A stretch of 64,000 bases of DNA from assembly GCA_026390595.1 (NCBI GenBank), contig JAPLFQ010000005.1:124001-188000 (forward strand). The letters are read 5' to 3'. This DNA is from Ignavibacteriales bacterium (lineage in GTDB: Bacteria > Bacteroidota > Ignavibacteria > UBA10030). How positions within the stretch are numbered: the stretch's first letter is position 1; each line of letters starts with the position of its first letter. The position numbers and the translations under genes were made by a program. This document shows positions 1 through 64,000 of this stretch, in pieces. The notes under the pieces are model-generated. The model worked only from the letters and a program-made list of their open reading frames with translations, made no database searches and was not told the DNA's origin.

Positions 1-570
1 CGAGAAAATGTCCCAGTCATCGGCCATCTGGTAAACATACGCGTTGTTGTAACCGGCCTTCTTGAACCAGAACGTTATTGCGTCATCTCCCGTTCGGGAG
101 TTGCGTTCAATCCGGCACGTCATGATGTTCTTGTCGCCCGTCAACTCGTACACGTACCGGACGTTGGCTGGTTTCGATCCCTGCGAGCCCAGCGCATCAT
201 ACTGTTCCGTTATGATGATGGCGTTTCCGTTCTTCAGTTCGGCGGTGACTTTCTTTGTCTTTCCCACCTGATATTGCAGAGCCTGGAAGAGCGCTGTCGG
301 AATTGTCGGATCGGTGATTTTCACTTCGTTCACTGTTCCGCCCGTCTTGAGTACCATCTGGTCCTGGTGTGGTCTCTTCGGTCCGAATGATCGCTTGATT
401 GACAGCTCGTTGTTCTTGGTAGAGAACTCGACCGCGAGCGACCGGAAATAGTCGAGATACGTCCCCCTGTCTCGCATCAGATTCCACACTCCATCGAGGG
501 TTGACGCCTGAGAAAACAGAGAGGTCACAGCAAAAGAAAGGACACACGCGAGAGTAAGAATTCGTTTCAT
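1..570 (-). CDS. Exported protein of unknown function, C-terminus outside window
   Basis: The frame opens with ATG at 570 and stays open for 190 codons to the left edge, so the C-terminus is missing. GGAG lies about 9 nt before the ATG. Residues 1-21 form a signal peptide (MKRIL, then a hydrophobic stretch, with cleavage near FSQA). The mature part begins LDGVWNL and has many short alternating polar/hydrophobic stretches, which suggests a small beta-barrel of the lipocalin-like type. That resemblance is weak and I assign no family. It is probably periplasmic or outer-membrane associated. The gene is transcribed away from the site-2 protease side and is separated from it by a 330 nt gap holding an inverted repeat. 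Confidence 0.75.
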   Translation of the reverse strand, partial: MKRILTLACVLSFAVTSLFSQASTLDGVWNLMRDRGTYLDYFRSLAVEFSTKNNELSIKRSFGPKRPHQDQMVLKTGGTVNEVKITDPTIPTALFQALQYQVGKTKKVTAELKNGNAIIITEQYDALGSQGSKPANVRYVYELTGDKNIMTCRIERNSRTGDDAITFWFKKAGYNNAYVYQMADDWDIFS

Positions 571-789
571 GGGAGCTCCGATTTTGTAAGGCAGATGTTC
601 GGTTACCACTGATCATTCACCGCACAATCCTCCATCCCGGGGCGTGGCAACTACAAGATACCGATTTTGGCCGTCTCTTAGCAAGCATTCTTCGGGCCTT
701 CGTGACCTTTCAGTCCATGATTCGTTCTTCGCTATTTCGAGTATTGAACGAATTCCGGTGAATGAAAAACCGTTCGAGCTCGCCTCGGG

Positions 790-888
790 AAAAGATCACC
801 ACGGAAAGGCACGGATGGTACGGATTTACACGGAATAGACCTCCGTGACGATCCGTTGTGTTTCTGTGTCATCCGTGGCAAATCTTTT
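790..888. repeat. Intergenic hairpin repeat, 'CACGGATG' family, copy 1
   Basis: In the 571-902 gap, arms AAAAGAT..CCACGGA (790-805) and TCCGTGG..ATCTTTT (872-888) are inverted copies. The interior carries tandem-like words (CACGGATGGTACGGATTTACACGGA) and ends with GTGTTTCTGTGTCATCCGTGG. The same layout recurs at 17780-17865 and 29441-29527, with CACAGATG replacing CACGGATG. No reading frame is plausible here. I see nothing else in the 571-789 part of the gap. Confidence 0.7.
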
Positions 889-902
889 CGATGTATGTTT
901 GG

Positions 903-1556
903 TCAGCTCTGGAACAAACCCAGAAGGCCGAACATCCGCTTCGCGATGAAGTCAACGAGAATGCCAATGGGCAGGAGGTTGATGTGCGCGACGCGTTCGA
1001 GCACGATAATCGCGAGAAACACATACGCCCCATACTTGAAGAAGATTTGAGCCATAGCCAGGCTTTTCGCCGGGATGAGGTTCACAATGAGGTGAGATCC
1101 ATCGAGTGGGGGGAGCGGGAGAAGATTGAAAATGAACAACCCCAGATTTACATAGAGAGCTGCAATGCCTACGGTCAGGATTTCCTGGTAGAGGGGCTCT
1201 CCAGCGTACGGGAAAAGCGATAGCGTCATCTTCAGGAGAAGAGCAATAAACACAGCGAAGAGAAGATTGGAAACCGGCCCAGCCAGGGCGATGAGTATAT
1301 CGTCCCTCCGTGGATGGCGGAGTTTGCTGGGATCGATAAGCACAGGCTTGGCCCAACCGAATCCTGCCACGAGAAGAAAAATGAATCCTATCGGGTCAAT
1401 ATGCTTCAGCGGATTGAGGGTCAGCCTCCCGGCTTGCTGCGCAGTATCGTCGCCTAACCGGAGCGCGACAAGCGTGTGGGCATATTCATGGAACGTCAGC
1501 CCAAGTATGATGCCCGGCAACACACGGAGTATCGATTCGATTCCCAGATCTTGCAT
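903..1556 (-). CDS. Site-2 protease family (M50) membrane metalloprotease
   Basis: A 217-residue intramembrane zinc protease of the compact M50/S2P-like group. HEYAH at residues 23-27 is the HExxH zinc/catalytic motif inside the first membrane segment. PPLDGSH (149-155) supplies the third zinc ligand D152. Around these lie the family-typical GRLTLNPLKHIDPIG (43-57) and AGPVSN (92-97), and about five hydrophobic segments. I chose ATG at 1556 because family members begin 15-25 residues before HExxH. A GTG at 1598 would add 14 polar residues, and neither start has a clear ribosome site. Such proteins cleave membrane-embedded substrates, but the substrate cannot be inferred here. The gene stands alone, tail-to-head with the exported protein at 1739-2302. 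Confidence 0.9.
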   Translation of the reverse strand: MQDLGIESILRVLPGIILGLTFHEYAHTLVALRLGDDTAQQAGRLTLNPLKHIDPIGFIFLLVAGFGWAKPVLIDPSKLRHPRRDDILIALAGPVSNLLFAVFIALLLKMTLSLFPYAGEPLYQEILTVGIAALYVNLGLFIFNLLPLPPLDGSHLIVNLIPAKSLAMAQIFFKYGAYVFLAIIVLERVAHINLLPIGILVDFIAKRMFGLLGLFQS

Positions 1557-1679
1557 AAACCCATTGTTTTGTTCGCGCGACGAGGTGGTTTCTACCACTC
1601 ACGATAGGAAGAAATCGGAGAAGGGACAACAGGTTTGGCAAGCAAGATCCGGGTAGATGCCACGCACCCTGCGTCCATG

Positions 1680-1705
1680 TGTCGACGTTGAATTCAACGT
1701 CGACA
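1680..1705. other. 26-bp perfect palindrome
   Basis: TGTCGACGTTGAA followed at once by its reverse complement TTCAACGTCGACA, with no spacer. It lies in the 1557-1738 gap between two minus-strand genes. It is too symmetrical for chance at this length and could be a dimeric protein-binding site or the folded 3' end of the 1739-2302 transcript. There is no T-run on either side, so it is not a standard terminator. Confidence 0.6.
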
Positions 1706-1738
1706 ACAACAGCGCGCAACACCATGCAGATCATTCTG

Positions 1739-2302
1739 TCAGGGTTGCTTCAGGTATTTCTCCGGAATCACATTGTCGGGGGACTCGTCCTGCCACGTCA
1801 CCGACGTGATCCACCACCGGTTGTCCTTGAAAAGGAGGTGAAAGCTGTTAATCCCGCGGATTGGTTTCCCTCCATCGGCCAGGTTCATCTCTTTTTGATA
1901 GGCGCTGAAAATCTGCGCCAGCCTTCCATAGTATTCCCCGGTTCTCCCGATTTCCTTTTCGCGGAAACTTCTGAGCGTCCCATTCTTGATTCTCCCCCCG
2001 AAGAACGCGATGAAACGTTCTCTGTCTATTTGCATCACGCTGTCGCCGGCGATCCGGATGCAGGGGCTGATCGCAGAGGCGAAGAGGCTCCGCCAACGGT
2101 CCCAGTCCGGCGATTTCCCCTCGGGGAAGGAAAGAGATTCGTAGAACGCCTTAAGAAGCGATTCTATTGAACGGGGATCTGTTTGTACTTCAGGATTAAC
2201 CTGTCCGGCTGAAAAATTCTCAGGGGCGCCCCCAAGCATTAGCGCCACGAACAACAGGGTTATTACTGGCCGTTGTCGGTTGCTGAAGAATTGGATATCC
2301 AT
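1739..2302 (-). CDS. Exported NTF2/SnoaL-like small protein
   Basis: A 187-residue protein starting at ATG 2302 behind a strong ribosome site (GAGGAGG, 8 nt upstream). An N-terminal hydrophobic stretch (VITLLFVALMLGG, about 14-26) is a signal peptide or anchor. The rest has the layout of nuclear-transport-factor-2-like domains: helical SIESLLKAFYESLSF, then W-D-RWRSLF, SFREKEIGR, and C-terminal strands with NSFHLLFKDNRWWITSVTW. Members of this fold bind small ligands or act as domains of larger enzymes, and no catalytic residue set is recognisable. It is transcribed in the same direction as the GH106-like gene upstream, with a 108 nt gap, so it may be co-transcribed with it. Confidence 0.7.
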   Translation of the reverse strand: MDIQFFSNRQRPVITLLFVALMLGGAPENFSAGQVNPEVQTDPRSIESLLKAFYESLSFPEGKSPDWDRWRSLFASAISPCIRIAGDSVMQIDRERFIAFFGGRIKNGTLRSFREKEIGRTGEYYGRLAQIFSAYQKEMNLADGGKPIRGINSFHLLFKDNRWWITSVTWQDESPDNVIPEKYLKQP

Positions 2303-2409
2303 ATCTTTTCAACCTCCTCGGATTAGCACGCGGAAAATGCAGATGAAGCACGAGACTCGCCCCAGATCATTATTAGTGAAAGTCTGTACCATCGTGGCAG
2401 ACGGGTACG

Positions 2410-5400
2410 CTATTCTCTTTGTGCTTCCACCTTAAAATCCTCCATCAGCCCATATCCCACAACGCTGTATCTTGAGCCGGCGGGATGTCCGTCTTTTGCC
2501 CCTTGCTGAAATGCTCCCGGCCAGGCACGACCGAGCTGTGGATCGTTGTGATGCGGACCGAGTGTGTTCTTCAGCGAACCGCATACTATCACCGATACAT
2601 CGTTGATTCCAGGCTTCAGATGCTTTGTGACATCGAGCTCAAACGGATCGAATGCGATTACTCCCGCCTTCTTGCCGTTCACTTCAACTTCCGCAACAAC
2701 GCCGGTCCAAATGCCGAGACGAATCATAATCTTGCTACCGCTTAGATCATTGTCTGAGACTCGTATCTTTCTTGAGTACCCGACCTTCTCTGCATAGAAC
2801 GGCATTCCCTGCTGAACCCAGCTCCCAAGCTTCATCTGGACAGCAGGAGCAATGGCGAATCCCTTCTCCCGCACCTCGAGCGCAAAATCCCCGAGGATGA
2901 AGACCGGCTGGAGTTCGGTGTGAATTGTGAACGGCGAGGATTTCAGAACAATCTGATTTTCCCCTTCAATCACATTCATTTCGATATTGAAAACCCCGAA
3001 CGCCTTATCGAGCCACCATTTGTTTTTCACCGGCTCTATCCGGACGCCGTTAATTGAAACCTGATAAAGCTCCGGCCGCTCGATCACTGCATTGAGTCCC
3101 TCCAACCTGGTGCCGCTCTGCACCGAGAACGAGAACGAGGCCTCAAACCCTGTCTGTTTCCCAAATGTGTTCTTTTCGACGATATTCTTCTTGTACTGAA
3201 CTGCATGATCCCAGGGATTTACCGACAGACCGTGGGCCTGGAACACCTTTGTCTGAGCATCATAAAAGTACAGATCCTTCCCCGTCTTTCCATTCAAAGT
3301 GAGATCGCAATAGTCGAGCGTCAGGACATTCTTGGCAAGCCGCCTGATTTCGGAACCGGATAGAGCCAAAATCGTGGTCCGTTCGGTTGTTGCCCTGCCG
3401 GGTGATTTCGCATCGGTCGGGCGGAAGCACAGAAGCAGGCTCCCGGCGCGGGGGATCGAAAACTCAACCTTCACGGTTCCTTTCTCGACTTGGAATGGAT
3501 ATGGCTTCGTGGCACCTCCAAAAGCATCCCATTCTTCGCACGAACGCCCCTGAAGGGTAATGCTCCCAGCCACCGGAGTTTTGTCACTGGTGTTGACGAG
3601 AAGAACCAGCTCGAAATCTTTGAACGTGCGCCTGTGGTGGAACAGAAGCTGCTGCGATGGATCGGTTGGAGCTGTCACGTTGAATGAAATTCCCAAGGGC
3701 GACAGCCGTTCGATCGACGAACAATCCCCGGCATCCAAAACCGTTGTCCAATTCTCCGGATGGCTCCGGGCCGACTTCGCGATCAGGTCCGACTGCACGC
3801 CATCGAGAAATGCGGGGGGATTCCCGTAACACAGAACCTTTCCTCCGGAGTTAAGAAACTCGTCCAGCAATTTGAAGGTTGTGTGATCGAGATTTTCCAG
3901 CGTCGGAGGCAGGATGACAAGATTGTACGCCCGCTTTCCAAGAATGAAGCGATCCTTCACTACGTTCGCGAGTTCACGGATCGTTTGTTCACTTCCAAGA
4001 TCGTATTCGATCTGCGCTGCTTCCAGGCTGTTGACGAAGCCCTGGAATCCCTTTTCAATGTCTTCAAATCGTCCCCGGCCCCCCTTCGCGGCATAATGCA
4101 TCCAGGCAGTTGTTGTTGGCTCGATGACAAGGATGCTGTTCTGCTGTGCTCCGAGTGATGTCGCGACGGAGAGCCGGCCGTAATAGTCTGCCAGAACGTT
4201 GTAGTTGCTCCACCACGGCTCATGGTACGAGAACGAAAGGGGGTGGTCGGTCTTGCGGGCTCCCTTGATGGTCATGTAGGAAAGGTGTTGATTGATGAAG
4301 TTCACGCCGAGCACATATTCCCAGTCGGCGATTCGCTTTTGATCGAAGAACGTCATATCCCATCCGCCTGCACCGAACGTCTCTGACATTGTCCGAAGCA
4401 TCCCTGTCTGGTTTGCCGAGCTACGGATCTCCCTGACCGCCCTGGCGTTGCCGAACTGGGCGTGTGTATCCATGCGGAACTCGTTCATCAGGATGTCGAT
4501 TCCCGGCATGTGGGAATACGCGGCAAATGCCAGATTATCCGGATTCACGACTGGGCGGGGCCATTCATGTTCCCAGTAGTGACCGGTGAACGCGAGGTTG
4601 TTCTTTGTGCAGTAATCGAAGTACGGTTTAGCCCAGCCGTTGATGAAAAGGTTGAGTATAGTCGAATAGAAATTGTGCCGGACGCGCCGCCAGTCACCGA
4701 CATCCTCATAGAGCGAAGGGAGATTCAGGCGGAGGTCGTACTTCCATTTCGATTCGAACGCCTCAAACAGGGCCGGTGTATAATTGACCGACGGCATACC
4801 GGGAACGCCTGCCGGACTGATTTCGGCCTCATCCTGAAAGACGCCGGGAACGGTTTTGCCAAATTCCTTCCCCAATGATCGCTTGTAGGCGTTCATGGTG
4901 ACGTCGATGAACTTCTCCGTTACCTCCCGCCGCATTACATCGACATAGGTGAATCCGCCGTACCACGGATTCGGCGCCTGCGAAACGACCGTGAAGATGT
5001 AATAGTCTCCTGCGCCAAAGATTTTCGATTTCAGATCCTTCGAAATATCGATAAATGCCGATCCGGATTTCTGAAGGACGAGGTACGGCTCGGCTGTCCA
5101 CGTTGACGGAAGCCGGGTGACGTGGTTCATGCTCAGACCCTTCCGCACGGCGTCAGGCATCTGTGCGGGAACGTGTCCTCCAGCGAATCCCGACGGGTAG
5201 GAGTTTTCATCGTAGATCCAGATCTTCATTCCAAGTTTTTTCCCCTTGTCGACTGCATGACGGCAGAGGGCGAACCATTCATCCGACAGATATTCGGTAA
5301 TGAGTCCCGGCCTCGGATGGATGAAGACGCCGCCGATGCCTCGTGCTTTGAAGTTGGTGAGCTGTTCATCGATCTCTCCCCGCGATATCTGGTCGTTCCA

Positions 5401-5565
5401 GACCCAGAGTGGCGCGCTTCTGAACTCAGACGGCGGATTTTGGAAAAGCTGTCGGACTTTGTTGTACGTGTCGGGCGTGGGGGCCGGGGTCTTCATTTGG
5501 GCCTGAGCTCCGCTAAGAGAAACGAGCAGTGCAAGGACACAGCAATTCAAATGGAATCGGGACAT
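2410..5565 (-). CDS. Secreted GH106-like glycosyl hydrolase (alpha-L-rhamnosidase-related)
   Basis: A 1051-residue exported glycosidase. The second ATG (5565) is preferred because GGAGG lies 6 nt before it, while it abuts the ATG at 5571 with no spacing. Residues 1-23 are a signal peptide ending AQAQ. The N-terminal region carries the GH106-type opening (FRSAPLWVWND, then EIDEQL, ARGIGGVFIHPRPG, LGMKIWIYDENSYPSG). A TIM-barrel-like core follows, with a beta-sandwich sugar-binding C-terminus (YSRKIRVSDNDL, IRLGIWTGVVAEVEVNG). GH106 enzymes release alpha-L-rhamnose from pectic rhamnogalacturonan and similar polymers. It diverges from the canonical family member at 17923-20973, so the exact substrate is uncertain. 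It shares strand and export route with the beta-galactosidase. Confidence 0.8.
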   Translation of the reverse strand: MSRFHLNCCVLALLVSLSGAQAQMKTPAPTPDTYNKVRQLFQNPPSEFRSAPLWVWNDQISRGEIDEQLTNFKARGIGGVFIHPRPGLITEYLSDEWFALCRHAVDKGKKLGMKIWIYDENSYPSGFAGGHVPAQMPDAVRKGLSMNHVTRLPSTWTAEPYLVLQKSGSAFIDISKDLKSKIFGAGDYYIFTVVSQAPNPWYGGFTYVDVMRREVTEKFIDVTMNAYKRSLGKEFGKTVPGVFQDEAEISPAGVPGMPSVNYTPALFEAFESKWKYDLRLNLPSLYEDVGDWRRVRHNFYSTILNLFINGWAKPYFDYCTKNNLAFTGHYWEHEWPRPVVNPDNLAFAAYSHMPGIDILMNEFRMDTHAQFGNARAVREIRSSANQTGMLRTMSETFGAGGWDMTFFDQKRIADWEYVLGVNFINQHLSYMTIKGARKTDHPLSFSYHEPWWSNYNVLADYYGRLSVATSLGAQQNSILVIEPTTTAWMHYAAKGGRGRFEDIEKGFQGFVNSLEAAQIEYDLGSEQTIRELANVVKDRFILGKRAYNLVILPPTLENLDHTTFKLLDEFLNSGGKVLCYGNPPAFLDGVQSDLIAKSARSHPENWTTVLDAGDCSSIERLSPLGISFNVTAPTDPSQQLLFHHRRTFKDFELVLLVNTSDKTPVAGSITLQGRSCEEWDAFGGATKPYPFQVEKGTVKVEFSIPRAGSLLLCFRPTDAKSPGRATTERTTILALSGSEIRRLAKNVLTLDYCDLTLNGKTGKDLYFYDAQTKVFQAHGLSVNPWDHAVQYKKNIVEKNTFGKQTGFEASFSFSVQSGTRLEGLNAVIERPELYQVSINGVRIEPVKNKWWLDKAFGVFNIEMNVIEGENQIVLKSSPFTIHTELQPVFILGDFALEVREKGFAIAPAVQMKLGSWVQQGMPFYAEKVGYSRKIRVSDNDLSGSKIMIRLGIWTGVVAEVEVNGKKAGVIAFDPFELDVTKHLKPGINDVSVIVCGSLKNTLGPHHNDPQLGRAWPGAFQQGAKDGHPAGSRYSVVGYGLMEDFKVEAQRE

Positions 5566-5732
5566 GGGCATCCTCCGTATTTTGTCGAGGGCGGGGACAT
5601 TATTCTTTCCGAGGGATCGACCAGAGCAAAGATAGGTAAGAAAGGAGTTACTTGGTAGGGCAAGGAGGTAAAGAGAACGCTGGGGAAGAAGGATGGCCGG
5701 GTAATGGAATGATGGAGTGTTGGGGCGAGGCG

Positions 5733-5917
5733 ATTTTGAGAATCCCGCACTTAGGTGTGATCATGGCTGCGGGATCTGAAAGGTTATCGGGTGGCTCCTG
5801 TGCGTGTGAAGATCTTTCGTCTCGCACCGACAAAGCGTCGGTGCTCGCTCAGGATCCTCAAAACACATCAGGGTTAGCAAGAAACGCTAACCCTGTGTGT
5901 TTTGGGAGCGGGTGACG
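5733..5917. repeat. Direct repeat unit 1 with palindromes and tRNA-Gly 3' end
   Basis: This 185-nt unit is repeated almost exactly at 5985-6171. It opens with ATTTTGAGAATCCCGCA and contains a CACCGAC/GTCGGTG hairpin. It also has GAAGATC..CGAGAC and GCTCGCTCAGGATCCT words, which resemble the widespread bacterial 'CCTGAGCGA...CGAAGGATC' intergenic repeats. The unit ends in a long hairpin and then GGGAGCGGGTGACG, which read on the minus strand is CGTCACCCGCTCCC, a tRNA-Gly acceptor end. There is no coding potential. Confidence 0.8.
5859..5904. repeat. Long hairpin, 18 paired positions
   Basis: CAAAACACA-tc-AGGGTTAGC, a 7-nt loop, GCTAACCCT-g-TGTGTTTTG. The two arms are perfect inverse copies apart from the small tc/g bulge. 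It lies immediately before a tRNA-Gly-like acceptor end on the minus strand. Confidence 0.8.
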
Positions 5918-5930
5918 AGGTTCGAACTTC
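5904..5930 (-). pseudogene. tRNA-Gly 3' fragment (T-arm and acceptor end)
   Basis: On the minus strand this reads GAAGTTCGAACCTCG followed by TCACCCGCTCCC. TTCGAAC is the tRNA T-loop, and CACCCGCT plus CC is a glycine-tRNA acceptor end with its discriminator base. The matching 5' acceptor GCGGGTG is not adjacent; it lies at 6343-6349. The T-stem is poorly paired, so this is a fragment and not a functional tRNA. Confidence 0.6.
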
Positions 5931-5990
5931 CAAAATGACTGGGGTTAGCTCCACGATTCAAACAGAGAAGCTAACCCCATCGTCATTTTG
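5931..5990. repeat. Long hairpin, 19 paired positions
   Basis: CAAAATGAC-t-GGGGTTAGCT, an 18-nt loop, AGCTAACCCC-atc-GTCATTTTG. The inner word GGGTTAGC is shared with the hairpin at 5859-5904, but the outer arms differ. It occupies the space between the two direct repeat units. Confidence 0.8.
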
Positions 5991-6171
5991 AGAATCCCGC
6001 ATTCAGGTGTGATCATGGCTGCGGGATCTGAAAGGTTGTCGGGTGGCTCCTGTGCGTGTGAAGATCCTTCGTCTCGCACCGACACAAAACGTCTGTGCTC
6101 GCTCAGGATCCTCAAAACACATCAGGGTTAGCAAGAAACGCAAACCCGGTGTGTTTTGGGAGCGGGTGACG
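5985..6171. repeat. Direct repeat unit 2 with palindromes and tRNA-Gly 3' end
   Basis: Second copy of the 5733-5917 unit, 187 nt with scattered substitutions. GCAAACCCG replaces GCTAACCCT in one hairpin arm, so that hairpin is partly degraded here. It ends in the same GGGAGCGGGTGACG (minus strand CGTCACCCGCTCCC). The sequence after it differs from copy 1, and the T-loop is absent. The rest of the 5566-6589 gap holds no gene that I can support. Confidence 0.8.
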
Positions 6172-6269
6172 CAATGGTTACTGCTTGGTCCCGACGATCC
6201 TTCGACTCCGCTTCGACTCGTGCTGGAAAGCACGCACTCGCTCAACGTCGCTCAGGAAGTCGGGATTCT

Positions 6270-6312
6270 GAAAATTACAGCCACTCACACAACTCGTTCG
6301 TGGGTAATTTTC
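6270..6312. repeat. Hairpin next to tRNA 5' half
   Basis: GAAAATTAC (6270-6278) and GTAATTTTC (6304-6312) are perfect inverse arms, with an inner CCAC/GTGG pairing. The arm design parallels the CAAAATGAC and CAAAACACA hairpins to its left. On the minus strand it begins 3 nt after the truncated tRNA and is followed by AGAATCCCGACTTCCTGAGCGA, matching the start of the direct repeat units. Confidence 0.7.
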
Positions 6313-6315
6313 GAA

Positions 6316-6349
6316 GAAGCTGACACTCTACCAACTGAGTTACACCCGC
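6316..6349 (-). pseudogene. tRNA-Gly 5' half, gene interrupted by repeat element
   Basis: The minus strand reads GCGGGTGTAACTCAGTTGG then TAGAGTGTCAGCTTC. That is the 7-nt acceptor strand, a full D-arm and the 5' anticodon stem, 34 nt that fit bacterial tRNA-Gly. After the anticodon-stem side the sequence switches to the palindrome at 6270-6312 and no 3' anticodon stem follows. The pairing acceptor strand CACCCGC is found 145 nt further on (6161-6169), at the end of repeat unit 2. I read this as a tRNA-Gly gene split by a repeat insertion, and probably non-functional. Confidence 0.65.
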
Positions 6350-6589
6350 AACGACTTCACTCAAATATACGCAAATCCCACAAATTTTCAAAACTATGAA
6401 ATCTCTTGTGGGAAGACTGCACCTGGGTGAGCCTGCACGGTCGGAGCACGGCATGCCGCGCCCCGACGATGCGGCCATTTCGTCTCCAGGCGAGAATGTC
6501 GATGCTTGATTCTAATGCTTACAGCGGAAGAAAACGCCTGGGAATTTCCTATGTCGAATATCGAATAGCGAATCTTGAAGTTTGGGTTG

Positions 6590-9811
<3,222 letters not shown>

Positions 9812-9835
9812 TCATCATTCGGCGTTCGGGTAACG

Positions 9836-9866
9836 CTCTTAGCTGTTGACTATTAGCGGTTAGGTA
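9836..9866. repeat. TAGC-word intergenic repeat, copy A1
   Basis: TTAGCTGTTGACTATTAGCGGTTAG. It is a member of the degenerate AGCTnnTAGC family seen at eight other places in the window. It lies in the 9716-10108 gap between divergently transcribed lacZ and the methyltransferase. Confidence 0.6.
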
Positions 9867-9884
9867 CCCGTGACTTGCTCTGAG

Positions 9885-9920
9885 CGCCTGCCCGCCTTTT
9901 TGATTCACGAAGCAGGCGGG
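9885..9920. repeat. GC-rich hairpin CCCGCCT/AGGCGGG
   Basis: CCCGCCT (9891-9897) pairs with AGGCGGG (9914-9920) across a 16-nt loop, and CGCCTG/CAGGCG gives an alternative register. Similar CCCGCC/GGCGGG hairpins lie at 28833-28853 and 52549-52579. The rest of this gap (9921-10108) should carry the promoter of the one-carbon cluster, but I cannot point to a convincing one. Confidence 0.55.
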
Positions 9921-10108
9921 AGCGTTATTTGCGAGTCGAAGTGTTGATTTTTTTGCGACAATGCAGTAAGGTTACCATTGCACCGTTGTTGTATCCTGAA
10001 GAATTCTGATCCGTTGTTGCGCCATTTCTACATGAACATGTCATCGCTGGACCGCACACAACCGTCGCACCGATGCGTTTCTCGGTGGTTCATCAAGGAG
10101 TTCTGTAA

Positions 10109-10981
10109 ATGAGTATCCCCGGTCTTACTATTGTTGGTGAATCGATAAACGATTCGGTCCCATCCACGTATGCGTTGTTTGAAGAACGCAACATCGAGGG
10201 CATTGTTAGTCTGGCTCGGTTGCAGGCCGACAAGGGGGCTGCCTATATTGATGTGAATGTCGGGTCCCGTTCTCCAGGCTTCATGGCGGAAATCGTGAAG
10301 AGAATTCAAGAGCATATTTCGCTGCCACTTTCAATCGACACGCCCGATCCGGCAATTGCGGCCGCGGGCTTGGAAGCATATCGTGCTGAGCGTGCGGGAA
10401 ATCAAGAACCGATTCTGAATTCAATTTCTGAAGCACGCCAGGAAATGTTCGGTTTATACTCGATTCAGCCATTCATTCCCGTTTTGCTTGTCACTGAAGG
10501 AATGGATCAGTCGGGCGAATTCATCCTGAACACAACGGCCGAACAAATCCATGCAACGGCGAAATCGATGGTGAGGATCGCCCGGGAACGCATACAAGAG
10601 ATTACCAACGACCGCATTATTCTTGATCCAGGCATCATGCCAATCGGGAGCGATTCAAAAGGAGATTTCAGGCGGCTCATGGGCGCGATGGCGCTGATTC
10701 ATCAGGATAATGATCTCTCTGATGTGCGTATGTCGGTTGGATTGAGTAACTTCACAGCAATGCTTCCCTCAAAGCGGGCAGACGGCTCCCCGGTCAAAAG
10801 CCCGCTGGAAAGTGCGTTTCTGGCCATGGCAATGCCCCTGGGATTGAATACTATCATTGGTTCCGTGCACCGAAAATATTCACTTCCAGCTGATGATGAT
10901 CCAGCGATGCAATGTCTCAGAGATGTGTTGAAGCTGGAGGGGGTTGGGGCTATCATGAGGGTGATGCAGTATTTTTCCTGA
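10109..10981 (+). CDS. Methyltetrahydrofolate:corrinoid methyltransferase-like, pterin-binding domain
   Basis: A 290-residue TIM-barrel protein of the dihydropteroate synthase/AcsE superfamily. It starts at ATG 10109 with AAGGAG 9 nt upstream. Motifs fit methyl-H4folate:corrinoid methyltransferases: IVGESIND (8-15), DKGAAYIDVNVGS (51-63), SIDTPD, PILNSIS, and DPGIMPIGSD near residue 177. Such enzymes move a methyl group between tetrahydrofolate and the cobalt of a corrinoid protein, as in the Wood-Ljungdahl pathway, O-demethylation systems and MetH. Here the corrinoid protein (12447-13112) and the MetV/MetF pair follow on the same strand, so transfer between that protein and folate is the likely role. 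Direction of flux is not shown by the sequence. Confidence 0.88.
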   Translation: MSIPGLTIVGESINDSVPSTYALFEERNIEGIVSLARLQADKGAAYIDVNVGSRSPGFMAEIVKRIQEHISLPLSIDTPDPAIAAAGLEAYRAERAGNQEPILNSISEARQEMFGLYSIQPFIPVLLVTEGMDQSGEFILNTTAEQIHATAKSMVRIARERIQEITNDRIILDPGIMPIGSDSKGDFRRLMGAMALIHQDNDLSDVRMSVGLSNFTAMLPSKRADGSPVKSPLESAFLAMAMPLGLNTIIGSVHRKYSLPADDDPAMQCLRDVLKLEGVGAIMRVMQYFS

Positions 10982-11102
10982 AATGCCCGAGAATCCACGC
11001 GATGTCAAAGCTGTAAGCTGAATTTGTAGCAGCTGCGCCGTACGTGTCGCTGATCGTCAACAGAGCGAGCGCCGTGAACGCATTGTATACAAGGAATGAC
11101 TT

Positions 11103-11561
11103 TTGGCAAAAGATCTCGCTACTCTAAACCATCCTCCCATTACGGCACGAGAACGGAAGTTCTCACGTCTTCTGCTTCTTTTTGAAGACCTTGTAAAGGT
11201 GCCCGTTTTTGGTTGTCAACACTGCGGCGAGTGCGTGCTCTCGTCGACTGCTTTTATCTGCAGCCAGCGATGCCCGAAGCGGCTCCGCAATGGACCGTGC
11301 GGCGGAACCGGCGAGGATGGATCGTGCGAAGTGTATCCCGAGCGAACGTGCGTATGGTACAAGATATATTTTCGGTCACGATTCTTAAGCCGTATGAGCT
11401 TGCTCTACAAAATTAGCAAGATCCATAATTGGAATCTTGAAGGCACATCGTCGTGGCTGAATGTTTGGAGAAAACGAATTGATGCTCCAATCTGGCTTGT
11501 TCGTCATGACAAACAAAAAGTGAAGGAACTGATCTCCGATGACGTTGAAAGAAAAGATTGA
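11103..11561 (+). CDS. metV: MetV-like protein, methylene-tetrahydrofolate reductase C-terminal domain family
   Basis: A 152-residue zinc or iron-sulfur protein of the MTHFR_C family. The cysteine pattern is CQHCGEC (about 38-44), CSQRCPK, NGPCGG and C-V-YPERTCVW, typical of MetV, the partner subunit of the MetF-like subunit in anaerobe-type methylene-H4folate reductases. TTG at 11103 is the only suitable start I find; there is no strong ribosome site, so start confidence is low. Its end overlaps metF by 23 nt, which implies translational coupling and a MetFV complex. In such complexes MetV bridges electron donors to the FAD of MetF. A 120 nt gap separates it from the methyltransferase. Confidence 0.85.
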   Translation: MAKDLATLNHPPITARERKFSRLLLLFEDLVKVPVFGCQHCGECVLSSTAFICSQRCPKRLRNGPCGGTGEDGSCEVYPERTCVWYKIYFRSRFLSRMSLLYKISKIHNWNLEGTSSWLNVWRKRIDAPIWLVRHDKQKVKELISDDVERKD

Positions 11562-12435
11562 CTCGAACCAGTTTGTTGTATGCGGAGAAATCGGCCCGCC
11601 GCAAAGCTGCGATGGCGACGTCATCCGGAACAAATCAAAGCACTTCAAGGGCTTCGTGGATGCGGTGAATATCACCGACAACCAGAAAGCTGTCGCCAGG
11701 CTGTCGAGTATCGCTTCGGCAAAGATATTGCTTGAAGAGGGCGTTGAACCGATTATACAGATGACCTGCCGTGACCGCAACAGATTGGCGATTCAAAGCG
11801 ATCTCATGGGCGCCGCTGCGTTGGGCATCCGGAATGTGCTGTGCCTGACAGGCGACCATCAGAAATTTGGCGATCATCCCGAAGCAAAGGGGGTGTTTGA
11901 CCTCGATTCCATCCAGCTTGTTGCCACCGTTTCCGCGATGAACAAGGGGTTCTTGCTTTCCGGCCATGAAATGAAGAAAGCCCCTGCATTTCTTATCGGC
12001 GCGGCAGCGAATCCTTTTGCCGAGCCGTTCGAAATGCGCTTGATCCGCCTGTATAAAAAGATTGAGGCCGGGGCGCATTTTATTCAAACACAGCCCGTGT
12101 TTGACCTTGAACTTTTCGCCAAATGGATGGAACGAGTCGTCGAAATGGGTCTTCATGAGAGAACGGCAATTCTCGCCGGCGTTCTGCCTGTAAAAACAGC
12201 AAAAACGTTACTGTGGATGAAGCAAGAAGTGCCCGGCATCAGGATCCAAGACAAGTATGTTCAGCGAATGCACCAGGCGCGCGATCCCGAAGAAGAGGGC
12301 GTTAAAATCGCCGTTGAGACTATTCAAACGCTAAGACAAATGACGGGGGTCCGGGGTATTCATCTCATGCCGGCGATGTGGGAAAGTATTGTTCCGACGA
12401 TCATAAAAGAAGCGAAACTTGATGTAACAAACTAG
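11539..12435 (+). CDS. metF: Methylenetetrahydrofolate reductase
   Basis: A 298-residue FAD-dependent TIM-barrel enzyme interconverting 5,10-methylene- and 5-methyl-tetrahydrofolate. Recognisable elements are the VVCGEIGPP start (catalytic Glu region), QMTCRDRN (about 74-81), NVLCLTGDH, GAAANPF and FIQTQPVFD. It starts at ATG 11539 inside the metV reading frame. With metV upstream and the corrinoid protein 11 nt downstream this is one operon. Direction (methyl synthesis for methionine, or oxidation of incoming methyl groups) cannot be decided from the sequence, though coupling to a stand-alone corrinoid protein is more typical of methyl-group utilisation or acetyl-CoA pathway variants. Confidence 0.92.
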   Translation: MTLKEKIDSNQFVVCGEIGPPQSCDGDVIRNKSKHFKGFVDAVNITDNQKAVARLSSIASAKILLEEGVEPIIQMTCRDRNRLAIQSDLMGAAALGIRNVLCLTGDHQKFGDHPEAKGVFDLDSIQLVATVSAMNKGFLLSGHEMKKAPAFLIGAAANPFAEPFEMRLIRLYKKIEAGAHFIQTQPVFDLELFAKWMERVVEMGLHERTAILAGVLPVKTAKTLLWMKQEVPGIRIQDKYVQRMHQARDPEEEGVKIAVETIQTLRQMTGVRGIHLMPAMWESIVPTIIKEAKLDVTN

Positions 12436-12446
12436 GGAGAAGGATC

Positions 12447-13112
12447 ATGCAAGAAATTGTTGACAAAATTGCTCTGTGCGTTGCTCGAGGCAAAATATCC
12501 AAGTCATTCTGGTATCCACCTGACATGAAAGATCAGGATGGCGCCGATGAAATCGCTGCAGACGCGCTGAAGAACGGGGTTCAACCGATCGATTTGCTGG
12601 AAGGTTGTATGTTGGGAATGGAGCGGGTTGGAAAAGAGTTCAGCGATGGGACCGCGTTTGTGACAAATCTCATTGTATCTGCCGAAGCAATGAACGCTGT
12701 CATGAAACATATCAAGCCGTTTCTGGAATCCGGCGAGGTGAAGCGCAAAGGCAAGTTTGTCATCGGCACCGTTGCCGGCGATATGCACGACATCGGAAAG
12801 AATCTTGTGTCCATGATTATCAAAGGCGGCGGATTTGAAGTGATCGATCTCGGCGTTGATGTGCCGACCAATAAGTTTCTGGACGCAATCGCTCAAAACC
12901 CCGGCTGCTTTGTCGGGCTTTCCGCCTTGCTGACGACAACAAAGCCCAACATGGAAAACAGCGTGAAGGCAATTCGGAAGGCTTATCCTGACACAAAGAT
13001 ACTGATCGGCGGCGCCCCTATTACACAAGATTTTTGCGCTCACATTGGCGCTGATTTCTATTCGCCAAATCCACAGGGGGCGGTCGACTATTTGAATAAG
13101 AGCGTGTCGTAG
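12447..13112 (+). CDS. Corrinoid (B12-binding) methyl carrier protein
   Basis: A 221-residue methyltransferase corrinoid protein. Residues 1-95 are the helical cap domain (EGCMLGMERVGKEFSDGTAF). Residues 100-221 are the B12-binding Rossmann domain with GDMHDIG (111-117; H114 is the expected lower axial cobalt ligand), GLSALLT and GGAPITQDF. GGGAGAAGG ribosome site 4-12 nt before ATG 12447. Proteins of this family (MtaC/MtbC/MtvC type) receive methyl groups from a substrate-specific methyltransferase and hand them to a pterin methyltransferase. The latter is present at 10109-10981, but neither a substrate methyltransferase nor a reductive activator lies nearby. It is the last gene of the operon. 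Confidence 0.92.
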   Translation: MQEIVDKIALCVARGKISKSFWYPPDMKDQDGADEIAADALKNGVQPIDLLEGCMLGMERVGKEFSDGTAFVTNLIVSAEAMNAVMKHIKPFLESGEVKRKGKFVIGTVAGDMHDIGKNLVSMIIKGGGFEVIDLGVDVPTNKFLDAIAQNPGCFVGLSALLTTTKPNMENSVKAIRKAYPDTKILIGGAPITQDFCAHIGADFYSPNPQGAVDYLNKSVS

Positions 13113-13124
13113 TGTCTGGATGGT

Positions 13125-13240
13125 GAGCGGTCAGCCGTCGGCAGTCAGCTATCAACTAAGAAATGCGCGCTGATTGCTGTTAGCTATTGGCGGTTAGCCT
13201 TTGACTGGAAGCTAAAAGCTAATTGCCAATCGCCAGCTCC
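13125..13240. repeat. TAGC-word intergenic repeat, copy A2 (inverted pair)
   Basis: TTAGCTATTGGCGGTTAGC and, inverted, GCTAAAAGCTAATTGCCAAT form the two arms of an imperfect hairpin. Flanking GGTCAGCCGTCGGCAGTCAGCT is related in style. It fills nearly the whole gap between the corrinoid protein and the convergent PhyH gene. Confidence 0.65.
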
Positions 13241-13257
13241 ACTCCATGACCTCGGCA

Positions 13258-14085
13258 CTATTGTACTAACCCCAGCTTCTTCTCTGCCTCCACGCCCGCT
13301 TCTTCCACACTGATGTGCTTTCTGTCCAGTCGGCCGAATTCCTGTGTTGGCACAATTCCAACCGGGTTGTGCCTGTAGGTGTCGACGCCGCGACAGAGAT
13401 ACGTTTTGAAGTACGGATTGACAGAGAGGTCGCATCTGACGATGGTGCTCGAGTAGCGGATGGTCAGTCCGGCGCGGCGGCGGTCGGAGTTGTTGGCGGG
13501 GGAGCCGTGCACGAGTTTATCATCGTGCAAAGAAAACGCGCCGGCCCTCACTTTGAGCGACACCGCGAGGTCTTCACGATATTGCCCGCCTTCGCATTCG
13601 AGGGTAAGAACAGAATCTGTGCTTGACGAACGGGAGTGTTTGAGCAAGCCCACCTTGTGTGATCCCGGGATCACCTGCATCGCAGCGTTCTGCTCATCGA
13701 CATCTTCCAGCGCCAGCCACACCGTTGCGGAAATTTTGGGCTCGAGCGGCCAATAGTACGTGTCCTGGTGCCAGCCAACCGTCGAGTTGCTACGCGGCGG
13801 CTTGATGAAGAAGTTCGACCCCCAGAGATAGAAGTCGGGACCAAGGATGTCTTCAACGTAATCGAGAATCGCCGGGTTCGTGCAGACATCATAGAGGAAC
13901 CGGCTGCTCTCGTGCCACTCGCGGATCTCCTTGGAGTCCTCGCCCTGGCGAAGAAGCTTCATGAGCTCTTCGAGTCCTTTGTTGAGCCCGCTCACTTGTT
14001 GCGGCGTGAACACCGGCGGCATACCAAAAATGTAGCCGTTGGTTGCGTAAAATTTTTGTTGGTCCTCTGTAAGGCGCTTGCCCAT
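13258..14085 (-). CDS. Phytanoyl-CoA dioxygenase (PhyH) family oxygenase
   Basis: A 275-residue Fe(II)/2-oxoglutarate-dependent dioxygenase. ATG 14085 has AAGGA 7 nt upstream. The iron triad is visible: H106-x-D108 in GWHQDTYYW, and H193 in KLVHGSPANN, followed by an arginine-rich strand (DRRRAGLTIRYSS) expected to bind the 2-oxoglutarate carboxylate. PhyH enzymes hydroxylate varied small molecules such as fatty acyl-CoAs, ectoine and secondary metabolites, and the substrate cannot be told here. There is no signal peptide, so it is cytoplasmic. It needs oxygen, which contrasts with the anaerobe-style one-carbon cluster beside it. It stands alone between repeat-filled gaps. Confidence 0.9.
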   Translation of the reverse strand: MGKRLTEDQQKFYATNGYIFGMPPVFTPQQVSGLNKGLEELMKLLRQGEDSKEIREWHESSRFLYDVCTNPAILDYVEDILGPDFYLWGSNFFIKPPRSNSTVGWHQDTYYWPLEPKISATVWLALEDVDEQNAAMQVIPGSHKVGLLKHSRSSSTDSVLTLECEGGQYREDLAVSLKVRAGAFSLHDDKLVHGSPANNSDRRRAGLTIRYSSTIVRCDLSVNPYFKTYLCRGVDTYRHNPVGIVPTQEFGRLDRKHISVEEAGVEAEKKLGLVQ

Positions 14086-14097
14086 GGGTGTTCCTTT

Positions 14098-14260
14098 GAT
14101 TGTCGATTTCCGATTGTCGATGAAAGATTGTTGGTTGGCCGTGCTTCGTCTACCCGTTAGCTCTTGTGAATCTCTCGGGCAGGCTCTCACGATGGGTTCT
14201 CGATTCTCAAGTGTACATTATCAACTGTCCATTGACAGTTGATAATTGACAATTATTTCT
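14098..14260. repeat. GATTGTCGATT and TCAATTGTC word repeats
   Basis: GATTGTCGATTTCCGATTG at 14098 shares the 14-mer GATTGTCGATTTCC with 31847-31860. At 14217-14258 TTATCAACTGTCCATTGACA is followed by GTTGATAATTGACAATT, giving an inverted repeat. Both lie in the 14086-14554 gap. Confidence 0.5.
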
Positions 14261-14453
14261 TCTTTCCTTTTTCTTCCTTCGCGGTCGGCGGAGCTGGTGC
14301 CGGCATGTCTGTGTTGGCGGGTTATTCCGGGCTTCAAAGCCAAGAGAAGTGAATCAGACATTCGGGGAAGAACGAAGCTCTTAGCCCTGCTGATTTCAAA
14401 CGCAGAGGAGGGCGAGGGAGTTCCGGTGTGCGGCGGTTGCAATCAGGCACCGG

Positions 14454-14550
14454 TATTTAGCGATCAGCGATGAGCGGTTGGCTGAGTTCTCCATGTGCCA
14501 GGCAAGAACCGGCCCACAGCTGACAGCTGATTGCTGACCGCTGATTGCTT
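14454..14550. repeat. AGCTGA-word intergenic repeat, copy A3 (variant)
   Basis: ATTTAGCGATCAGCGATGAG at the left end and CAGCTGACAGCTGATTGCTG then ACCGCTGATTGC at the right. It is a variant of the TAGC-word family. Between this and the repeats further left, 14261-14453 shows no gene I can support. Confidence 0.5.
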
Positions 14551-14554
14551 CCGT

Positions 14555-15898
14555 CTAGCCCTTATACACCTTTCCCCCTTTCATCACAAACTTCACATCC
14601 CGGCAGGTCTTGATATCCTGCGTCGGGTCTCCCTTCACCGCGATCAGGTCGGCATAGAGATTGGGGCGTACGCGTCCGATCTGATTCTCCATGCGGATGA
14701 TCTTCGCGTTCACAGACGTTGCAGCTATGAGCGCTTGCGATGTGGTCATGCCGCCTCGGACCAGCCATTCGAGCTCGCGGTAATTTGTTCCGTGAGCAAA
14801 GACGCCCACATCGCTTCCGAGTCCGATGGTGACGCCGGCGTCCAGTGCGAGCTTGAAGGCGCGCAGTGCTAGTTTCATACCCGGCGATAACGGTCCGCCC
14901 GCTTTGAATCCGTCGAAGTATTCTCCATAGGCTTCTTCTGCGGTCAGCGTAGGGAGAAAGGCTACATTGTGCTGAGCCATGAGTTTGAACACTTCTTCCG
15001 TGCCGCCATAGCCGTGCTCGATTGAATCAACTCCAGCCATGATCGAGCGGCGCATGCCCTCAGGTGTCGTCGCATGAGACGAGACCGGCCTTCCGGCAGA
15101 CCGCGCTTCTGCCACGAGAGTTTTCAGTTCTTCTTCGCTGAACGTCGGAACCGTCCCGCTGACACCATGCCTATAGTCTGCGTACACTTTCACCCAGTCG
15201 GCTCCGCCGCCAATCTGCTGGCGTACCGCCTTGATCATCTCTGCCTGTCCGCTGACCTCCTGGCCTCCCTTGGGCAGTTCCACTTCCGGCGCGAACCCTG
15301 CCGGACCAGGTCCGTAGCTCGCGGTCGCGACAATTGCGCGCGTGGCAACAAGCAGTCGTGGACCAGGGATTATTCCTTCGTTAATTGCTCGCTGCAGGGA
15401 AACATCCGCGTAGCCCGCCCCTTCCGTGCCAAGATCTCGCAGCAGCGTGAATCCGGACATCAGGGTCTTCTCGCATTGTTTCACCGCCTCAATGGTACGA
15501 TAGGCGAACGGTTCTTTCAGCACCTGGTCGTTCCAGAGTGTCTCGTTGTAAGGATGCAGCAGGATGTGAGAGTGGATGTCCATCAGGCCCGGGAGCAATG
15601 TTGTTCCGGCCAGGTCGATCGTTTTTGCGCCAGAGGGCACCTGAACCTGCGACGGGGGACCAACCGCCACAATCTTTTCTCCACGAATCAGAACCACCCA
15701 CCCTTCGTGGATCTTGCCGTCTTCGGCATCGAACACGCGCGCGGGCTTAAGAAGTTGATCGCCTCCTTTTTCCGCTGGCGCTTCCTGGCTTCGTTCAGCC
15801 GCATTGAGGAAGTTGGGGAGCATTGAAACGAGCAACGTTCCTGTACCCGACAAGACGCTTCGCTGGAGAAATCTGCGACGACCAATTTGATTTTCCAT
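14555..15898 (-). CDS. Tat-exported amidohydrolase, imidazolonepropionase/prolidase-like
   Basis: A 447-residue metal-dependent amidohydrolase. A twin-arginine signal (GRRRFLQ at 6-12, then a hydrophobic stretch to about 33) predicts export folded with its metals. MDIHSH (106-111) carries the first metal pair H109/H111. Further ligands are in SSHATTPEG, DSIEHGYGG and GLGSDVGVFAHG. The sequence resembles secreted imidazolonepropionase-like enzymes that include Xaa-Pro dipeptidases and lactonase-like hydrolases, so the substrate is probably a small amide or cyclic amide, not defined here. It starts at ATG 15898 and is monocistronic by context. Confidence 0.88.
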   Translation of the reverse strand: MENQIGRRRFLQRSVLSGTGTLLVSMLPNFLNAAERSQEAPAEKGGDQLLKPARVFDAEDGKIHEGWVVLIRGEKIVAVGPPSQVQVPSGAKTIDLAGTTLLPGLMDIHSHILLHPYNETLWNDQVLKEPFAYRTIEAVKQCEKTLMSGFTLLRDLGTEGAGYADVSLQRAINEGIIPGPRLLVATRAIVATASYGPGPAGFAPEVELPKGGQEVSGQAEMIKAVRQQIGGGADWVKVYADYRHGVSGTVPTFSEEELKTLVAEARSAGRPVSSHATTPEGMRRSIMAGVDSIEHGYGGTEEVFKLMAQHNVAFLPTLTAEEAYGEYFDGFKAGGPLSPGMKLALRAFKLALDAGVTIGLGSDVGVFAHGTNYRELEWLVRGGMTTSQALIAATSVNAKIIRMENQIGRVRPNLYADLIAVKGDPTQDIKTCRDVKFVMKGGKVYKG

Positions 15899-15922
15899 GG
15901 TGTACCTCCGACAGGTTCAAAA

Positions 15923-16003
15923 GAACTCTCACGCAAGGTCGCCAAGGAACAGAAGAACATCCCTCGAATCTCTTGCAGGTCTTTGCAGCTTTGCGTGAAA
16001 CTA
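15923..16003. repeat. ACGCAAGG/TTTGCGTGA inverted word repeat
   Basis: TCTCACGCAAGGTCGCCAAGG (15929-15949) faces TCTTGCAGGTCTTTGCAGC then TTTGCGTGA (about 15971-15999). The outer ends CTCACGCAA/TTTGCGTGA are inverted copies. This is the 'CACGCAAAGGCGCAAAG' word style common in intergenic DNA of several environmental phyla (from memory). No gene lies between 15899 and 16177. Confidence 0.5.
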
Positions 16004-16177
16004 CGGCTTGGACGAAGATAGAAAGATAATTGACATTGATGCAAGCTTGGGGTACGTTTGAAAAACAATACTTCTTGATTCGTTGATCGATATTCGGTAT
16101 TTGAAATTCAATCGGACAAGAATAGTCGTTCATGGGAATTGCCAATATCAAATATTCAAATTCAACGTCCCGCAAAC

Positions 16178-16795
16178 ATGCCGGAAAAACCCCGCAAACC
16201 TGCCCAGATCAAGCCAACGTTTTTCGCCACCCCCGCATTGTTTCGGCAATGGCTCACGAAGAACCATGTGTCAGGGAAAGAATTCTGGGTTGGATTTCAC
16301 AAAAAAGGCACCGCCAAGCCGAGCATTACCTGGCCCGAGTCGGTGGATCAGGCTCTCTGCTTCGGCTGGATTGACGGGCTGAGAAAGTCTTGCGACTCTG
16401 AGAGTTACATGATACGCTTCACCCCGCGCAAGTCTACGAGCACTTGGAGCGCGGTGAACACCAAACGCGCACAGGAGTTGATTCGGCTCGGGCTGATGCA
16501 ACCGGCCGGCAGGAAAGCGTTCGAGGGACGCGATCAGAAGAGGTCAGAATTGTACGCTTACGAGCAGAAAAGCGCTACGCTTGGAACCGCTTGTGAGAAA
16601 CAATTCCGCGCCAACAGGGACGCCTGGACATTCTTTCAATCCCAACCCCCATCGTACCGGAAAACAGCGACCTGGTGGGTGGTGAGTGCGAAACAGGAAG
16701 CGACGCGGCAGAGACGACTTGCCGCCTTGATCTCCGATTCAGCGGCCGGCAACCGGATCGCGCAGTTGCGGCCGGAGAAGAGCGGCGGAAAGTGA
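16178..16795 (+). CDS. YdeI/OmpD-associated family protein
   Basis: A 205-residue cytoplasmic protein of the YdeI family (COG4430 type). It has TFFATPALFRQWL near the start, EFWVGFHKKG, then the signature ITWPESVDQALCFGWIDG (about 52-69) and IRFTPRKSTSTWS. The C-terminus (FFQSQPPSYRKTATWWV) matches the family's second domain. ATG 16178 is preferred over the TTG at 16139 because the family begins just before the PxxFATP element. The biochemical role of the family is unsettled. The gene is followed 35 nt later by the C-GCAxxG-C-C gene, so the two may be co-transcribed. Confidence 0.88.
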   Translation: MPEKPRKPAQIKPTFFATPALFRQWLTKNHVSGKEFWVGFHKKGTAKPSITWPESVDQALCFGWIDGLRKSCDSESYMIRFTPRKSTSTWSAVNTKRAQELIRLGLMQPAGRKAFEGRDQKRSELYAYEQKSATLGTACEKQFRANRDAWTFFQSQPPSYRKTATWWVVSAKQEATRQRRLAALISDSAAGNRIAQLRPEKSGGK

Positions 16796-16830
16796 AGCAT
16801 TCACCCAGTCAATCGTATGCGGAACGACAT

Positions 16831-17298
16831 ATGAAATCAAGAGTAGACGATGCAACCGATCGGTTCAAAAGGGGATTCAATTGTGCACAGGCTGTCTTCT
16901 CAGCATACGCGCCACTCCTGGGGATCGAGGAGGCCGATGCATTGCGAATCTCGACGGGGTTCGGCGCTGGGATGGGCAGGCAGCAGGAAGTATGCGGCGC
17001 GGTAACGGGCGCTTTGATGGTCATTGGCTCGAAGCATGGAATGTCCGACGCCAGCGATGTCTCCGCCAAGGAAAGAACATACGCTGAGTTCAGAGAATTC
17101 ACGCGGTGTTTTCATCAACTCCATGGCTCAATCTCGCGCAGGGAATTGCTGGGGTGTGACATTAATACAGAAGAAGGGAAGAAGGACTATGCTGAGCGGA
17201 GACTTTCTGCAACAGTCTGCCTGCCCTGTGTTCAGAATGCGTGCAAACTCTTAGAAGAATCGGGTGTTCTGGAACAGGATTCTCGCTGGAAGCCATAA
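16831..17298 (+). CDS. C-GCAxxG-C-C family redox protein
   Basis: A 155-residue protein of the C_GCAxxG_C_C family. The named cysteines are visible: FNCAQAV near residue 18, EVCGAVTGAL (the CGAxxG element) near 57-66, RCFHQLHG...LLGCDI, and VCLPCVQNAC near the C-terminus. Family members are thought to bind a metal or do thiol redox chemistry and are frequent in anaerobes. ATG 16831 is used because the upstream extension has no similarity to the family and overlaps the end of the YdeI-like gene. There is no signal peptide. Confidence 0.88.
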   Translation: MKSRVDDATDRFKRGFNCAQAVFSAYAPLLGIEEADALRISTGFGAGMGRQQEVCGAVTGALMVIGSKHGMSDASDVSAKERTYAEFREFTRCFHQLHGSISRRELLGCDINTEEGKKDYAERRLSATVCLPCVQNACKLLEESGVLEQDSRWKP

Positions 17299-17384
17299 GA
17301 TCCATTCTTGCCAATCGAAAACAGTTGCTACTCTTCCGGCGTTTTTCCTTCCTTCGTCGTCCATCTTACGAAGACGGAGGAAGA

Positions 17385-17777
17385 ATGGTCTACTTATACG
17401 AGGAGTTGACGCGGAAAATTATTGGGTGCTTTTTCGAAGTATATAACTCGCTTGGGTAGGGTTTCTTGGAAAAAGTATACGAACGCGCACTGATGATTGA
17501 CCTGGCCGAGGAGGGATTGGCTGTTCAAAACCAGGCCCCGGTGGGTGTTCATTACAAAGATTTGCTCGTCGGAGAATATTTTGCGGACATCATCGTAGAG
17601 CATACGATTGTCCTTGAGCTCAAGGCGGCTGAATTTGTGGCGGAAGAACATGAATTGCAGCTGATCAACTACCTGAAAGCGACCGATCTTGAGGTTGGGA
17701 TTCTGTTGAACTTTGGGAAGAAGCCAGAGATCCGGCGGAAGATTTTCACCAATGACAGGAAGAGTTTGAACCGGTGA
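17385..17777 (+). pseudogene. GxxExxY family protein interrupted by an in-frame TAG
   Basis: ATG 17385 follows a strong ribosome site (GGAGG). The first 24 codons encode MVYLYEELTRKIIGCFFEVY followed by NSLG, the typical N-terminus of GxxExxY proteins. Codon 25 is TAG (17457-17459). The same frame then continues GFLEKVYERAL through ELKAAE and LINYLKATDLEVGILLNFG to the normal C-terminus at 17777. Family members have Y or P between LG and GFLE, and TAG is one base from TAT/TAC. So a single nonsense mutation, a sequencing error or amber readthrough explains the break. Function of the family is unknown; a nuclease-like fold has been suggested. A hairpin repeat starts 3 nt after the stop. Confidence 0.8.
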
Positions 17778-17779
17778 AT

Positions 17780-17865
17780 GGCACACAGATGAGACAGATG
17801 GTACAGATTTACACTGATTGATCAATCTGTGGTCATCGCGTGCTTTTTCCGTGTCATCAGTGTTC
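17780..17865. repeat. Intergenic hairpin repeat, 'CACAGATG' family, copy 2
   Basis: GGCACACAGATGAGACAGATG at the left and GTGCTTTTTCCGTGTCATCA at the right, with a GATTGATCAATC palindrome at the centre. It matches 29441-29527 in word order and spacing, and more loosely 790-888. It begins just past the GxxExxY stop and ends 57 nt before the GH106 start, so it should be transcribed into the GH106 leader. Confidence 0.7.
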
Positions 17866-17922
17866 AGCTTTTGCTGTGACTCTGCTTCTTTTTCCGCACG
17901 CCACCGAATGGGGAACCCCATC

Positions 17923-20900
17923 ATGAAACGACTTCTTCTCTCCTCCGCTCTGATCCTCTTCGTGTTGTCCTTTGGTTCAGCTCAAACGGACAAACTGCGC
18001 GAGAATTTCCATCATCCTCCAGAGTCTGCCCGTCCCTGGGTTTATTGGGTCTGGATGGATGGAAACATCACGCGTGAGGGGATCACGGCAGACCTTGAAT
18101 CCATGAAAGAGGCCGGCATCGGCGGCGTGATCATCATGGAGGTGAACGTCGGTATCCCTCGCGGACCGATAAATTTCATGAGCAGTGAATGGCGCGCGCT
18201 CTTCAAGCATGTTGTGAATGAGACCGAACGGCTTGGCCTGCAGGTGACCCTTATGTCTGGACCGGGCTGGACGGGGAGCGGCGGACCATGGGTCAAACCG
18301 GAACAATCTATGATGCACCTTGTTGCGAGCGATACGGTCCTGACGGGTCCGAAGCGATTCGATGGCTTTCTTCGACAGCCAACACGTTGGCCGGCGTTTT
18401 TCGGCGACGGCCTGCTTCCACCAGAACTCGAGAAGACCAAAAATGAATTCTACCGCGATGTCACGGTACTCGCCTTTCCGACTCCCGCTGGAAGCGAAAG
18501 GATCAGCAACATCGATGAAAAAGCGCTCTACGTTCGCGCTCCGTATTCATCACAACCGGGCGTACAACCGTCTCTTCCTGCACCAGCGACCTATCCAACC
18601 ATCCCACCAAACGCTGTGATAGCCGCGAAACAGGTCGTTGATGTCACATCTTCAATGACTGCCGGCGGGAATCTCGTATGGAATGTGCCTGCCGGAAGTT
18701 GGACGATTATGCGTTTCGGAAACACAAGCACCGGGGCAACCACGCGTCCCGCACCCGTTCCAGGCGTCGGCCTGGAATCCGACAAGCTCGATACTACCGC
18801 CCTCAATGCTCACTTCGATGCATTCATCGGGAGCCTTCTCCGCGATCTTGGGCCGCGCAACAGCGGAAGCGAAGCCGGATGGAAATGGCTTCACATGGAC
18901 AGCTGGGAAATGGGAGCGCAAAACTGGACTCCTGCCTTCCGCGAGGAATTCAAGCGCTTGCGAGGGTACGATCTCTATCCCTACCTTCCCGCAATCGCAG
19001 GCCGGGTTGTTGGAAGCGGCGAGATTTCCGAACGCTTTCTCTGGGACCTGCGCCAGACCGCGCAGGACCTTCTGTTAAAGAATCATGCCCTTCATCTTAA
19101 GGAGCTTGGCCGACGTTCTGGTTTCGGCCTGTCCATCGAGCCGTATGACATGACCCCGTGTGCAGACATGACCCTCGGCGGTATCGCCGACGTGCCAATG
19201 TGCGAGTTCTGGATGTACGGGTTCAATACAAGCTTCTCTGTTCTTGAGGCGACGTCCATTGCCCATACGAATGGAAAGGCGGTGGTAGCGGCAGAGTCAT
19301 TCACATCGAGCGATGAGGAGCGCTGGCTGGCGTATCCGACGACAATGAAGACTCTTGGTGACTGGGCTTTCGCTGCAGGCGTGAATCGATTCGTCTTTCA
19401 CCGGTCTCAACATCAACCGTGGTTGAACCGGCTTCCTGGAATGACCATGGGTCCGTACGGTGTGCACTGGGAGCGGACTCAGACCTGGTGGAACATGGCT
19501 CCTGCGTATCATACATATCTTTCCCGGTGTCAGTATCTGCTGCGTCAGGGACTTCCTGTTGCGGATGTGTGTTTTCTTGTTCCCGAAGGATCTCCCCAGG
19601 TATTTCGCCCGCCGACTTCGGCCGTCAGGGGAAGTCCTCCGGATCGACTTGGGTACAACTTCGACGGATGCGCGCCGGAAGTAGTCCTGTCGAAAATGTC
19701 CGTCAAAGATGGCCGCCTGGTGTTACCCGACGGCATGAGCTATCGAATCCTTGTTCTCCCGGAACGGGAAACAATGACTCCGGCGCTCCTGCGCAAGATA
19801 AAAGAGTTGGTGGAAGCCGGTGCGACGGTTGTTGGCCCTCGCGTCCTCAAGTCGCCTGGTTTGTCCGGCTATCCCGACTGCGACACCGAGGTGAAGAGGC
19901 TTGCGGATGAGCTCTGGGGAAATTCGGACGGGATACGAATCACCGAACACCGCCTGGGCAAAGGGCGTGTCGTGTGGAAACACTCGAGTGCGACGAGGAT
20001 TCCTCCGTCGGCAGTGCAGACGACGGCTTCCGGACCCGAGCAATATGGAGATTTCGGTATCGTAGCTTCTTTGCTGATCTCTATGAGCATCGCGCCCGAT
20101 TTTGAATCCGACGCAGCCCTTCGCTACACGCACAGACGCCTCAAAGAAACAGATCTCTATTTCATTGCTAATCCATCAAGTCGCGCTGTTTCCGCACAGT
20201 GCGCTTTTCGTGTTGCTGGAAAACGTCCGCAGCTCTGGGATGCTGTCACCGGCGAGATACGTGAGTTGCCCAAGTATACCTCGCGCAACGGCCGGACATC
20301 GATCACGCTTCAGTTTGAGGCCGCACAATCTTGTTTTGTGTTCTTCGAAGCACCCTTGGGGGAAAAGAGATCCAACGCGCACAATGATCCAAACATTCTT
20401 GTTGCGGGTACTCTTGAAGGGTCCTGGGATGTTTTTTTCAACCCGGATCTGGGCGGACCAAAGAGTATCAAATTTGAATCATTGGGAGATTGGACGATGC
20501 GGCCCGAGGATGGGGTAAAATATTTCTCCGGAACAGCGACTTATCGCAAGGTATTCGATCTTCCCGTTTCATTTGGCGGGGTTGAAAAGAAATCCACGCG
20601 ATTGTGGCTCAACCTGGGGACGGTTTTCAACATGGCTCGTGTCCGCCTCAATGGTCGTGAACTCGGCATCGTCTGGTGTGCCCCCTGGCGTGTGGAGATG
20701 ACCGATGCTGTTCAGAAAAGCGGGAACAAGCTCGAGATCGAGGTCGCAAATCTGTGGCCGAACCGGCTGATCGGTGATGAGTTCCAGCCGCCTGACACCG
20801 AATACGGAAAGGATGGCAACCTGCTCCGCTGGCCCGATTGGCTGTTGAAGAACGAACAGCGCCCATCGAAGGGGCGGTACACGTTCGCCACGTGGCGGCA

Positions 20901-20973
20901 TTTCACGAAGGATTCTCCGCTGCTGCCGTCAGGCTTGCTGGGGCCGGTGCGGATTTTCAAATCGGCGGAGTAA
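17923..20973 (+). CDS. Secreted GH106 alpha-L-rhamnosidase
   Basis: A 1016-residue exported glycoside hydrolase family 106 enzyme. ATG 17923 begins a clean signal peptide (MKRLLLSSALILFVLSFGSA). The ATG at 17908 or the earlier ORF start would add polar residues and run into the repeat. Hallmarks are PPESARPWVYWVWMDG (24-39), REGITADLESM, AGIGGVIIMEVN, VTLMSGPGWTGSGG and WKWLHMDSWEMG. A catalytic-region TIM barrel and a C-terminal beta-sandwich follow (RKVFDLPVSF, LWLNLGTVFNMARVRLNG, then W-NRLIGDE). It should cleave alpha-L-rhamnosyl linkages of rhamnogalacturonan-like or similar polymers. It is the canonical counterpart of the divergent gene at 2410-5565. Confidence 0.9.
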   Translation: MKRLLLSSALILFVLSFGSAQTDKLRENFHHPPESARPWVYWVWMDGNITREGITADLESMKEAGIGGVIIMEVNVGIPRGPINFMSSEWRALFKHVVNETERLGLQVTLMSGPGWTGSGGPWVKPEQSMMHLVASDTVLTGPKRFDGFLRQPTRWPAFFGDGLLPPELEKTKNEFYRDVTVLAFPTPAGSERISNIDEKALYVRAPYSSQPGVQPSLPAPATYPTIPPNAVIAAKQVVDVTSSMTAGGNLVWNVPAGSWTIMRFGNTSTGATTRPAPVPGVGLESDKLDTTALNAHFDAFIGSLLRDLGPRNSGSEAGWKWLHMDSWEMGAQNWTPAFREEFKRLRGYDLYPYLPAIAGRVVGSGEISERFLWDLRQTAQDLLLKNHALHLKELGRRSGFGLSIEPYDMTPCADMTLGGIADVPMCEFWMYGFNTSFSVLEATSIAHTNGKAVVAAESFTSSDEERWLAYPTTMKTLGDWAFAAGVNRFVFHRSQHQPWLNRLPGMTMGPYGVHWERTQTWWNMAPAYHTYLSRCQYLLRQGLPVADVCFLVPEGSPQVFRPPTSAVRGSPPDRLGYNFDGCAPEVVLSKMSVKDGRLVLPDGMSYRILVLPERETMTPALLRKIKELVEAGATVVGPRVLKSPGLSGYPDCDTEVKRLADELWGNSDGIRITEHRLGKGRVVWKHSSATRIPPSAVQTTASGPEQYGDFGIVASLLISMSIAPDFESDAALRYTHRRLKETDLYFIANPSSRAVSAQCAFRVAGKRPQLWDAVTGEIRELPKYTSRNGRTSITLQFEAAQSCFVFFEAPLGEKRSNAHNDPNILVAGTLEGSWDVFFNPDLGGPKSIKFESLGDWTMRPEDGVKYFSGTATYRKVFDLPVSFGGVEKKSTRLWLNLGTVFNMARVRLNGRELGIVWCAPWRVEMTDAVQKSGNKLEIEVANLWPNRLIGDEFQPPDTEYGKDGNLLRWPDWLLKNEQRPSKGRYTFATWRHFTKDSPLLPSGLLGPVRIFKSAE

Positions 20974-20985
20974 GTCAACACCTTC

Positions 20986-21025
20986 GCAGTTGGCGGTTAG
21001 CTAACAGCCAATAGCTGATAGCCAG
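20986..21025. repeat. TAGC-word intergenic repeat, copy A4
   Basis: GTTGGCGGTTAGCTAACAGC then CAATAGCTGATAGCC, with a central GTTAGCTAAC palindrome. It lies between the convergent GH106 and hrpB genes. Confidence 0.6.
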
Positions 21026-21051
21026 AAAAGGTAAAGTGTCTTACCTTTTCC
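21026..21051. terminator. Candidate bidirectional terminator hairpin
   Basis: GAAAAGGTAA (21027-21036 region) pairs with TTACCTTTTC (21041-21050 region) across a 5-6 nt loop. It overlaps the hrpB stop codon and sits between convergent genes. There is no strong T-run, so efficiency is doubtful. Confidence 0.4.
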
Positions 21052-23527
21052 TGATTGTGCGTCGCGTGGGGGTTGCTGTCAGCGGATCCTCCGGCCAAGG
21101 ATGTTTCGGATACTTGGCGCGGAGCTGCTTTCTGATTTCGGGATAGGTATTCTGCCAGAAACTGCGGAGATCTTGTGTCACGGCCAGCGGCCGGGCAGCA
21201 GGGGAGAGCAGATGAATGGTGACGGGTGTTGTTCCACCGCCGACGCGCGGCGTTTCAGTCAACCCGAACAACTCCTGGAGTTTCACAAACAGTGCCGGAT
21301 GGTCGGAGGGGGTATAATCAAGCGCGACCCGGGAACCGCTTGGCACCTGCAGATGTGAAGGAGCAAAACGATCGAGATCACGTAATTGCTGATGATCGAA
21401 CATTGACCGAAGGATTTCGACAAGATCCAGCCGCAGCAACTGATCCAGCTTCCTCATCCCGTCAACAAACGGCGCCAGCCACTTCTCGAGGGATACTGCA
21501 AGCGCTTCGTCAGACAGATCTGGCCACTCAACCGCCTCTTTCATCGATCTCCGGACCCACTGAACGCGCGTCCGAAATCGATCCGCTTCCTTCTCCCAGG
21601 GGAGACACGATAAGCCGACCCGCCGAATTCCTTCCAGCAATGCCCGCGTAATTTCTTCTCCCGACGGCTCTATTGCTTGTTCGCTGAGCACGACGGCTCC
21701 GAGCTTTCGGACTCTTCTGGCTCGCACCTGCCGTTTCGCATCACTCCATTCAATCTCGATGCTGCTCAGAACCTCATGCGAAAACGCTGCCTCGAGTTCG
21801 CTCTCTTTGATAGAAGCAGCCAGATAGATCTTCGCTTCGCCGCTTCCTGCATCAACATCTGCAATCGCAAGAAACTCCTCACGACCGAGATTCCCCTGAG
21901 GAAGCACGGCGACGGAGCCATTAGCCAGCTGATATCGTCCTCCGTTCTCGGGTCGTTTTCGCGCGACGCGCTCCGGATACGCAAGAGAAACCAGGATTCC
22001 ACACTCTGAATCGTTCACCGGTCCATTTTCAATATCCAACATATCCATCAATCTTTTCCGCTGTGCTTCAATCCGGTCGCGAACGACGGGAGCAAGTCCA
22101 CGACCACCACGAAATGCATCGATGCGCGAAGCCAGGTCTACATCCGATTTCGCTCCGCCCCCGAGGAGATCGCGCTCCTCAAGTATGGCAGCAAGCTCAC
22201 ATGCAGCCGCTCCACGCTTGAGTTCTTTTCCTTTGATGATCATATGTGCGAAACGAGGATGTAAAGGCAAAGCGGCCATCGTACGTCCGTGCGAAGTCAA
22301 TCGTCCATCCTCGGTGAGGGCTCCGAGAGATTTGAGAACTCCCTGCGCTTGCGACAAAAGCGCTGTTGGCGGGGGGTCGAGAAATGACAGCCCTTCACCG
22401 GTCGGTGAGCCCCACAGGGCCAGGTCAAGAGCAGCGTGTGCCAGATCAGAGACCCTGATTTCGGGCACCGGATAGTCTGGAAGTTGCTGGTGCTCTTCTT
22501 CCCTCCATAACCTGTAGCACACTCCGGCGCCTTGTCTTCCCGCCCGGCCACGCCGCTGATCGGCAACTGCACGTGAGACTGGAATCGTCACGAGTCCCGA
22601 CATACCCCGCCGCGGATCGAATCGAGCCGCTCGTGCAAGCCCCGAATCGACGACAATACGCACTCCATCGATCGTGAGACTCGTTTCCGCAATGCTCGTG
22701 GAAAGAATCACTTTTCGTTTGCCGGATTGTGCCGGTGAGAGGGCTGCTTCCTGAATGCTTGCAGACAGGTCGCCGTGAAGAAGGTGTACAACGACATCGT
22801 CCGTCAGATGGGTTTGAAGTTTTTCTTCGACGCGCCGGATCTCCCGCATGCCGGGAAGGAAGACAAGAACGTCCCCCTCTTCCGATGACAGTGCGCGGGC
22901 AACAACATCTGCAATCCGGATTTCAAGCGGCTTGTCTGAAGCAAAACGAGCGTACCGCGTTTCTACCGCGAACATTTTTCCAGCGCTTTCAACAATTGGG
23001 GCGCCCTGCAATAATTGGGCAATCGCAACACCATCAAGCGTAGCCGACATGACCAGCACGCGCAAATCGTCACGCAGGTGTTTCTGAACTTCGAGTGTGA
23101 AGGCCAGACCGAGATCGGCGTGAATGCTCCGCTCATGGAACTCATCGAATATGACGAGGCCGACGCCGGGTAGTTCGGGATTAGCGTGGAGCATGCGCGT
23201 CAGGATTCCTTCTGTCACCACTTCGACGCGCGTGGCTTTACCGACCGCGGCATCGCCTCGTATGCGATAACCGACGGTCTGCCCGACTTTTTCCCCCAGT
23301 TGTTGAGCCATGAACGATGCGGCCCGCCGGGCAGCGAGACGACGGGGCTCGAGCATCAGAATATTGCTCTTTCCAAGCCACGCGGCGTTGAGCAAAGCGA
23401 TCGGCACACGCGTAGTCTTGCCGGCACCGGGAGGTGCGCTGAGTACGGCACACCGCGACGAGGCCAGCGCTCCGATGAGCGCCGGGAGGGTATCTTCGAC
23501 CGGGAAATTGGGAGCTTTCTGTTCCAT
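21041..23527 (-). CDS. hrpB: ATP-dependent helicase HrpB
   Basis: An 828-residue DEAH-box helicase, the usual HrpB length. APPGAGKTT (31-39) is Walker A and DEFH (128-131) is the DEAH-box variant motif II. MSATLDG is motif III, STSIAETSLTIDGV motif V, and QRRGRAGRQGAG motif VI. The HrpB-specific C-terminal region follows (LPWEKEADRFRTR, KYPKHPWPEDPL at the very end). RNA or DNA substrate and physiological role are poorly known; it is a housekeeping-type gene. ATG 23527 fits the family. It stands alone, flanked by TAGC-word repeats at both ends. Confidence 0.95.
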   Translation of the reverse strand: MEQKAPNFPVEDTLPALIGALASSRCAVLSAPPGAGKTTRVPIALLNAAWLGKSNILMLEPRRLAARRAASFMAQQLGEKVGQTVGYRIRGDAAVGKATRVEVVTEGILTRMLHANPELPGVGLVIFDEFHERSIHADLGLAFTLEVQKHLRDDLRVLVMSATLDGVAIAQLLQGAPIVESAGKMFAVETRYARFASDKPLEIRIADVVARALSSEEGDVLVFLPGMREIRRVEEKLQTHLTDDVVVHLLHGDLSASIQEAALSPAQSGKRKVILSTSIAETSLTIDGVRIVVDSGLARAARFDPRRGMSGLVTIPVSRAVADQRRGRAGRQGAGVCYRLWREEEHQQLPDYPVPEIRVSDLAHAALDLALWGSPTGEGLSFLDPPPTALLSQAQGVLKSLGALTEDGRLTSHGRTMAALPLHPRFAHMIIKGKELKRGAAACELAAILEERDLLGGGAKSDVDLASRIDAFRGGRGLAPVVRDRIEAQRKRLMDMLDIENGPVNDSECGILVSLAYPERVARKRPENGGRYQLANGSVAVLPQGNLGREEFLAIADVDAGSGEAKIYLAASIKESELEAAFSHEVLSSIEIEWSDAKRQVRARRVRKLGAVVLSEQAIEPSGEEITRALLEGIRRVGLSCLPWEKEADRFRTRVQWVRRSMKEAVEWPDLSDEALAVSLEKWLAPFVDGMRKLDQLLRLDLVEILRSMFDHQQLRDLDRFAPSHLQVPSGSRVALDYTPSDHPALFVKLQELFGLTETPRVGGGTTPVTIHLLSPAARPLAVTQDLRSFWQNTYPEIRKQLRAKYPKHPWPEDPLTATPTRRTIRKR

Positions 23528-23599
23528 TTATATAAGGAATATGCGAAATATGGAGCGGGTTTCATAGAATGTGTGTTTTGAAACACGAGAAAACGGGCG

Positions 23600-23667
23600 G
23601 GCGATTAGCTTTTAGCTATTAGCGGTTAGCCAATGAGCGTTTCAAGCCAACAGCTAATGGCCATCGG
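23600..23667. repeat. TAGC-word intergenic repeat, copy A5 (inverted pair)
   Basis: GCGATTAGCTTTTAGCTATT then AGCGGTTAGCC form the left arm, and AGCCAACAGCTAATGGCC is the inverted right arm. It lies in the gap between divergently transcribed hrpB and the sigma factor gene. The remainder (23668-23773) should contain the sigma promoter, but none is evident. Confidence 0.65.
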
Positions 23668-23773
23668 CTTTCTTACGGGTTCGATTCCAGCTATATTTCA
23701 CCATAGCAACCCCACATTTTAACCATTTCCAGTCCCGAGCGTATCATCCACAGTGAGAGAATACAAGAACGAT

Positions 23774-24361
23774 ATGGCAGGTCCGGCAGAAGCGATTCAT
23801 CCAGATGTGGTCAGCCGCTCACAATGCAGAGATCTTGAGCAGTTTGAAGCGCTTGTTAGAACATACCAGCCGTACGCATTCTCTCTTGCTATGAAATTTC
23901 TTTGCGACGAGGCGGAAGCGTCTGATGTGGTCCAGGAATCGTTCCTCCGTGTCTGGAAAAACATCGATCGCTATGATCCGCATCAGAAATTCTCGACATG
24001 GCTTTACAAGATTGTCTCCAACTTGTGTGTGGACAGATTCCGATCTCTCAAGCGGAGCAGAAGCCTTTTTTTCTCGAGCGACCGCGACCCTGCCATGGAA
24101 GATCTGCCCGATGAACGCAATTGGGAAACGATGAGATCGCACGAACAGTTGGCCGAGATTATCAAGACACTTTCCAACCGGCTTTCACGAACACAGAAAC
24201 TTGTGTTCACCCTGCGGGATCTTCAGGATTTGACCGTGGACGAAGTTGTTGAAATAACAGGCCTTTCGATCGGAAGCGTGAAGACGAACCTGCACTATGC
24301 GCGGAAATCTATCCGGGATATGCTGGTGCGACATTATGGAGTTGTGAGGGGTGACGTATGA
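23774..24361 (+). CDS. ECF-type RNA polymerase sigma factor
   Basis: A 195-residue extracytoplasmic-function sigma factor. Region 2: FEALVRTYQPYAFSLAMKFL, DEAEASDVVQESFLRVWKN (2.2) and FSTWLYKIVSNLCVDRFRS (2.3-2.4). Region 4: LSRTQKLVFTLRDLQDLTVD, EVVEITGLSIGSVKTNLHYA (helix-turn-helix) and RKSIRD. I use ATG 23774; a GTG 21 nt earlier is possible. Its TGA overlaps the ATG of the anti-sigma gene (ATGA), the usual coupled pair. The signal it answers to is unknown. The third gene, a membrane lipoprotein, is probably part of the sensing or target module. Confidence 0.9.
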   Translation: MAGPAEAIHPDVVSRSQCRDLEQFEALVRTYQPYAFSLAMKFLCDEAEASDVVQESFLRVWKNIDRYDPHQKFSTWLYKIVSNLCVDRFRSLKRSRSLFFSSDRDPAMEDLPDERNWETMRSHEQLAEIIKTLSNRLSRTQKLVFTLRDLQDLTVDEVVEITGLSIGSVKTNLHYARKSIRDMLVRHYGVVRGDV

Positions 24362-25062
24362 GCTGCGAACGGTATCAGCGATTTCTGCATCTGAATCGCT
24401 CGGGGGAGATCTCCAAACAGGAATCAGATGAGCTTCGCCAGCATTTGAGGATCTGTGAGCGGTGTGCTCTCGAACTGCAACGGATCCAGCGGGCCGACGG
24501 TTTCATCGGTCGCCTCGGCGCGTTTATTCCAGCTCCGAAGAATCCCGAGAAACTCACAGCAGATATCCTTCGACGCGTACGGGCCGAGTCCACTGCACCA
24601 CGACCCGTGAATGTCCTTGCCCAAGTACTCGATTTCTTCCTGATCCCCTCTGTGCGGTACGCGTCTGTAGCGATTATCTTGTTTATCACCACGACATCCA
24701 TGCTTCAGTTGTTCGCGATGCTGAACGACATCTCGGACCTTGAACAGCGCATGGCATCCCCGAACCGAAAAGAAACCGCTGAGGCAATGTATACAATGGA
24801 GTCGAAGACGCTCCAGGAAATTGCACAATCAGAAACGCTCAAATCTCTCCACGAAAATGCTTCCCTCACGGTATCGAACGATCGAATCGATGTTCCGGTG
24901 AAAGATGTGGACACCTTCCTGTCGGGTAGTAGTCTAAGAAACCTCCCGACCATCCTGGGAACTGCAGCCCTGCAGATTGACAAGAAGACATTTGAAAAAA
25001 TCGTGAACGAAGTGAAAGCAACCGCCGAGCTGACCTTCCGCGCCCGGCATGAAGGAGTCTAA
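24358..25062 (+). CDS. Zinc-binding anti-sigma factor, membrane-anchored
   Basis: A 234-residue anti-sigma factor. H29-x3-C33-x2-C36 (HLRICERC) with C3 forms the HC2-type zinc-binding anti-sigma domain that holds the ECF sigma. One membrane segment (about 98-120, YASVAIILFITTTSMLQLFA) places the C-terminal 110 residues outside. That outer part is helical (LEQRMASPNRKETAEAMYTM) and contains no cysteine. Translationally coupled to the sigma gene by ATGA. The next gene begins 3 nt after the stop. Confidence 0.85.
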   Translation: MSCERYQRFLHLNRSGEISKQESDELRQHLRICERCALELQRIQRADGFIGRLGAFIPAPKNPEKLTADILRRVRAESTAPRPVNVLAQVLDFFLIPSVRYASVAIILFITTTSMLQLFAMLNDISDLEQRMASPNRKETAEAMYTMESKTLQEIAQSETLKSLHENASLTVSNDRIDVPVKDVDTFLSGSSLRNLPTILGTAALQIDKKTFEKIVNEVKATAELTFRARHEGV

Positions 25063-25065
25063 TGT

Positions 25066-26127
25066 ATGCAAACAAACGGGTTTTCATCACTTCTTATCTC
25101 CTGCTGCGCGTGTGTTCTACTGCTCAGCGGATGCCTCGACATCACGTCGACAAGCCAGGTGAACAGCAATGGGAGTATTGTCCGGACGATCACATTCACG
25201 GGCGATTCGGCCGGGGTCTATGGCGGAAATTTCCCCGTTGAGCTCGACTCTTCCTGGAGCAGAAGCATTGCCAAGTCTCCGGGCAAAGATAAAAACTTCA
25301 CGCTGACGGCAATCAGGGTGTTTCAGAATGCAGACGAAATGAACCGTGTCCTGAAGGGTACTTTTGGCAGGACTCTTCAGTACAGGTTCGAGCTGGACAA
25401 ATCGTTCCGGTGGTTTTTCACCGTCTTCCGGTATCGGGAGGTTAACCTTCCGTTTGACCAGTTTACTTCCATACCCATGACGGAGTTTGTTTCGAGGGCG
25501 GAACTCGATTGGATGAATACGATGATGTTACGCGGCGACTCGGCCAAGGAGCTTGCGACGCGCGGGGACAGCCTTGCCTTCGAGAGTATCTGGCCCCGCC
25601 TTCAGGAGTGGCAATGGAGAAACCGTTTCGAGCCTGTCTTCAAAGCCTTTCTGGGCGGCGTGCGGTCACTGAACAATTCCTCACTCACGACCGCCATGGT
25701 CGAGCAACTCAAGGATTCTCTTTATAAGCGCTCGGCGGGGGCGATCGAGAAAGGAAAGATTGATAATTTGCCCGTTGTCTTCGCCGTCGTGCTGAAGAAT
25801 CCAGCTGCTTATGCAGCGTGGAAAGCCAATGCGTCGGGGTTCGATGAGATCAAGCGCAGAGTCGAGTTCGAACAGACGACGGACTCGCACAAATTTGTGA
25901 CAAAAGTCGCGATGCCTGGAATCGTTACGGGATCCAATGCAAGAGAGGTTGAAGGAAACGTGGCGACATGGCGCGATTTCAAGGATTATGCCCACCACAC
26001 TGAATACACCATGTGGGTGGAGTCACGGCAGGTGAACTGGTGGGCGGTGGGTATCGCTGGCGTCGTCGTGGCGTGCCTGCTCACGCTCTTGCTTGTTTCA
26101 ATGCTCCGAAGACGAAGGCGGATATAG
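25066..26127 (+). CDS. Lipoprotein with C-terminal membrane anchor, unknown function
   Basis: A 353-residue protein with a lipobox (LLLSGC, Cys at residue 23) after a short hydrophobic signal. It ends in a second membrane segment (about 323-347, WWAVGIAGVVVACLLTLLLV) plus an RRRRR tail. It would thus be lipid-anchored at one end and membrane-spanning at the other. The middle (NSNGSIVRTITFTGD near the start, LTAIRVFQNADEMNRVLKG) is of no family I recognise, though the opening resembles LppM-like and other 'lipoprotein plus TM' proteins. It is the third gene of the sigma/anti-sigma operon (3 nt spacing), so it is likely a regulator accessory or sensor; this is inference from position. Confidence 0.75.
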   Translation: MQTNGFSSLLISCCACVLLLSGCLDITSTSQVNSNGSIVRTITFTGDSAGVYGGNFPVELDSSWSRSIAKSPGKDKNFTLTAIRVFQNADEMNRVLKGTFGRTLQYRFELDKSFRWFFTVFRYREVNLPFDQFTSIPMTEFVSRAELDWMNTMMLRGDSAKELATRGDSLAFESIWPRLQEWQWRNRFEPVFKAFLGGVRSLNNSSLTTAMVEQLKDSLYKRSAGAIEKGKIDNLPVVFAVVLKNPAAYAAWKANASGFDEIKRRVEFEQTTDSHKFVTKVAMPGIVTGSNAREVEGNVATWRDFKDYAHHTEYTMWVESRQVNWWAVGIAGVVVACLLTLLLVSMLRRRRRI

Positions 26128-26194
26128 CCTCGGAAATGCGGGCCGATTCTGGAACATGAATCGGCGCGCCGGGTGGGTGCCACGCACCGACGAG

Positions 26195-26262
26195 GTAGAA
26201 GCCCGATTTCTGCTGGGTTTCCCGCGGGTAGAAGTCGGGTTTCTCACCGGGTACGGGGCGCC
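26195..26262. repeat. Two tandem GTAGAAGyCsGrTTTCT units and TAGC-word variant A6
   Basis: GGTAGAAGCCCGATTTCTGC then TGGGTTTCCCGC is followed by GGGTAGAAGTCGGGTTTCTC then ACCGGG, two diverged copies of about 32 nt. Just before lies GGTGGGTGCCACGCACC, sharing TGCCACGCACC with 1659-1669. Just after (26266-26306) is GGCTGATAGCTGAGCGCTGA, a TAGC-word variant. All of it is in the gap between two convergent genes. Confidence 0.5.
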
Positions 26263-26362
26263 TTCCATCTGACTGCCGAAGGCTGATAGCTGAGCGCTGA
26301 GTGCCGATTGTGCCTGGATCAATATCGAACAATCGAATGTAGAATAATGAAGTAGCGTATTG

Positions 26363-28681
26363 TTACACCTTCACTACAAACACCCTTACCTCGCCGAACT
26401 CCATCGAGAGACGATGCTCTTTTTTCGCTGGTCCGCCTTCAACCGGAGCCATCGGCTTCGGAAAACGAACCGTCCTCTCGCCTCTGTCTGTAGCGACAAC
26501 CATCGCAGCCCCCTTCGTCGCACGGACGTTGTCCGGTTTTGAGCTCCACATGTTCACTCCAGCCTTCTCTGCGATCCATCGAAGCACTTCTACCGGCAGC
26601 GGACCGGCACCAGCATAGTACGATGTGAATCCGTCGTGTTCCCTGCTCGCAAAAGCAATTTCATTGTTGTCTGTCCACCTGCCATGGATCCGGATTCCTT
26701 TGTCGTTTCCGGGGATCACTGCAAACCGCGGATAGTGCGGCTTCTTTACTCCGAAGTCGCGGAAGAATTTCATCCCCGCATCGTCTATTGAACAGCGGAT
26801 CATCATCGGTCCGGGCTCATCCATACGCTTGAAGGAGAATCCCGTCAGCGTTTCCATCTGCTTCGGCTCGAACCGCTCGGGACCAATGTAACCCGGAGCG
26901 TAGAACCACACAACTGTCGCACCGCTCCCCTTGAAAAGAGCCTGAAGTTTTTCCACTTCATCCGGTGTCAGGAAGAATGTGTTGACCATAAGGAAGAGTT
27001 TGAACTTTGACCGGTCGTCCGGCTTCAGATCGAAACGATACATGAAGTCTGTCGGCGCGCCGACACGGTTGAACGTGCGTGCCTGCGAGTTCACCATCCA
27101 GTGTCCAAAGTAGTCGCTGATGACGATTCCAAAACCGTCCCAGGGCGATTCCGCCCACCAGTTCTGCGTCGCAAGCCACGATTTCGGTTCGTACACCGCC
27201 GCGATTTCCGAGACAGGACTGATATCAAGTTTCTGACGGTACTTCGCCCCCATGTCGACAAAGGATTTGACGACTTTGATCATGGGCGGCGTATCGAACC
27301 ATCCTTTGTTCGCCTGGAAGGGCGGCATGAGGTGACCGAAGTCGAACAACCATCCGGCATGCCCCGTTGCAAAGACCTGACCGAGATCGCGTTGAAGAAT
27401 CTTGAGCGTTCCTTCGACGGTGTCTGAACCGTCTCCTCCTTCACTTCTTCTGTACGGCTCGACATAGGTGCTCGGATCCATTTCCGAGATGAACATCTTG
27501 TTGTTACGCCGGATAGATTCGCTCAGGACACGATATGCACCGTCTCCCCCAACCCCGCGCGCTCGGCCCAGCCAGTTGCCGGCATCATCAATCACATCGC
27601 TGTTCCAACGCTGATTGCCCGGCACGTTGCTCCGTTGGTACGTGTAGGGAGTGGCTATATAGTCGAAGTCCGGCGAGGTGAGTACCGCCTCCGGCACGAG
27701 GTGCCCCGCTTCCTGTATCATCACGTTCTCAAGCACGTAGCAGAAAAACGTGCCGCAGATGACGCGACGTGCAGTTTCTTCTTTAATAACCTTCCCGAAC
27801 ATCGCCACCGTTTCAGCGGTATTCTTGTGATATTTATGCAGGAACTCGATGACGTCACGGTCTTTTTCCGGATCGCGCATTAATGGCCCGTTCTTGTCGA
27901 TCCGCCGTTCCGGCGACGGAATCGGTCCGGCGACTCTCTCCATAGGAGCGCTGTAGTCCGGCATCCACCTGCAGCCAAGATAGTGCCATTCACCAGTATG
28001 CATGCCAGAAATCTGGTACCCCATCATTCTGCTCTTGAGCGGCGAGGCTTCCATGTGTTTCAGAAAATCACGCAACATCGCTGCTGCATCCTGTTTATAG
28101 ATTTCCGATGCAAACGACGCAGCGTATGGATCGCCCAGCGCCGACCAATTGAAGCCCCCTTCAATCACCTGAGGCGCGATCTTAAATTGACCGGGGTCAA
28201 TCGGAAGTCCACACTTGATGAGTTCGTCGGGATGAGCTTCTTTCCACCAGGTTGGTGCATACGGATGGAGGCGCGGAAGTATGAACGCGTCGGGAACAAG
28301 CTCCAGAAGTTTCGCGAAGTACTTGTCGAATCGCGTCCAGTCATATTTGCCGGGCCCAATCCAACCGTCTTCCATGCCAATGAGTGGATGGATAAATCGG
28401 ATTCCCATTTTCCGGTAGGATTGCACGGTTTGCAACAGACTCGAACTCACTGCCAGGAGCGGGTATTCTTCCTTGCCGTTAAGATAAAGACGCGCCCCTC
28501 CCCGTTCCATCCGGACTTCGCAGCGGCACACGGGTTCGCCAATCAAGCGGTCAAGCTGCCGCAAGACATCGTTGTCAAGTTCGAGCTTCCTGTGTTCGAA
28601 CAGTTCAAACCCTGGGAGCGTGGAAAACGGAACAGCCGCGAGTGTTGCTCCGGCCAGCTTAAGTGCGTCGCGTCGTTTCAT
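26363..28681 (-). CDS. Tat-exported GH42-like glycoside hydrolase
   Basis: A 772-residue exported protein. ATG 28681 (GGAG 8 nt upstream) begins a twin-arginine signal (MKRRDALKLAGATLAAVP). The first 400 residues fit a GH42/GH-A type TIM barrel: YRKMGIRFIHPLIGMEDGW, YDWTRFDKYFAKLLELVPDA, PRLHPYAPTWWKEAHPDEL, GYQISGMHTGEWHYLG (acid/base region) and MFISEMDPSTYVEP (possible nucleophile Glu). A trimerisation-like alpha/beta domain follows (LFLMVNTFFLTPDEVEKLQ, YAPGYIG). It probably removes a beta-linked sugar, perhaps galactose; substrate and exact family are unconfirmed. It joins the three other exported glycosidases in the window. Confidence 0.75.
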   Translation of the reverse strand: MKRRDALKLAGATLAAVPFSTLPGFELFEHRKLELDNDVLRQLDRLIGEPVCRCEVRMERGGARLYLNGKEEYPLLAVSSSLLQTVQSYRKMGIRFIHPLIGMEDGWIGPGKYDWTRFDKYFAKLLELVPDAFILPRLHPYAPTWWKEAHPDELIKCGLPIDPGQFKIAPQVIEGGFNWSALGDPYAASFASEIYKQDAAAMLRDFLKHMEASPLKSRMMGYQISGMHTGEWHYLGCRWMPDYSAPMERVAGPIPSPERRIDKNGPLMRDPEKDRDVIEFLHKYHKNTAETVAMFGKVIKEETARRVICGTFFCYVLENVMIQEAGHLVPEAVLTSPDFDYIATPYTYQRSNVPGNQRWNSDVIDDAGNWLGRARGVGGDGAYRVLSESIRRNNKMFISEMDPSTYVEPYRRSEGGDGSDTVEGTLKILQRDLGQVFATGHAGWLFDFGHLMPPFQANKGWFDTPPMIKVVKSFVDMGAKYRQKLDISPVSEIAAVYEPKSWLATQNWWAESPWDGFGIVISDYFGHWMVNSQARTFNRVGAPTDFMYRFDLKPDDRSKFKLFLMVNTFFLTPDEVEKLQALFKGSGATVVWFYAPGYIGPERFEPKQMETLTGFSFKRMDEPGPMMIRCSIDDAGMKFFRDFGVKKPHYPRFAVIPGNDKGIRIHGRWTDNNEIAFASREHDGFTSYYAGAGPLPVEVLRWIAEKAGVNMWSSKPDNVRATKGAAMVVATDRGERTVRFPKPMAPVEGGPAKKEHRLSMEFGEVRVFVVKV

Positions 28682-28790
28682 ACGTAAACTCCGGATCAAT
28701 GAGGTGAGCGTGACTTCGATGCGGGAGTTTATTCAAAGTTCAGATGAAATGAAACTGAGAACTAGGAAAAACATGTTACACCCAATCGTT

Positions 28791-28872
28791 CTTCGAGAGT
28801 TAAACTCTCGAAGAGGGGGCAAGTCCGGGAGTCCCGCCATATAGATCGGCGGGCGGGTGAACTCTCGGACAA
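28791..28872. repeat. Two adjacent strong palindromes
   Basis: CTTCGAGAGTT-a-AACTCTCGAAG (28791-28813) is an 11-bp perfect inverted repeat around one base. Next to it, GTCCGGGAGT (about 28823-28832) pairs with ACTCTCGGAC (about 28860-28870), enclosing CCCGCC/GGCGGG (28833-28853). Both share GAGAGTT/AACTCTC. They lie in the 28682-29040 gap upstream of divergent genes. I see no gene in that gap. Confidence 0.65.
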
Positions 28873-29040
28873 CAAGAGGGCGTTCGGCGGACAATTTGCG
28901 CTGTGACGATGCAGAGGGAACGGCGAGGTGAAGATCGCTGTTGACAACCTCATGGGAGAGCGACTATCTTGCCATCCTGTCCTTCGTTGTACCGTGAATT
29001 CAAATACTTTCACACAACCATTACACAGAAGGGGTCACCG

Positions 29041-29421
29041 ATGAACCGTGTCATTCATTTCGAAATCCACGCTGAGAACCCAGGGCGTGCAATTACATTT
29101 TATCAGGATCTCTTTGGCTGGAAATTCGAACAGTGGGGAACGGTGGAATACTGGGTTGTGTACACCGGATCCAAATCGGAGCCGGGTATCGATGGCGGCC
29201 TCGTGAAGCGCCAGGGGACGATCGACGGCACCGCGGTTATCGCCTACGTCTGCACGGTTGAAGTTGCGTCACTTGACGATTCGGTTGCGAAAGCGCTGGC
29301 ACAAGGAGGGCAGATGGCGGTTCCGAAGATGCCGATCCCGGGCATGGGGTGGCTCGCCTACTGTAAAGACTCCGAAGGAAACATTTTTGGCATGATGCAG
29401 TCAGACCCGTCGGCGAAATAG
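29041..29421 (+). CDS. VOC (glyoxalase-like) family protein
   Basis: A 126-residue vicinal-oxygen-chelate protein. It opens with NRVIHFEIHAENPGRAITFY (betaalpha-beta-beta-beta module with His7 and Glu9), FYQDLFGWKFEQWG, then IDGGLVKRQG and WLAYCKDSEGNIFGMMQ, typical of the glyoxalase/bleomycin-resistance subgroup sometimes called CFP-30-like. ATG 29041 is preceded by AAGGGG; the longer frame from 28969 extends into the leader. Catalytic role unknown. It is a single gene between repeat-filled gaps. Confidence 0.88.
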   Translation: MNRVIHFEIHAENPGRAITFYQDLFGWKFEQWGTVEYWVVYTGSKSEPGIDGGLVKRQGTIDGTAVIAYVCTVEVASLDDSVAKALAQGGQMAVPKMPIPGMGWLAYCKDSEGNIFGMMQSDPSAK

Positions 29422-29440
29422 AGCGGGCAGATCGAAAGAA

Positions 29441-29527
29441 GGCACACAGATGGCACTGATGATACGAGATCGCCGCTGATTGGCAGCTCTATGGTGATCT
29501 CGTGCTTTTTCTGTGTCATCTGTGTGC
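29441..29527. repeat. Intergenic hairpin repeat, 'CACAGATG' family, copy 3
   Basis: GGCACACAGATGGCAC at the left pairs with GTGTCATCTGTGTGC at the right. Inside, GAGATCGCC..GGTGATCTC gives a second stem. TCGTGCTTTTTCTGTGTCATC is near-identical to the right end of copy 2. It lies between convergent VOC and lactate dehydrogenase genes. Confidence 0.75.
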
Positions 29528-29539
29528 TGCTTCCCGGGG

Positions 29540-30493
29540 TCATCCACCAAACGATTTCAGTGTTGTTTTCAGTTTCTCTGCGGATGAGCGAAACCCCTTC
29601 TCTTCGTCCTTGCTCAGGTTCAGCGTCAGGATTTCTTCCACCCCGTTCCCTCCAACAACACACGGCAGGCTGAGGCTCATGTCGGTCACGCCGTACTCTC
29701 CCGTCATCATCGTGGAGACCGAGAGAACGCTCCGATAATCACCCAGAATCGTCTCCACGATCGCCACGAGCCCCAATCCGATCGCATAGTATGTCGCCCC
29801 TTTTCTCTTGATAATCTCGTACGCCGCGTCGCGAACGCTCATAAAGAGCCCGTCCATGTCAGACTGGTTGTATTGTTTGTTCTGCAACGGAGCAAACTCC
29901 TGGAGGCGCACGCCGCCGATGTTGGCCAGGCTCCACAGGGGGATTTCGCTGTCTCCATGTTCACCGATGATGTACGCATGAACACTCCGGGCATCAACGC
30001 CATAATATTGGCCGAGGAGGAATCTGAAACGGGAAGTATCCAGTATTGTACCGGACCCGATGACTTTTGCCGTCGACAGGCGTGATTCCTTCAACGAGAT
30101 GTGCGTGAGGATATCAACGGGATTTGTCGCGATCAGGATAATGCCGTCCGGGTTGTGTCGAACAACATCCGGAACGATGGACCGGAATATTTTTACGTTT
30201 CTGGCGAGAAGGTCCAACCGGGTCTCGCCCGGCTGCTGCGACGCTCCTGCGGCGATAACGACAACCTGTGCGCCGCTCAGGTCAGCGTAACTTCCCGCAA
30301 CAATCTTCACCGGCTTGCTGAACGACAAGCCATGATTGAAATCCATCATCTCGCCGATCGCCTTTTCGTTGTCGACGTCGACGAGAACGATTTCTGTTGC
30401 CAGCTCCCGGATCATCAGCGCGTACACAAACGACGACCCCACCAACCCCGTACCGACAACGCCAACTTTTCGTTTACCCGGAGTATCTAACAT
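29540..30493 (-). CDS. ldh: L-lactate dehydrogenase
   Basis: A 317-residue NAD-dependent 2-hydroxyacid dehydrogenase. GTGLVGSS (14-21) is the nucleotide-binding loop, and D39 in LVDVD selects NAD. GASQQPGETR (83-92) has Gln at the specificity position (Q86, Q102 in LDH numbering), which marks lactate and not malate dehydrogenase. NPVDILT follows, and IGEHGDSE carries the catalytic His179. It reduces pyruvate to L-lactate, regenerating NAD in the cytoplasm. ATG 30493 fits the family. Monocistronic, divergent from the Bat operon. Confidence 0.93.
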   Translation of the reverse strand: MLDTPGKRKVGVVGTGLVGSSFVYALMIRELATEIVLVDVDNEKAIGEMMDFNHGLSFSKPVKIVAGSYADLSGAQVVVIAAGASQQPGETRLDLLARNVKIFRSIVPDVVRHNPDGIILIATNPVDILTHISLKESRLSTAKVIGSGTILDTSRFRFLLGQYYGVDARSVHAYIIGEHGDSEIPLWSLANIGGVRLQEFAPLQNKQYNQSDMDGLFMSVRDAAYEIIKRKGATYYAIGLGLVAIVETILGDYRSVLSVSTMMTGEYGVTDMSLSLPCVVGGNGVEEILTLNLSKDEEKGFRSSAEKLKTTLKSFGG

Positions 30494-30612
30494 TTCTTGT
30501 CCTTTCTTGACTCTTCATGTCTCTCACCTGCCACACAGTTGCCAACGGCCGGCGGAATGCAAAGGTTCCGTTTCTGAAACCTTTCCCCTCCCGTGCCCGT
30601 TCTTACGTCGAT

Positions 30613-30643
30613 TGCATCCTCGGCCATTAATTGCTAAATTTGC
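30613..30643 (+). promoter_or_regulatory. Candidate Bacteroidota-type promoter for the Bat operon
   Basis: TTG (30613-30615), 20 nt, TAAATTTG (30636-30643), matching the TTG/TAnnTTTG pattern of the Bacteroidota housekeeping sigma. It lies about 180 nt before moxR in a 331 nt intergenic region. Unproven. Confidence 0.3.
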
Positions 30644-30747
30644 ATTGGTAGTGCACATGTGGCTGAAAGCTGACAACTATCCCGAGCCGCCCACCAGGTT
30701 CTCGGAGAATCTGTTGCGTGGGTCGAATTATTTTATTTTCAGAGGAA

Positions 30748-30772
30748 GGCGGAACAGTTCCGCCATTTTTTT
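30748..30772 (+). terminator. Terminator-like hairpin in the Bat operon leader
   Basis: GGCGGAAC-a-GTTCCGCC followed by A and seven T residues, the form of an intrinsic terminator. No plus-strand gene lies upstream, and moxR starts 52 nt later. It would therefore act as an attenuator of the Bat operon or as insulation. A single-base loop is too tight, so 3-4 unpaired bases would open in practice. Confidence 0.5.
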
Positions 30773-30824
30773 CGTCCAATACGTGTACGGAACTATTTTG
30801 GAGTCAATGACTTAGGAGGATCGA

Positions 30825-31808
30825 GTGGATATTAAGACAATCAATGAGATGATTCAGCGCGAGAGCGGGTTCATCGAAAATTTGACCAGCGAGATCAGCA
30901 AAGCCATCGTCGGACAGAAGCAGATGGTCGACCGGCTGCTGATCGGCCTTCTCTGCAATGGGCACATTTTGCTGGAGGGTGTCCCGGGTCTTGCGAAAAC
31001 GCTCACGATTAAGACGCTCGCGGCCGCCATCAGCGCGAAGTTTCAGCGCATCCAGTTCACTCCCGACCTCCTCCCGGCCGATCTTATCGGCACGATGATC
31101 TACAACCAGAAGGACGGGAAGTTCTTCACCCGCCGCGGACCGATCTTCGCCAACTTCATACTCGCAGACGAGATCAACCGCGCCCCGGCAAAAGTCCAGA
31201 GCGCGCTGCTCGAAGCAATGCAGGAACGCCAGATAACCATCGGCGAAGAGACGTTCAAACTCGACGAGCCATTTCTTGTGCTCGCGACACAAAACCCGAT
31301 TGAGCAGGAAGGAACTTATCCCCTCCCGGAGGCTCAGGTCGACCGTTTCATGTTAAAGGTGAAAATCGGATATCCGTCACGTGAAGAAGAGCTCCTGATC
31401 ATGCGCCAGAACGTCCTCGGTGAACAACGCGACATTAAGCCCGTTGTTTCTCCGAAGGAAATCCTCGCTGCCCGCGAAGTTCTCAAGAGCGTCTACATGG
31501 ACGAAAAGATCGAGCGCTACATTCTCGATATCGTCATCGCAACGCGGGAGCCGGCGCAGTTCAAACTGGAGAAGATTGCACCGCTCATCAGCTACGGTGC
31601 GTCACCCCGTGCATCAATCAACCTCGCACTCGCGTCGAAAGCCCATGCGTTCATCAAGCGTCGCGGCTACGTCATTCCGGAAGACGTTCGGGCAATCAGC
31701 CTCGACGTGCTGCGCCACCGCGTGGCGGTTACGTACGAAGCTGAGGCGGAGGAGATTACGCCGGAACATGTGGTCCAGGAAATTCTGAATCACATCGAAG
31801 TGCCTTAA
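30825..31808 (+). CDS. moxR: MoxR-family AAA+ ATPase
   Basis: A 327-residue AAA+ ATPase of the MoxR family, first gene of the Bat operon. GTG 30825 follows AGGAGG. Walker A is EGVPGLAKT (about 51-59). Walker B is FILADEINRAPAKVQSALLE (about 108-127), and LATQNPIEQEGTYPLPEAQV is the sensor-1 region. A lid domain follows. MoxR ATPases work with von Willebrand factor A proteins encoded beside them, as chaperones for assembly of enzyme or envelope complexes. All following Bat genes are on the same strand. Confidence 0.95.
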   Translation: MDIKTINEMIQRESGFIENLTSEISKAIVGQKQMVDRLLIGLLCNGHILLEGVPGLAKTLTIKTLAAAISAKFQRIQFTPDLLPADLIGTMIYNQKDGKFFTRRGPIFANFILADEINRAPAKVQSALLEAMQERQITIGEETFKLDEPFLVLATQNPIEQEGTYPLPEAQVDRFMLKVKIGYPSREEELLIMRQNVLGEQRDIKPVVSPKEILAAREVLKSVYMDEKIERYILDIVIATREPAQFKLEKIAPLISYGASPRASINLALASKAHAFIKRRGYVIPEDVRAISLDVLRHRVAVTYEAEAEEITPEHVVQEILNHIEVP

Positions 31809-31920
31809 CATTGTCGATTAACCCGGCGTGAAACCTGGAATTGTCGATTGTCGATTTCCAGTTGTCGATTCGATAAAACCCAGAACTTGAAACTCGAAAC
31901 TTTAAACCCAAGACTCTAAA
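31809..31920. repeat. GATTGTCGATT and AACTTGAAACTC word repeats inside Bat operon
   Basis: ATTGTCGATT occurs several times in 31809-31873. A 21-nt word at 31875-31895 (AAAACCCAGAACTTGAAACT plus C) has an exact inverse copy at 55597-55617. Both fill the moxR-DUF58 gap, which is usually very short in Bat operons. Confidence 0.6.
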
Positions 31921-31937
31921 CTCGTTCTTGCTCCGCT

Positions 31938-32813
31938 TTGGAAACTAAAGAGCTTTTGAAAAAGGTTCGCCAGCTTGAGATCCGCACACGCGGCCTGGTG
32001 AACCAGGTCTTCTCCGGCGAATATCACTCGGTATTCAAGGGGCGGGGAATGTCCTTCTCGGAGGTGCGCGAATACCAGATCGGTGATGACGTGAGGACGA
32101 TCGATTGGAACGTCACGGCACGGTTCGATCACCCGTTCATCAAGATCTTCGAGGAAGAGCGTGAGCTGACTGTCATGCTGCTCGTCGACATCAGCGGCTC
32201 GCAGTTTTTCGGATCACAGGGACAGTTGAAGCGCGATATCGCACTGGAGATCAGCGCCATCCTTGCGTTCTCGGCGATGAAGAACAACGACAAGGTGGGG
32301 GCGCTTCTGTTTTCCGACCAGGTCGAGAAATTTATTCCGCCGCGCAAGGGGCAGTCGCACGTACTGCGGATCGTCCGGGAGCTCATTTCGTTCGAGCCGA
32401 AGCACTCGGCGACCGGCATCAAGGGAGCTCTCGACTACCTCAACCACGTGCTGAAGAAACGGAGTATCGTTTTCGTTATTTCCGACTTCATGGACAGCGG
32501 CTATGAGGCTTCTCTTCGCATCGCCGGAAAACGTCATGACCTGATCGGCATCCGGCTTCTGGACCCGCGTGAACACGAGCTGCCGCGTATGGGGCTTGTG
32601 ACGTTCCGCGACGCAGAAACGGGAGCGCAACGATGGGTTGACACGGCCGATCCAAGGGTGCTCACCGCATACCGGGCCTATCGACATGCGGTGGAGGACT
32701 CGAGAAAGACGACGTTTATCAAAGCGAAATTAGACAGTATCGATATCCGCCTCGACAAGCCATACATGAAACCTCTCGTTGATTTCTTCAGACTACGGGA
32801 GCGGCGTTGGTAG
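31938..32813 (+). CDS. DUF58 domain protein of the Bat operon
   Basis: A 291-residue DUF58 protein (von Willebrand A-like fold). The signature is YHSVFKGRGMSFSEVREYQI then GDDVRTIDWNVTAR (about 32-65), LLVDISGSQ (MIDAS-like DISGS), and ISFEPKHSATGIKGALDYL. No good ATG is present; TTG 31938 gives the usual N-terminus (ELLKKVRQLEIRTRGLV). It always accompanies MoxR and is thought to be a partner in the same complex. It overlaps the long reading frame of the next gene. Confidence 0.92.
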   Translation: METKELLKKVRQLEIRTRGLVNQVFSGEYHSVFKGRGMSFSEVREYQIGDDVRTIDWNVTARFDHPFIKIFEEERELTVMLLVDISGSQFFGSQGQLKRDIALEISAILAFSAMKNNDKVGALLFSDQVEKFIPPRKGQSHVLRIVRELISFEPKHSATGIKGALDYLNHVLKKRSIVFVISDFMDSGYEASLRIAGKRHDLIGIRLLDPREHELPRMGLVTFRDAETGAQRWVDTADPRVLTAYRAYRHAVEDSRKTTFIKAKLDSIDIRLDKPYMKPLVDFFRLRERRW

Positions 32814-32842
32814 GTGCGGTCAATTCCCCTCAATCGTATACG

Positions 32843-33784
32843 ATGAAACGGATCGTTACCGGCATATTGCTTGTGCTTTTCGCCGTGGCGGCCCGGGCTC
32901 AGGAACCCCGGGTCACAGCGCGCACGGACTCCGCTCAATATAAGATCGGAGACTGGATTCTTCTGCACGTTTCTGCTGAATTGCCGGCAGATGTGGATTC
33001 CCTCGCTCCGGCGGTCAGAGACAGCGTTGGCGCCTTCGAGGTTCTTGCCATCGACGCCCCTCGCGCCGCAGGCGGGCGTCAGGAATGGGTTTTCAAGCTT
33101 ACGATGTTCGATACGGGAGACGTGTTCATTCCTCCCGTGGCGTTCTGGTACAAACACCGGCAGGACACCCTGCAACGCATCGCTTATTCCAATCCAATTT
33201 CTCTTTCCATCGTGAGCATACCGTTCGATCCCAAGGGGGATATCAAGGACATCAAGCCACCGCTGGATGCTCCGTGGAGATTCGAAGACTTCCTGCCGTA
33301 CCTGATAGCTCTTCTGGTTCTTGCGCTCGCTGCTCTCGGATACTATTACTATCGCAGGTGGAAGAAACGGCGTGAGGAGGGGTTTGTACCGATCAAACCG
33401 TCCATACCTCCGGGTCAGGTGGCGCTCTCGGCATTACGCGTCCTTGAAGAGAAACACCTGTGGCAGCAGGGAATGGTCAAGCAGTACTATTCCGAGGTGA
33501 CAGAAATCGTCCGCCGATTCGTCGAGGATCAATATGGCGTGCTTGCCCTTGAATCGACATCGGATGAAATCCTCGCGCAGCTCCTGAAGCTCCCTGAAGC
33601 TCAAGCGCTGCTCAAAGAATTTCGCTCCTTCTTTACCACGGCAGATCTCGTCAAATTCGCGAAGTATGTCCCGGCCCCCGAGGATCACGACCATGAACTT
33701 CGCTGGGCATACGAAATTGTCCGGGCCATGATCCCGAAACCGACACCTCAACCGGAAGAGCAGGAGGTGGAGAATGTTCGGTGA
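32843..33784 (+). CDS. Bat operon exported protein with one TM segment (BatX/DUF4381-like)
   Basis: A 313-residue protein with a signal peptide (MKRIVTGILLVLFAVAARAQ). An extracytoplasmic beta domain follows (KIGDWILLHVSAELPADVDS, WVFKLTMFDTGDVFIPPVAF). A TM segment (about 156-174, PYLIALLVLALAALGYYYYR) precedes a basic cytoplasmic helical domain containing FVEDQYGVLALESTSDEILA. The layout is that of the protein found between DUF58 and BatA in Bacteroidota operons. ATG 32843 starts the signal; the TTG 36 nt earlier does not. It overlaps batA by 11 nt. Confidence 0.85.
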   Translation: MKRIVTGILLVLFAVAARAQEPRVTARTDSAQYKIGDWILLHVSAELPADVDSLAPAVRDSVGAFEVLAIDAPRAAGGRQEWVFKLTMFDTGDVFIPPVAFWYKHRQDTLQRIAYSNPISLSIVSIPFDPKGDIKDIKPPLDAPWRFEDFLPYLIALLVLALAALGYYYYRRWKKRREEGFVPIKPSIPPGQVALSALRVLEEKHLWQQGMVKQYYSEVTEIVRRFVEDQYGVLALESTSDEILAQLLKLPEAQALLKEFRSFFTTADLVKFAKYVPAPEDHDHELRWAYEIVRAMIPKPTPQPEEQEVENVR

Positions 33785-34766
33785 CGGGTTTGCATATCCA
33801 TGGGTGCTTTGGTTCCTGTTCCTGATTCCGGTGCTCGGATTCGTCTTCTGGAGACGGCGAAGAACGATGGTCACAGAGGTGACCTTCTCTTCCCTTCAGC
33901 CGTTCGACCATACGCCCCGCACGCTGCGTGAGAGACTGCATCTGGCACCGCTCTGGCTCCGCCTCGCCGCGCTCGCTCTCTTTATTGTCGCCCTGGCGCG
34001 CCCGCAATCGGTATCCAGCAAAGAAAATGTGTCGACAGAGGGAATCGACATCGTGCTTGTTCTTGACATCTCCGGCAGTATGCTTGCCGAAGATTTTACG
34101 CCGAACCGCATGCAGGCGGCGAAACAGGTTGCCGAGGAATTCATCGACGGGCGCGCGAACGACCGCATCGGCCTGGTGATTTTTTCAGCCGAGAGTTTCA
34201 CGCAGTGTCCGCTTACAACCGACTATCCGGTTCTGAAATCACTCCTCAAGGAAGTGAAGAACGGCATGATCACCGACGGAACAGCGATCGGGCTCGCCCT
34301 CGCCAACGGCGTCAACCGTCTCAAAGACAGCAAGGCAAAGAGTCGTGTGATGATCCTGTTGACGGACGGTGTGAACAACCGGGGCGAAATTGATCCCATC
34401 ACGGCAGCGAAGATCGCGGCGACATTTGCCATTCGTGTCTATACTGTTGGAGTCGGAGCTCAGGGCGAAGCCCCTTATCCCGTTGAAACGCCCTTTGGCA
34501 TACAGCGAAGGCTCATTCCTGTCGACCTCGACGAAAAAACGCTCTCGGCGGTTGCCGATATGACCGGCGGCAAGTACTACCGCGCCACCGATAACAGAAA
34601 GCTGAAGGCGATTTATAAGGAAATTGATCAGCTCGAACGTTCCAAAATTGAAGTGACCGCCTACAAACGGTATTCGGAGAAGTTTTATGGGTGGCTTTTT
34701 GGGGGGTTGTTTATGTTGATGCTGGAATTCGGATTGGCAACTACGGTGTTGAGGAAGATTCCGTAG
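33774..34766 (+). CDS. batA: BatA, von Willebrand factor A membrane protein
   Basis: A 330-residue protein: two N-terminal TM segments (8-26 and 60-75, the BatA-type head), then a VWA domain with complete MIDAS. D98-I-S-G-S (DISGSM), DGTAIGLALANG (second site) and LLTDGVNN (third). A C-terminal TM segment (about 303-322) follows. Bat proteins form an inner-membrane complex linked to aerotolerance and virulence in Bacteroides and Leptospira relatives. Stop at 34766 is followed directly by an inverted repeat and the S23 gene, which separate it from batB. Confidence 0.93.
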   Translation: MFGDGFAYPWVLWFLFLIPVLGFVFWRRRRTMVTEVTFSSLQPFDHTPRTLRERLHLAPLWLRLAALALFIVALARPQSVSSKENVSTEGIDIVLVLDISGSMLAEDFTPNRMQAAKQVAEEFIDGRANDRIGLVIFSAESFTQCPLTTDYPVLKSLLKEVKNGMITDGTAIGLALANGVNRLKDSKAKSRVMILLTDGVNNRGEIDPITAAKIAATFAIRVYTVGVGAQGEAPYPVETPFGIQRRLIPVDLDEKTLSAVADMTGGKYYRATDNRKLKAIYKEIDQLERSKIEVTAYKRYSEKFYGWLFGGLFMLMLEFGLATTVLRKIP

Positions 34767-34770
34767 CAAA

Positions 34771-34806
34771 AAGCCGTTAGCTGTTGGCAATTAGCTGTTA
34801 GCGAAT
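34771..34806. repeat. TAGC-word repeat A7, left flank of S23 cassette
   Basis: AAGCCGTTAGCTGTTGGCAA then TTAGCTGTTAGCG. It begins 4 nt after the batA stop. The inverted counterpart lies at 35201-35232. Confidence 0.7.
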
Positions 34807-34846
34807 AACTCCGATTGTCTTCGTGCCATTGTGTGAAAGCCTGACT

Positions 34847-35200
34847 ATGAAAGATTTCCGGGAATTACGCGTATGGCAGAAAGCTCATAGCCTCACGTTA
34901 CACGTCTACAACGTGACAAAAAAGTTTCCCAAAGAGGAAATGTACGGATTGACAAGCCAGATCCGTAGAGCAAGCAGTTCGATTGCTGCCAATATCGCAG
35001 AAGGATGTGGCCGAAAGACAGATGCAGATTCTTGCCGGTTCTTGGTTGTCGCTTTGGGCTCCGGCACCGAGCTCGAGTATCACCTTTTGCTTTCACACGA
35101 TCTCAAGCTCCTGACTGATGTCGAATACGAGTCACTCCAGCAAGAGTTGACCGAGATCAAAAAGATGCTCAACGCTTTTATCACGAGACTTTCAACTTGA
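34847..35200 (+). CDS. Four-helix-bundle (S23 / 23S rRNA intervening-sequence) protein inserted in Bat operon
   Basis: A 117-residue S23-type four-helix-bundle protein. It has KDFRELRVWQKAHSLTLHVY, then FPKEEMYGLTSQIRRASSSI, AANIAEGCGRKT, SCRFLVVALGSGTELEYHLL and LQQELTEIKKMLNAF. ATG 34847 gives the family-standard start MKDFRELRVWQ. The family is named from ORFs in 23S rRNA intervening sequences, but stand-alone copies are common, and the function is unknown (nucleic-acid or reverse-transcriptase accessory roles are known for related Avd proteins). It is not a known Bat component. It is bracketed by inverted TAGC-word repeats in an operon that is otherwise tightly packed. Confidence 0.9.
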   Translation: MKDFRELRVWQKAHSLTLHVYNVTKKFPKEEMYGLTSQIRRASSSIAANIAEGCGRKTDADSCRFLVVALGSGTELEYHLLLSHDLKLLTDVEYESLQQELTEIKKMLNAFITRLST

Positions 35201-35232
35201 AGCCAGCAGCTAATAGCTAAAAGCCAACAGCC
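35201..35232. repeat. TAGC-word repeat A8, right flank of S23 cassette
   Basis: AGCCAGCAGCTAATAGCTAA then AAGCCAACAGCC. Its reverse complement (GGCTGTTGGCTTTTAGCTAT...) resembles the left flank. It begins one base after the S23 stop and ends 4 nt before the batB ATG, so batB has no purine-rich ribosome site in front of it. Confidence 0.7.
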
Positions 35233-35235
35233 CTT

Positions 35236-37026
35236 ATGCTTCGTTTCGCACATTCAACATATCTCTGGGCCTTGTTGCTCATTCCAGCGCTTGCTCTCGC
35301 CTTCTTTTTCCTTCATCACCGGCGAAAGCAGTTGCTGCGCGAGTTCGTCTCTGAGCCCTTGGTTGCTCAGCTGGCACCCGATGCGAGCACTGCCAAAAGA
35401 ACCGTGAAACAGGCGCTCTTCCTGTTCTCGCTTGCGTGCCTGATTGTAGCCGCGGCGAATCCGCAGGTAGGAACGCGGCTCGAAGAGATTAAGCGGGAAG
35501 GTATAGATCTCTTCATTGCGCTGGATGTTTCCCTCAGCATGAAGGCCGAGGACATCCGTCCCAGCCGGCTTGAGAAAGCAAAGCGAGATGTTTCCGATTT
35601 GTTGCGTAAATTGCAGGGGGATCGCGTTGGGCTTGTGGTGTTTGCAGGAGAGGCTTTTGTTCAGTTTCCTTTGACGGCGGATTACTCGGCAGCGGATCTG
35701 TTTCTCAATGCGGTCGATGTCGAGGCGGTGCCGGTGCCGGGAACAATGATCGGCAGCGCTATTGAAGTCTCGCTGAAATCTTTCCGGAAAGACCTTCCGA
35801 CGCAGAAGGCCATTGTGGTTGTCAGCGACGGCGAAAACACCGAAGGTGATGTTGCCGGTGCGGTGGAGAAGGCGAGGAAAGAGGGGGCACGGGTGTTTAC
35901 GATCGGCATGGGAACGCCGGAAGGAAACCCCATCCCTATCTATGGGGCAAGCGGGGAGCGAGTTGATTACAAGCATGACCGCGCCGGAAATATCGTTCTC
36001 ACGAAACTCGACGAGTCGGCACTCCAGCAGATCGCCCTCGCAACAGGCGGCAGCTACCGTCGGGCAACAAACGCCGGAAACGAAATCGACGAAATTCATA
36101 AAGAGCTCGCTTCGTTGCAGAAGACCGAGATGGCAAGTCTCCAGGTCACCGGATTCGAAGATCAGTTTCAGTACCCGCTCACGCTGGCGATTCTTCTGCT
36201 CATCATCGAGCTTTTGCTTTCGGAGCGCCGCGGCAAATTCCTGACCCGACTCATGCGCATCCTCCCTGTTGGGCGCGTGGTCCCGCTTCTCATGATCGTC
36301 TGCATCGCGTCCGCGTCGGCTCAGACGGTTCGCTCGCACGTTGCGAGCGGCAATGAGGCATACGCAAAAACAAAATACGCCGACGCCGAGGCAGAATACA
36401 AGAAAGCCCTCGCAAAAGACACCTCTTCCCGCGAGGCTCAGTTCAATCTCGGCAATGCATACTACAAGCAGCAGCGCGCAGATGAGGCGCAGCGGATCTA
36501 TGCAAGCCGCCTCGCGGCCTCCAAGTCGCCTGCGGACAAGGAAATGGCTTATTATAACATCGGCAACACCTTCTTCAAATCGAATAAATTCGAGGAGAGC
36601 GTCGAAAGCTACAAGCGTTCGCTCCGATTGGATCCGAAGGACGAGGACGCGCGCTATAACTACCTTCTCGCAAGAGACCGCCTGAAGAAGCAGCAGGACC
36701 AGAAGAAACAGGACAAGCAGGACAAAAAAGACAACAAGGATAACAAAGACAAACAAGACCAGAACCAACAGAACAAGCAAGACCAGCAGAAGAATCAGGA
36801 TCAACAAAACCAGGACAAGCAGGACGAAAAGAACCAGCAGCAACAGCAACAACCGCCGCAACAACAGCAAGCGAAACCGGATCAGACGAGCCAGCAGCAA
36901 AAAAACCAGATGCAGAAGCAACAGGCTGAACGCATCCTCGATGCTCTCCGGAACAACGAAAAGGATATTCAAAAGAAGCTGAGGAAGCGGGTGGCTTCAA
37001 AAATCATCATTGAGAAAGATTGGTAG
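35236..37026 (+). CDS. batB: BatB-BatC fusion: VWA domain, TPR repeats and K/Q/D-rich tail
   Basis: A 596-residue fusion. Residues 1-330 are BatB: TM segments near 8-26 and 58-73, VWA MIDAS D97-V-S99-L-S101, TMIGSAIEVSLKSF and VVVSDGENTEGD, then a TM segment near 310-325. A second hydrophobic segment (about 339-358) ends ASAQ. This looks like the former BatC signal. TPR units follow (GNEAYAKTKYADAEAEYKKA; QFNLGNAYYKQQRADEAQRI; MAYYNIGNTFFKSNKFEESV). Then about 75 residues of K, Q, D and N, and a conserved C-terminal helix (AERILDALRNNEKDIQKKLR). In many genomes these are two genes. The tail's low complexity may be error-prone. The stop overlaps the batD GTG. Confidence 0.9.
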   Translation: MLRFAHSTYLWALLLIPALALAFFFLHHRRKQLLREFVSEPLVAQLAPDASTAKRTVKQALFLFSLACLIVAAANPQVGTRLEEIKREGIDLFIALDVSLSMKAEDIRPSRLEKAKRDVSDLLRKLQGDRVGLVVFAGEAFVQFPLTADYSAADLFLNAVDVEAVPVPGTMIGSAIEVSLKSFRKDLPTQKAIVVVSDGENTEGDVAGAVEKARKEGARVFTIGMGTPEGNPIPIYGASGERVDYKHDRAGNIVLTKLDESALQQIALATGGSYRRATNAGNEIDEIHKELASLQKTEMASLQVTGFEDQFQYPLTLAILLLIIELLLSERRGKFLTRLMRILPVGRVVPLLMIVCIASASAQTVRSHVASGNEAYAKTKYADAEAEYKKALAKDTSSREAQFNLGNAYYKQQRADEAQRIYASRLAASKSPADKEMAYYNIGNTFFKSNKFEESVESYKRSLRLDPKDEDARYNYLLARDRLKKQQDQKKQDKQDKKDNKDNKDKQDQNQQNKQDQQKNQDQQNQDKQDEKNQQQQQQPPQQQQAKPDQTSQQQKNQMQKQQAERILDALRNNEKDIQKKLRKRVASKIIIEKDW

Positions 37027-38846
37027 TGAGAACTGTTGTAGGACAGATAATGCTGTTCGTCGTCTTCGCGATGACCGCGGCAGCACAGAACGGAACATTC
37101 GTCGCCAGCGTTGATCGCTCGAGCGTGGGAACAGGGGATCGTTTTGAGGTCTCGTTTACTGTTTCCGGTTCTGACGTCAACGGCATCAAGAATTTCAAGG
37201 CGCCGAATTTCGCCCCGTTCGTCGTCCTCAGCGGACCCAATCAATCCACCAATATGCAATTTATCAACGGACAGATGTCGGGGTCTGTGACCTACACCTA
37301 TTATTTATACGCGCAACAGGTTGGCAAGTACACCGTTGCATCAGCCAGCATCGAGTACAAAGGGACGACGCTTCAAACAAAACCGGTTCCGATCGAAGTC
37401 GTGCAGGGCAAACCCAAGACCCAGCAAAAGGAACCGGATAACATCCAGAATATCGGCGACAACCTCCTTATCCGGGCTTTTGCAGACAGGCAGCGCGTCA
37501 AACAAGGAGAGCCGGTGACGATTACCTACAAGCTCCTTATGAATCCGCGGCTCGCGGTCAATGGTTATGACATCGCCAAAGCGCCCGTGTACCAGGGCTT
37601 TTGGGCAGAAGAGATTGAACAGCCGAAACAGCCCACGGTTACAAATGAAACCATCGAGGGGAAACAGTACCGCGTCGCAACGATCCGAAAGTCGTCTCTC
37701 TTCCCGACGCAAAGCGGGAAGCTCGTCATCTCACCGCTTGAAGTCCGCTGCGCATATCAGGTCCAGTCGCAAAAAAAGAGCAATGACCCGTTCGATTCAT
37801 TCTTCAATGACCCTTTCTTTGCACGAACGCAAACCATCGAGCACGAATTCAAATCAAACCCGCTGACTCTCACTGTGGATCCCTTACCGGGCAATCCCCC
37901 CGCATCATTCACGGGCGCGGTCGGACGGTTCACATTCACCGCAACGGTGGACAAGAGGGAAGTCAAGACTGGTGATCCGATCACCCTGCGGCTCACCGTG
38001 ACGGGTTCCGGAAACATCAAGCTTCTGAATCCCCCGAAACCGAACCTCCCGGCTGATTTTGAAGCATATGATCCAAAAATCTCCGATGAGGTCACCCGCG
38101 ACGGCGGTGTTATCAGAGGAAAAAAGATCGCCGAGTATCTCATCATTCCGCGCAATGCGGGCGATCGGGCGATCGAGCCGATTTTGTTCACGTATTTCGA
38201 TCTCGACCGGAATGCGTACAGCACAATCCATTCCCAGCGCTTCGACTTCTCCGTTCTGCAGGGAAAAGACGTGAGCGGCGGCGTCTCCATTGCCGCGAAG
38301 TCGGATGTGCGGCTTCTTGGAGAGGATATTCGATTTCTGAAGCTCACCATGGGTGAGTTGCAACCCATCGGCCAATCACTCTTCGCCGGCACCTGGTTAT
38401 TCACTCTCTTTGTTGTTCCGCCGATGGCATTCTTTGCCGCGTTTGCCTACCGAAAACGACAAGAGAAGCTTTCCGGCAAAATTGATCAATTACGATTTGC
38501 CAAAGCGGGGCGCGAGGCATCGAAGCGATTGAAGCAGGCGCGAAAACTCCTCTCCCAGGGAAACACAGAGAACTACCATGCTGAGATTTCGAAGGCGATC
38601 ATGGGGTACCTCGAAGACAAGCTTCACATCGCCAAGGCATCACTGACCATTGATGATGCAGCGTCGCTTCTGGAACAGCACCATGTTCCGCAGGAGACTG
38701 TCCAATCGCTGCGGTCATGTATTGAGAGGGCTGAATTTGCGCGCTTTGCTCCGGCTTCCGACACACAGGAGGCCCGGTCGGAAGTTCTCGATACGGCCGC
38801 CGGAATTATCAACAGTGTGGAACGAACGTTCAGCAAGAAACCATGA
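37026..38846 (+). CDS. batD: BatD (oxygen-tolerance family) protein
   Basis: A 606-residue BatD-family protein. GTG 37026 overlaps the batB stop (TAGTG). A signal peptide of about 22 residues ends AAAQ. Extracytoplasmic immunoglobulin-like beta domains follow (FVASVDRSSVGTGDRFEVSF; TFTATVDKREVKTGDPITLR), both with the BatD hallmark of a 'D...v..Gd.i.l' strand. A TM segment lies near 452-474, and a cytoplasmic helical domain (SKAIMGYLEDKLHIAKASLT) is at the end. The cytoplasmic part resembles that of the BatX-like gene at 32843. It should sit in the Bat complex with its bulk in the periplasm. It overlaps batE by 4 nt (ATGA). Confidence 0.93.
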   Translation: MRTVVGQIMLFVVFAMTAAAQNGTFVASVDRSSVGTGDRFEVSFTVSGSDVNGIKNFKAPNFAPFVVLSGPNQSTNMQFINGQMSGSVTYTYYLYAQQVGKYTVASASIEYKGTTLQTKPVPIEVVQGKPKTQQKEPDNIQNIGDNLLIRAFADRQRVKQGEPVTITYKLLMNPRLAVNGYDIAKAPVYQGFWAEEIEQPKQPTVTNETIEGKQYRVATIRKSSLFPTQSGKLVISPLEVRCAYQVQSQKKSNDPFDSFFNDPFFARTQTIEHEFKSNPLTLTVDPLPGNPPASFTGAVGRFTFTATVDKREVKTGDPITLRLTVTGSGNIKLLNPPKPNLPADFEAYDPKISDEVTRDGGVIRGKKIAEYLIIPRNAGDRAIEPILFTYFDLDRNAYSTIHSQRFDFSVLQGKDVSGGVSIAAKSDVRLLGEDIRFLKLTMGELQPIGQSLFAGTWLFTLFVVPPMAFFAAFAYRKRQEKLSGKIDQLRFAKAGREASKRLKQARKLLSQGNTENYHAEISKAIMGYLEDKLHIAKASLTIDDAASLLEQHHVPQETVQSLRSCIERAEFARFAPASDTQEARSEVLDTAAGIINSVERTFSKKP

Positions 38847-39607
38847 AGGCACGGATCCACATCATAGTGTCGGTTCTTCTCTGCAGCTTGTCTACCCTTG
38901 TCATGGGCCAGACGGCGGCGGATGAGTTCGAGCGCGGAAACGCATTGTATCGCGACGGCAAGTTCGACCAGGCGGCAGCGGCGTACGAAACCATCTTGAA
39001 ACAGGGAGTCGGGAGCTCTGCGATTTACTTCAACCTTGGAAATTCGTACTATCGTCTGGGAAGGACGGCTCCGACCATCATCGCTTACGAGCGGGCACTG
39101 CGCCTGCGCCCTAGCGATCCCGACATCAGACACAATCTCGCTCTTGTCAACCTCAAGACCGCCGACCGTATCGAGCCGCTGCCGGAATTGTTTTTCATTG
39201 AGTGGTTGCGCACGGTCTCCTCGTATGTTCCGCTTCACACGACAATATGGATTTTTGTCTTCGCGTGGTTGATCCTTTTCGCGAGTCTTGCAGCCCTGTA
39301 CGTGCTTACGAGTCCCAATATCCTGCGATTGCTCCGTACGCTTGCAATCGCCGCTCTGGTCTCACTCGTTCCCATCGGCGTCTTCCTTGTGACGCAAATC
39401 GCTGATACGCGTGTGCGCAACGACGCAATTGTCACAACGCCTGTCGCGACTGCAAAGTCATCTCCCGACTCTCAGAGCCTGGACGCGTTTGTCATTCATG
39501 AGGGGTTGAGAGTGAAGCTGAGTGATTCTGTCGCAGATTGGGTGAAGATTGTGCTTGCGGATGGAAAGGTGGGGTGGATACGATCGCAGGAGTGCGAGCG
39601 AATTTAG
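38843..39607 (+). CDS. batE: BatE: TPR and SH3-like membrane protein
   Basis: A 254-residue protein with a signal peptide (ending VMGQ). Two or three TPR motifs follow (NALYRDGKFDQAAAAYETIL; IYFNLGNSYYRLGRTAPTII; IAYERALRLRPSDPDIRHNL). Two TM segments lie near 133-152 and 162-182, and a C-terminal SH3-type domain (IVTTPVATAKSSPDSQSLDA, HEGLRVKLSD, VKIVLADGKVGWI) is at the end. This is the BatE layout. Last gene of the operon; 28 nt later the SpoIIE phosphatase gene ends on the other strand. Confidence 0.92.
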   Translation: MKARIHIIVSVLLCSLSTLVMGQTAADEFERGNALYRDGKFDQAAAAYETILKQGVGSSAIYFNLGNSYYRLGRTAPTIIAYERALRLRPSDPDIRHNLALVNLKTADRIEPLPELFFIEWLRTVSSYVPLHTTIWIFVFAWLILFASLAALYVLTSPNILRLLRTLAIAALVSLVPIGVFLVTQIADTRVRNDAIVTTPVATAKSSPDSQSLDAFVIHEGLRVKLSDSVADWVKIVLADGKVGWIRSQECERI

Positions 39608-39635
39608 GGCCACGCCGGATGTGCTTCTATTGTTG

Positions 39636-42458
39636 TCAACGCACCTTTACGATGACCATTGTTTGATCGTCGTGCTGTTCTCCCCCCTTGCCGAATTCAC
39701 GCGTTGCGTTCATGATCTCGTTCAGAATGCCCACCGCATCCTTGTCCGCGTGCTGCGCGATCAGACCTATCAAACCATCTTCTCCAAGTTGCGCTCCTGA
39801 AATGTCCTCTGCTTCCGTCACACCATCGCTGGCAAGAACAAAGACATCGTTTGGCTGATAGAGAATTACTCGTTCTTCGAGTTCGGCAGCAAAAAGATCT
39901 GTGGACTCGAGGCCGAGGCCCAGGCCTTTCGGTGTGACGATTTCAACCTTGCGGGTCAGTGCGACAAAGTGGTACAACGGAAGGTGGCCGGCGCGGGCCA
40001 CAACGAGCTTTCTTTTCCGCGGTTCAAAAGCGCCAGTAATCGCGGTCACAAATGAGCTTTTCTCGAGATCGTGACAGAGCAGCTTGTTTGTCCGCACGAA
40101 GAGTTCTTTCGGAGAGAGTTTGAACGCGTTGAGCGACCGCAGGATCCCCTGGACTTTCGACATATACAACGCAGCCGAGGTCCCCTTCCCGCTCACGTCC
40201 CCCACGATGATCGTGATGCTGTCCGCCTCTCCGTTCAGATAATCAAAGTAGTCTCCTCCTACTTCCAGAGCCGGGTGAGATGCCCCGGCGATATCAAGCC
40301 CATCAATCGTTGGCGTTGTCTGCGGCAGGGAAGCGAGTTGAATTCTTCTCGCGATCGCCAGCTCATGCTTCATCCTCTCCTGTTGTGCAAGTTCCTCATA
40401 GAGAAACGCGTTTTCGATGGCAACAGACGCCTGTTTCGCCACGACGCCCAGGAAATCAAGATCCTCCTGCTGAAATGTCGCTTCAGATCGTTTCTCTCCA
40501 ACGAGTAGCGCACCGACAAGCTTGTCTTTTGATCTGATGGTCGCAACGTACAGGAAGCCGTTTTTTCGAAATTCGTTCCGGATATCTTCCGGAAGAGCGT
40601 CCACATTCGATTCTATCTGCAGTTCCTGCAGCGCCTCCGTCAGTTCCTGATCGTGCCGGATACAGAACTCTCCCCACGACGAACCATCAAATCCATGCAC
40701 TTCCTGGCAACAGCTCACAGATTGGTCCCGGAAAAAGAGCACGCCGACGCGTTTCAACTGCAACAACCCCGAAAGTTTTTCCACCATTCCCTGCGCAAGC
40801 TCGACCATGCTCAGTTTCGTTGCCATGACCTCCGCCAATTCGTTGGCGGCCAGCCGGTAGTCGTACCGTGACCGGTAATACAGTTTGTCTATCAGGTTCC
40901 GGCCGCGGCGTGCAATCTTCCACCCGCCAAACACAACGAGAACCGACAGAAGCATCAGGATTCCTTTCTCCAGCCAAATCCGTTGCTCCGGCCGGAGCGG
41001 TGAGTCGAGCACCTCGACCGACGTCGATGTCAGATGAATGTTGGGAATGGGGAGTTGGGCTCCCTGCAGCCAGAACAGGATCCTGAACGCCACAAGGCCA
41101 AGGACAACCATCCACGCTGATGTCACCAGGATATACTGAACGTTTCGTCGAACGCGCAGGTCAAGCCCCATCAACCGATAGCGGCCAATGGTATAGAGGT
41201 GACCGAGCGGGATGAGGATCAGTGGAAACGTCATATATCCGATATCCTGCTGCTGGAAGGTGTACAGGAGATAGACGGCACAGAGAAAGCTTCCTGCGGC
41301 GGCGATGAGTGACGCGTTTCGGACAACCATGTTGAGTCGTTTGAATTCCTCGCTCGCCTGCTTTCGAAACACCACAATGATCGCGACGGCATACAGGACC
41401 AGGACCACAAGGGTGCCAAAGAAGGCAGCGTTTCCAACAAGAAGTGCGACCGCTATCCCAACGATTGCGATGCCATAGGGAACCCATCGCACCCATTTCC
41501 GGGCGAGCAATTCGGGACGCTCTGCCGGGAAATAGTGCCCCGCATGGATTGAGAGCGGGATTGCGAAGTAGAGGACAAGGGCCATGGTGATGTTACGTAC
41601 CACCTCAAACGTCGAAACGACATATGCGGGGCGAATAAGAAGTACGACGATGAAGTAACCAAACGCAATGAAGCTGAGACCGCTGAGCCTCGCCGCGATG
41701 TAGCGCGACCTGACAAGGCCGAGGAATATCCCCATCGCGAAAAAGGCAAGGCCGGTGAGAGTCGAAACGAGAACCGGAAAGGCAATACCAATTGCGGCAA
41801 TGATCACGTGGAGCGACAAGACCTCGTTGTCCCGCAGCACGTCGTACACAAGATCCTTGCCTACCTGCCCCTCGGCAAGAATACGGTCTGCGTCGGTGGA
41901 GTTCTTGAAGCTCTTGCCATTGATCCGGAGTATCAGATCGCCGACGAACATGCCCGCCCGATCAGACGCTCCCCCTGGCGTTACCGAAATCACTCTCGCG
42001 GTCGGTCCTATATCACGCACGGTCGTTTCGTCGAGGCGGCTTTTCACAACGCGATAGGTTTTCTTCTCGCCGACTTTGTACCGGGCGACTGTAATTTCTG
42101 AGGTGCTGTCCGGCGCCCTTGCGAGTTCGCGCTTCAGGTCATCCCGATCCACAACAGACATCTTCTCCACGCCCGTGATCAAATCACCGGGCTGTATTTC
42201 GTTATCGCTCGGTCCTTTCTTACCGCTGACCAGTGTCGAGGGGATTTGTTGTGTGACATAGAGGTTGGATTGCGGGTTGGTGAAGAGATTTTCATCGGTC
42301 GGTCTGGTGGCGATCTGATAAAATGTGACCCCAGCCAGAAGCAGCAGATATCCCGCGAGAATCCCGAATAAGAGGCGAAACTGATTTGGGTGTCGGTCGA
42401 AGTAAAGCATAATCCTGGTTTGAAAGTGCTCTTCTTGGATACGGGACTCGGGTGGCAT
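39636..42458 (-). CDS. Membrane PP2C-type (SpoIIE) phosphatase with PDZ and GAF domains
   Basis: A 940-residue sensor phosphatase. From ATG 42458: one TM segment (about 28-50), then PDZ-like domains (IQPGDLITGVEKMSVVDRDD and GGASDRAGMFVGDLILRING). About seven TM segments follow (roughly 225-460), then a linker, a GAF domain (VMATKLSMVELAQGMVEKLS..., VATIRSKDKLVGALLVG) and a SpoIIE catalytic domain. The catalytic region has EVGGDYFDY, VGDVSGKGT, LASDGVTEAED and DDQTMVIVK, with the metal-binding Asp residues intact. Such enzymes dephosphorylate anti-sigma-factor antagonists (partner switching); no STAS or HPK gene lies nearby. PDZ plus seven-TM plus phosphatase is a rare combination. ATG 42410 is an alternative start. 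Confidence 0.88.
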   Translation of the reverse strand: MPPESRIQEEHFQTRIMLYFDRHPNQFRLLFGILAGYLLLLAGVTFYQIATRPTDENLFTNPQSNLYVTQQIPSTLVSGKKGPSDNEIQPGDLITGVEKMSVVDRDDLKRELARAPDSTSEITVARYKVGEKKTYRVVKSRLDETTVRDIGPTARVISVTPGGASDRAGMFVGDLILRINGKSFKNSTDADRILAEGQVGKDLVYDVLRDNEVLSLHVIIAAIGIAFPVLVSTLTGLAFFAMGIFLGLVRSRYIAARLSGLSFIAFGYFIVVLLIRPAYVVSTFEVVRNITMALVLYFAIPLSIHAGHYFPAERPELLARKWVRWVPYGIAIVGIAVALLVGNAAFFGTLVVLVLYAVAIIVVFRKQASEEFKRLNMVVRNASLIAAAGSFLCAVYLLYTFQQQDIGYMTFPLILIPLGHLYTIGRYRLMGLDLRVRRNVQYILVTSAWMVVLGLVAFRILFWLQGAQLPIPNIHLTSTSVEVLDSPLRPEQRIWLEKGILMLLSVLVVFGGWKIARRGRNLIDKLYYRSRYDYRLAANELAEVMATKLSMVELAQGMVEKLSGLLQLKRVGVLFFRDQSVSCCQEVHGFDGSSWGEFCIRHDQELTEALQELQIESNVDALPEDIRNEFRKNGFLYVATIRSKDKLVGALLVGEKRSEATFQQEDLDFLGVVAKQASVAIENAFLYEELAQQERMKHELAIARRIQLASLPQTTPTIDGLDIAGASHPALEVGGDYFDYLNGEADSITIIVGDVSGKGTSAALYMSKVQGILRSLNAFKLSPKELFVRTNKLLCHDLEKSSFVTAITGAFEPRKRKLVVARAGHLPLYHFVALTRKVEIVTPKGLGLGLESTDLFAAELEERVILYQPNDVFVLASDGVTEAEDISGAQLGEDGLIGLIAQHADKDAVGILNEIMNATREFGKGGEQHDDQTMVIVKVR

Positions 42459-42501
42459 AGTTCCGTATAATGTGTCGCTTTTTCGGGGAGAATACAATGT
42501 G

Positions 42502-42556
42502 GCGGGTAGCGGTTGGCCGCTAGCTGATAGCCGATAGCTAAAAGCTAATTACCCGT
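42502..42556. repeat. TAGC-word intergenic repeat, copy A9
   Basis: GGCGGGTAGCGGTTGGCCGC then TAGCTGATAGCCGATAGCTA and AAAGCTAATTACCCG. The outer GCGGGTA/TACCCG-like ends make it close to an inverted repeat. It lies upstream of the SpoIIE gene. Confidence 0.65.
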
Positions 42557-42620
42557 ATTAACACCAGAGCCCGGCATCACACCGGGCCCCGATCAAGAAC
42601 GCTTTCCCTTTAGACGCCGG

Positions 42621-43247
42621 TTATAACTTCTTCCGCGTGTATGTAATCAGCATGGTCGGCTTCTTGTCGCCGTATGCTTTCACATCATAGACTTCGAAGA
42701 TGTGTTTGTCGGCGTCAATGATCCGCGTGACATATTTTACTTTCTTTCCTTTTTCGCCGGTCATGGGTTCGTCCATTTTTCCCCACATGGTGAATGTTGA
42801 GCCCTTTTTGTCGAGAGCCCCGTCCATCGTGGCCATCCCCGTACTCATGTTGTCAATCCAGAAGGCGACATATTTCTTGTTGAAATTGTCATACCCCGTA
42901 TATCCGATGCCGTTGAACGGCTGGTTCATCATCTCACCTGCAAATTCCTGTTGTACGTATCTTCCGCCAAGAACGAGCTTGTTCAACGAGGTTCCTTTCG
43001 AGACGGTGGCCTCTCCCGCAGGGCCGTTCATCCACATCTTCACTTCCGCTTCCCACGTGCCAACCATTGCGTCGAGCTTCTTGTGCGCGTCGCCGGGCGT
43101 CATCGATTCTTCCCATTTCTTCATCATCTCTTCCTGGCTTGGCCTTTTCTTGTCAGCTTTCTTCTTTTCCTGAGCGGCCGACTCACCGGCGATCAGAATT
43201 GCCAGCGCAATGATTGCTGCTCCCAGAAGCATGAGTGTTTTCTTCAT
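42621..43247 (-). CDS. Exported DUF1579 family protein
   Basis: A 208-residue protein. ATG 43247 has a textbook ribosome site (AAAGGAG, 7 nt upstream). Signal peptide 1-25 (ends ESAAQ), then a lysine-rich linker, then the DUF1579 beta-barrel-like domain. MVGTWEAEVKMW opens it, followed by LGGRYVQQEFAGEMM, GIGYTGYDNFNKKYVAFWID and MWGKMDEP. Family function is unknown; a fatty-acid-binding-like barrel is plausible. The gene stands alone. Confidence 0.9.
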   Translation of the reverse strand: MKKTLMLLGAAIIALAILIAGESAAQEKKKADKKRPSQEEMMKKWEESMTPGDAHKKLDAMVGTWEAEVKMWMNGPAGEATVSKGTSLNKLVLGGRYVQQEFAGEMMNQPFNGIGYTGYDNFNKKYVAFWIDNMSTGMATMDGALDKKGSTFTMWGKMDEPMTGEKGKKVKYVTRIIDADKHIFEVYDVKAYGDKKPTMLITYTRKKL

Positions 43248-43582
43248 GGTGATCTCCTTTAAATTAACGATAGAATGTGGGACGCTGTTTCTGCCCAATA
43301 TCTCCGAACGGGTTTACTTATTAACCGCATCCCCTCGCACCGAGTTCCCGTCTGTCCTCAAGGCCCACGTTGACGATACAACATACTCCGGGGGCTCCGC
43401 ATTCACTTTCATTCCAGCGTTCGATAGCTTCTTTGAGGTGCCGGGAAGCCCGGAATTGCCTCCGCGGGAATCAATCTGTCCCTTTCCGGTGTTAGACGTA
43501 TGGTGGGCAACCCGTGCTCATTACGTTCTTGCTTCGCGTGGAGTCTGATTCCTTATCCGCGTATTGTGAAGGTTCTCGGCAT

Positions 43583-44710
43583 ATGAAAACCATGATGTTC
43601 ACCCGGGCAGTTGTATTATTTTCTTTCGGTACGATCTTGCCGCTCGTTTGTCTCTTCCAGTCGTGCGCTGTGAACGCGGGACAGCATGGTGGCGTGCTCT
43701 CGCCCATTCATGGGATGTATGAATTGCGAGCCAGCCATACCGCAACAGTCCTGCAGGATGGTCGCGTTCTCATTGCCGGAGGATTCAAGAAGGGGCCCGA
43801 CGGCCGCAGCCAGATCTATTCTCTTACTGCGGAGTTGTTTGATCCAAAGACCGGATCGTTTTCGCTGACCGCCAACATGAATGTTCGCCGCGCCGGACAC
43901 ACCGCAACATTACTACAGAACGGCAGGGTGTTGATCGCAGGCGGATTCACCGAAAACGGAATCACCGCAAGCGCTGAGGTGTACGACCCATCTTCAAAGA
44001 TTTTTTCGCCGGTTGGAAACATGTCGACAGCGCGTGACGGCTCGACCGCAACCCTTCTTCCGAATGGCGATGTACTCATCGCTGGCGGTGGAGATGTCGT
44101 CGCAACCGCGTCCGCAGATTTGTTTCGTCCTGCCACCAGCCAATTCTCTCCCACAGGCGCCATGACCGTTGCCCGCCTGGCGCACACGGCCACCCTTTTG
44201 CCTGATGGCAGGGTTCTCATCCTTGGAGGATCAAACAATCGCAGAGTGTTCGGCTCTGCGGAATTGTTTGACCCCGCCACAAACACATTCACACCGGCCG
44301 GCGCGATGACGTTTCCACGGCACAAACATGCCGCAATCGTGCTCAACGATGGCCACACCCTGATACTTGGAGGCTCCGACGAGCGGGACTGGGGGGGACA
44401 GTATTCCGGTGCGGAAATTTATGATTGGAAACCCGGGAAGTACACGCCGATATCTTCCATGATAAGTCCGCGCTTTAAATTTCCGACGGCTCTCGTCCGG
44501 CTTGCCAACGGAAACGTTTTGATCTGCGGCGGGAGCAAGACGGTGGAGATCTTTGATTTTCTGACAAAGCGGTTTGTTTCAACCGCCATCTTCGACCAGG
44601 CGCACTACTACAGCACCGCCTCCCTCTTGCACGATGGCCGTGTCTTGATTGTCGGAGGCTATACCGGTTCACCGCAATCGACCGATCGGGCCTGGATGTA
44701 TAAGGAGTAG
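43583..44710 (+). CDS. Secreted kelch-repeat beta-propeller protein
   Basis: A 375-residue exported protein. ATG 43583 starts a hydrophobic signal with a possible lipobox (LFQSC, Cys near 28), so it may be a lipoprotein. Six to seven kelch units follow, each with a variant of HTATVLQDGRVLIAGG, then A-ELFDP..GSFS. Clear units begin near 51, 103, 153, 201, 250, 303 and 348. Such propellers bind proteins or sugars; partner unknown. The 335 nt gap upstream (43248-43582) shows nothing recognisable except a short CCGGGAAGCCCGG palindrome. Confidence 0.88.
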   Translation: MKTMMFTRAVVLFSFGTILPLVCLFQSCAVNAGQHGGVLSPIHGMYELRASHTATVLQDGRVLIAGGFKKGPDGRSQIYSLTAELFDPKTGSFSLTANMNVRRAGHTATLLQNGRVLIAGGFTENGITASAEVYDPSSKIFSPVGNMSTARDGSTATLLPNGDVLIAGGGDVVATASADLFRPATSQFSPTGAMTVARLAHTATLLPDGRVLILGGSNNRRVFGSAELFDPATNTFTPAGAMTFPRHKHAAIVLNDGHTLILGGSDERDWGGQYSGAEIYDWKPGKYTPISSMISPRFKFPTALVRLANGNVLICGGSKTVEIFDFLTKRFVSTAIFDQAHYYSTASLLHDGRVLIVGGYTGSPQSTDRAWMYKE

Positions 44711-44894
44711 TCCGGCGTCCATGGGCCGGCTGATCCGCTCCAAATCTATGCGCAGAAATACCCGCCGGTCTGGCTTAGTCAAGACTTGGAACCGGATGAA
44801 CAGGCGTTTTGTTGATAGTACTCGAAACATATAACCAGATATCTCCGTATCTTTGTGGCACGATTTTTTGCTATTCCCTTACACTATTCAAGTC

Positions 44895-46088
44895 ATGGAA
44901 AATCGAAACGCTGATCTCTCTGGTTTACGCATTAATCGCACACAGGACGAGGAGCCGCAATCGCGCCGACGAGGCTCCGCTCTCAAGACTATTCTCTTTG
45001 CAGCCATCGCCATCGTGGTGGTCGTTCTTGGTTACATCCTCTTCTCCCGTATGTTTGAGTCTGCTCTCGAGGTCCAGCTCTCGACGGCTTCGTTTTCATC
45101 TCCATCCCAGGCAAACGCCGTGCTGACTGCGAGCGGTTATGTCGTCGCTCAACGTAAAGCTGCTGTCGCGTCCAAGGCAACGGGCCGGCTGATGTACCTC
45201 GGTGTTGTCGAGGGGGATCGCGCAAAAAAGGGCCAGGTGCTCGCCCGCATCGAGGATACCGATATTAAGGCTACCCTTGACCAGGCGCGGGCTAATCTAC
45301 AACTGTACGAGGCCGATCTGAAGGATGCGGCCCAATGGCTCGATCGTCAGAAGAAACTTCTGCAGAGCGGAGTCTCGACCCAGTCAGATTATGACGGAGC
45401 CGAAGCTCGCTACCGCCGGGTTCTTGCGTCCATCGACGTGGCAAAAGCTATGGTCGTCGGGGCGGAGGTTTCTCTCGAAAACACGCTCATCCGTGCCCCG
45501 TTCGACGGCACTGTTCTCACAAAAAATGCTGACGTCGGTGAAATGGTCGTCCCGATGGCGGCAAGCGCAAGTTCCAAGTCCGCCGTTGTGACGATTGCGG
45601 ATATGAGTTCACTGCAGGTTGAGACGGACGTCTCTGAATCCAATATTGAGCGCATCATTCCGGATCAGCCTTGCGAAATCACGCTGGATGCGTATCCCGC
45701 GATTCGTTACCGGGGATTTGTGGCAAAGGTCGTCCCCACAGCAGACCGCGCAAAAGCGACCGTCATGGTGAAGGTCGGCTTCAGGTCGTACGACAGCAAG
45801 GTGCTCCCCGAGATGAGCGCCAAGGTTCTTTTTCTTACAAAAGCTGCCGAGGCGGCCGCGTCAACAGCGAAACCGATGCTGACGATTCCGCTCTCCTCGG
45901 TCGCGACGCGGGGCGGCAAGAAGGTTGTGTTCACTGTTCGCGAGAACCAGGCCGTGGAGTCGTCTATCGTGGTAGGAAAAGAGTTCGGAGCGTTTGTGGA
46001 AGTGACGCAGGGCTTGTCTTCGGGCGACAAGGTTATTTCCAACGTGACGGAGCAAATCACCGCCGGGTCCCGGGTAAAAATTCGGTAG
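44895..46088 (+). CDS. Periplasmic adaptor (MacA/HlyD family) of ABC export system
   Basis: A 397-residue membrane-fusion protein. Residues 1-33 are cytoplasmic and polar, then a TM anchor (about 34-54). Lipoyl halves flank a coiled hairpin: ASGYVVAQRKAAVASKATGR, VVEGDRAKKGQVLARIEDTD, a helical region IKATLDQARANLQLYEADLK to EVSLENTLI, then IRAPFDGTVLTKNADVGEM. A beta-barrel and the C-terminal domain follow (SVATRGGKKVVFTV). First gene of a four-gene set with an ATPase and two permeases; together they form a MacAB-like or lipoprotein/antibiotic exporter. ATG 44895 is preferred over the GTG at 44853. Confidence 0.92.
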   Translation: MENRNADLSGLRINRTQDEEPQSRRRGSALKTILFAAIAIVVVVLGYILFSRMFESALEVQLSTASFSSPSQANAVLTASGYVVAQRKAAVASKATGRLMYLGVVEGDRAKKGQVLARIEDTDIKATLDQARANLQLYEADLKDAAQWLDRQKKLLQSGVSTQSDYDGAEARYRRVLASIDVAKAMVVGAEVSLENTLIRAPFDGTVLTKNADVGEMVVPMAASASSKSAVVTIADMSSLQVETDVSESNIERIIPDQPCEITLDAYPAIRYRGFVAKVVPTADRAKATVMVKVGFRSYDSKVLPEMSAKVLFLTKAAEAAASTAKPMLTIPLSSVATRGGKKVVFTVRENQAVESSIVVGKEFGAFVEVTQGLSSGDKVISNVTEQITAGSRVKIR

Positions 46089-46127
46089 TATCGCGTTCGA
46101 GAGAACCAGAGGAACAGGAAAGAGAAT

Positions 46128-46805
46128 ATGGATCCCATCATTCGGGTACACGATGTTTCAAAATCATATTGGCGGGACAGCTTTGAAGTCCCCGTTCTCA
46201 ATGGTATCTCTTTCGACGTACCCGAGGGCGAGTTCCTCGCGTTGATGGGCCCTTCCGGATCAGGAAAGACAACACTCCTGAATCTTATCGCCGGCATCGA
46301 TCGGCCGGACAAAGGAAGCATCAACGTCTCCGGGACAGACATTGCCTCGCTGAACGAATCGCGGCTCGCGAAGTGGCGCTCCGCGAACGTCGGTTTCATC
46401 TTCCAGTTTTACAACCTTATTCCCGTTCTTACCGCGTATGAAAACGTGGAGCTGCCCCTGCTGCTTACCTCGCTCTCAAAGCAGGAACGGCGCCAGCATG
46501 TGGAAACAGCCCTGACGGTTGTCGGTTTGCAGGACAGGATGCGCCACTACCCGAAACAGCTTTCGGGGGGCCAGGAACAGCGCGTCGCGATCGCCCGCGC
46601 TATTACCACCGATCCGACGCTCCTTGTTGCAGACGAGCCAACCGGCGATCTCGACAAACATTCAGCGGATGAGATTCTTACGTTGCTCGAACGGTTGAAC
46701 AAGGAGTTCAAGAAGACCATTGTGATGGTAACGCACGATCCACGGGCAGCAGAAAAGGCGCACATAGTCCGGCATCTTGACAAAGGGGAGCTCCGCCAAG
46801 ACTGA
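46128..46805 (+). CDS. ABC transporter ATP-binding protein (MacB/LolD type)
   Basis: A 225-residue nucleotide-binding subunit. Walker [10 protein letters not shown] (about 38-46), Q-loop [20 protein letters not shown], signature [15 protein letters not shown] (about 145-159), Walker [13 protein letters not shown] and H-loop MVTHDPRAA. The sequence is of the MacB/LolD/FtsE class that powers mechanotransmission exporters. It is 2 nt from the first permease gene. Confidence 0.95.
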
Positions 46806-46807
46806 CG

Positions 46808-47968
46808 ATGAAAGTTTTCAAGCTCATATTCAAAAACGCCCTCAGGCATAAGCTCCGAACAGCGCTTACAATCCTCGGTATCTCTATTGCCGTGATGGCG
46901 TTCGGGTTGCTCCGCACGGTTGTCACCGCGTGGTATGCCGGTGTCGAAGCTTCCGCGGCGAATCGCCTTATCTCACGCCAGGCCGTCTCATTCATTTTTC
47001 CCCTCCCCTACTCGTACAGGGATCAAATTGCGAAGATCCCCGGCGTCGAGCAGGTTACGTATCTAAACTGGTTTCAGGGTGTCTACATCGACAAGAACCA
47101 GTTCTTTGCCCGCCTGGCTGTTGACGCTGAGACGGTCTTTGATGTATATCCGGAATTTCTGCTCGATTCCGAGCAACTTCAGAATTTCAAACGCGAACGC
47201 AATTCGTGCGTCGTCGGCGCTGATCTTGCGAAACAGTATGGTTTCAAGCTCGGCGATATCGTTCAGATAGAAGGGGACATCTATCCCGGCACCTGGCAGT
47301 TTGTTGTGCGCGGCATCTACAAGCCGCGCGACAAGACCACCGATGCGACGCAGATGTTCTTCCACTGGCAGTATCTTGACGAGCGGATGAGAAAAGACTT
47401 TCCCGACCGCGCAGGACAGGTGGGATGGTATGTCGTCCGCATCGCCGATCCCGCACAATCGGGGACAATATCGAGCCAGATTGACGGGCTTTTCAATAAT
47501 TCGCGCGCAGAAACGAAGACTGAAACCGAACGTGCATTCCAACAGGGATTCATCGCGGCCGCGGGCGCAATCATCACGGCGATGAATTTCATGTCCTTCG
47601 TCATCATCGGTATTATCATGCTGGTGGTGGGTAACACGATGATTATGTCCGCCCGCGAGCGAACCCGTGAGTACGCCGTGTTCAAGACCCTTGGGTTCTC
47701 GGCCGGACATCTTGTCGGATTGATACTCGGAGAATCAATGCTCATCTCCGCTCTCGGTGGTGCGCTTGGTTTGTTTTTCACGTTCCCCTTTGTTGCCGCC
47801 TTCGCCGCAGCCGTACCAAAAGGATTTTTCCCAATCTTCAATGTCGAGCCGGTTACCGTGATTCTTGCGGTCTCTTCGGCACTCATTGTTGGTCTTGTCG
47901 CTTCGATTTTCCCGATCCAGCGGGCGTTGACAACGCGGATCGTTGATGGGCTGCGCCATGTCGGCTAA
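46808..47968 (+). CDS. ABC permease, MacB/FtsX family (first)
   Basis: A 386-residue FtsX-type permease: TM near 19-38 (LTILGISIAVMAFGLLRTVV), a large periplasmic MacB-PCD domain (about 60-250), then three C-terminal TM segments (AIITAMNFMSFVIIGIIMLV; GLILGESMLISALGGALGLF; VTVILAVSSALIVGLVASIF). The signature REYAVFKTLGFSAGHLVGLI sits between TM2 and TM3, and the C-terminus ends PIQRAL..RIVDGLRHVG. It is half of a heterodimeric pair with the next gene. Confidence 0.93.
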   Translation: MKVFKLIFKNALRHKLRTALTILGISIAVMAFGLLRTVVTAWYAGVEASAANRLISRQAVSFIFPLPYSYRDQIAKIPGVEQVTYLNWFQGVYIDKNQFFARLAVDAETVFDVYPEFLLDSEQLQNFKRERNSCVVGADLAKQYGFKLGDIVQIEGDIYPGTWQFVVRGIYKPRDKTTDATQMFFHWQYLDERMRKDFPDRAGQVGWYVVRIADPAQSGTISSQIDGLFNNSRAETKTETERAFQQGFIAAAGAIITAMNFMSFVIIGIIMLVVGNTMIMSARERTREYAVFKTLGFSAGHLVGLILGESMLISALGGALGLFFTFPFVAAFAAAVPKGFFPIFNVEPVTVILAVSSALIVGLVASIFPIQRALTTRIVDGLRHVG

Positions 47969-47999
47969 GCTGGTTTCTCAATTGATGGCAAAAGAATAA

Positions 48000-49166
48000 G
48001 TGAAGATCCCTCTTAAATATACTCTCCGCAACCTGGGCACACGTCGATTGACGACGGGCATCACCGTCCTCGGCATCGCGCTTGTCGTCTTTGTGTTTTC
48101 GGCTGTGTTGATGATGGCGTATGGCGTTCAGAAAACTCTTATCGCCACCGGTTCGGATGAGAACGTTCTGGTCGCGCGCAAGGCGGCGAACGGGGAGATC
48201 TCCAGCATCATCGACAGGGAAACTGCGAACGTTATCCTTACTCTCCCTCACATTGCGAAGACCTCCGAGGGAAAACCCATCGCCTCAGGTGAACCGGTCG
48301 TCGTCATCAATCTGAACAAGGTGGACGGTGGTCTCAGCAACGTCACGGTGCGCGGCGTATCACCACAGGTGTTCACCCTCAGACCCCAGGTGAAATTGAA
48401 AGAGGGTCGAATGTTTACGTGGGGGGCTCGCGAGCTTGTTACCGGAGTGTCGATCGCGAAGCACTTCGCGGGATCGAAGATCGGTGACATTGTGCGCTTC
48501 GCCGGAGACAACTGGACCGTCGTGGGTCTCTTCGATTCTGACGGCAGCGGATTTGACTCCGAAATGTGGGGCGACACGGAGCAATTGCTCGACGCGTTTA
48601 CTCGCAGCGCGTACTCGACCATGACGTTCCGGCTTGACCAGCCGAACGCCTTCAATGATTTTGTTGCCGCGTTCAACAAAGAACCGCGGTTGCAGCAATT
48701 CGAGCCGAAAATTGAGAAACGGTTCTTCGAGGAACAGTCCGAATTGATGGCGGGATTCATCCGGATCCTCGGAATTTTTATCACGGTGATCTTCAGTGCC
48801 GGGGCGACCATTGGTGCGATGATCACGATGTACGCCGCGGTCGCAAACCGGACCGTTGAGGTGGGGACCCTTCGTGCGCTCGGATTCCCCCGGCGCAGTG
48901 TGCTCGCCGCTTTTCTGACAGAATCGCTCTTGCTGTCTCTCATTGGCGGCGCCATTGGTCTCGCTTTCGCTTCAACGCTTCAGTTTGTGACTATCTCAAC
49001 GCTTAATTTTGGCTCTTTTTCCGAGCTTGCCTTCTCCTTCGCTCTTTCCCCCTCCATTATTGTATCCTCGCTCCTTTTTTCTTTGATGATGGGTCTCCTT
49101 GGGGGGTTCTTGCCCTCGGTCCGTGCAGCGCGCCTCAATATCGTCAACGCCCTTCGTTCGTCCTGA
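48000..49166 (+). CDS. ABC permease, MacB/FtsX family (second)
   Basis: A 388-residue partner permease with the same plan: TM near 17-39 (GITVLGIALVVFVFSAVLMM), a periplasmic domain, then TM segments (FIRILGIFITVIFSAGATIG; LLLSLIGGAIGLAFASTLQF; SIIVSSLLFSLMMGLLGGFL). RTVEVGTLRALGFPRRSVL is the FtsX signature, and the end is PSVRAARLNIVNALRSS. Start GTG 48000, 31 nt after the first permease. The two are diverged, so they probably form a heterodimer. Confidence 0.92.
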   Translation: MKIPLKYTLRNLGTRRLTTGITVLGIALVVFVFSAVLMMAYGVQKTLIATGSDENVLVARKAANGEISSIIDRETANVILTLPHIAKTSEGKPIASGEPVVVINLNKVDGGLSNVTVRGVSPQVFTLRPQVKLKEGRMFTWGARELVTGVSIAKHFAGSKIGDIVRFAGDNWTVVGLFDSDGSGFDSEMWGDTEQLLDAFTRSAYSTMTFRLDQPNAFNDFVAAFNKEPRLQQFEPKIEKRFFEEQSELMAGFIRILGIFITVIFSAGATIGAMITMYAAVANRTVEVGTLRALGFPRRSVLAAFLTESLLLSLIGGAIGLAFASTLQFVTISTLNFGSFSELAFSFALSPSIIVSSLLFSLMMGLLGGFLPSVRAARLNIVNALRSS

Positions 49167-49265
49167 TTTCCGGCTTTGATTGCTTTTGCCGGAGTTCCCT
49201 CGGCCTTTCGTCTTGATAGAAAGAGAGATGCTCTCTATATTCTATTGAAGGGCTGCGAAGCCCCA

Positions 49266-49931
49266 ATGACCTGCGGGTTTTCCGAAGCATATTCAATGAT
49301 GCCCGACGGGCCTGCCGGGGAACTTCTAGCCTCCTGGGGTCTTGTGAAGCACATCAGCGAACACAGCATCGAATTGTATGTTCTCAAGCCAACAATTTTC
49401 GATGCCGCGACGCGCGCGTTCATGGAAGAGCACTTGCGGTCGTGCGCAGTCTGTGCGGAGGTGGAACGCGAACTCCGGGTGTATCATGCCGAGCTTAACA
49501 GCAATCCGCGCACCGCTTCCGACCGCGTCCGGGTGATTATCGAAAGACCCTCTGAGCTTTCGAGCGTTATCCGGCTCTATCCGTACAAGCATCTTCCCGG
49601 ATCGGGGTTCATCGACAATCGCGGTATAACGGTGCTGGCCGCTCAGTCGCCGGGATCGTTTCCGCACCGCTTCAAACCGGTTGCGGTGTATTCTTCCGTC
49701 GATCAGCAAATCGTCGTACGCATCGTGCAGGACACAGAGGAAGATCTTTACAAGCTCTATGTCCTGGGGGCACAACAGGAGAACTGCCGCTTTGCCGTCG
49801 TTTCCTTTCCAGAGCTCGAGATGGATCTCGGCACAGACGAATCGGGCAAGAAGGATTTCTCGCTCCCAGCCGATAAGCGTCCGTCAGATTGGTATATGCT
49901 GAATGCCTTCGTCCGGCTCCGCGGGCAATAA
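49266..49931 (+). CDS. Unknown protein with HxxxCxxC zinc motif
   Basis: A 221-residue soluble protein. H56-x3-C60-x2-C63 (HLRSCAVC), preceded by TRAFMEEHL, matches the zinc ribbon/helix of anti-sigma HC2 domains. No TM segment follows and the rest (PSELSSVIRLYPYKHLPGSG; FKPVAVYSSVDQQIVVRIVQ) is beta-rich and of no family I know. Start uncertain: ATG 49266 is used, with ATG 49296 as alternative. It lies 131 nt before the Lon-like fusion on the same strand, so the two may act together. Confidence 0.65.
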   Translation: MTCGFSEAYSMMPDGPAGELLASWGLVKHISEHSIELYVLKPTIFDAATRAFMEEHLRSCAVCAEVERELRVYHAELNSNPRTASDRVRVIIERPSELSSVIRLYPYKHLPGSGFIDNRGITVLAAQSPGSFPHRFKPVAVYSSVDQQIVVRIVQDTEEDLYKLYVLGAQQENCRFAVVSFPELEMDLGTDESGKKDFSLPADKRPSDWYMLNAFVRLRGQ

Positions 49932-50062
49932 CATAGATTCCCCCCTGTTTTCCATCGGTGGATTTTCGAGAGTAATGAGAGGTCGGACGGCGCCGGCCGG
50001 CGGACCGTCTCCGGCGTCTATGTTCTCACAGATGTTCTTGTGTACTATTTTTGGGGACCACC

Positions 50063-52375
50063 GTGAAGCCAACTCCTTTTGAAACAGAGAGTCGCTTTCA
50101 AGATCTCCTCCTTACTCTCACCTTTCTTTCTTCACCCCGTCAACGGCTTCGAGAAATCCGGGGATTTCTTGAGAGCCTTCGGGGGCAGATTCAGGTTTCC
50201 GAGCCCTATATCCTCGATATTGTGCAGCGTCTTCCTCACTTGCTCCGACAACTTCAACCGGAAGGCATCGAACCCGAAGAATTGCGAACCGCTCTTTGTT
50301 CCCTTCAAGAACTTGGCATAACCTTGCCGATTCTCCGTTCTGTGAAAGAATTCGACAGGTCGCTTGAACTTCTGAAGCGTTTTCTCGCCCGTCAGCTCGT
50401 GTATGCGGGGGAAGTTGAGCAGGCTGCTTTCCTGTTCAGTGATGATCCGCTTCTGCTGACGATCCCCGCTGAAACCGTTCTGACTCCTTTTGAACTCCTC
50501 GAACTCGGCTTGCACGCTGCAAGAGAGCTGAAACATCCGGCGCTTGGTCCTTTTACGGAGTTTCTCCGCGCATGGAAAGAGCGAACCCGCTCGGCTCCAA
50601 GTCGCACCATTTTCCCGGCTGTGGAGAAACCCCTTGTGGCAGCAGGTCAGCAATCTACCGGACGCTTGCGCGGCGTATCAGTTGAACTCTTCGGCGAAAC
50701 AAAAAATGGCAGTGATGATCTTCGGGCCGATGTCGCGATGCTCCCTGAGGGAGAACAGGACTTTGTCCTTCCTGCTTTTGCTGCGGTTCGAACCTTGATA
50801 GCGGACATGCACCCCAATCTTGTTGATCACTTCTACTCTGGGCGCATTCGTTTTGACGATCTGACAGCGCTGCATGAAGGGAGTTCTGCAAATCTTGCGA
50901 TCGCAGCGATCACGTACTGTGAAATCCTCCGTTATTCGAATCAACGCACGGTTTTTCAACTCTCTTCTCGGGCGGCATTCACCGGCGGAATCAACGAAAG
51001 CGGTGAGGTTCTTCCGGTTGAACCTGCGACGCTCGTGGAGAAGATCAAAGCTGCGGTTTTTTCGCCTGTGGATTTCCTCGTTATTCCGCGCCAGCAGCTG
51101 GCAGAGGCTCAACGCCTTACACGTGATTTGGAAAAATCCTATCCGCGAAGAAATCTTGTGCTTGTCGTTTTAGGAAACCTCAGGGATGTGTTTGTTGACA
51201 GGCGGTTGAGCGCCCTTCTTGTTGTCGGGCCCGTCCGTCACCTGGGAAAGATGGTCTGGAGAAGAAAACCCTTCGTTCTGGCTCTGGGGGTTGTGGCTGT
51301 TTTGCTGCTCGTTATTGCCAGGCTTTGGTTTGGTCCGGTCGACAGGAGGCCCTCGTACACAGAAACTGTTGGTGAAGAACTCCTGGTCAAGAACGCGTTC
51401 GGCGCCGTGCTCGACGCCGTCCACATCAACCGGGCTACCGCCGACGCGGCGGCACAACACCAGACATATTTGAGCTTGAGCGCGCTTGTTGACGTAAACG
51501 GTGACGGGAAACCCGAATTGATTTGGGCCGAAGCCAATGCAGAAAGATCTGCGGAAACCTCCTTTGTTGCATGCAAGATTGTCGGAACGGATACAATCCT
51601 TTGGCGACATGAGGTAAGGAACCGATTTTCGTTTCCAAAGAATAGAGACGCCGAAGCGGGTGGATATGGAATCACCGATCTGGTTGTCGATGATGTCGAT
51701 GGCGATCGTCAACCCGATGTCTTCTTCGCCGCACAAAACCCCATGTTTTGCTCCATCGTTGTCAGGCTTGATGCCAGAACCGGAAAGGAAATCGACTGCT
51801 ACCTCAATATTGGTCATATCATCGATTTGCTACTGATGGACCTGAAGAATACTGGAAAGCCGATGCTGATCGGCTGCGGGGTCAATAATGCTTTCGGGCG
51901 GGGATGCATGGTTGTTCTCGATCCATCCAGAATGAGCGGACATTCTCCGTTACAGGGAGACTATGTGGTCGACGGTCTTCCTCTTGGAAGAGAGGTTTAT
52001 TACTTGCTGGCACCCAGGTCATCCCTCGCTGAAATCTACAGTGAAACTGTTCACAACAACGCACAGAGCATAGAGAAGATACGTGGGGGTGGGATCTTGT
52101 GGACGGTGAGGGATTTTTTTGTACACAAGAACCGGGTTGAGGGCTTTGTGAGGTTTCACCTGGACACAACCATGCATTTTCGGCAAGCGGGTTCGAATAA
52201 TGAGTGGGGTGTTTTCAGACGAAAGGCTCTCTCCGAAAACTTACTTCCTGTGGTGGCTGAAGACGAATACCTCCGGCAGCTCGGCAACAATATTCTCTAT
52301 TGGGATGGAGGGGGCTGGCAGAAGACTGCGGTCATGAATCGACGCTACAGCGAGGTTGTCGGCAACAAAGAGTGA
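50063..52375 (+). CDS. Lon-protease-like domain, TM segment and VCBS/FG-GAP-like domain fusion
   Basis: A 770-residue protein starting at GTG 50063 (GGGGA 5 nt upstream). Residues 1-190 are mainly helical (leucine-rich, no family recognised). Residues 205-375 resemble the Lon proteolytic domain: HEGSSANLAIAAITYCEIL with S275 in the position of the Lon catalytic serine, FTGGINESGEVLPV, and TLVEKIKAAVFSPVDFLVIP with K327 in the position of the catalytic lysine. A TM segment follows (about 411-432). The extracytoplasmic remainder has VCBS/FG-GAP-like metal loops (VDVNGDGKPEL; VDDVDGDRQPDVFFA). There is no AAA ATPase domain. A serine-lysine protease with a cytoplasmic catalytic domain and outside beta-propeller is proposed; activity is unproven. 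Confidence 0.75.
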   Translation: MKPTPFETESRFQDLLLTLTFLSSPRQRLREIRGFLESLRGQIQVSEPYILDIVQRLPHLLRQLQPEGIEPEELRTALCSLQELGITLPILRSVKEFDRSLELLKRFLARQLVYAGEVEQAAFLFSDDPLLLTIPAETVLTPFELLELGLHAARELKHPALGPFTEFLRAWKERTRSAPSRTIFPAVEKPLVAAGQQSTGRLRGVSVELFGETKNGSDDLRADVAMLPEGEQDFVLPAFAAVRTLIADMHPNLVDHFYSGRIRFDDLTALHEGSSANLAIAAITYCEILRYSNQRTVFQLSSRAAFTGGINESGEVLPVEPATLVEKIKAAVFSPVDFLVIPRQQLAEAQRLTRDLEKSYPRRNLVLVVLGNLRDVFVDRRLSALLVVGPVRHLGKMVWRRKPFVLALGVVAVLLLVIARLWFGPVDRRPSYTETVGEELLVKNAFGAVLDAVHINRATADAAAQHQTYLSLSALVDVNGDGKPELIWAEANAERSAETSFVACKIVGTDTILWRHEVRNRFSFPKNRDAEAGGYGITDLVVDDVDGDRQPDVFFAAQNPMFCSIVVRLDARTGKEIDCYLNIGHIIDLLLMDLKNTGKPMLIGCGVNNAFGRGCMVVLDPSRMSGHSPLQGDYVVDGLPLGREVYYLLAPRSSLAEIYSETVHNNAQSIEKIRGGGILWTVRDFFVHKNRVEGFVRFHLDTTMHFRQAGSNNEWGVFRRKALSENLLPVVAEDEYLRQLGNNILYWDGGGWQKTAVMNRRYSEVVGNKE

Positions 52376-52539
52376 CCGTTGTCTCCAAACCCGCTAGGCC
52401 CTTCTGGTTTTCAATGATATTGCGATGTAACGTCGCGGATCTGCTCTTCCTGGAAACTCAACGTTCCTGCGCCACCGCCCTTGAATCCCTCCCCATCATA
52501 CTGTATCTTTCCAATTGTTCTTTCCAACTTGTCCGACAG

Positions 52540-52617
52540 AGGCGCCGGCCCGCCTCAATGAACTAGTATGGCTGGCGGGGGTCCACCTTCGGCGGAAAAC
52601 TTGAAACTCCAGACCCG
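52540..52617. repeat. CCCGCC/GGCGGG hairpin and AACTTGAAACTC word
   Basis: CCCGCC (52549-52554) and GGCGGG (52574-52579) are arms of a GC-rich hairpin. AAAACTTGAAACTCCAGACCCG (52596-52617, here in two words) resembles the 31875 and 55597 words. Upstream of the DUF2062 gene. Confidence 0.5.
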
Positions 52618-52620
52618 TTT

Positions 52621-53145
52621 ATGTTCTTTCTTCAGCTCATAAAGAACTTCATCCAAATTCTACGCTCGGGACAAACCCCGCGGCAGGTTGCTGCAGGCTT
52701 TGCTCTCGGCTCGATGGTCGGATTGATGCCTTTCTTCACGCTCCAGGGGCCGCTGGTGTGGCTGGTGATTCTCCTCTTCGACGTAAACCTCAGTGCGGCA
52801 ATTCTCTCGGCTACGCTTTTCACGCTTGTTGCCTATCTTTTCGATCCCGTGTTCCACGCGCTTGGCTACCTTGTTCTCACAGATGTCTCTGGCTTGCATG
52901 GACTCTGGACAAGCTTGTACAACGCTCCCATCGCGCCCTTGACGCGGTTTAACAACACCGTTGTGTTGGGAAGCCTGTTGTGTAGTTTCGTTCTCCTTCT
53001 TCCGATTTATTTCGGTATGACACGATTTGTACTCGCGTACCGGGCACACCTCCATACCAGAATCGAAAAGTGGAAGATCTATCAGGTGATCAGCAAGAGC
53101 ACCCTGGTGCGGTGGTACGACAGAGTTAAAAACCTCGGCTCATAG
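52621..53145 (+). CDS. TIGR03546 / DUF2062 membrane protein
   Basis: A 174-residue membrane protein. It starts with FIQILRSGQTPRQVAAGFAL, then GSMVGLMPFFTLQGPLVWLV, the signature of TIGR03546/DUF2062. Three to four TM segments follow (LVWLVILLFDVNLSAAILSA; TLVAYLFDPVFHALGYLVLT; VLGSLLCSFVLLLPIYFGMT). TIGR03546 genes are regularly paired with TIGR03545, as here (2 nt gap). Function unknown; envelope assembly is a reasonable guess. ATG 52621. Confidence 0.92.
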   Translation: MFFLQLIKNFIQILRSGQTPRQVAAGFALGSMVGLMPFFTLQGPLVWLVILLFDVNLSAAILSATLFTLVAYLFDPVFHALGYLVLTDVSGLHGLWTSLYNAPIAPLTRFNNTVVLGSLLCSFVLLLPIYFGMTRFVLAYRAHLHTRIEKWKIYQVISKSTLVRWYDRVKNLGS

Positions 53146-53147
53146 GC

Positions 53148-54992
53148 ATGCGCAAGAAATTCATATACTTCTTATTCATTCCACTTGTTCTTCTCTGCCT
53201 GGTGGTGTATCTGTTTATAGACGGGTGGGTTGAGAGTGGTCTCGAATCCGCTGGTGAGGGGATCGCCGGCGCAAGGGTCGAGATCGACAATCTCAGGGTT
53301 TCCCTCTCGCCCATCGCTGTCCAGTTCTCACGCCTTCAGGTTGCGAACCGCCATGATCCCTGGAAGAATGTATTCGAAACCGGCAAGGTTCGCTTCGCAC
53401 TGAATTTTGGGCAATTGCTGAGGGGAAAATACATCATAGAAACGATGGAGGTTAACGGCGTCGTGCTCGGAACCAAGCGCTCAACCGACGGATCCCTGCC
53501 GAAACCTCCGCCGACTGCCGGTGAGTCGTCTATCCTTTCAGAGGCGGCCGCCTCTCTGGTTCACGAAGCTCAAAAAGCACCGGTGTTCGACCTCGGCAAG
53601 ATCCGGAAAGAACTGAAAATCGATAGTCTGCTGAACGTGCAGAATCTTCGATCCGTTCAATACATCGATACGCTGAAGCACCGGGTTCAGGAGGCCGGCC
53701 AGCAATGGCAAGCGACGTTGAACGATATTGAGAAGTCGAAGCAGCGGGTTTCTGAAATCCAGGCGAATATAGCGGCTATCAACATAAACGAACTCAAGAC
53801 CGTGGAAAGTATCACGGCGGCTGTTGGCAACGCAAACAACGCCTACAAAGGGCTGACGGACCTCAATGAGACTTTCAAAACCCGCCGCACCTCCGTCACC
53901 GATCAGATCAACCGCCTGTATGCTTCCGCTAGCACTGTCGATGAGCTGGCCCGGGCAGACTATGAAATGGTGAAGCGGCTTGCGCGGCTTCCGGACCTCA
54001 GCACACAGGGGATCGCCAAACTCTTACTGGGAAGAGAGATTCTTCAGAAGGTGAACATGTACATGTCGTATGTGGACTTTGCGCGGACGAACATTCCAAA
54101 ATATACGCCAAAGCCCGACTACGAGCCGCCGGCACGCTTCAAAGGAAAGGATATACCCTTTCCCGCTGACCGCGCCTATCCAAAGTGGTGGATACAGAAG
54201 CTTGCTATCTCCGGCGGCGAAGATAAGAACCAGAACCCCGAGTTTTTTAATGTGAAGGGTGAAATCCGGAATATTACCGATAACCAACGTCTTACCGGTC
54301 TTCCGCTCACGATTGCGCTTGCCGCCGCAAAAGCGCGGGGAAGCAGTTTTACCATCGACGCTTCTTTTGACCGCCGTCCTGAAATACCGGTCGACAAGTA
54401 TCGCGTCACCGCATCCGATCTGCCGGGCGGGGACATTGCGTTCGGGCAGGCCGATTTCCTCCCGTCGCGCATTACCAAAGCAATGATCAACGCCAGCGCC
54501 GACGTTACTGTGCCGGGCGACAGGTTTGATACAAACGTGAAGATGATTTTCCGGAAGCTTTCGCTTGTATTCGACAGACCGCCTCAAAACGATGTTGAGC
54601 GACTCACCCGCGATGTTCTCGCCTCCATTGCCGGTTTCAACGTGGGGCTCCGAATGCGGAACACCAGCGGACCGCTCGATATTGCGCTCAGCACGGACCT
54701 TGACGAGCAGCTGGCGGCACGAACGAAGAAAGTTATTGGCGACGAACTTGCCCGGCTGCAGAACGACATCCGCACCAGGGTCAACCAGGTGATTGCAGAA
54801 AAACGGGCGGAATTCGAAAAGCTCTTTAACCAGAAAAAGGAGGAGGCGCTGTCGCAGCTGCGTTCCTATGAATCTCTGGTAAACCAGAACCTTTCGCTGC
54901 TTGACGCGAAGAAGAAGGAGCTCGACGCGCGCGTCGATCAGGCAAAGAAAAAGGGACTTGAGGATGCCCTCAAGGGACTCTTCAAACAATAG
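53148..54992 (+). CDS. TIGR03545 envelope protein (AsmA-like)
   Basis: A 614-residue protein with an N-terminal TM anchor (6-26). Then comes a region like AsmA/DUF748 proteins: ARVEIDNLRVSLSPIAVQFS, LQVANRHDPWKNVFETGKVR, MEVNGVVLGTKR. Coiled-coil stretches follow (about 170-290 and 520-600: QQWQATLNDIEKSKQRVSEI; RAEFEKLFNQKKEEALSQLR), ending in KKGLEDALKGLF. It forms the known pair with TIGR03546. Bridge-like lipid-transfer or outer-membrane biogenesis roles have been suggested for AsmA-like folds; not established for this family. Confidence 0.9.
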   Translation: MRKKFIYFLFIPLVLLCLVVYLFIDGWVESGLESAGEGIAGARVEIDNLRVSLSPIAVQFSRLQVANRHDPWKNVFETGKVRFALNFGQLLRGKYIIETMEVNGVVLGTKRSTDGSLPKPPPTAGESSILSEAAASLVHEAQKAPVFDLGKIRKELKIDSLLNVQNLRSVQYIDTLKHRVQEAGQQWQATLNDIEKSKQRVSEIQANIAAININELKTVESITAAVGNANNAYKGLTDLNETFKTRRTSVTDQINRLYASASTVDELARADYEMVKRLARLPDLSTQGIAKLLLGREILQKVNMYMSYVDFARTNIPKYTPKPDYEPPARFKGKDIPFPADRAYPKWWIQKLAISGGEDKNQNPEFFNVKGEIRNITDNQRLTGLPLTIALAAAKARGSSFTIDASFDRRPEIPVDKYRVTASDLPGGDIAFGQADFLPSRITKAMINASADVTVPGDRFDTNVKMIFRKLSLVFDRPPQNDVERLTRDVLASIAGFNVGLRMRNTSGPLDIALSTDLDEQLAARTKKVIGDELARLQNDIRTRVNQVIAEKRAEFEKLFNQKKEEALSQLRSYESLVNQNLSLLDAKKKELDARVDQAKKKGLEDALKGLFKQ

Positions 54993-55018
54993 CAACGCAC
55001 TGACGGAAAACGAATCTC

Positions 55019-55591
55019 ATGAGCAAAAAACAGAAACATGCCGAAGCTCCACGACCACCGAAAAGAAACACGAAATCCATCGCTGCAGTTGCCGGCACCG
55101 TGTTCCTGATCCTTGCGCTGATCGGCGTACTGACGTATCAGCCGTCGAACAAGCCGGCTCCTCTCACTCAACCGCCAACCCCAAGCGCGCAGCAGGAGGC
55201 ATACGAATTCGTGAAACAGGGTGAACTTCGTTTTCAGTCAGCAAAACAGGATTTTATCTCCGCGATCGACATTGAGCTTGCACAGGACGATTCAAGACGG
55301 CAATTAGGGCTGATGTATCGCGATAAGCTTGCAGAGAACCAGGGGATGTTGTTTATCTTCGAGGGGGATGAGGCGAGGGCTTTTTGGATGAAGAATACGG
55401 TTCTTTCGCTGGACATGATTTTCGTGAACAGCAAAAATGAAGTTGTTACAATCCACAAAAACACGACTCCGTATTCCGAACAATCTTACGCGTCGTCAAA
55501 ACCGGCACAATTCGTCGTTGAGGTCAACGCTGGATACACAGACAAACACAAGATCTCCGTGGGCGACCGGATTGTGTGGAGTAGGTTTTGA
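55019..55591 (+). CDS. DUF192 family protein, membrane-anchored
   Basis: A 190-residue protein: TM anchor (about 21-42), proline-rich linker, then a DUF192 domain. Signature: IDIELAQDDSRRQLGLMYRD (about 81-100), NQGMLFIFEGDEARAFWMKN, TVLSLDMIFVNSKNEVVTIH, TTPYSEQ and FVVEVNAGYTDKHKISVGDR. Extracytoplasmic, function unknown; a small beta-barrel with a conserved polar cleft. It begins 26 nt after TIGR03545, so likely in the same operon. Confidence 0.93.
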   Translation: MSKKQKHAEAPRPPKRNTKSIAAVAGTVFLILALIGVLTYQPSNKPAPLTQPPTPSAQQEAYEFVKQGELRFQSAKQDFISAIDIELAQDDSRRQLGLMYRDKLAENQGMLFIFEGDEARAFWMKNTVLSLDMIFVNSKNEVVTIHKNTTPYSEQSYASSKPAQFVVEVNAGYTDKHKISVGDRIVWSRF

Positions 55592-55596
55592 GTTGT

Positions 55597-55617
55597 GAGT
55601 TTCAAGTTCTGGGTTTT
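55597..55617. repeat. Inverse copy of the AACTTGAAACTC 21-mer
   Basis: GAGTTTCAAGTTCTGGGTTT plus T, exact reverse complement of 31875-31895. In the 52 nt gap between convergent genes. Confidence 0.6.
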
Positions 55618-55643
55618 GGTTTTCGCTCAACCGTTGTCGGTTT

Positions 55644-58600
55644 CTACTTCAAGAGCGGTTCTCCGCGTTTGATGAACTGAATCGGCAAGCCCCATGGATC
55701 GCGCAGAACAAGAACCTGATCCCCCGCGTTTGTTTCACGGATTTCGTCCGCCAACGTCGCTCCCGCCTCAATCAAACCCGTCCGCAGGGACCGAACATCG
55801 TCTACGACAAACGCGACATGTATTGACACAGTATTAAGTTTTATCAGATCCAGCATTGGCGCGGATGTACTCGTTGAAAACTCGAGCATCATGTTTTTTC
55901 CGTCATCGGCAACGAACTGCGTGAATGAAGGCGCACCCCCCTGCCGGACTACGCGCATGCCAAGGTTTTCCACATACCAGTTCGCTGCCGACCACGGGTC
56001 CGCAAGGTTGAGCGCCAGGTGCTCAAAGCGAAGGCCCCCGGGCTTCAGCATTGGAGAAACCCTCACTGTGAACTGAATCGGAAGCCCCCAGGGGTCTCGC
56101 AGCATGAGGATCCGGTCACCGGAGGGTGTCGTCACGAGGTCCTCGGCAATCGCCGCACGCGCGGCGAGCAGCCGGCTTCTTATTTCGTCGACATCGTCGA
56201 CTGCAAATGCGAGATGCAGGGACACATGGCTGATTGTTGCGTAATCCGGAATTGGCGCCTTCTCGTTTCTATAGAGCTCAAGCGTCATGGTTCCAGCGGA
56301 ATCAGCAATGAAGTGCGTTGTGGCAGGGGGCGGACTCCTGCGCACAATCTTCATCCCCAGATTATCACAGTACCACTTCGCCACTGCAACCGGGTCTGAG
56401 ACGTTGAAGGCTATGTGCTCGGGACGCGGCTTTTTGGCCAACGCGAAAACCTCGTCATTGACAGGGGCTGTTTTCGGCACCGCACCGTTACTCTCCAGCT
56501 CAACGCTATTGTTGATTACGGTGATTTCGTTCAGGCTGTTCTCTGGATCGATCTGCACGCTGCATCCGTTCGGAACGCCTCCTGTTGGCACCGGAATGAT
56601 TACTTCAGCGAACCTTGGCTCAAGATCAACCGGGGCCTGGATGGCTGGCACGTCGACCGAGGCGATTATCTTCTTCTCTTTCATGATCACCGCTGTCGTC
56701 CGCGGGCTGGCAACCGAACCAAGACTGTGAACCTTCACATGCACGGTCTTCCCTTCAAGCCAAACATCTTCCTTGCTGATCCCGAGATCCGGCCGTTGAG
56801 AATATGGGGTTGATCGGGATTGCAGACGAAGAGTCAGAATTGTTGCCTTGCGCGGTTCAAACTTCAGCGGGATTGTTAACGTCCGTTCAAGGTACATCGT
56901 CTGTTTCGAGATGGTTGTGTCAGCGACGTCGTCGTTGTTCATATCAAGCCCCTGCAGCACCTCCCATGTTCCGGGCTCGATGTTCCAAAGCGTCATGGAC
57001 GCTTCAACCGGTTTCTGATCGAGCGTGTATGCGATGGCCTTGATTGCCGATGGGATTGCTTCTGGGACGAGGATGGCTACGCTCTGATCGGTCGCCGGCG
57101 CCCTGAATTTCCAGCTTACCGCGTGTCCAGAGTGGATGGCCCCCCGCACGAGCGCGACACCTCCAAGCCTTGAGCGCTGCAACTCGCGGTTGGCTGCAAA
57201 CACACGATCGCTCCAGAGTGATCCTTCGGTGTTGATATACTCCCTCAGCGCCGAGGCCTCGGCCTGGTCGGCATAATAATGCTCCAGAAATGCTTTGTTT
57301 CCCGTGGTCTGCCAGGCAAGATGCCGAAACAGGTCGGTTCCCTTCTCCGGGGTAGTCTTGTCTGCGATTTGATGTCCCCACGTTTGTTTGAGGTTGAGTA
57401 TGTTGAGTGCGTCGTTGCTTATCAATCCGAGAACACTCTCGCCGAGATCCAGAAGGGGCTGTAGATATTTCACTTCTCCGGTCGTCCGATAGACCCACCA
57501 GAGCAGTTGGAGTGCTGCCGACGATGTGCTTATCGTCGCTCCGTCTCCCGTGCCTGCTGAAAGTATTGCCTTTGTTCCCAGAGGAGACGGCCTCGTCGAA
57601 TCGCTTGTGAAGTTGATTTCTGAATCCAGAACAATCTTGCCTTTGTTGTCCTTCCTTGCGTGCGCTAACAATCCATCTGCGACATCGATCGCCAGCTGGC
57701 GGGCGCGGGGATTGCCGTTGAAGTCGGCAAGAGTCAGAACGGGTTGAAGCAGCAGGAACTCCTGCGGTTGGAGCGACCACTCCCAGACGCTTTCGTCCGC
57801 CATCCTGGTTCCACTGAAATAGCTCGAACGAAAATGCCGGTGTCCCGCCTTATTCTTGAGAATCACCTTTTCGTCAAGAGCACGGACGGTTTCCATGATT
57901 CGTTCCACCTGCTTCGGGCTTCCGTAATCCACAAGCATCGCCTGGGTCTGCGCCTCGATTCCCTCTTCGTGTGCATGCAGACCATCGGTTTGAATTGTTG
58001 AGAGACCATGTGTTAACATTCCGTTCTCGTAGATCGCATCCAACAACCGAAGCACCGCACCGCTGATTTTTCCCGGCTCGCAGCCCATGAGGGCGGCGCC
58101 TGGCCAGCAGTTGGTGAGATCGTCATCATCGGAAAGTCCGCCGCCAAGCTCTCCGTTTCCAATCTGGCGGTTGTCGATCCACCACAATACAAAGCGTTTG
58201 AAATACCGAAGATCCTCTATCTGCCGAAAAGCCCAGGCGGGAATTCCCTCTGGCACTGCGGGCTGGACGTAGAGCGGCTTGCCGTGAGCGTGGTCAAGAT
58301 CGTACCAATAATTTTGTCCGGGGTAGTGCTTTGAATCCACCCTCAGGAGGTCGTTGACATCACCTTCAAACCGGTTATAAATATTCAACCGCGGATCATC
58401 CGGCCTTTCTTCGACGAGAAACGCATAATTATCCCGCACCTGCGTGAACCGGTCTTGAACGTGCTCCCGGTACGCATCCTTCCAGTCTTTGAACACCACT
58501 CGGATTTGAGCTCCTTCGAGTGCGCCCTGCGCAAAATCCGGCGCATCGGATGCGATGACGAGATAGAGGCTTTTCGTTTTCGGAAGAATCCGATCCCGCG

Positions 58601-60377
58601 TATCAAGCCACAGCGTGCGCGCCTCGCCCGGTTTCACAGAGAACGAGAAATCGAGCATGCTGCGGTTCGGCCAGAGCGGGTCTCTGACTTGTATGTTCAT
58701 CGGGATGAATGTTCCCTGTGTCGGTTGTAGACTCAACGGCGGCAAATCGATCGCAACGCCGTCGAGACCACCGCTGATTGTCGCCCAATCATACGACGAA
58801 TCGGATTCGGCGCCTGCAGCACTTCCGGCACGAGCATCGTATGGAATGATGATGTGAATAAGCGGAAGGCGCTGTTGATTTTTCAGCGGCGGTTTTTGCA
58901 TGCCCGGCTTCACCGGCAAGGCGATCATTGTTGACCGCTCATCCGCCGCGAATCGCCCGTTGATATAGCCCAAAACTGACGCCACCTGGTTGACCGCGTT
59001 TTCTGATCCGCCGTGAAGAAAATAGCGCAGTGACCGCTCCCCTCGCGGCTCATTTCCCGGTTCAACGTGATAGACAGACAATTCTCCGATCGGTGTTTCC
59101 TGTTCGCCGTTTTTGAAGTGCAGTTCTCCTCCGGTCACCGTATTCTGCAGTCTATGAACGGTCTTTTCCTGTCCCCGGGGTCTTGTGAAAACACTCTCGC
59201 TGTTTCCTTGTTGGTTGCCGCCGGTGAGCGTCATGGTTCCCCACGCTCCGCCCGAGATTTCCACATGATTCCATGTTTCGTCCGGCAGCGAAAAAGTGAT
59301 AGCGTTGCCCGACTGCGAATAGCAATCCCAATCCGGCAACTGGAAGTAATCGTTGCGGCCCGGCAGGCGAGAGCGGTTATAGACTCCCGGCCACGACGTT
59401 TCACGGATCCCGTCTGTTCCTTTCCACCACCAGCGTTTGAGATCGTAGGCGTTCTGAATTTCTATTTTTCGCACGTGTGTGGAGCGTTCATCGAGATATG
59501 GCGGGATGTCTCCCGCTCGGTTCCAACCGTACCGCAATCGCCATTCTGATTGCCAGCGGGCGCCTTTGAGGTTTCGTTTCAGGTCGGGGATGTTTCCCGC
59601 CGAAGCATGTTTGGCAAGCTGTGTAATATTCGCATCGGAAAGCATGCGATCATAAATACGTACCTCATCGATGTCTCCCCCGCGCTGAAAATTGTATGCG
59701 CTTTGAACCTGGTACGGGCTGATGATGCGGGAGTGCGGTCCAAATTGATCAAGTCCGGCATACAGAACGGTGGTGCTGTCCTTCTGCGCAACAAGTTTTC
59801 CATCAGCATAGAATCGAATCCCGGCGGTCTCATCCCAGGTGAGGGCAAGGTGTATCCACTGTTTGGGTTGTGGAAACGGCTGAATGGCGTGCGATATTCT
59901 TATGCGTGCGAGGTTGACATCGGTAACGAACGCGTCAAAACCATGGCCGTTGTAATCGATGCGGAGCCATACCATGTCCCAGCTTGAGTGGTCGGCATAG
60001 GCAACCCGAAAGATCGGGAATTCGGTTTCACCGACCGGCTCGCGTGATCTCCAGAAAAAGCTCAACGTACCTCGTTCCGCGTAGATGTTACCTGGCGCCC
60101 GGTAAGTCATGAGCTGCTTGTGTCCGCACTCGAAACCTGCGCCTTTGGCACCGTCGGGGATGATTTTTACATTCTCAAGGAAGTTTGGCGTGGCTGTCCC
60201 GGCTGCTGAATAGTCGGCGTTGAAGCCGTGATCACCTGAGAGATAAAAAAGAAGGCCAGGCTCGGGGGCGTTCGGAGGCTTCTTATCCTGAGAATACAGC
60301 CGGGGCTGTGGAAACAGCAGGCCGAGGATCAGCAGAGAATACAACACGCGAGACGGTGACACACGGTGCTTGGACAC
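55644..60377 (-). CDS. Giant secreted LamG-(toroid)-CARDB-VOC-VOC protein
   Basis: A 1577-residue exported protein. GTG 60377 is chosen: AAGGAGAT lies 5-6 nt before it and it opens a signal peptide (SKHRVSPSRVLYSLLILGLL, ends LYSQ), while longer frames overlap the preceding gene. N-terminal LamG domain (about 40-260: RGTLSFFWRSREPVGETEFP, WIHLALTWDETAGIRFYADG). A middle region of about 900 residues contains WFYDLDHAHG-like, FKRFVLWWIDNRQI and STSSAALQLLWWVYRTTGEV, helical-toroid in style. A CARDB-like domain (about 1230-1310: VHVKVHSLGSVASPRTTAVI, DPENSLNEITVINN) follows. The last 265 residues are two VOC domains (PEHIAFNVSDPVAVAKWY..., FEHLALNLADPWSAANWY...). Probably carbohydrate-active or carbohydrate-binding; no family assigned. 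Confidence 0.75.
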   Translation of the reverse strand: MSKHRVSPSRVLYSLLILGLLFPQPRLYSQDKKPPNAPEPGLLFYLSGDHGFNADYSAAGTATPNFLENVKIIPDGAKGAGFECGHKQLMTYRAPGNIYAERGTLSFFWRSREPVGETEFPIFRVAYADHSSWDMVWLRIDYNGHGFDAFVTDVNLARIRISHAIQPFPQPKQWIHLALTWDETAGIRFYADGKLVAQKDSTTVLYAGLDQFGPHSRIISPYQVQSAYNFQRGGDIDEVRIYDRMLSDANITQLAKHASAGNIPDLKRNLKGARWQSEWRLRYGWNRAGDIPPYLDERSTHVRKIEIQNAYDLKRWWWKGTDGIRETSWPGVYNRSRLPGRNDYFQLPDWDCYSQSGNAITFSLPDETWNHVEISGGAWGTMTLTGGNQQGNSESVFTRPRGQEKTVHRLQNTVTGGELHFKNGEQETPIGELSVYHVEPGNEPRGERSLRYFLHGGSENAVNQVASVLGYINGRFAADERSTMIALPVKPGMQKPPLKNQQRLPLIHIIIPYDARAGSAAGAESDSSYDWATISGGLDGVAIDLPPLSLQPTQGTFIPMNIQVRDPLWPNRSMLDFSFSVKPGEARTLWLDTRDRILPKTKSLYLVIASDAPDFAQGALEGAQIRVVFKDWKDAYREHVQDRFTQVRDNYAFLVEERPDDPRLNIYNRFEGDVNDLLRVDSKHYPGQNYWYDLDHAHGKPLYVQPAVPEGIPAWAFRQIEDLRYFKRFVLWWIDNRQIGNGELGGGLSDDDDLTNCWPGAALMGCEPGKISGAVLRLLDAIYENGMLTHGLSTIQTDGLHAHEEGIEAQTQAMLVDYGSPKQVERIMETVRALDEKVILKNKAGHRHFRSSYFSGTRMADESVWEWSLQPQEFLLLQPVLTLADFNGNPRARQLAIDVADGLLAHARKDNKGKIVLDSEINFTSDSTRPSPLGTKAILSAGTGDGATISTSSAALQLLWWVYRTTGEVKYLQPLLDLGESVLGLISNDALNILNLKQTWGHQIADKTTPEKGTDLFRHLAWQTTGNKAFLEHYYADQAEASALREYINTEGSLWSDRVFAANRELQRSRLGGVALVRGAIHSGHAVSWKFRAPATDQSVAILVPEAIPSAIKAIAYTLDQKPVEASMTLWNIEPGTWEVLQGLDMNNDDVADTTISKQTMYLERTLTIPLKFEPRKATILTLRLQSRSTPYSQRPDLGISKEDVWLEGKTVHVKVHSLGSVASPRTTAVIMKEKKIIASVDVPAIQAPVDLEPRFAEVIIPVPTGGVPNGCSVQIDPENSLNEITVINNSVELESNGAVPKTAPVNDEVFALAKKPRPEHIAFNVSDPVAVAKWYCDNLGMKIVRRSPPPATTHFIADSAGTMTLELYRNEKAPIPDYATISHVSLHLAFAVDDVDEIRSRLLAARAAIAEDLVTTPSGDRILMLRDPWGLPIQFTVRVSPMLKPGGLRFEHLALNLADPWSAANWYVENLGMRVVRQGGAPSFTQFVADDGKNMMLEFSTSTSAPMLDLIKLNTVSIHVAFVVDDVRSLRTGLIEAGATLADEIRETNAGDQVLVLRDPWGLPIQFIKRGEPLLK

Positions 60378-60417
60378 AAACAATCTCCTTGCCCGGCGGT
60401 TCTGTGCGGGCGCATGT

Positions 60418-60966
60418 TCATCGGTATGTCTTATCATCAATACGACTGAGGTCAATGCCGTCCTTAAAGACTCCAAGGGTCACAATCGCGAACGTGAACA
60501 CTGTCGTTCCGGGTTCGAGGTGACCGCCGAAAGCATTTTCCGCGTTGGTCAAAGTCATGTGTGCATGAATACGACCATCGATGATGTAACCGTTCATGCT
60601 CACAAGGTCGGCCGGGGCGGAGGGGTTCTTGACGAGAAGGTTCTTTGACGGAAACGTCCGGTTGCTCACCATGTGAAAGTGGTATCCCGTGAGTGAGCCG
60701 GCGCCGGAAATAACAACGGCATTTCTGATTTTCTGTTCTTTGACCATCTTTTCCATGCCCGCCAGCAAGTCTGTCTGATATTTGAACCGAAGCACGACAA
60801 TGCGCTCGAACTGGCCGTTGAGCGCGTAGACGTCCGGGATGGAGTCGTTGTTGGCCTTCTTGTCCTCTGATGGCGTGGTGGCTTTCGTGACCTCGGTACG
60901 GGTCTCTTGCGCAACCAGCGACCCCGTCATCACCAGGGCGGTCAACGCATATAGGAGTGCTCGCAT
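60418..60966 (-). CDS. Exported PPC/DUF296 domain protein
   Basis: A 182-residue protein. ATG 60966 (GGGAG 8 nt upstream) starts a signal peptide (MRALLYALTALVMTGSLVAQ). The mature part is a PPC/DUF296 domain: YALNGQFERIVVLRFKYQTD, AVVISGAGSLTGYHFHMVS, SMNGYIIDGRIHAHMTLTNA and AFGGHLEPGTTVFTFAIVTL. The domain is best known from AT-hook DNA-binding proteins and from bacterial trimeric metal-binding proteins, usually cytoplasmic. An exported copy is unusual. It is 32 nt after the LamG gene and 40 nt before the giant gene, in one operon. Confidence 0.85.
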   Translation of the reverse strand: MRALLYALTALVMTGSLVAQETRTEVTKATTPSEDKKANNDSIPDVYALNGQFERIVVLRFKYQTDLLAGMEKMVKEQKIRNAVVISGAGSLTGYHFHMVSNRTFPSKNLLVKNPSAPADLVSMNGYIIDGRIHAHMTLTNAENAFGGHLEPGTTVFTFAIVTLGVFKDGIDLSRIDDKTYR

Positions 60967-60998
60967 GTGGTTCTCCCTGGATGGTTCTGCTAAGCGAA

Positions 60999-61703
60999 CT
61001 ACCGTTTCATGAATTCCGTCGGCACAAGACATTTCGGCGTAATCCGAATATTGTAGATGCTCCCTTTGAACCATGACACTTTGTTCATGCGGACCCCGAT
61101 CGAAGCACCGCCCTTCTTGAAGGGGGAGAAGGCAACCACGCCGTTCAGCTCATGCTCACCGTTCACGTAGGTATCCATCGTCCCGCCATCGACAACCAGG
61201 GCGACATGATACCACCTCCCCGCCTGATGAAGTTTTTCCTTGTCTACCAACGCCCGGGAAGAATCCCCTGATTTGATAAAGGCATCAAGATACCATCGAT
61301 CATCGTCCGTCACGCGGGTTTCGAGGAGCAGCCTGTCGCCGTTGGCTTCCCCCATATGGAGAAACCTCTGTTCGTGCGGCGCCCTGGGGTCTGGTTGGAA
61401 CAAAACTTCTATCGTGAATTGTGTCAACCTCTCAAGTGGGTTTGCGTTCAGCAGTATTCCGTCCTTTGTACCGTCAAAGCACAGCGCCTTTCCATACGGG
61501 CAGCCGACGATGTGCGGCGCCCCCTCTTTTGTGACGTCTTTCGTTTCTGAGCTGTAAAGCTCTGCGAGTCTCCAGTCGACCACATGCTGTTGTTCTGCCA
61601 CGACCGTGTCCTTTCGCAATGGGCCTGTTTGCGCAGAGAAGAGCGGCTCCCCGCACAATAGTAATACTGTTATGATTATTCCCAGCGCCGTAATCGTCTT
61701 CAT
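60999..61703 (-). CDS. Secreted LamG/concanavalin-like protein
   Basis: A 234-residue exported protein with a signal peptide (1-24). One laminin-G-like jelly-roll: DGTKDGILLNANPLERLTQF, TIEVLFQPDPRAPHEQRFLH, GRWYHVALVVDGGTMDTYVN, VAFSPFKKGGASIGVRMNKV, SWFKGSIYNIRITPKCL. The C-terminus ends soon after, so it is a stand-alone binding module. LamG domains of this sort bind sugars or proteins. Operonic with the M28 peptidase (21 nt) and the DUF296 gene. Confidence 0.85.
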   Translation of the reverse strand: MKTITALGIIITVLLLCGEPLFSAQTGPLRKDTVVAEQQHVVDWRLAELYSSETKDVTKEGAPHIVGCPYGKALCFDGTKDGILLNANPLERLTQFTIEVLFQPDPRAPHEQRFLHMGEANGDRLLLETRVTDDDRWYLDAFIKSGDSSRALVDKEKLHQAGRWYHVALVVDGGTMDTYVNGEHELNGVVAFSPFKKGGASIGVRMNKVSWFKGSIYNIRITPKCLVPTEFMKR

Positions 61704-61724
61704 GCTGTTTGTCCGGGGTCGGGT

Positions 61725-63257
61725 CTATTGCGTTGGTTTGCGCGGAATTCGCTGATCGCTCATCGCGGCGTGATACGCAAAAGCAGCCATGATGACGGCG
61801 TTCTTCTTTAAATCTTCCTGCACCAGTGTGTCAAATACATCCATGTTCGAGTGACCTCCGATACCAACCCGGTCCTGCAGAAACTGAAACCCCGGCAGTC
61901 CGCTGTTATTGAACGGAATGTGATCCGTGCTCCCGACGCTCTGGATTGTGAGCGTGGTCATGCCAAGGTCCCGAAAGGGCTCCATCCATGCGCCAAATAT
62001 CCGCCGGACGAATTCGTTTCCCTGCAGGTTGATTCCGCGATATGCTCCCGCCCCATAATCCTGATTGAAATAGACGCTGAATTTCTCGTACTCCGGTTTC
62101 TTACCGTTTTTCGGGTCGCCGAAATGGGCTGACACATACTCCCGGGACCCGTTCAAACCCTGCTCTTCGCCGCTCCAGAGAGCAATGCGAATCGTCCGCC
62201 GCGGATGAACACCGATCGCTTTCAGAATTCTTGCCGCCTCCAGAGCCACAGCGCAACCGGACGCATTATCGCTCGCCCCCGGACTTTCGTGCCAGCTGTC
62301 GAGATGTGCTCCGATCATGACGATTTCGTTCTTCAGGTCTGTGCCGGGAATTTCACCAATCACGTTGCATGCTTTTTCGACCGATTCTCCAATCCGATTC
62401 CTTACCTCTACCTCAATTCCTACCGGGATGTCGCGTTTCAGAATGCGATACATTCGGTTATAGTATTCCGGCGTTACAGCGACAATGGGAAGCGAGTTCA
62501 GGTCTTTCTCGCGTGACCATTTGTCGTTGTTCGAACCTGGCCGACTGAAACCCCGGACCAGTCCGAATGTTCCGCCGTCATGCTGGAGGATGACGGTAAC
62601 ACCTTCCGATTTGAGAAATTCAATCCGCTCTTCTGGTCTCATCAGTTCCGGGTTTGGTATGGGCGGAGTGAAGACCCGCGGCGGTTGTACGGCCATGCCC
62701 TCAAGAGATTTTAGTTCTTCATCGGCGAGCCGGGAAAAACCTTTTGGGAGATTGGCGAGGTCTATCGTGTTTATTGGGGAAATCAGCACCGCGGCATTTT
62801 TCAGTTTCCCGCGGTACTTCTCGCAATCGGCTTTAACTTGAATGTCGACGATGACCGCAGGGCAGACAAGCTTTCCTGCAGTCCCCGGAGTGTATGCAAG
62901 CGGAAATCCCACCATGGGAACATACGACGGTTCGATCATGTGCAGCGAGAAGTACTCGTTATCCCACGCCGCACCATAATCCATGAATGGTTCGATGACG
63001 ACGTTTGTGAGACCGATCGTTTCCATCTTCACTTTTGCCCACCCCTGGGCCTTCTTCATGTGCTCGGAGAGAGAGAGTCTCGATCCAAGCACATCCGTGA
63101 TATATCCAACAATGTCCGTTACCTGCGAACGCTGGAAGCCTTCCTCGCGGATCTTGGCGACGGCGTCCCAATCAACCCTTGCCTGGTCTTTTTGCGCAAA
63201 CAGGGTGAGGGGTAAGACAAACATGAAGATGGCAATCGTTGTGCGAACGTTTCTCAT
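61725..63257 (-). CDS. Secreted M28-family zinc aminopeptidase
   Basis: A 510-residue exported peptidase. ATG 63257 has AAGGA 8 nt upstream and a signal peptide (1-22). A PA-type insert lies around 105-270. The M28 zinc ligands are present: H318-L-D (IGAHLDSW), D330 (GASDNASG), E364/E365 (WSGEEQG), a later Asp in YFNQDYGAG, and His in STDHIPF. Resembles carboxypeptidase-Q-like enzymes that release amino acids from small peptides. Second gene of the minus-strand operon, after the UROD-like gene. Confidence 0.93.
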   Translation of the reverse strand: MRNVRTTIAIFMFVLPLTLFAQKDQARVDWDAVAKIREEGFQRSQVTDIVGYITDVLGSRLSLSEHMKKAQGWAKVKMETIGLTNVVIEPFMDYGAAWDNEYFSLHMIEPSYVPMVGFPLAYTPGTAGKLVCPAVIVDIQVKADCEKYRGKLKNAAVLISPINTIDLANLPKGFSRLADEELKSLEGMAVQPPRVFTPPIPNPELMRPEERIEFLKSEGVTVILQHDGGTFGLVRGFSRPGSNNDKWSREKDLNSLPIVAVTPEYYNRMYRILKRDIPVGIEVEVRNRIGESVEKACNVIGEIPGTDLKNEIVMIGAHLDSWHESPGASDNASGCAVALEAARILKAIGVHPRRTIRIALWSGEEQGLNGSREYVSAHFGDPKNGKKPEYEKFSVYFNQDYGAGAYRGINLQGNEFVRRIFGAWMEPFRDLGMTTLTIQSVGSTDHIPFNNSGLPGFQFLQDRVGIGGHSNMDVFDTLVQEDLKKNAVIMAAFAYHAAMSDQRIPRKPTQ

Positions 63258-63322
63258 GGACGGATCCTTTGTATTTCGTTTGCGGTCAAGTGTATCTGTG
63301 CAAGCTGGTGCATTGCGTTCAT

Positions 63323-64000
63323 TTAGTATGTGCACTCTTTCGCAGCGGCTGCGAAGACCTTTAGATTTTCAACAGGAGTATCGAAAAAGTGGTCCGAGGC
63401 AGAACAGACATACCCCCCGTCGACACCGACTTTCTCAAAGAGCTCAAAGACCTTGTTCCGTATATCCTCCGGCGAACCGGTTGTTAACGTGTTGTGTTGA
63501 TCAACTCCGCCAATCAGTGCAATGCGTCCACCCACCTTCTGCTTCAGCTCCCAGGGCTCCTGGTTTCCTCCAACGCTTGGCGGAGCGACCGTTTCCGAGG
63601 CATCTGCACCGTTCTGTACGATATGTTCTTCTATGCCATGCGTACCGCCGCATGTGTGGTATGTTACCAGAAAATTCAGGCTGTGAAGCGCCTTGTGCAT
63701 TGCTGTATCATAGGGCAGACAAAACTCCTTATGCAGGTCCGGCGAAATTACTGTTGATGATGCCGAGCCACCGCCGGTTTCAATGAGATCGAATGCTGCG
63801 CCTTTCATCGATTCGATGAACTGCAGTTTCTTTTCCAACAGAACATGAAGCAGCTCGTGTACCCATGCCGGTCTTTCCATAGCTGAAACGATGAGATCGC
63901 TGATATCCATCAGGCATGCCGCGTGCTGCCAGCATCCGGCTTGATCGCCCCAGACAAATCCGCGCAAGATTCCGTGATCCCGCAATTCATTGTACTTTTT
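63323..64000 (-). CDS. Uroporphyrinogen decarboxylase-family protein, N-terminus outside window
   Basis: The frame stays open to the right edge (226 codons), so the N-terminus is missing. The visible C-terminal part has LIETGGGSASSTVISPDLHK then EFCLPYDTAMHKAL, YHTCGGTHGIEEHIVQNGAD and ALIGGVDQHNTLTTGSPEDI, which fit the UROD-like family. The HTCGG element resembles the zinc-binding end of methylcobamide methyltransferases (MtaA/MtbA type) more than heme-pathway UROD. A methyltransferase role is therefore possible, which would connect with the corrinoid cluster at 10-13 kb; that link is inference. First visible gene of the 55.6-64 kb operon. Confidence 0.8.
   Translation of the reverse strand, partial: KKYNELRDHGILRGFVWGDQAGCWQHAACLMDISDLIVSAMERPAWVHELLHVLLEKKLQFIESMKGAAFDLIETGGGSASSTVISPDLHKEFCLPYDTAMHKALHSLNFLVTYHTCGGTHGIEEHIVQNGADASETVAPPSVGGNQEPWELKQKVGGRIALIGGVDQHNTLTTGSPEDIRNKVFELFEKVGVDGGYVCSASDHFFDTPVENLKVFAAAAKECTY

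Follow-up and report, generated by a model that had tools for sequence, protein, structure and literature searches.

Why does a gene of the S23 family lie between batA and batB, and do the word repeats at its two ends belong to it? The original prediction described, in a stretch of 64,000 nucleotides (hereafter the window), the succession of batA, word repeat, 117-residue S23 gene, inverted repeat and batB, and this layout is borne out (Table 1): the arms form a 23-nt inverted repeat with 87% complementarity and 406 nt between them, and compared with 413 control pairs slid along the window their match has P=0.002. The insertion point is the batA-batB junction and not a 23S rRNA helix, 23S rRNA motifs were not found in any of the fetched S23 loci, and an Rfam search of window 12-45 kb returned 0 matches. 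In the cassettes that were inspected, no transposase or recombinase ORF lies between the arms, and the S23 ORF stands alone. This agrees with the predicted four-helix-bundle protein as the only encoded factor, while that this protein also drives the movement is what we infer.

Table 1. Positions of the batA-batB cassette and of gene-less TAGC-word arrays in the window
Feature	Position	Strand	Evidence
batA, host gene upstream (VWA, BatA N-terminal domain)	33774..34766	+	Pfam VWA 6.3e-24, BatA 1.4e-13; ORF
Left heptamer array, AGCCGTT AGCTGTT GGCAATT AGCTGTT AGC	34772..34802	+	Period 7, inverted partner present
S23 / 23S_rRNA_IVP four-helix-bundle gene, 117 aa, ATG to TGA	34847..35200	+	PF05635, TIGR02436
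Right heptamer array, same word family reverse-complemented	about 35204..35232	-	Inverted repeat
batB, host gene downstream (VWA + TPR)	35236..37026	+	ORF, Pfam
Gene-less TAGC-word arrays, inverted (hairpin)	13122..13235	.	
Gene-less TAGC-word arrays, inverted	14459..14549	.	
Gene-less TAGC-word hairpin	20983..21022	.	
Gene-less TAGC-word hairpin	23605..23657	.	
Gene-less TAGC-word array	26275..26310	.	
Gene-less TAGC-word hairpin	42499..42548	.	

The S23 protein of the window matches PF05635 with E=2.5e-41 and 140.6 bits (curated cut-off 33.8) and TIGR02436 with E=3.8e-40 and 136.5 bits (curated cut-off 24), and the source genome holds ten PF05635 genes. There is also a weak match to PF22296 (bAvd), and the score against NF033474 (Avd equivalog) is 36 bits, below the cut-off of 80. 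The AlphaFold model is a four-helix bundle (pLDDT 97.2) with 2gsc as best PDB match (TM 0.95), followed by 2rld and then by the DGR protein Avd (4dwl, TM 0.81); 8ube is a further Avd match of the same fold. As judged from the model, S23 can be assigned with confidence to an Avd-like four-helix bundle fold, with a predicted remote homology to DGR Avd (bAvd; TM about 0.8). In contrast to Avd, S23 genes have no reverse transcriptase alongside, and most relatives lack one. No catalytic domain was recognised in S23, and its invariant polar residues include Q38, R41, S45, N49, E52 and E75. A Xanthomonas relative is reported to be pentameric in PMC4990558, citing Lin 2006.

Mirrored period-7 arrays and their word code

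The association of repeats and gene was examined at 80 S23 loci from one scan, selected by protein motif alone, from Bacteroidota, Firmicutes, Proteobacteria, Acidobacteria, Planctomycetes, Verrucomicrobia, Chloroflexi, archaea and others. With an array threshold of score 10 or more, a period-7 array is present in 78.5% of 158 S23 flanks and, on the same contigs, in 3.0% of 1456 control segments; the corresponding values for periods 5, 6, 8, 9 and 10 in S23 flanks are 0-7%. The threshold is not reached in about a fifth of the flanks of this all-phyla set and in almost half of those of the same-clade set, and a minority of arrays, such as those of an archaeal pair, has period 8. Left and right arms, compared in inverted orientation, reach a mean score of 20.8 within their own locus and 8.1 across loci, the maximum of 5000 partner permutations being 10.05, and the own partner ranks in the top 3 of 78 at 73 loci. 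In phyla far apart from each other, most S23 genes sit between mirrored period-7 arrays. The two archaeal elements of period 8 (L169 and L204, AGCGGTTT) retain the AG start.

Phase alignment of 110 arrays, read inwards, gives the heptamer AGKNNTY, in which the AGK core is steadiest and the centre most variable; its code score is 314, and column-permuted nulls score 199-211. A second S23 subfamily (B) includes the own loci L006-L010, and at 29 more subfamily-B loci period 7 is found in 82% of the flanks, there with the code ATKNNRA. From the word alone, with the locus in question left out, B arrays were classified correctly in 45 of 45 cases and A arrays in 94 of 108, and for A arrays from the clade of the B set the count was 22 of 33 (Fisher P=1.4e-11). 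As the AT content differs between the subfamily sets (57% vs 73%), the link of code and subfamily is strong yet not without confounding. Each locus has a word of its own, and the code that this word obeys depends on the S23 subfamily.

Within the source genome, the arrays were surveyed in stretches totalling about 840 kb, which include 7 S23 genes. Period-7 arrays with scores of at least 13 occur 42 times, compared with 0 in shuffled sequence and 0-5 for other periods, and 8 or 9 of them (about a fifth) are at most about 110 bp away from the 7 sampled S23 genes. All four matched inverted pairs with a spacing of 376-412 nt enclose S23 genes. The own S23 loci have mirrored arrays with a new word nearly everywhere (TTAGCTG, AGTGGTA, AGACGGA, GCAGATT, CGATTGT etc.); some of these arrays are clear by eye alone, and of the loci in this genome and its relatives, about one half to two thirds reach P of about 0.01 or less in the arm alignment against window controls. 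The expected enrichment of repeats beside S23 genes therefore holds for period-7 arrays, both in this genome and across phyla, but not for the TAGC word, which S23 genes do not have in common. TAGC as a general S23 signature had to be given up, because every locus has its own word and the loci have only period, mirror symmetry and code in common; TAGC represents a local form of the general period-7 feature.

The majority of arrays in the own genome lies away from S23 genes, without a gene and often as hairpins. The earlier count of seven or so TAGC repeats without the gene was about right, with at least six in the window. The 4.77-Mb genome has TTAGCTNTTNGC in exact form at 12 separate sites, of which 4 are inside the 64-kb window (binomial P=1.5e-5, or 3.7e-4 if the S23 site is excluded). 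Such likeness of words at neighbouring sites is weak in general (P=0.028) and strong for TAGC in the window only. Further period-7 arrays of the CGAATAT, CGATTGT, AACTCGA and GAGTTTC types are seen at 6544-6584, 14098-14254, 31884-31923 and 55585-55623 of the window, and a PhyH-type dioxygenase gene (13261-14190, minus strand) has several hairpins without a gene around it, which belong to two word types.

Across seven genomes, arrays were counted per 100 kb; their density is 0 in G036, which has no S23 gene, and 2.6, 0, 2.9, 4.4, 13.4 and 13.1 with 1, 2, 10, 10, 11 and 16 S23 genes, respectively. Density and S23 number are correlated with rho 0.89 (P 0.007); if S23 genes per Mb are used, rho is 0.76 (P 0.049). 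A 50-kb stretch of E. coli K-12 contains no arrays, and 50 kb of a Nostoc plasmid contain four. Gene-less arrays abound in DNA rich in S23 genes, and the sampled S23-free DNA contains none.

Occupied and empty sites in relatives

The batA-batB junction holds an S23 gene in G000, G001 (frameshifted), G012 (with a stop) and G013; in G022 the gene is present along with an assembly gap, in G005 the gene is partial at a contig edge, and in G004 it is decayed. The junction is clean and short in G002, G003, G008, G009, G010, G011, G017, G023 and G024, two of which belong to the same genus. These empty states agree with the original view of gene and repeats as one cassette, and they also speak for its having moved into the operon, but a recent insertion is not demonstrable. 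The BatB tree forces at least two gains or losses at this site, the S23 proteins found there group together weakly, and an old insertion followed by repeated loss fits these data. At the same junction of G019 (L075), gene-less arrays of two words (AGATGNA and CACTGTT) are found.

Filled and clean empty states also coexist within the genus at ftsA-ftsZ and gatB-sucC, and at the L003 site the G002 copy without the gene retains word arrays of another kind. In G004, a decayed S23 remnant lies between arrays, which indicates one origin of gene-less sites. As S23 genes at the same site are mostly monophyletic within the genus, the sharing of sites there goes back mostly to old vertical descent combined with losses. 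Sites are nevertheless not always held by the same element: at L002, G000 and G001 differ in S23 lineage and word, and guaB-guaA in betaproteobacteria is occupied by differing words and S23 sequences. At ftsA-ftsZ, orthologous S23 genes have two AGAT-type arms in two species and two AGTA-type arms in two others, and since both arms are switched, the arms change together.

One clear case of arrays travelling with the gene comes from an ANME-1 archaeon and a Methanomicrobiales archaeon, which have 515 nt in common at 88.7% identity, arrays and gene included, in unrelated flanks; the whole array-gene-array unit therefore moved there. With one genome per species, the flanks are too diverged between species to define target-site duplications or exact ends. 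A UvrD-type helicase gene appears to be in two ORFs genus-wide, and in most species the split point has S23 or gene-less arrays (L004, L246-L250).

A putative mobile element and its alternatives

We consider it probable that array, S23 gene and inverted array together constitute a small selfish mobile element. In such an element, the S23 protein would bind the 7-nt-phased words as DNA and would protect or pair both arms, so that the element could insert copies of itself in the short gaps between operon genes, with little harm expected there. S23 itself could carry out the cutting and joining, but host enzymes of replication or repair are the likelier candidates, and the gene-less arrays would be relics or trans-dependent derivatives. 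A concerted process at the DNA level, e.g. slippage combined with template switching in hairpins, might hold the arms alike.

If this is true, a very common gene family receives a context that is linked to function, two old puzzles, the rRNA intervening sequences and the heptanucleotide repeats, are joined, and a protein-DNA code is predicted that can be tested. Mobility would also account for S23 genes in unrelated operons, where guilt by association is misleading. On cyanobacterial plasmids, for instance, S23 genes are found between cas6 and cas4, between cas10 and a gene of the Cmr3 family, and among conjugation genes. Heptamer arrays are present there too, including those of the cas6-cas4 cassette; at some loci, including the one next to cas10, one or both sides are below the array threshold. 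In L313 and L317, S23 genes lie within CRISPR operons, and such positions may explain reports of the 23S rRNA IVP as CRISPR-linked (PMC10910872).

What alternatives exist for a mobile element? The arms could be kept as an RNA stem that separates the S23 mRNA from the transcripts of the host, as in the intervening sequences (IVSs) of 23S rRNA, where RNase III cuts out S23-containing insertions at stems formed by inverted repeats (PMC4990558). The element of the window indeed folds better than its shuffles (z -3.45). However, differences between the arms at 71 loci are compatible with G.U pairing in 95 cases and incompatible in 112 (P=0.27), and without an excess of the former, RNA pairing is not the visible constraint on the arms; a stem would also leave the word code and the empty sites unexplained, and we give it a small chance.

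It is unlikely as well that the arrays are regulatory sites or common repeats prone to slippage, with which S23 genes merely share the repeat-rich intergenic regions. Heptanucleotide repeats with proposed regulatory roles are known from cyanobacteria and Beggiatoaceae (PMC4679880), most arrays of the own genome do not adjoin S23, and slippage does act, as the near-identical S23 cassettes L314 and L315 of Nostoc plasmids differ in the number of heptamer units in the right array. Mere co-occurrence, however, does not provide for mirrored arms far above cross-locus chance in many phyla, for a word code that tracks the S23 subfamily, for the joint movement of arrays and gene in archaea, or for the lack of arrays in sampled S23-free DNA. 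In a milder form, the arrays could be slippage products that are favoured near S23 for another reason.

REPINs have one palindrome family per transposase and no locus-specific words, which argues against non-autonomous S23 elements whose hairpins are moved, REPIN-style, by a tyrosine (Y1/RAYT) transposase. Y1_Tnp genes are present in 36 of 41 relatives, but G026 (99% complete) has 0 Y1_Tnp matches although it carries 4 S23 genes, of which L053 at least has mirrored arrays, and in G038 the arrays are dense and the Y1 matches weak only. The gene-less inverted hairpins do resemble REPINs (PMC3116915), being short and perhaps dependent in trans on one gene family; the S23 elements differ in having no transposase, a word that varies per locus, and heptamer arrays in place of a single REP palindrome. 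We regard dependence on Y1 enzymes as improbable. It is very improbable that S23 works Avd-like with a reverse transcriptase and that the arrays are templated cDNA additions: the fold matches to Avd (4dwl, 8ube), the weak PF22296 match and a heptamer centre more variable than the AG core are in line with it, but 16 of 21 relatives lack RVT_1, among them nearly complete genomes with many S23 genes and arrays such as G031, which makes reverse transcription unlikely and contradicts RT-templated arrays. The own genome has one RVT_1, on a contig other than that of the S23 cassette.

The putative mobile element has close counterparts in the literature. The 23S rRNA IVSs of Leptospira and Coxiella share with it the PF05635 gene, inverted repeats at both ends and a similar size (428 nt in Coxiella), and they are suspected to be selfish or once mobile, the review of rRNA IVSs in PMC4990558 citing an earlier suggestion of mobility. 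Unlike them, S23 cassettes are found at operon junctions, and their ends are coded period-7 arrays with locus-specific words. The cyanobacterial STRR and the TAACTGA repeats of Beggiatoaceae likewise consist of intergenic tandem 7-nt units, but a link to S23 or mirrored arms was not found for them in PMC4679880, which describes the TAACTGA repeats and mentions neither S23 nor a helix bundle. A search of open-access full text, with subscription papers outside its scope, found no paper tying S23 genes to heptamer arrays. Mirrored arrays with a separate word at each locus, around most S23 genes of bacteria and archaea, suggest a mobile element of a kind not described so far, which would slip in between operon genes.

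A second gene family has a similar arrangement. GxxExxY genes (PF13366) likewise are small genes amid mirrored word arrays, but they belong to the PD-(D/E)XK nuclease family, and their words (CRCNRAG) have 8-9 nt and usually come in three units. In G020, the batA-batB junction itself (L216) is held by a GxxExxY gene with mirrored CGCNGAGNN arrays. More tentatively, S23 and GxxExxY may represent a new class of mobile elements without a transposase, with tandem-word ends, a word length and letter code specific to the family, a private word per insertion and ends that are rewritten together; cyanobacterial heptamer repeats and rRNA IVSs would then belong to this phenomenon. The window contains a GxxExxY gene with an in-frame TAG (17403-17738, plus strand), which is followed by the 9-nt words ACACAGATG, AGACAGATG and GTACAGATT at about 17780-17815.

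Follow-up and report, generated by a model that had tools for sequence, protein, structure and literature searches.

Lon-fold membrane proteins with exchangeable ectodomains and their conserved gene partners in Ignavibacteria: a candidate route of transmembrane signalling

In the CalpL–CalpT–CalpS system, activated Lon cuts the anti-sigma factor CalpT and frees the sigma factor CalpS, according to an excerpt of the report on that system (PMC12751052). Excerpts of two further papers describe LonC (MtaLonC, TTC1975), whose Lon protease domain is not accompanied by a working AAA module (PMC3391209), and PDZ-Lon of B. subtilis (NP_389388.1), an AAA-less Lon in which a PDZ domain lies N-terminal to the Lon domain (PMC2605481). 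The 2008 table of S16 architectures contains no Lon–TM–FG-GAP combination in its excerpted form (PMC2605481). Our search of the open-licence PubMed Central literature found no description of a Lon–TM–FG-GAP protein or of the G1–ZF–Lon gene trio presented below.

ECF sigma factors form pairs with membrane anti-sigma factors, and the factor is released by regulated intramembrane proteolysis. In the characterised systems known to us, a signal that crosses the bacterial inner membrane by proteolysis depends on several separate proteases, which act in a chain on a membrane anti-sigma factor. A receptor with its own inner protease domain would signal in one step, and it would show Lon, outside CRISPR, as a signal enzyme instead of a quality-control machine. 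Here, we analyse a candidate for such a receptor, encoded in a 64,000-nucleotide stretch of an Ignavibacteriales contig (JAPLFQ010000005.1, positions 124,001 to 188,000; hereafter the window), together with its relatives in the class and phylum.

Domain order, Lon fold and topology of the window protein

The 770-residue product of the window gene (Table 1) consists of an N-terminal helical region, a Lon-fold domain, one membrane helix and an FG-GAP region, in that order, and its start site matches the position of homologue starts. The FG-GAP region passes the Pfam cut-offs for both FG-GAP (PF01839, 29.6 vs. 22.1 bits) and FG-GAP_3 (PF13517, 29.4 vs. 26.9 bits). No AAA family was found among the Pfam matches of the protein at E<=10, and it is therefore not a LonA or LonB ATP-dependent protease.

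Table 1. Features of the window locus; positions are those of the window.
Feature	Coordinates	Strand	Basis or remark
Soluble zinc-motif partner ZF, 195 aa	49344..49931	+	GTG start inferred from alignment to relatives
H-x3-C-x2-C motif (HLRSCAVC) of window ZF	49431..49454	+	Invariant alignment columns
Gene for predicted membrane Lon-like receptor protein	50063..52375	+	770 aa, GTG start at 50063
N-terminal helical region, residues 1-180	50063..50602	+	Model; PLxxEQxFQ start conserved
Lon protease fold, residues 181-385	50603..51217	+	Family profile, Foldseek, VIA-align
Codon for catalytic-position Ser275	50885..50887	+	53/53 + 9/9 homologues
Codon for catalytic-position Lys327	51041..51043	+	53/53 + 9/9 homologues
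Transmembrane helix, residues 404-422	51272..51328	+	N-side inside by charge bias
Extracytoplasmic FG-GAP/VCBS-like region, residues about 430-765	51350..52357	+	Pfam, homologue alignment, model

Recognition of the Lon domain needed the family, because the single sequence gave FG-GAP only in Pfam and, against PDB sequences, a best E of 0.6 (LonB protease domain of A. fulgidus). The whole window protein alone has no Lon_C match in Pfam at E<=10, a Lon_C search of its own genome returned three loci, none of which is the window gene, and genome contigs yielded no relative when searched with the single sequence of the window Lon region. Matches to the window protein occur in 32 of 61 genomes (its own and 60 relatives), many of them through the C-terminal part alone. 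The Lon match reaches significance only with a family profile. Nine of ten family members match Lon_C at E<=10 (best 1.4e-7). The profile built from 10 Lon regions hits the LonB protease domain of A. fulgidus with an E of 1.4e-9, other Lon structures ranking below; CalpL is also among the matches of this profile (E 0.14).

Structure prediction points the same way. For the window protein, an AlphaFold model built on a 5-sequence alignment (mean pLDDT 66.5, with low confidence at residues 128-187) has LonA as its top Foldseek match (E 2.0e-8), and residues 181-385 align to the Lon fold by VIA-align with Z 19.7 and an rmsd of 2.4 Å over 175 residues. An earlier examination of the DNA letters without database searches (the sequence-only reading) had proposed this fold, with S275 and K327 as its catalytic dyad, and both proposals agree with the present data. 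The putative dyad is placed by alignment: the LonB motifs G-D-S and Q-K-I-E align under S275 (within G-S-S275-A-N-L) and K327 (within LVEKIKAA) in the 10-region profile, and both residues are invariant in the alignment of the ten Lon regions. They are kept in 53/53 aligned homologues (52 fetched proteins plus that of the window, after four loci repeating others had been dropped), with a spacing of 52 residues in every case, and in 9/9 additional Lon proteins from stretches outside the class. Identity between most pairs of Lon regions is 22-47%, and the dyad is nonetheless kept. The position of T307 holds Thr in 51/53 rows and Ser in 2/53. A further serine, S334 (codon 51062-51064), lies seven residues past the lysine at the catalytic position and is invariant (53/53).

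The window protein has a single hydrophobic segment (residues 404-422), and a hydrophobic helix follows the Lon domain in 53/53 rows. Lys and Arg together average 4.85 on the N-side of this helix vs. 1.42 on its C-side, and the Lon side has the higher number in 52 of the 53 proteins, the two sides being equal in the remaining one. By the positive-inside rule, the positively charged flank of a membrane helix faces the cytoplasm, and this bias therefore argues for a cytoplasmic Lon domain and an FG-GAP region beyond the membrane. The other features that the sequence-only reading had ascribed to the protein, namely the absence of an AAA module and one TM segment leading into an outside VCBS-like domain, are also supported. 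A simple hydropathy scan gave another weak hydrophobic segment in 13/53 proteins, in most cases within the Lon domain or N-terminal to it. We read the window protein as a putative single-pass receptor protease, with proteolysis as its predicted activity.

The ectodomain is exchangeable, being FG-GAP in most of the family and LamG (lectin-like) in two Lon proteins, each about 1020 aa long and adjoining G1. A different arrangement was seen in L018 (436-3024, minus strand), where one 863-aa ORF carries two consecutive FG-GAP regions, both resembling the C-terminal part of the window protein.

The gene trio, its sister operons and their surroundings

The new element described here is a conserved gene trio composed of G1 (about 340 aa, soluble), ZF or a degenerate ZF (soluble), and then the Lon–TM–sensor gene. 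In relatives with the full protein, the order G1, ZF (about 280 aa) and Lon–TM–FG-GAP was confirmed by profiles. Forty further stretches were fetched from the class searches, representing most, not all, of the Lon-bearing matches, and L136 was taken for its G1 match. G1 is present on the stretch for 38 of the 52 fetched Lon genes, always on the same strand and in 32 cases within 1.2 kb. ZF accompanies 25 of the 52, lying within 200 bp in 24 of those, and a degenerate ZF is on the stretch in 16. The association with the zinc-motif gene just upstream, which the sequence-only reading had put forward for a neighbourhood search, is thereby supported. At least one partner (G1, ZF or degenerate ZF) was found for 43/52 Lon genes; the other nine had none on the fetched stretch, and five of these are situated some 220 bases or less from a stretch end.

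Profile searches detected G1 in 139 of the 391 genomes of the class searched (A2 profile) and in 38 of the 296 genomes of the phylum searched (A6 profile), 14 of the latter outside the class. Twelve stretches from 10 of these 14 genomes, chosen only by their G1 match, formed a reverse linkage set, in which Lon–TM–FG-GAP adjoins G1 in 7/12 stretches, ZF is present in 8/12, and neither occurs in 4/12. Since seven of the twelve G1-chosen stretches carry Lon–TM–FG-GAP, the Lon–G1 linkage is not an artefact of choosing loci by Lon. The recurrence of the trio in many related genomes suggests an undescribed route from an outside signal to gene control.

Some loci hold several copies of one gene. Three tandem Lon–TM–FG-GAP genes stand behind one ZF and one G1 in L168 (3-6688, minus strand), and four Lon–TM–FG-GAP genes lie within 14 kb in L116. 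Two G1-like genes are found in L173 (9200-11865, minus strand), from a genome with three such matches; this stretch has neither Lon nor ZF, and short genes (about 117-124 aa) are repeated near the G1-like ones.

The ORF of the window ZF opens at 49176; the sequence-only reading had its gene start at 49266, and the alignment-based proposal is that of Table 1. The product, which that reading had called a zinc-motif protein, has an H-x3-C-x2-C motif. The protein scores below the Pfam cut-off for zf-HC2 (14.9 vs. 22.2 bits), as do all 15 ZF, ZF-like or ZF-fusion proteins scanned, the best relative reaching 17.1 bits. By pattern, H-x3-C-x2-C occurs in 17 of 25 ZF proteins, plus the one in L098, in which a Cys in the gap is excluded by the pattern. 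Many ZF-type partners are without zinc ligands. A family of 13 genes encoding proteins of about 175 aa is, as judged from its profile alignment to ZF (hhalign, 96.8%, E 2.5e-10), a degenerate and homologous form of ZF. A TM segment is absent from ZF (25/25) and from degenerate ZF (13/13), and present in all four ZF–FG-GAP fusions scanned.

Such fusions characterise a set of sister operons, in which ZF is joined directly to TM–FG-GAP and adjoins G1. The window's own genome has three G1 genes, each beside a ZF–TM–FG-GAP fusion (L044, L178 and L179). One ectodomain family is used in two ways: it holds ZF directly, or it carries Lon while ZF is free. Neither G1 nor these sister operons figured in the sequence-only reading.

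Other neighbours of these systems deserve mention. Genes for HlyD, an ABC ATPase and two MacB/FtsX permeases lie directly upstream of the window ZF on the same strand (44853-49166, plus strand) and make up a transporter operon of the HlyD-MacB type; in L037 and L172, MacB/FtsX permease genes likewise immediately precede G1. LamG (Laminin_G_3) domains are encoded in the window at 59625-60068 and 61014-61475 (minus strand), one of them in a 1610-aa ORF (55644-60476). Sixteen of the 17 LamG matches of the window's genome fall on contigs C3, C2 and C5, which hold three of its four G1 or Lon systems, and with coordinates read by eye a LamG match lies within 10 kb of three of the four. The same reading by eye placed a LamG match within 10 kb of the system in five of 14 other trio genomes (G041, G211, G164, G098 and G038); in G164 it is the sole one in the genome at E<=1e-6. 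LamG genes are possible candidate targets of the systems.

Nature of G1 and the proposed mechanism

G1 is without a family name in the libraries searched, and neither these nor a PDB sequence profile gave anything credible; in particular, no sigma family matched in Pfam or NCBIfam. Its AlphaFold model (five sequences, mean pLDDT 79.2) has no match to PDB chains by Foldseek at E<=0.001. By VIA-align, residues 1-120 align to the part of sigma32 that we take to be sigma regions 1.2-2 (Z 7.5, 2.9 Å, 92 residues) and also to sigmaS and sigmaA, and residues 16-120 align to ECF sigmaH. Across several sigma factors Z is 5.4-7.5 over 76-93 residues, which according to the tool is the chance range for helical models. 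Fifteen of the 50 matches listed are sigma factors as judged by their titles (those titled RPSD and RPSB being presumably sigma D and sigma B of B. subtilis), and six of these align compactly to residues 1-120 or 16-120. The strongest match among those listed is lambda Q (residues 242-341, Z 8.4), also a middling value. Profile alignment was tried as well: hhalign of G1 against sigma factors of its own genome gave values near zero at first; once 39 G1 sequences were used, its best local alignment was to sigma region 2. This support was rejected, as the value of 22.0 obtained against 21 own-genome sigma proteins beats 200/200 column shuffles but is exceeded by the reversed profile (26.2).

A sigma-like fold of G1 is thus suggestive in the model, and taken together with the gene order and the ZF partner it makes the sigma reading a little better than even. 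More broadly, G1 is probably a transcription factor. The strongest competing view, to which we assign a chance a little short of even, is that G1 is some other helical effector or adaptor, and that the trio controls something besides transcription. The empty family searches, the reversed-profile control and the first place of lambda Q among the listed matches would all suit this view, but it leaves aside the share of sigma factors in that list and the compact placement of six of them at the N-terminus of G1. Should G1 indeed be a transcription factor, these environmental bacteria would have an entire layer of regulation that is unannotated.

The mechanism that we propose, and hold to be evenly balanced between right and wrong, is that an external signal activates the inner Lon domain, which would cleave ZF and so free G1, the probable transcription factor. 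The ectodomain would bind something outside, and the arrangement of the inner Lon domains would change. The rearranged domains would then cut soluble ZF, the putative normal holder of G1. Once free, G1 would act at the level of transcription; it might be a very divergent sigma-like factor, or else some other factor that binds RNA polymerase or DNA. Within this receptor–ZF–G1 model, the Lon domain would be proteolytically active inside the cell, as its conserved dyad suggests. In the sister operons, the ectodomain-fused ZF might be held directly, and a protease would not be needed. The broader proposition, that there is a phylum-wide class of one-piece transmembrane receptor proteases, in which interchangeable FG-GAP propeller or LamG lectin sensors drive an AAA-less Lon to cleave a soluble holder, so releasing members of a hitherto unrecognised, highly divergent sigma-like family (G1), is a tentative one that we would sooner expect to fail than to hold.

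It is also conceivable, and in our opinion unlikely, that the Lon domain is active and that ZF–G1 is its regulator and not its substrate. The pair would then bind the inner domain and switch the protease, or feed it, with other cytoplasmic targets being cut. Conserved linkage gives no direction to the relationship, ZF–TM–FG-GAP operons pair with G1 and have no protease, and the window has retained ZF and Lon in the absence of G1. However, the sister fusions put ZF between a membrane sensor and G1, which fits a holding role, and CalpL provides a known Lon that cuts a holder (excerpt of PMC12751052).

The window locus itself has ZF and Lon with no G1 beside them, and no G1 match was found on its contig at E<=10. 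The wiring of the window copy may differ from that of its relatives; under the proposed cleavage mechanism, its target could be a different one, or the product of a G1 gene at another locus. That it is instead a relic of a trio that has lost G1 seems rather improbable to us. Its ZF is short (195 aa vs. about 270-290 aa in most trio relatives), as a relic might have, but the ZF in L037 is also short (217 aa) and has G1 present, and the window copy is intact in its dyad, TM helix and ectodomain. Least credible of all is a Lon domain acting as a non-proteolytic scaffold that relays a shape change to ZF–G1, like the Lon-fold parts of RadA and ComM, since even though these two are among the structural matches of the window Lon region (VIA-align, Z 16.6-16.7) and sister operons do without any protease domain, a Ser and a Lys kept in all 53 and all nine proteins, at fixed spacing in the 53, would be hard to explain without catalysis.

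Comparison with known systems

The window protein is not a LonC as that group is described, because its Lon domain is internal and followed by the 404-422 helix and the ectodomain, whereas LonC, in the excerpted description, lacks a transmembrane region and has its protease domain at the C-terminus (PMC3391209). PDZ-Lon resembles it in being an AAA-less Lon fused to a different domain; as far as the excerpt goes, PDZ-Lon differs in having no FG-GAP or LamG ectodomain, and in orientation (PMC2605481).

The proposed system is also similar to ECF sigma/anti-sigma pairs, in that an outside signal would release a soluble factor from the product of an adjacent gene that holds it, and the ZF–TM–FG-GAP fusions resemble membrane anti-sigma factors. 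It differs from them in that the window protease appears to be the receptor itself, acting from inside, and in that G1 is without a sigma family match.

CalpL is a soluble protein. It senses cA4 inside the cell through SAVED (type III CRISPR), whereas the window protein has a TM helix and a predicted outside sensor, and no SAVED family was found in it with Pfam or PADLOC. A link to defence was not indicated by PADLOC, which matched none of the five proteins tested. G1 and ZF, having no family match above cut-off, set the two systems further apart, and the window system is not a member of the CalpL family. Nevertheless, the CalpL–CalpT–CalpS system, as excerpted, shares with the window system an AAA-less Lon-like domain, a fused sensor and two linked partner genes (PMC12751052). 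It is the nearest analogue that we can point to, and it would serve as the precedent for the proposed cleavage of a holder by Lon.
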